From Cohaesibacteraceae bacterium (GTDB lineage Bacteria; Pseudomonadota; Alphaproteobacteria; Rhizobiales; Cohaesibacteraceae): DNA of 12,742 nt. Each line of letters starts with the position of its first letter. Position 1 is the stretch's first letter. Location of the stretch: contig JAESRR010000046.1 of the NCBI GenBank assembly GCA_016764535.1, positions 1 to 12,742 on the forward strand, read 5' to 3'. Below are positions 1 through 12,742 of the stretch, piece by piece. A program made the position numbers and the translations under genes. The notes beneath the pieces were generated by a model. That model searched no databases. It worked only from the letters and a program-made list of their open reading frames with translations, and had not been told where the DNA came from.

Positions 1-65
1 GGACAGGATCAAAGGAGGAACAGGATCAAAATATTGTCGTTGGCGAAGCGTATTTGATCGATTGA
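1..65 (+). CDS. possible 3' end of a truncated gene
   Basis: From base 3 a frame is open from the window edge to a TGA at 63-65 and reads as a plausible C-terminus (acidic, ending VVGEAYLID). The fragment is about 20 residues, so no function can be assigned. It would be convergent with the minus-strand gene ending at base 75. The direct repeat ACAGGATCAAA (3-13 and 20-30) lies inside it. Another frame is also open to a stop at 55-57, so the choice of frame is uncertain. Confidence 0.3.
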   Translation, partial: TGSKEEQDQNIVVGEAYLID

Positions 66-74
66 GTCTACATT

Positions 75-578
75 CTAAAAGCATGCATCCTTGTAATGCA
101 GATCGCATTTGTCATAATCAGGCGCAGTGAGTTGATAATCAAAACTAATAAACTTGGTTGCGTGAAGGCGCACTGCAAATATGTAAGAGCATCCATTTTT
201 ATACTTTGTATACTCAGGTGCGCTTTTACCATAATGTTCAAATAAATAAAACCTGCACAACCCATCTCTACATTCATTTTCATTTTTTATCAGTTCGTAA
301 CTTGATCCTTTTCCATCGCCGCCAGGATCTTTAACAGAAAACCAATGACCTAATTGCAGGTATTCAAAATTGTCCACTAATTTAGTCTTCATTTTTTCAG
401 TGGCATTGCTACAATCAATGCTTTCACCAAAATCTTTCTTAAATTCCAAATAGTGATCACTATTTAGAGCTTCTTGATATGCGCGATTATACTCATATTT
501 TCTAAATAGAAAAAATGTTACAATTACCATAATTACAAAAGTCAATATTATTGAATGTTTCCGAAAATGAATTTTCAT
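75..578 (-). CDS. membrane-anchored hypothetical protein with six cysteines
   Basis: I do not recognise a family. The protein has a short basic N-terminus (MKIHFRKH), one hydrophobic segment at about residues 9-25 and then a soluble domain of about 140 residues, as expected of a protein anchored in the inner membrane with its domain in the periplasm. Six cysteines, all after the membrane segment, fit an exported disulfide-bonded domain; the last sits two residues before the end. I chose the ATG at 578 because it puts the charged residues directly before the membrane helix. An in-frame ATG at 596 adds six residues, and neither start has a good ribosome-binding site. The gene is clearly AT-rich, unlike the terminase genes at the other end, which suggests separate acquisition. 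A lipoprotein is unlikely because no cysteine follows the helix closely. Confidence 0.7.
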   Translation of the reverse strand: MKIHFRKHSIILTFVIMVIVTFFLFRKYEYNRAYQEALNSDHYLEFKKDFGESIDCSNATEKMKTKLVDNFEYLQLGHWFSVKDPGGDGKGSSYELIKNENECRDGLCRFYLFEHYGKSAPEYTKYKNGCSYIFAVRLHATKFISFDYQLTAPDYDKCDLHYKDACF

Positions 579-843
579 AATATCGTAATTTCCCATAAAT
601 TTATAATATATACGGTTGGCGTATCTGACGACATTTTTGAATTTGGTTATGTAGAGAAGTCAAATAAAAATTACGTTTTAGCAAGAAACAAACAGCGTAG
701 ATTGAGTAGTATGAGACGCGGCATAAATCACACATAATTGTTCGATTTACATATTCTCCCTTTGTTCGATCCTTCGTCCATGATGGCACCAATCCAGCGT
801 CCGATCGACGACGCGGGACAGTGCCAAAGACAGTTTCCAGCGG

Positions 844-1629
844 TTAGCCGGGTGCAAAATTGTCGATTGCCGAGACGAGTTTTACAAGATCGGCCTCATA
901 AAATCCGGCAGCGTTGATACAATTTGTTTCAATCATCTTCAAACCTTCACCAGTGCGACAAATGTCGATAACATAGGCTGGTGAATAATCAGGGTTTGCA
1001 TCCACCAGCTTGCTGGCGAAATCCATGGCATCATCGTCGATTTCATGGCGATAAATGACGCGTCTCCCCTCCTTGTAGAGTGAATGGGTGACAATCTCGC
1101 CTCGTACCACCCAAAGTCGCCACTCTTTAAGAATGCGAACGGGTTTTGTGAACATCAGTTGTGTGTCATGACGAAGCGAACCGTTGGGAATCTCGGTTTC
1201 GTCGAGTGCGAGCACTTTATGCGCCAATTGTATAATTTCGCGGGATGTTTTTACATTGCCTGGCTCTTCTTTACTGTCCGCGACAGGGCGCAAGAACCAG
1301 TCTTTGCCGTCGTCGGGAAATTTCTCAGGAATATCGCGCAAGGTAAGGAATAACGCATCCGCGCCGTTTAACAGGTATGGATGCCACGCTGTTTCGTGAA
1401 CGAACGGCCGGATTTTGAAAACCCCTGGCTTCAGGCTGTTGGTCTCCGCAAATCTCCATAAGGCGTAAGAGCCAAACATGACAACCGCATCGGGATTGTC
1501 AATTGACGGTGCGGGAATTAACTCGCCCACGAATGGGACAACTTTGTGCCAGGTGTAGGCGATTTCCAACCGGTCAAGTGCCGCGGCCATCTTTTGGGTG
1601 TCTTCGAACTCCTGGAGCAACCATTGCAT
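844..1629 (-). CDS. ATP-grasp protein, R2K clade (family 3, formerly DUF4343)
   Basis: A 261-residue protein with the layout of R2K-clade ATP-grasp enzymes (Pfam R2K_3). ATP-grasp enzymes join a carboxylate to an amine or thiol through an acyl-phosphate; the substrate of this clade is not established. Motifs seen: FLRP with ADSK at residues 112-120 (nucleotide-binding Arg and Lys), KEWRLWVVRGEIV at 168-180, VIDI at 220-223 (acidic Mg ligand D222) and ETNCINAAGFY at 234-244 (metal-binding E-x-N motif). All expected catalytic positions look intact and the length is normal for the family. The ATG at 1629 has AGGA at 1642-1639, nine bases upstream. Genes of this family are frequent in phages and accessory islands. 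A 63-residue ORF lies upstream on the same strand, and a long inverted repeat (1734-1762) sits between the two. The family call is secure; the biological role is not. Confidence 0.85.
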   Translation of the reverse strand: MQWLLQEFEDTQKMAAALDRLEIAYTWHKVVPFVGELIPAPSIDNPDAVVMFGSYALWRFAETNSLKPGVFKIRPFVHETAWHPYLLNGADALFLTLRDIPEKFPDDGKDWFLRPVADSKEEPGNVKTSREIIQLAHKVLALDETEIPNGSLRHDTQLMFTKPVRILKEWRLWVVRGEIVTHSLYKEGRRVIYRHEIDDDAMDFASKLVDANPDYSPAYVIDICRTGEGLKMIETNCINAAGFYEADLVKLVSAIDNFAPG

Positions 1630-1733
1630 TTGTTCTTGTCCTGTCGTGTTAGTTGGTCATACTCGGTTAAAGAGAAAGACTCAACGACAGACACTGGTTG
1701 CATTGCACCAAATTTGCAAGAAGGCTCCAGGCC

Positions 1734-1762
1734 ATTTTACAGACTTACCAATAATGTAAAAT
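1734..1762. repeat. inverted repeat with 8-bp perfect arms, possible operator
   Basis: ATTTTACA (1734-1741) and TGTAAAAT (1755-1762) are perfect inverted repeats separated by 13 bases. The element lies between the 63-residue ORF and the ATP-grasp gene, about 105 bases upstream of the latter's start, and no T-tract follows on either strand, so a regulator site is likelier than a terminator. The inner half-site TTACA/TGTAA also occurs in the palindrome before the XRE-TPR gene (2061-2078), with different spacing. Confidence 0.4.
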
Positions 1763-1767
1763 CTGAT

Positions 1768-1959
1768 CTATCCCCGATAAGCCAGAATTACATAGAAGAA
1801 GGCCATGGGACCGTACAGTTCGGGCTTCTCCGTCAGGATACAGCCTAGTCCATGGCAGATCGATAACCCTGTATAGAGTGCTCGATGACAAAACAAGAAC
1901 TCCCCCCACGATACAACTCGGGATTTAAGGGTAGTCTGAATTTTTTTCAGCTTAAACAT
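1768..1959 (-). CDS. small hydrophobic protein of unknown function (63 aa)
   Basis: An unrecognised 63-residue ORF. A basic N-terminus (MFKLKKIQTTLKSR) precedes two short hydrophobic stretches, roughly residues 27-41 and 48-60, so a small membrane-associated protein is plausible. Three ATGs occur in a row (1965, 1962, 1959). The third is preferred because AAGGA at 1972-1968 sits eight bases before it, an ideal spacing. The gene is co-directional with the ATP-grasp gene 138 bases downstream and divergent from the XRE-TPR gene, so it may share the regulatory region 1966-2106. The ribosome-binding site and composition argue for a real gene; lack of a recognised family and small size argue for caution. 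Confidence 0.5.
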   Translation of the reverse strand: MFKLKKIQTTLKSRVVSWGEFLFCHRALYTGLSICHGLGCILTEKPELYGPMAFFYVILAYRG

Positions 1960-1983
1960 CATCATAATCCTTAAAGATGTTGA

Positions 1984-1995
1984 GCCGGGCCCGGC
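1984..1995. promoter_or_regulatory. 12-bp GC-rich palindrome in divergent intergenic region
   Basis: GCCGGGCCCGGC is a perfect 12-bp palindrome midway between the divergent starts at 1959 and 2107. It could be a regulator site. It has no loop and no T-tract, so it is not a terminator. Function is inferred from position only. Confidence 0.3.
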
Positions 1996-2060
1996 AATTG
2001 GTTACTTTGTGTTCACGGGCCAGTTGTCGCGTAAATCTCCATGGTTGTCGTTGCATCCGT

Positions 2061-2078
2061 GTTACACGGGTATGTAAC
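2061..2078. promoter_or_regulatory. candidate operator of the XRE-TPR gene
   Basis: GTTACA (2061-2066) and TGTAAC (2073-2078) form a perfect inverted repeat with a six-base spacer, 28-46 bases before the proposed TTG start at 2107. XRE proteins commonly bind an 18-20 bp two-fold symmetric site in their own promoter, so this is a natural autoregulation site. It also supports the downstream start, because a start at 2041 would place the site inside the coding region. Confidence 0.45.
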
Positions 2079-2106
2079 TTGTTGTATTTCAGAAGGTTAT
2101 GTTGCC

Positions 2107-4275
2107 TTGGCGAAAAATGATGATTCCGATGTCGTGTGTTTTGGGAAACTGGTTCGCGAGAAGCGGGTAGCTCTGGGCTGGAGTCAAGAGGCGCTAGCGG
2201 GCACGGCTTTCCACAATCCAGACCGCAAAGGCTATGTTTCACAGATTGAGAACGGACAAATCCCGAATATCAAGCGCGCAACAGTTCAGAATGTTGCCCG
2301 AGCGCTGAATATCGACGTTGAAGAAATCCCACGCGCGTTACGCTGGCCGGAGGCGATTGAGGAAGGCAAAGATACCAATACAATTGCCCATGAGATACAC
2401 GGCCAGCTCAAAAAACTGATAGTGACCAAGGACGATTTGGAGAGAGTGACGATCAGGCATCGCATTGAGCTGAATGCCGTCAAAACAGCTCATAATGCGA
2501 CAGAGGGTGAACTGGTCTCTTTACTTACTTTCATCCTTCAAAAACGGGTATCGCCAGAGAACATTATTCCCGAACTTGAGCGTTCCTATGAACAACTATC
2601 AGAACTGCGGGAAAGCATGAAACACATGCATTCTCTGGCAAATGAAGTGCCGGAAATTGCAGCGCTGTTGCAACAAGCCAATGCCGCATTATCGGTTGGT
2701 ACCGCATTCTCGCTGGATGATGCGGACATGGCTCTTGAAAAAGCTGATATCCGTTATTCGGAAATTATGGCTGAACGTAAAGAGCAACTAAAACGGGACG
2801 CAGAAAATCGTGCTCAAATTTTGGGAAAGCGCGCCCAGATAGCCAAAGTGAAATTTAACTACAAAGCGGCCGAGGGTTTTTACAGGCAGCAGATTGAGTT
2901 GTTGATTGAAGGGCTGGGCGAAGATCATCCTGATACCACGATCGGTTACCATAAAGTAGCTTCCAGTCTCAATTCTCAGGGGTGGTTTGAGGACGCAGAG
3001 CACTTTTATTGTAAGGCTCTCGATATTAGAGAAAGGGTACTCGGCAAGGAACATCCAAGTACAGCAATCAGCTACAGTAATGTGGCAAACAATATGGACG
3101 ATCAGGGTCGGTTTCAAGACGCAGAAAGCCTCCACTGCAAGGCCCTCAATATTTTTGAGAGGGTGTTCGGCAATGAGCATTCTGCCACTGCTGCCAGCTA
3201 CAACAATTTGGCGTCCAATCTGGATGCGCAGGGGCGGTTTGAAGACGCAGAACCACTCTATCGCAAGGCTCTGGTTATCTCCGAGAGAGTGCTCGGCAAA
3301 GAACACCCTTTTACTGCAATCAGCTACAATAACGTGGCTTCCAATTTCAATGCTCAGGGACGGTTTGAAGAAGCGGACCCGCTCTATCGCAAGGCACTGG
3401 ATATCAGGGAGAGGGTTCTAGGCGAAGGTCATCCTGATACAGCAACCAGCTACAACAATATGGGGTTCAATCTTAGTTCTCTGGGGTGGTTCAAAGATGC
3501 AGAACTGCTCTATCACAAGGCTCTGAATATAAGGCAGAGAGTGCTCGGCAAGGAGCATCCTTCTACCGCAGACAGCTATAATAATGTGGCTTCTAATCTC
3601 AGAGCTCAGGGCCGGACTGAAGAGGCAGAACCGCTTTATCGCAAGGCATTGGATATCAGGCTGAGGGTTCTCGGCTTAGAGCATCCTGAGACCGCAACCA
3701 GCTACAATAATGTGGCTGGCAATCTGAGTTCTCAGGGGCGGTTTGTGGAGGCAGACCCGCTCTATCGCAAGGCACAGGATATTAGGGAGAGGGTTCTCGG
3801 CTTAGAGCATCCTGAGACCGCAACCGGCTACAATAATATGGCTTACAATCTCAATGCTCAGGGACGGTCTGAAGAAGCAGAACCACTCTTTCGCAAGGCT
3901 CTGGAAATAAGGGAGAGGGTTCTCGGGAAGGAGCATCCTGATACCGCGAGCAGTTACAACAGTGTGGCTTACAATCTCAATGCTCAGGGGTGCTTTGTAG
4001 ACGCAGATCCGCTTTATCGCAAGGCTCTGGAAATAAGGGAGAGGGTTCTCGGGAAGGAGCATCCTGATACCGCGAGCAGTTACAACAATGTGGCTTACAA
4101 TCTAAATGCTCAGGGGCGGTTTGAAGAGGCAGAAGTGCTTTATCGCAAGGCTCTTGATATTTTTGAGAGAATGCGCGGTAGGGAGCATCCCGACACGATT
4201 TCTTGTCAAGAAAACCTGGTAAGCTGCAGGGAAAAAAATATCTCGATTATAGAAACTCATGAGAAAAACGCGTAA
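2107..4275 (+). CDS. XRE-family helix-turn-helix protein with ~11 kinesin-light-chain-type TPRs
   Basis: A 722-residue cytoplasmic protein. Residues 12-70 form an XRE/Cro-type DNA-binding domain (GWSQEALA as recognition core, YVSQIENGQ as its second half). Residues 75-250 are charged and helical, ending in a stretch like the N-cap of other bacterial TPR proteins. Residues about 254-700 are about eleven 42-residue repeats of the form LGxEHPxTAxSYNNVAxNLxxQGRFEEAEPLYRKAL, the last degenerate. No NB-ARC, NACHT, protease or nuclease domain is visible, so output is probably transcriptional or by protein contact. TTG at 2107 is preferred: AGAAGG at 2091-2096 lies ten bases upstream, whereas ATG 2041 has no ribosome-binding site and the added 22 residues are unlike an XRE N-terminus. 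Several repeats are nearly identical in DNA, showing recent expansion. The two membrane-protein genes downstream are co-directional, the first after 87 bases with no obvious terminator. Confidence 0.85.
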   Translation: MAKNDDSDVVCFGKLVREKRVALGWSQEALAGTAFHNPDRKGYVSQIENGQIPNIKRATVQNVARALNIDVEEIPRALRWPEAIEEGKDTNTIAHEIHGQLKKLIVTKDDLERVTIRHRIELNAVKTAHNATEGELVSLLTFILQKRVSPENIIPELERSYEQLSELRESMKHMHSLANEVPEIAALLQQANAALSVGTAFSLDDADMALEKADIRYSEIMAERKEQLKRDAENRAQILGKRAQIAKVKFNYKAAEGFYRQQIELLIEGLGEDHPDTTIGYHKVASSLNSQGWFEDAEHFYCKALDIRERVLGKEHPSTAISYSNVANNMDDQGRFQDAESLHCKALNIFERVFGNEHSATAASYNNLASNLDAQGRFEDAEPLYRKALVISERVLGKEHPFTAISYNNVASNFNAQGRFEEADPLYRKALDIRERVLGEGHPDTATSYNNMGFNLSSLGWFKDAELLYHKALNIRQRVLGKEHPSTADSYNNVASNLRAQGRTEEAEPLYRKALDIRLRVLGLEHPETATSYNNVAGNLSSQGRFVEADPLYRKAQDIRERVLGLEHPETATGYNNMAYNLNAQGRSEEAEPLFRKALEIRERVLGKEHPDTASSYNSVAYNLNAQGCFVDADPLYRKALEIRERVLGKEHPDTASSYNNVAYNLNAQGRFEEAEVLYRKALDIFERMRGREHPDTISCQENLVSCREKNISIIETHEKNA
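3513..4145 (+). repeat. 126-bp tandem repeats inside the TPR gene
   Basis: The coding repeats of 42 codons are very similar in DNA here. Bases 3891-3961 and 4017-4087 are identical over 71 bases at exactly 126-base distance, and the stretch from 3663 matches that from 3789 over about 37 bases, again 126 apart. Such identity at synonymous positions points to recent unequal exchange or slippage, and to possible copy-number variation between strains. Confidence 0.8.
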
Positions 4276-4362
4276 AATTATTAATGACAGCCATTGTTCC
4301 TGCTATTTGTGTGATTGCAGATACTCATGAAATTCGAAGTCAAAGACAAAAAGGCGACTGTT

Positions 4363-4737
4363 ATGGACGCAGATGAAATAGAGCTCGAAAACTTAAAAAT
4401 AATCAACCAACACGGCAGCGATGCTCTCAGAGCTATTTTTCTATTGAATGGTGCTGCATCAATAGCAACGCTAACATTCCTCGGATCAATTGCAATCCGT
4501 ACGAGTTCCGTAACAATTAGCATGAGTAGCGTTTCTAGTATTTTGTTTCTTTTCAGCCTTGGAGCGGGTACCAGCGTAGTTTCCCATTCATTGAATTATT
4601 TAAACCTTTTCTCTCACGCAAGAAATTTTCCGAAGGTGGGGGACTGGCTGCTCAAAGCTACAATCCTAGCGGCTTTCGTATCACTTGCCCTGTTCTTCTG
4701 GGGTATTTGGGAGGCGAGTAATGTGTTTGACGTTTAG
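4363..4737 (+). CDS. small three-helix membrane protein, function unknown
   Basis: About 124 residues. A short acidic helical N-terminus is followed by three predicted membrane helices at roughly 21-45, 55-77 and 97-117. The first holds an FLLNGAASIATLTFLG motif, reminiscent of small 3-TM hypothetical proteins with an 'LLNGGAA' signature in accessory regions; I cannot name a family. The ATG at 4363 is chosen for AAGG at 4351-4354, eight bases upstream; ATG 4327 and TTG 4315 are in-frame alternatives that add 12 and 16 residues without a clear ribosome-binding site. It follows the XRE-TPR gene on the same strand, and a weak hairpin follows the stop. A holin or a membrane effector are both possible, neither proven. 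Confidence 0.65.
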   Translation: MDADEIELENLKIINQHGSDALRAIFLLNGAASIATLTFLGSIAIRTSSVTISMSSVSSILFLFSLGAGTSVVSHSLNYLNLFSHARNFPKVGDWLLKATILAAFVSLALFFWGIWEASNVFDV

Positions 4738-4751
4738 TTGGTTATGGTGTT

Positions 4752-4768
4752 TCGGAGGATTTCTCCGA
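4752..4768 (+). terminator. weak intrinsic terminator candidate
   Basis: TCGGAG (4752-4757) pairs with CTCCGA (4763-4768) around a five-base loop, 15 bases after the stop of the three-helix membrane protein, followed by CAGTTTTC. The stem is short and the T-tract interrupted, so termination would be partial. Confidence 0.35.
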
Positions 4769-4833
4769 CAGTTTTCAATAAGTCGAAAATAGTCGGGGCT
4801 TAGGATACTGAAACAACGATGCAAATGTCTTTA

Positions 4834-4869
4834 TGCAATCGAATCACATTCTTTTGTCATTCGATTGCA
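4834..4869. repeat. 36-bp inverted repeat with 11-bp perfect arms
   Basis: TGCAATCGAAT (4834-4844) and ATTCGATTGCA (4859-4869) are perfectly complementary, with a 14-base spacer. It lies 85 bases before the next gene and lacks a T-tract. Possible roles are a regulator site, an RNA stem-loop in the leader, or a small mobile-element remnant. An exact TTGACA at 4898-4903 lies downstream of it, but no matching -10 box is visible. Confidence 0.5.
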
Positions 4870-4953
4870 ATATTTGGTAACTCAAATATGCCATCAATTG
4901 ACAACTTAAAGTAATACCTTGCCAAGGGCTAAATTGGTTCCGAATAAATGTGA

Positions 4954-5457
4954 ATGATCATTCAGTTTGAAATGTATTTTAGGCTTATCACAACGATCGC
5001 ATCCGTTGTGACAGCTTCCATGGTGGTGTGGATATTTTATAGATCACGCAGGCAACACCAGTTTGATTTTCTTGAAAAATCGTTTGACGTTTTGCAACGG
5101 CTTAATGAAAAGGCACTTTCAAGTTCGGCTAATTTGGAAGCGGTCGTAAAATCTGGAAATATCACTGATAAAACTAAAGCGGGTGAAGCTAGAATTCTCT
5201 ATTTCCATTACATGAGAATTAATCGGACCTACCGCGCATACGAATATTGGCGTGGAGGCTACATTTCTAAAGAGGTACGCGACAGGATTTCGGATCCATA
5301 TTGGGGCTCTTACAGGTATTTATTGGAAAAACCCCTTGGGAAGTCCGATAAAAGCAAACTTGAACGAATGCTGGAGAGAGGGTATCCCAAAGATTTTGCC
5401 GAGTGGTTTATTCCTCATGTCGAATCTTCTAAAGAATTGCCAGTCATCAATGATTGA
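4954..5457 (+). CDS. single-pass membrane protein with helical cytoplasmic domain, function unknown
   Basis: A 167-residue protein with one N-terminal membrane helix (about residues 9-29), a positively charged stop (YRSRRQ) and a soluble domain rich in aromatic and charged residues (LYFHYMRINRTYRAYEYWRGGY, broken here into its parts: LYFHYMRINR at about 89-98, EYWRGGYIS after it). The positive-inside rule puts the domain in the cytoplasm. No family is recognised. The ATG at 4954 lacks a clear ribosome-binding site; ATG 4972 is an alternative that still keeps the helix. The stop directly abuts a bidirectional terminator at 5457-5483. Like its neighbour it is AT-rich. Confidence 0.65.
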   Translation: MIIQFEMYFRLITTIASVVTASMVVWIFYRSRRQHQFDFLEKSFDVLQRLNEKALSSSANLEAVVKSGNITDKTKAGEARILYFHYMRINRTYRAYEYWRGGYISKEVRDRISDPYWGSYRYLLEKPLGKSDKSKLERMLERGYPKDFAEWFIPHVESSKELPVIND

Positions 5458-5483
5458 AAAACCGGGCGACCAAGATCGCCCGG
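5457..5483 (-). terminator. intrinsic terminator, probably bidirectional
   Basis: CCGGGCGA (5462-5469) and TCGCCCGG (5476-5483) form a perfect 8-bp GC-rich stem with a six-base loop. On the minus strand it is followed by five Ts (A5457-A5461), a canonical terminator seven bases after the stop of the microprotein ending at 5490. On the plus strand the tail AATTTGTT could end the convergent gene that stops at 5457. Confidence 0.7.
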
Positions 5484-5489
5484 AATTTG

Positions 5490-5591
5490 TTAATGCCAAA
5501 ATTTGAAAATTGAATGCACGATCTTTAATCCTGCCAAAAAACATTTCAAATATCTGGTTGCCAAATCGAGGCTGTCTGCTTTAAAGTTCAT
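5490..5591 (-). CDS. microprotein of unknown function (33 aa)
   Basis: A short ORF with strong gene-like context. AAAGG at 5603-5599 lies seven bases before ATG 5591; an ATG at 5597 is too close to that site. The upstream microprotein ends at 5604, so the two are tightly spaced as in an operon, and a canonical terminator follows seven bases after the TAA. The product is basic and mostly one amphipathic or membrane-associating helix (LATRYLKCFLAGLKIVHSIF). No family is recognised. A membrane-active peptide or a regulatory small protein are both possible. Confidence 0.5.
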   Translation of the reverse strand: MNFKADSLDLATRYLKCFLAGLKIVHSIFKFWH

Positions 5592-5603
5592 ACGCATACC
5601 TTT

Positions 5604-5741
5604 CTAATGAGGTGTGAGGGTAAAAAATTTAATGGCTACCTTTGTTTCTAGCGGGGGTGGCCATTTTGCTTTTCTAAAAGCTTGGCAATAATACATAGTA
5701 CCACTCGGGTCACTCAAGCTAATGTTTTTGCATTTCCCCAT
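5604..5741 (-). CDS. microprotein of unknown function (45 aa)
   Basis: ATG 5741 has AAGG (5753-5750) eight bases upstream, an ideal spacing. The product starts MGKCKNISLSDPSG, continues with a YYCQAF segment and a WPPPLE motif, and ends in a short hydrophobic and basic tail. With mixed polar composition and two cysteines it reads like a folded small protein rather than chance translation. Its TAG is 12 bases from the next microprotein start, suggesting co-translation. A hairpin-like repeat at 5631-5665 falls inside the gene. No family is recognised. Confidence 0.5.
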   Translation of the reverse strand: MGKCKNISLSDPSGTMYYCQAFRKAKWPPPLETKVAIKFFTLTPH

Positions 5742-5822
5742 CTAAAAAACCTTGCCTCGGTATTCGTTGTTTTTGTAAATGGTGTCAGTCCGCTGTTGTA
5801 AAATGTCTTACCCGGAAATATG

Positions 5823-5849
5823 AAAAGCCGGGCAGTCGAAGCTACCCGG
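5823..5849 (-). terminator. intrinsic terminator with UUCG-type loop
   Basis: Read on the minus strand, CCGGGTAG (5849-5842) pairs with CTGCCCGG (5835-5828), with one G-U pair, around a loop containing TTCG, and CTTTTC follows. On the plus strand the same stem has a C-A mismatch, so the minus strand is the functional direction. It lies eight bases after the stop of the microprotein ending at 5858. Confidence 0.6.
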
Positions 5850-5857
5850 GATGTTAA

Positions 5858-5977
5858 TTAGATGGTTTCGATAAAAATCTTGATGAGATCAATAATTATA
5901 TAGACAGCAATTCTTGTCAAAAAAATCCATAACCAGTGAGGCTTTTGTTTAGAAGGATTTGGGTGTTTAATTATCAT
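5858..5977 (-). CDS. single-pass membrane microprotein (39 aa)
   Basis: A 39-residue ORF with a polar basic N-terminus (MIIKHPNPSKQKPH) and one hydrophobic helix made mostly of Ile, Leu, Val and aromatics (about residues 15-37), so a small inner-membrane protein. A terminator follows eight bases after its TAA, which supports a transcript ending here. The ribosome-binding site is weak: an AAGGA lies about 20 bases before the ATG, too far. Hydrophobic microproteins of this kind include type I toxins and small membrane regulators; there is no direct evidence for either. Confidence 0.45.
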   Translation of the reverse strand: MIIKHPNPSKQKPHWLWIFLTRIAVYIIIDLIKIFIETI

Positions 5978-6372
5978 TATTCGAATGATTATCTAATTCC
6001 TTGTGTTGTTCTGATTGGGGTAGTTCAAAATCCGGACATGCAAAAACCCGCACCAAATTACCTATCGTTGGTGGCTATTTCCTTCTGTGTGTGGGTGATT
6101 GATTGCAAGTATGGTGGATCTGGCTTTGTTACCAGATGGAAGGATCACTGAGTCTATTGATCTTCATTTCAGGCGTTTTTAGTCGGATGCCTGGTGTTTA
6201 GAAAAGTTTGTCGATCCTTTTTTCAAATTCATTATTACTGTAGCAATACATTCAAAATCCCAGCGTTGAAATCGTGTTGACCCACACTTCAATCTTGCTA
6301 GACTCATCACAAGAGCTGCATAAGCGGTCATAGAGGACAGGCCATATATTCGCTTCACCATGAGGCGAAGCA
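5978..6372. other. intergenic region with one candidate promoter
   Basis: No convincing gene. A 71-codon plus-strand frame (GTG 5936 to 6151) and a 68-codon minus-strand frame (6385 to 6179) are open but lack ribosome-binding sites and family resemblance. Towards the right end is a candidate promoter for the HD-like gene (6277-6304). The rest is AT-rich and shows no repeats or stable hairpins that I can see. Confidence 0.6.
6277..6304 (+). promoter_or_regulatory. candidate sigma70-type promoter for the HD-like operon
   Basis: TTGACC (6277-6282), a 16-base spacer and TAGACT (6299-6304) match the -35/-10 consensus in five of six and four of six positions. It lies 69 bases before the start of the HD-like gene. 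Confidence 0.3.
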
Positions 6373-6996
6373 TTGAATGAGCCAAATTGTTTTACCCTGC
6401 CGTCTGGTTTGGTAATGAACCTCGAAAAGCCATCACCTTTGATGGTTCACGCACGCGATATCATTGACATCATGAACCGGTTGCCGGTGTTTTCAGGCAA
6501 TCAGGAAACGTTTGGCCATCTGTCATGGACATGGGCGCAGCGTGCTGTTGCTACGTGTCAGGATATTGAGCCGGTAATGCGCGCTCCAGCATTGCTCTAT
6601 CACGCACCAATCGTTTATCTGGGTGATATCCCGCAACACATCCAATCCATGATGTCTCACCACAAGGACCATTATTGGTTTCGGGATCTGGTAAAGCTAT
6701 TGCGGGAGGTGATTTATGAAGCTCTTGGACTGGGCTATTCGCTCAATGCCCATTCGATCGAATTGATTGAGGGCGCATACGCCCGGGTTGAAGTACTGGA
6801 AGGGTATTTTCTGCAAGCCAAGGTGAAGCCATCCAACTCAGAATGCACCATCCCATTCTGCCGGGGGTCTTTTCTCGATCACGTACACCCGAATGACTTT
6901 GAAAAACAGTTGCGGTTGGCAGGTATCGAAATCCCGGTGATTGCTGAACCTCATCGCCTGCGTCTTCTCAATGCGGGGGGCAAAGAAAATGGGTAA
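6373..6996 (+). CDS. HD-phosphohydrolase-like protein with lost metal ligands (pseudoenzyme)
   Basis: A 207-residue protein with the scaffold of phage and bacterial HD-domain phosphohydrolases (YfbR-like, usually about 190-210 residues). The opening FTLPSGLVMNLEKP, then ARDIIDIMNRLPVFSGN, TWAQRAVA, ALLYHAPIVYLGDIP and IEGAYARVEVLE line up with the family's SGR..DL.P, DIAHALSRI.RFGGH, SVAQHSV, ALLHDAAEAYLGDIP and ADR..L..E. At each metal position the ligand is changed: His to R57, His-Asp to Y76-H77, the later Asp to Y136. Only the YLGDIP motif is kept. Hydrolase activity is therefore unlikely; a binding or structural role is inferred. TTG 6373 is the first start after an in-frame stop and has GAGG (6362-6365) seven bases upstream; ATG 6415 would remove conserved residues. 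It overlaps the next gene by eight bases, so the two are co-translated. Confidence 0.65.
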   Translation: MNEPNCFTLPSGLVMNLEKPSPLMVHARDIIDIMNRLPVFSGNQETFGHLSWTWAQRAVATCQDIEPVMRAPALLYHAPIVYLGDIPQHIQSMMSHHKDHYWFRDLVKLLREVIYEALGLGYSLNAHSIELIEGAYARVEVLEGYFLQAKVKPSNSECTIPFCRGSFLDHVHPNDFEKQLRLAGIEIPVIAEPHRLRLLNAGGKENG

Positions 6997-7528
6997 GAGA
7001 TCGAAAGCGAGAGAGCAAATGCGCAGGGAGCTGGCAGCGAAAGGCCTGGAAACAAAATGGGTGCAGGACCCGGACAAGCCTGACTTTGAAATTAAACTCA
7101 TATCCAGGATTGACCAACCCACATTGAAGCGTATGCGCAGCAAGGGAACACTGGGCGATCGTCATCTGGTTGCAGCAATGCTTTTTGAAAAGCTGGTGCT
7201 AAAATCCGGCATGTCAGATTTATCGGCGCTGCCAATTGAGAACGAGCGCGTTGATACAGGAGGCAAGGGAGACAGCGAATACGCAAGGCTGGATGCAATC
7301 AGTGAATTGAAGCTGATCCATACCAAGCTTGGACAACGGAATTATCAAATTCTGGAATTTGTTGTGATCGAGGGCCAGCAGTTATCAGAGTTGGCATACC
7401 TGGTCGCCAGCCGAAAGGAACTGATCAGCGGAAACTTTGCCCGCGCAAGTGAATTTGCCGGGCGTATGCTGGCGTTATCTCTGGAGGATTTGCATAGCCA
7501 GTTTGTGATGCGGAAATCCAGTCTGTAG
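6989..7528 (+). CDS. DUF6456-like helix-turn-helix protein, tentative
   Basis: 179 residues from ATG 6989, which overlaps the stop of the HD-like gene (6994-6996); an in-frame ATG at 6941 lies deep inside that gene and is less likely. The N-terminus is very basic (MGKRSKAREQMRRELAAKG). The C-terminal half, with ELKLIHTKLGQRNYQILEFV and then EGQQLSELAYLV, resembles the DUF6456/sigma-region-4-like helix-turn-helix domain of alphaproteobacterial regulators and prophage proteins ('L..LH..LG...Y.LL..VV.EG..L.ELA'). A DNA-binding regulator or replication accessory factor is plausible. The match is by eye and weak; the operon link to the HD-like protein is clear. Confidence 0.5.
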   Translation: MGKRSKAREQMRRELAAKGLETKWVQDPDKPDFEIKLISRIDQPTLKRMRSKGTLGDRHLVAAMLFEKLVLKSGMSDLSALPIENERVDTGGKGDSEYARLDAISELKLIHTKLGQRNYQILEFVVIEGQQLSELAYLVASRKELISGNFARASEFAGRMLALSLEDLHSQFVMRKSSL

Positions 7529-7627
7529 CCAACTGTTTCTGGATAGAGAGATCTGATGCATGCTTTATAAGGGGCCAGATATCAACTTGCTCGTCACATA
7601 ATCAAATCGATATTGGTCAGTCATAGC

Positions 7628-9088
7628 TTAGATCGGAATTCTCATCGTTGAAAAATGAATAAAATTATAGAGCACAGCCATCAGGTAGAGATAAAAGCTG
7701 TACTTTGAAACGGACAACAAGTGCCGCCATCTTAGCTGTATTTTCTTTTCAAGAAAAACGCCGTCGTAGACCAAATTGTTAAGATTAAAAGCTTGAGGTA
7801 GGCCACTTGTTCGCTCAGCTAGCTCTAAATTTTTGGTCTTAACGAGCAGCATGACTCTTAGTGCGTTGTATAGTAAGGCAGTGAGAAATACCAAGAATGA
7901 CCATTGAAACTCCCAACCAGCCTGCCAATTCACCCCACCGTTATAAATGAAACGCCCAACAGCTTCCCAAAGAGCAATTGTAGATGTTTCCACGGGCATA
8001 AATTTAGCTTTGATCCAGGCGCTAAGTACGAACCACAAATATGGATATAAAAAGCCAGCCAACGCCACAATGTGCAGCACTTGCATAAAACCACTGTAAC
8101 TTGACCGAAGGGCTGCTACATCGTCATGGATCTGCATCCCCATCCGATCCCCTACGCTCAGCCCCCCATAATCGTTCAGGCATTCCAGGGCGAAACGGTC
8201 AACTCTACATTTCCCGACATTGCAACCTTTGAAACTTGTTTGAACGTCAAAATGAGCCCCAACGAATGACGCGTTGGAAATGTCCGCTTTCTCAAATTTG
8301 GCTCCGCGTAGATTGGTCCCAATAAAACTCGCATAATTTAGAACCGATTGCGTTAGACTAACTCGACTGTCTCCGATCATTATCGCAGTTTTATTCTGAT
8401 ACCCGAATGTGACACCAACGAACTCTATTGGAACATCACGAAAGTTGGCTCCCCAGAAATTTACATCGCAGTCTATAAATTTTGTGTTCCGAAACGAGAT
8501 GTGGTTGGCGTCAGTTTTTGATTTTGACTTTCGAATTTTAGTGTTGACAAAATTGGCTTTCCCGGAAATTTGCAGGTTCTCGAATATGAAAGTGGCAGTG
8601 CACAAGTTGACCGAAGAGAAATCCACCCCTTTCTGCCCAAAACTCGTGCGGGTAAATCTAACCATTTCCGAGTAAAATATTGTTCCTTGGAAGTTTGTTT
8701 CACTTCCGCCAAACGAGGTATCTAGAAAACTTACATTTCCATGAAATACACAGCGCAAAAAATTGACGTTTTTGTTATCTGCAAACTGGACTTTGTTGAA
8801 TGAAATCGCACACGGAAATTCAAGATCAGCGAAATTGAACTCTCCGTTCGACGGTCTGATCATGTAGTTATCAAACACAATTTGGAATTCTAAACGTTTT
8901 TTCTTCCTATCTTTATCATCCAATTTTGATAGTTCGTGTTCGAAAGATATTGCCTGTAATCGCCATTTGTCACGATTCATGAGTAGTGAACTATTTCGAA
9001 GATTTACTTCTTGCCGGACTTCGTAGGTTCTTGTTTCAGGTTTAATTAGCCAATCGTCAAAAGGCGAAAAATCGGGAGTATCTGTCAT
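7628..9088 (-). CDS. pentapeptide-repeat protein with C-terminal membrane domain
   Basis: About 486 residues. The N-terminal 75 residues are charged and helical. About residues 80-290 hold irregular pentapeptide-type repeats with Phe at the centre (NFLRCVFHGNVSF, then NYASFIGTNLRGAKFEKADIS), expected to form a right-handed quadrilateral beta-helix. Three membrane helices follow at about 335-357, 395-416 and 462-481. The soluble beta-helix thus probably sits on the cytoplasmic face of the inner membrane. Known pentapeptide proteins include gyrase-protecting DNA mimics, but the membrane part argues against that here. ATG 9088 is chosen; TTG 9100 adds four residues and has no better ribosome-binding site. 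The gene opposes the neighbouring phage-type genes, as an inserted cargo gene would. Confidence 0.75.
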   Translation of the reverse strand: MTDTPDFSPFDDWLIKPETRTYEVRQEVNLRNSSLLMNRDKWRLQAISFEHELSKLDDKDRKKKRLEFQIVFDNYMIRPSNGEFNFADLEFPCAISFNKVQFADNKNVNFLRCVFHGNVSFLDTSFGGSETNFQGTIFYSEMVRFTRTSFGQKGVDFSSVNLCTATFIFENLQISGKANFVNTKIRKSKSKTDANHISFRNTKFIDCDVNFWGANFRDVPIEFVGVTFGYQNKTAIMIGDSRVSLTQSVLNYASFIGTNLRGAKFEKADISNASFVGAHFDVQTSFKGCNVGKCRVDRFALECLNDYGGLSVGDRMGMQIHDDVAALRSSYSGFMQVLHIVALAGFLYPYLWFVLSAWIKAKFMPVETSTIALWEAVGRFIYNGGVNWQAGWEFQWSFLVFLTALLYNALRVMLLVKTKNLELAERTSGLPQAFNLNNLVYDGVFLEKKIQLRWRHLLSVSKYSFYLYLMAVLYNFIHFSTMRIPI

Positions 9089-9300
9089 CTGGGGTGCCAA
9101 CTATAAATTGCGAAAAATATTTGGGTCATCTTTTTTATGCGATGAAGCAACGTGTTTCGATCATTGAACTAGCTGCCATTTTCAACACAACGATCAGGAA
9201 TTTTCACAGGGCCACGATAACCTGCAGATATCTAGTTTTTACCCCAAGTCTACTTGTCAGATTCTAGTTTGACGTGAAAGATCTCATTGGAACTGCCAAT

Positions 9301-9450
9301 ATGCAAGGAAATCACCGGGAATATTATGAGTATTACCAAATTCTGATATTATTTGTTTGCAAACATAACAAATTGCACTCGTGTTTTAGGGTTGGGAGAA
9401 AAACTACGTACGGTGCATATTGTTCTGTTTGTGAACCAGGATTTTTATAG
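9301..9450 (+). CDS. doubtful 49-residue ORF with paired cysteines
   Basis: ATG 9301 has a weak GGAA eight bases upstream. The product contains two cysteine pairs (C20 and C28, C41 and C44, the latter in YCSVCEPG), which could bind zinc, after a Tyr-rich N-terminus. No family is recognised. A palindrome (9354-9365) lies inside it, which argues that this DNA may be regulatory instead. Confidence 0.25.
   Translation: MQGNHREYYEYYQILILFVCKHNKLHSCFRVGRKTTYGAYCSVCEPGFL
9351..9373. promoter_or_regulatory. nested palindrome, candidate operator
   Basis: TGTTTGCAAACA (9354-9365) is a perfect 12-bp palindrome. A second symmetry, ATTTGTT (9351-9357) and AACAAAT (9367-9373), overlaps it with a shifted centre. 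Such overlapping symmetric sites are typical of repressor operators. It lies about 100 bases before the strong promoter at 9472. Confidence 0.35.
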
Positions 9451-9471
9451 GCCCGATGCAAATTAAGGCAC

Positions 9472-9501
9472 TTGACTACCCACGAATAACACCTCTATGA
9501 T
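9472..9501 (+). promoter_or_regulatory. strong sigma70-type promoter
   Basis: TTGACT (9472-9477), an 18-base spacer and TATGAT (9496-9501) each match the -35 and -10 consensus in five of six positions. Initiation would be expected near 9508, only about 14 bases before the stem of the terminator at 9522-9551. No ORF of normal size follows. Confidence 0.5.
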
Positions 9502-9521
9502 TCTGATACTGAAGAGATGCG

Positions 9522-9551
9522 CCCGGAGCTTGTTAGAGCTGCCGGGTTTTT
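9522..9551 (+). terminator. intrinsic terminator next to a promoter
   Basis: CCCGGAGCT (9522-9530) pairs with AGCT plus CCGGG (9537-9546, one bulged G) around the loop TGTTAG, followed by five Ts (9547-9551). It is a clear rho-independent terminator. With the promoter at 9472 it would give an RNA of about 45 bases, or act as an attenuator. An outer 7-bp complementarity (CCCACGA 9479-9485, TCGTGGG 9551-9557) encloses the element. Confidence 0.65.
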
Positions 9552-9666
9552 CGTGGGTTGATTTCAACGGATCCAGCAGGACCACTACGCGCGCGACTTC
9601 ACTGACTTTGTTCTGAAATAATTGATGGTGATGGCCACCATTTATTATAAATCTGATTTCTTCAGA

Positions 9667-9777
9667 TCAATTGCACTTAGTGGGCTTTGAACGCCTGTGT
9701 GCAGGGATTTTAACGGGCTTGGGACCCGGCTTGGGTGAAGTCCGAACGTGCCTTTTTACTGGCTTGCATTTTGTCAT
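9667..9777 (-). CDS. 36-residue very basic, proline-rich microprotein
   Basis: ATG 9777 has AAGGA (9792-9788) ten bases upstream, a good ribosome-binding site. Over a third of the 36 residues are Lys or Arg and about a fifth are Pro (KPGPKPVKIPAHRRSKP in the middle), with Cys near both ends; there are no acidic residues. A biased composition free of acidic residues is hard to get by chance and suggests nucleic-acid binding or an antimicrobial-like peptide. A TATAAT hexamer on the same strand (9865-9860) could be its -10 box, but no -35 is visible. No family is recognised with certainty. Confidence 0.45.
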   Translation of the reverse strand: MTKCKPVKRHVRTSPKPGPKPVKIPAHRRSKPTKCN

Positions 9778-10034
9778 ACCTACTATTTCCTTTTATGAGT
9801 TGTTGCTCAAAATTTGAGCCTGGTGAATGCAGTGAGTGAAGAAGTGACCATCGACGGGAATTATAGCTCTATTGCACATTAGGCGCGAGCCTCCACCTTG
9901 TGTGTTTTCTACTTTTTTGGAAATGTGTTGGTAGCTGAAATTATTAAAAACGGTTATCCGCGAAATCAACTCACTGAAATTAGTTCTATAAAATCAATAT
10001 CAGGCAACAAAATTTGGTGCCAGATATTGGAGAT

Positions 10035-10187
10035 ATGAGCGTTCGTAAACACGGTCGATTAGTTCAAATGCCAGAAGCCGACCCCTCCGATTTTTTTGCA
10101 AATCTTGTTAAAAACAGGGGTAGTTGCATATCTGTCAAGAGAATGATCGTTCGGCTACTTCACTTCCTCCACCAACATCAAGGATAA
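10035..10187 (+). CDS. 50-residue basic ORF coupled to the next gene
   Basis: An ORF with its TAA four bases before the start of the exported protein gene; the ribosome-binding site of that gene (AAGGA, 10180-10184) lies in its last codons, a common coupling arrangement. Its own GGAG is only two bases before ATG 10035, so upstream TTG or GTG codons may be the true start. The product has an acidic stretch (MPEADPSDFF) and a basic hydrophobic C-terminus (VKRMIVRLLHFLHQHQG). No family is recognised. Confidence 0.35.
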   Translation: MSVRKHGRLVQMPEADPSDFFANLVKNRGSCISVKRMIVRLLHFLHQHQG

Positions 10188-10191
10188 AGAC

Positions 10192-10524
10192 ATGGGCAAA
10201 GGACCATTCAAGAGACTGGGCATCTTCTTTGTTTGTTTTTCATTGTTTGTGGGCGTTTTGTATTTGAAGGAAGCGAGCGCTACAGGGGCACTACAGAGCC
10301 CATGCTCCACACGATCAAAGATGGTCGAGTTACTATCCAATCGATATCAGGAAGCAAAGACAGCTATGGGGCTGATATCAAATCGCGGCGTTATTGAACT
10401 GTATGTGTCTGCATCCGGTTCCTGGACAATGCTGATCACGAGTAGCAATGGCAAAGCCTGTATTCTTGCTGCAGGTAAATACTGGCAGACGACGATTGCA
10501 GTGCCTGAAGGAGCGCCAGCCTAG
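10192..10524 (+). CDS. small exported protein with signal peptide, function unknown
   Basis: 110 residues. A typical Sec signal: basic start (MGKGPFKR), hydrophobic core at about 10-25 and ASA at 28-30 with likely cleavage after A30. The mature part has one helix (MVELLSNRYQEAKTAMGLIS) and a C-terminal segment (GSWTMLITSSNGKACILAAG) that looks like a small beta-rich domain common in short periplasmic proteins of alphaproteobacteria. Two cysteines (C38, C90) could form a disulfide. The ATG at 10192 has AAGGA seven bases upstream. Presence close to the terminase genes may mean a conserved border region or a phage accessory protein. Confidence 0.75.
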   Translation: MGKGPFKRLGIFFVCFSLFVGVLYLKEASATGALQSPCSTRSKMVELLSNRYQEAKTAMGLISNRGVIELYVSASGSWTMLITSSNGKACILAAGKYWQTTIAVPEGAPA

Positions 10525-10546
10525 ACTACATGGCAGGTAGTGTGGG

Positions 10547-10813
10547 TTATTTCCCGGCCCGTTGTGAAAACCCGATGTCACTTTTGCCGCATTTGCCGCA
10601 TTTGAAATTGAACAACTCCACCAGATCCTTGTGCAGGGTTGGATAGTTGAAACCTTCAAATCCCTTTTTGTTGGCGTACTTAATCATCCATCGCACATCA
10701 AGATCCTTGTGATGACGACAATCGCGCGCTCTGCATTGAATGTTCAGCACTTCGCCTGAATCCAGCAAATATCCAAGTGTATTTGCGTTTATATGGGGGT
10801 AATCAATGTTCAT
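10547..10813 (-). CDS. small zinc-ribbon protein
   Basis: 88 residues with C27-X4-C32 followed by RHHKDLDV and, 40 residues on, C72-X2-C75 (FKCGKCGKSDIGF). This fits the alphaproteobacterial zinc-ribbon family with 'C....C.H...LD...L' and 'L.C..CG.R.I', found in phages and integrative elements. Four cysteines can bind one zinc. It probably acts in the cytoplasm by binding nucleic acid or protein; no more specific role is known to me. The gene is divergent from the small terminase gene and convergent with the exported protein gene, 22 bases away. The start at ATG 10813 has only a weak ribosome-binding site. Confidence 0.7.
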   Translation of the reverse strand: MNIDYPHINANTLGYLLDSGEVLNIQCRARDCRHHKDLDVRWMIKYANKKGFEGFNYPTLHKDLVELFNFKCGKCGKSDIGFSQRAGK

Positions 10814-10931
10814 GATTTGTTCTTATTAGAAAAGGAGCTGGCATTCAATGCTGCATCACCCGATTATTTCTCCACGATGCGTTGTTTCCGATCCCGTTCA
10901 CCGCGGATTGTAGGTTCAGGTTCCGCAATAA

Positions 10932-11435
10932 ATGCCATCAAAAGTAAAAACCGCACGCAAGACCAAATTCACCAAAAAGCTCTGGAACCAAATCCTTGAA
11001 TATCTGATGGACGGGCTGACACTTCGCCAGATTGCCAATCGGGACGGTATCCCTTCAAAGGCAACAATCATGCGCTGGATCGCTGATTTCCCCGAAAGGA
11101 AAGTTGATTACGATGCAGCCCGGGAACTTCTGATTGATGCCATGGAAGACGAGATACTTGCGATCGCTGATGATGGCACTAATGACTGGAACTTCAGGGA
11201 AAACGGTCTCAAATCCGTTGATCATGATCATATCAATCGCTCAAGGCTTCGGGTTGATGCCCGTAAATGGATATTGTCGCATAGAAGACCCAAAACCTAC
11301 GGCGCGCCAACACAAATGGTGATCATTGAAACCAAAACAACCGACAAAAGCAAACTGTCTGCAGAAGATTTGGCAGCAGCTCTTGGTGAAGTCCTGATGC
11401 AGGGCAAATCAGGGAAGGCCGGCAGTGCCGACTGA
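10932..11435 (+). CDS. terS: phage terminase small subunit (Sf6 gp1-like)
   Basis: 167 residues. The small subunit binds phage DNA and guides it to the packaging motor. Residues 15-53 hold a helix-turn-helix (MDGLTLRQIANRDGIPSKAT), followed by a charged helix and the family signature: DWNFRENG at 85-92, HINRSRLRVDARKW at 100-113 and RRPKTYG at 118-124. The tail is charged. The order of domains and the length suit the Sf6-type family. ATG 10932 has a weak ribosome-binding site. The gene overlaps the large subunit start by 11 bases, so the two are co-translated. Confidence 0.9.
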   Translation: MPSKVKTARKTKFTKKLWNQILEYLMDGLTLRQIANRDGIPSKATIMRWIADFPERKVDYDAARELLIDAMEDEILAIADDGTNDWNFRENGLKSVDHDHINRSRLRVDARKWILSHRRPKTYGAPTQMVIIETKTTDKSKLSAEDLAAALGEVLMQGKSGKAGSAD

Positions 11436-12742
11436 ATTTGAAAAGCTTGTCGAGATCGTTGATGCGATGAGTGACGGGCGGCGGGCAAGACTTGAAAGCC
11501 TGCTTGAAGACAAACTCAATCGACCATGGAAACCACAGCCCGGACCACAAACCGACGCATATTATTCGCAAGCCGATCTATTGCTGTATGGCGGGCAGGC
11601 CGGTGGTGGCAAGTCTGATTTGCTGATTGGCCTTGCGATCAATGAACACGAGGTCAGTGTTATCTTTCGGCAAACACATACCGATGCCAGATCACTGGAA
11701 GACAGGCTGGAAAAAGTCGTTGAATTTGGCAAACTCAATCACTCTGATCATGTCTGGAAGTATGGTGATCAACGGATAGAATTTGGCTATCTGGAGAAAC
11801 CCGGAGCCGAAAAGAAACATCAGGGACGGGCGAAGGACTTTCTGGGTCTTGATGAAGGCGCGCAAATGCAGGCGCACAAGATCATCTTCCTGATGGGCTG
11901 GGTTCGTTCAACCAATCCAGAACAGCGCTGCAGAACAATTATTGCATCCAATCCACCCATGGCAGGTGATGGTGACTTTCTGGTGGAATGGTTCGCACCA
12001 TGGCTTGATCCAACATACCCGGACCCTGCAGAGCCTGGGGAATTGCGTTGGGCAGTGTTTGTTGGTGACGAGCACGAGATCCGGTCAATCTGGGTGGATG
12101 GTCCCGATCCTGTCGAGATTGAAGGACAAAGAAGAGAACCGGAAAGCCGGACGTTTATTCCCTCAACGCTGGATGACAACAGATATCTGCGGGACACCGA
12201 CTATTCCAAAAAACTGGATAGCCTGCCTGAACCAATGCGCAGCGCGCTTAAGTCCGGCAACTTCATGGCTAGTCGAAAAGATCATCAATGGCAGGTGATA
12301 CCATCGGACTGGATCAGACTTGCCCAGGAACGCTGGAGGGAAGATGGCGGTCGTCATATCCCGATGTGGTGTCTTGCTGCAGATATCGCACAGGGTGGCA
12401 ATGACAAGACAACACTTGCACCACTGCATGACCAATGGTTTGGAAATCTGGGCGTTCACAAGGGCATTGAAACAAAGAACGGACCCGATGTTGCAGCTCT
12501 GATCCTCGCCATGCGGCGCAATGGGGCCGACGTCGCGATCGATTGCACCGGAGGCTGGGGTGGTTCAACGCGGGATCATCTTCGCACCCACAACCAGATC
12601 TATAGCCGGGAGATATTGTTCTCGGCCAAATCCGACAGGCAGGCAATCGATACGCAGCTTGGTTTTCGGAACTATCGCGCCGAAATGTACTGGCGGTTTC
12701 GCGAGGCGCTTAATCCCGGGGGTGAATACCGGGTTGCGCTAC
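11425..12742 (+). CDS. terL: phage terminase large subunit, 3' end beyond window
   Basis: The packaging ATPase and nuclease of a tailed phage; 439 codons are visible, with no stop. GTG 11425 is chosen because AGGGAAGG (11411-11418) lies six bases upstream and the protein starts PTEFEKLVEIV. Walker A is GGQAGGGKS at residues 56-64, Walker B is LGLDE at 140-144, and the coupling motif is ASNPP at 174-178. In the RNase H-like nuclease domain, AADIAQGGNDKT at 318-329 supplies metal ligand D320, and AIDCTGGWGG at 371-380 supplies D373; the third acidic ligand would lie beyond the edge. All visible catalytic motifs are intact, so this is a working gene, consistent with a functional phage or prophage. 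Confidence 0.95.
   Translation, partial: MPTEFEKLVEIVDAMSDGRRARLESLLEDKLNRPWKPQPGPQTDAYYSQADLLLYGGQAGGGKSDLLIGLAINEHEVSVIFRQTHTDARSLEDRLEKVVEFGKLNHSDHVWKYGDQRIEFGYLEKPGAEKKHQGRAKDFLGLDEGAQMQAHKIIFLMGWVRSTNPEQRCRTIIASNPPMAGDGDFLVEWFAPWLDPTYPDPAEPGELRWAVFVGDEHEIRSIWVDGPDPVEIEGQRREPESRTFIPSTLDDNRYLRDTDYSKKLDSLPEPMRSALKSGNFMASRKDHQWQVIPSDWIRLAQERWREDGGRHIPMWCLAADIAQGGNDKTTLAPLHDQWFGNLGVHKGIETKNGPDVAALILAMRRNGADVAIDCTGGWGGSTRDHLRTHNQIYSREILFSAKSDRQAIDTQLGFRNYRAEMYWRFREALNPGGEYRVAL

Follow-up and report, generated by a model that had tools for sequence, protein, structure and literature searches.

Two look-alike transcription stop signals, each directly behind a tiny open reading frame, were found on the minus strand of a gap between two plus-strand genes, and their arrangement is suggestive of a pair of very short genes or RNAs. 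As read from the DNA, the gap likely holds two short, terminator-ended minus-strand transcription units beside phage genes. The best single reading, put forward tentatively and at somewhat less than an even chance, is that at least one of these units would be the mRNA of a microprotein. The frames, the hairpins, their spacing, and the rarity of the hairpin pattern are direct observations.

The gap and its setting

The window, i.e., the whole stretch of DNA analyzed here, is an entire contig (C294) of 12,742 bases from a draft genome of 3,855,417 bases that is 87% complete. The gap containing the three frames is AT-rich, with a G+C content of 35-42% over positions 5458-6372 in contrast to 47.6% in a 244,562-base sample of the genome, and it is flanked by plus-strand genes at 4954-5457 and 6373-6996. 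The right part of the window is phage-derived, with the small and large terminase subunits encoded at 10932-12741. No prophage borders were found. The features of the gap and of the converging gene are as follows:

4954-5457, plus strand: converging gene for a 167-aa protein of an unnamed family, with homologues in the protein database; stop codon at 5455-5457
5483-5462, minus strand: T2, intrinsic terminator hairpin CCGGGCGATCTTGGTCGCCCGG followed by TTTTTCA; -17.8 kcal/mol for a 32-nt stretch
5597-5490 (5591-5490), minus strand: 35-codon ATG frame, or 33 codons from the inner ATG at 5591; stop 6 nt before the T2 stem
5717-5688, minus strand: P2, promoter-like site TTGAGT-18-TATTAT (9/12), inside the 45-codon frame and upstream of the 33-codon frame
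5741-5604, minus strand: 45-codon ATG frame with AAGG 8 nt upstream of its start
5849-5828, minus strand: T1, intrinsic terminator hairpin CCGGGTAGCTTCGACTGCCCGG followed by CTTTTCA; -14.3 kcal/mol for a 30-nt stretch
5920-5892, minus strand: P1, promoter-like site TTGACA-17-AATTAT (10/12), located within the 39-codon frame; 42 nt separate it from the T1 stem
5977-5858, minus strand: 39-codon ATG frame, candidate membrane microprotein; stop 8 nt before the T1 stem

The converging gene returned 18 rows from the protein database, where the first was the gene itself and the other 17 shared 41-55% identity with it. Its product has a hydrophobic N-terminus and the motif SFDVLQR...YFHYMRINR, and it was without a match in Pfam, PHROG, NCBIfam, and PADLOC. 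Among the other neighbors, the 744-aa protein encoded at 2041-4275 includes an N-terminal helix-turn-helix followed by many tetratricopeptide repeats, and a pentapeptide-repeat protein with hydrophobic C-terminal stretches is encoded on the minus strand at 7628-9100. Matches to PHROG families of unknown function were found at 10192-10524 and at 6989-7528, the latter encoding a 179-aa protein (PHROG 21451) that had no match in Pfam or among solved structures. By eye, the C-terminal part of this 179-aa protein resembles a helix-turn-helix of the sigma-region-4 type, and for this reason the protein is a possible late-gene regulator.

Two look-alike terminators

Both T1 and T2 have the form of an intrinsic (Rho-independent) terminator on the minus strand, i.e., a G+C-rich hairpin directly followed by a T-run. 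T1 begins 8 bases after the stop of the 39-codon frame and T2 begins 6 bases after the stop of the 33/35-codon frame, in agreement with the sequence-only reading, which had placed terminators behind the first and the last of three small frames. The resemblance of the two hairpins that it described was also recovered, as TGAAAA-N-CCGGGC is common to both on the plus strand. Restriction to the minus strand, which had been claimed for one of the two hairpins, holds for T1 but not for T2, where a weak T-tail is also present on the plus strand. Since T2 starts 4 bases past the stop of the converging gene and carries this weak plus-strand tail, it may serve both strands.

The position of T2 behind a gene with homologues also favors an alternative in which the gap is mostly non-functional DNA, where T2 ends the plus-strand gene, T1 is its relic or duplicate, and the three frames arose by chance. 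We regard this alternative as rather unlikely. T1 lies behind no recognized plus-strand gene and its T-run faces the minus strand, and no hairpin of the T1/T2 type was found in the DNA after the stop of the homologue of the converging gene at the one fetched locus, L017 in Nioella. In addition, strong terminators are scarce: 61 were identified on both strands of about 872 kb, comprising 60 fetched stretches (859,354 bases) and the window. Seven pairs in this sample lay within 1.5 kb, but three (L028, L025, and L087 at 18071/18089) were scored as the two strand readings of a single hairpin. The remaining four pairs of distinct hairpins included two with both members on one strand, hence only one same-strand pair besides T1-T2, and T1 and T2 were the most alike among the four. 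Given this scarcity of strong terminators and of close same-strand pairs, two same-strand terminators 366 nt apart are unlikely to occur without minus-strand transcripts.

The hairpin pattern is rare in the source genome. The pattern CCGGGN{10,14}CCCGGYTTTT had two matches in 3,855,417 bases, T1 and T2 themselves, and a backward control had one; a looser pattern with the CCCGG arm first gave 15 strand matches across the genome, including one within the window. Among 20 genomes of the family, TGAAAANCCGGGCN{8,14}CCCGG was found in the source genome and was missing in the other 19 searched. By alignment score, T1-T2 ranked fifth among 1830 terminator pairs. In two of the four higher-ranking pairs, a single hairpin was matched with its own reading on the opposite strand, and the other two consisted of unrelated hairpins on different contigs, so that the likeness of T1 and T2 is notable without being extreme. 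A likeness of the two units beyond their hairpins was considered and rejected: when they were aligned with the hairpins included, the similarity had a P of 0.038 against mononucleotide shuffles; the peptides of the two units are unrelated to each other. The hairpin pattern was also found in seven viral contigs, with one match each and no contig carrying two. By position, at least two of the seven (L041 and L042) lay directly after a frame and four lay inside longer frames. Because it occurs singly in viral contigs and is in part placed like a terminator, the pattern is regarded as a generic terminator form and not as the marker of an element.

Small frames beside the hairpins

The three small same-strand frames that had been reported are present as minus-strand ATG frames, the third having 35 codons, or 33 from its inner ATG, and the 12-base distance reported between the last two separates the stop of the 45-codon frame from this inner ATG. 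By number and length, such frames are near chance: three ATG frames of at least 33 codons occurred on one given strand in 2.4% of 2000 dinucleotide shuffles and on either of the two strands in 6.9%, the latter in line with the view of the gap as mostly non-functional.

Where the frames end is less easily put down to chance. With the terminators fixed and the upstream DNA shuffled (5000 shuffles each), 2.9% of the T1 shuffles and 2.1% of the T2 shuffles had a frame of at least 30 codons whose end lay no more than 10 bases from the stem. The joint P for both stems was 0.0006 and ranged from 0.0005 to 0.015 over nine threshold pairs, the thresholds having been chosen after the case was seen. Among the other strong terminators of the sample, ATG frames of 30-59 codons stopped within 10 nt of none of 52 and within 40 nt of six of 52; the count covers 54 terminators, as seven of the 61 were dropped for short upstream sequence. 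The earlier description of a small frame plus a terminator, occurring twice, is thus geometrically fair and better than chance.

Signals of translation were weaker than first described. The ribosome-binding sites of the last two frames had been called ideal, which is an overstatement, as they are 4-base AAGG matches located 8 bases (45-codon frame) and 7 bases (33-codon frame) before the start; the 39-codon frame has a match of three bases at most. Matches of at least four bases precede roughly 15% of the 2792 ATGs in a loosely defined non-coding set, as against some 37% of the first ATGs of long open reading frames (70 in all). Codon usage gave no support for coding, as the three frames scored within the non-coding range or in its overlap, which counts against microproteins and in favor of non-functional DNA. 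A score based on synonymous codons only has weak power at such lengths, as even a 140-aa neighbor scored low. The 45-codon frame is probably a chance frame.

Predicted peptides and searches for relatives

Two of the products had been described as membrane-associating. This is clear for the 39-aa product, with a best 19-residue Kyte-Doolittle mean of 2.17, and no second such product was found (1.00 for the 33-aa and 0.13 for the 45-aa product). The value of the 39-aa product exceeds that of 99.6% of 2772 products of shuffled frames (0.4% reach it); it is less special within the genome, where it was reached by two of 85 non-coding frames and one of seven AT-rich ones. In yeast, T-rich non-genic DNA has been reported to be prone to encode membrane segments (PMC7005711). 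Single-sequence models predicted one helix for the 39-aa product (residues 14-38) and one for the 33-aa product (residues 3-32), with mean pLDDT values of 83.5 and 84.9, respectively.

None of the three peptides had a convincing relative among proteins, phages, plasmids, or related genomes, where the sequence-only reading had proposed to look for codon-level selection. The 39-aa frame had no match in Pfam, NCBIfam, and PADLOC, and one weak match in PHROG (phrog_16940, E 0.034, function unknown). Against 297 genomes of the order, it matched 54 at E <= 1 including its own, with a next best E of 0.021, and against 385 genomes of the class it matched two at E <= 0.01, its own and L097; the L097 match was rejected as its alignment crosses stop codons. 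Among 101 relatives, the 45-aa frame matched five and the 33-aa frame three at E <= 0.1, each including the source genome, and the next best values (0.026 and 0.049, respectively) were unconvincing. The protein database returned nothing for the 45-aa frame or for the 44-codon open frame containing the 39-aa frame. In tblastn searches of phages and plasmids, the latter tried with the 39-aa frame only, matches were weak (E 0.2 or worse), and the 33-aa frame had none in phages.

Similarly, the gap DNA matched 33 of 61 genomes at E <= 1 including its own, the others through stretches of 17-43 bases with a best E of 0.007, and a sensitive blastn search returned nine phage records and one plasmid record with matches of 22-42 bases at E >= 1. 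This lack of relatives is also what non-functional DNA would predict. For the neighboring genes, the 167-aa gene was placed at one locus in the genome contigs, that of Nioella; it had no locus in viral contigs or phages, and was found in its own genome only among the 61 relatives and in the class-wide set of 385 genomes. Viral contigs gave no locus for either the 207-aa or the 179-aa gene; in phages, three weak records were returned for the former and none for the latter.

Promoter-like sites and possible short RNAs

The scan, which covered sigma-70-type consensus sites, identified 24 promoter-like sites in the window, close to the shuffle mean of 19.8. Only two of them matched at 10 of 12 positions, namely P1 and a plus-strand site at 9472-9501. 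P1 is the best minus-strand site in the window, and a predicted RNA of about 60 bases would run from it to T1. Because P1 sits within the 39-codon frame, such an RNA would exclude the start codon of that frame. No minus-strand site of at least 9/12 was found at 5978-7340, ahead of the 39-codon start, or at 5828-5742, ahead of the 45-codon start, and the former result argues against a 39-codon mRNA made from a sigma-70-type promoter. Directly behind the -10 box of P1, a perfect 5+5 palindrome, TTGATGAGATCAA, occupies 5880-5892 and is a possible operator candidate. No LexA-like site was found within 2 kb with simple motifs.

These sites are central to a second alternative, in which both units are non-coding, with an RNA of about 60 nt from P1 to T1, an RNA of about 225 nt from P2 to T2, and incidental frames. 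The shorter RNA would resemble lambda OOP, or else a short leader of the kind made where a terminator closely follows a phage promoter. It would act as an antisense RNA or as a leader whose termination is overcome by antitermination. Both 10/12 sites closely precede hairpins, by 42 nt at T1 and by 20 nt at a third hairpin (9522-9546), and this applies to two of four terminators in the window, compared with one of 302 in the genome sample having a 10/12 site 5-80 nt upstream (1.92 expected). Local shuffles, however, gave P values of 0.045 and 0.033 for the two pairs, which is compatible with chance, and T2 has no 10/12 site in the preceding 110 nt, where the best is 8/12. No Rfam family reached its gathering score; matches below the cut-off were tsr31, snoR38, and PhrS, the last far below it (19.2 bits against 37, E 0.013). 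The non-coding alternative also leaves the frame ends beside both stems unexplained, and we regard it as rather unlikely.

The third hairpin has the form CCCGG...CCGGG with a T-run and lies 20 bases after the plus-strand site at 9472-9501. The resulting unit at 9472-9557, with flanking arms CCCACGAA and TTCGTGGG, lies upstream of the terminase genes, in a second gap that appears empty. It resembles a late promoter of phages coupled to an early terminator, of the lambda pR'-tR' type.

With codon usage giving no signal, relatives unconvincing, and the best minus-strand promoter-like site skipping the 39-codon start, the proposal of three microproteins lacks support. The toxin or regulatory peptide cassette that had been suggested fares no better on codon usage or on relatives of any of the peptides.

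Comparison with known systems

By analogy, the unit would work like a prophage accessory unit. PMC7067206 describes a candidate accessory gene that lies antisense to the lytic genes and has a promoter of its own. Prophage accessory ("moron") loci share with the gap a putative short unit antisense to neighboring phage genes; unlike them, the gap has no recognizable product, and its promoters are predicted by consensus only.

Membrane type I toxins (TisB, Ibs, Ldr, Hok, and Fst) are alike in having a tiny single-helix peptide, which is predicted here. TisB, for example, is a tiny hydrophobic or amphipathic single-helix peptide of 29 aa (PMC8309996). The likeness is one of description; no family-library match named such toxins, and no antisense RNA antitoxin was identified. 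The plus-strand promoter-like sites at 5868-5896 and 5948-5977, considered as sources of an antisense RNA, were just 9/12 matches, and Rfam gave no match at its cut-off.

Lambda OOP RNA (pO-oop-to; PMC5869508) is a short promoter-to-terminator unit opposite phage genes, and the P1-T1 stretch would share this layout and orientation. The stretch differs in that no recognized plus-strand gene overlaps it and in that no LexA-like site was found within 2 kb with simple motifs.

Proposed reading and implications

Under the tentatively favored reading of two very short minus-strand units, each would be closed by one of the look-alike intrinsic terminators, and transcription of the converging gene at 4954-5457 may end at T2 too. 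The microprotein mRNA would most plausibly be that of the 33-codon frame, transcribed from the weak P2 with a leader of about 90 nt and the AAGG site, and stopping 6 nt before T2. The 39-codon membrane peptide before T1 could possibly have a microprotein mRNA as well. We infer that these peptides, if made, would be single helices located at the inner membrane, where they would serve the element as accessory factors. A bolder version is improbable: that the gap is a new accessory cassette of two sibling-terminator units whose products are orphan membrane microproteins of a single helix each, one having arisen from the T-rich DNA of a mobile element.

If the units are not real, the case shows that AT-rich gaps yield small frames and hydrophobic products at close to chance levels, and that only the terminators carry weight. 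If they are real, genes below annotation size would be findable from their terminators rather than from their frames, and the gap would hold a candidate orphan membrane microprotein beside phage genes.
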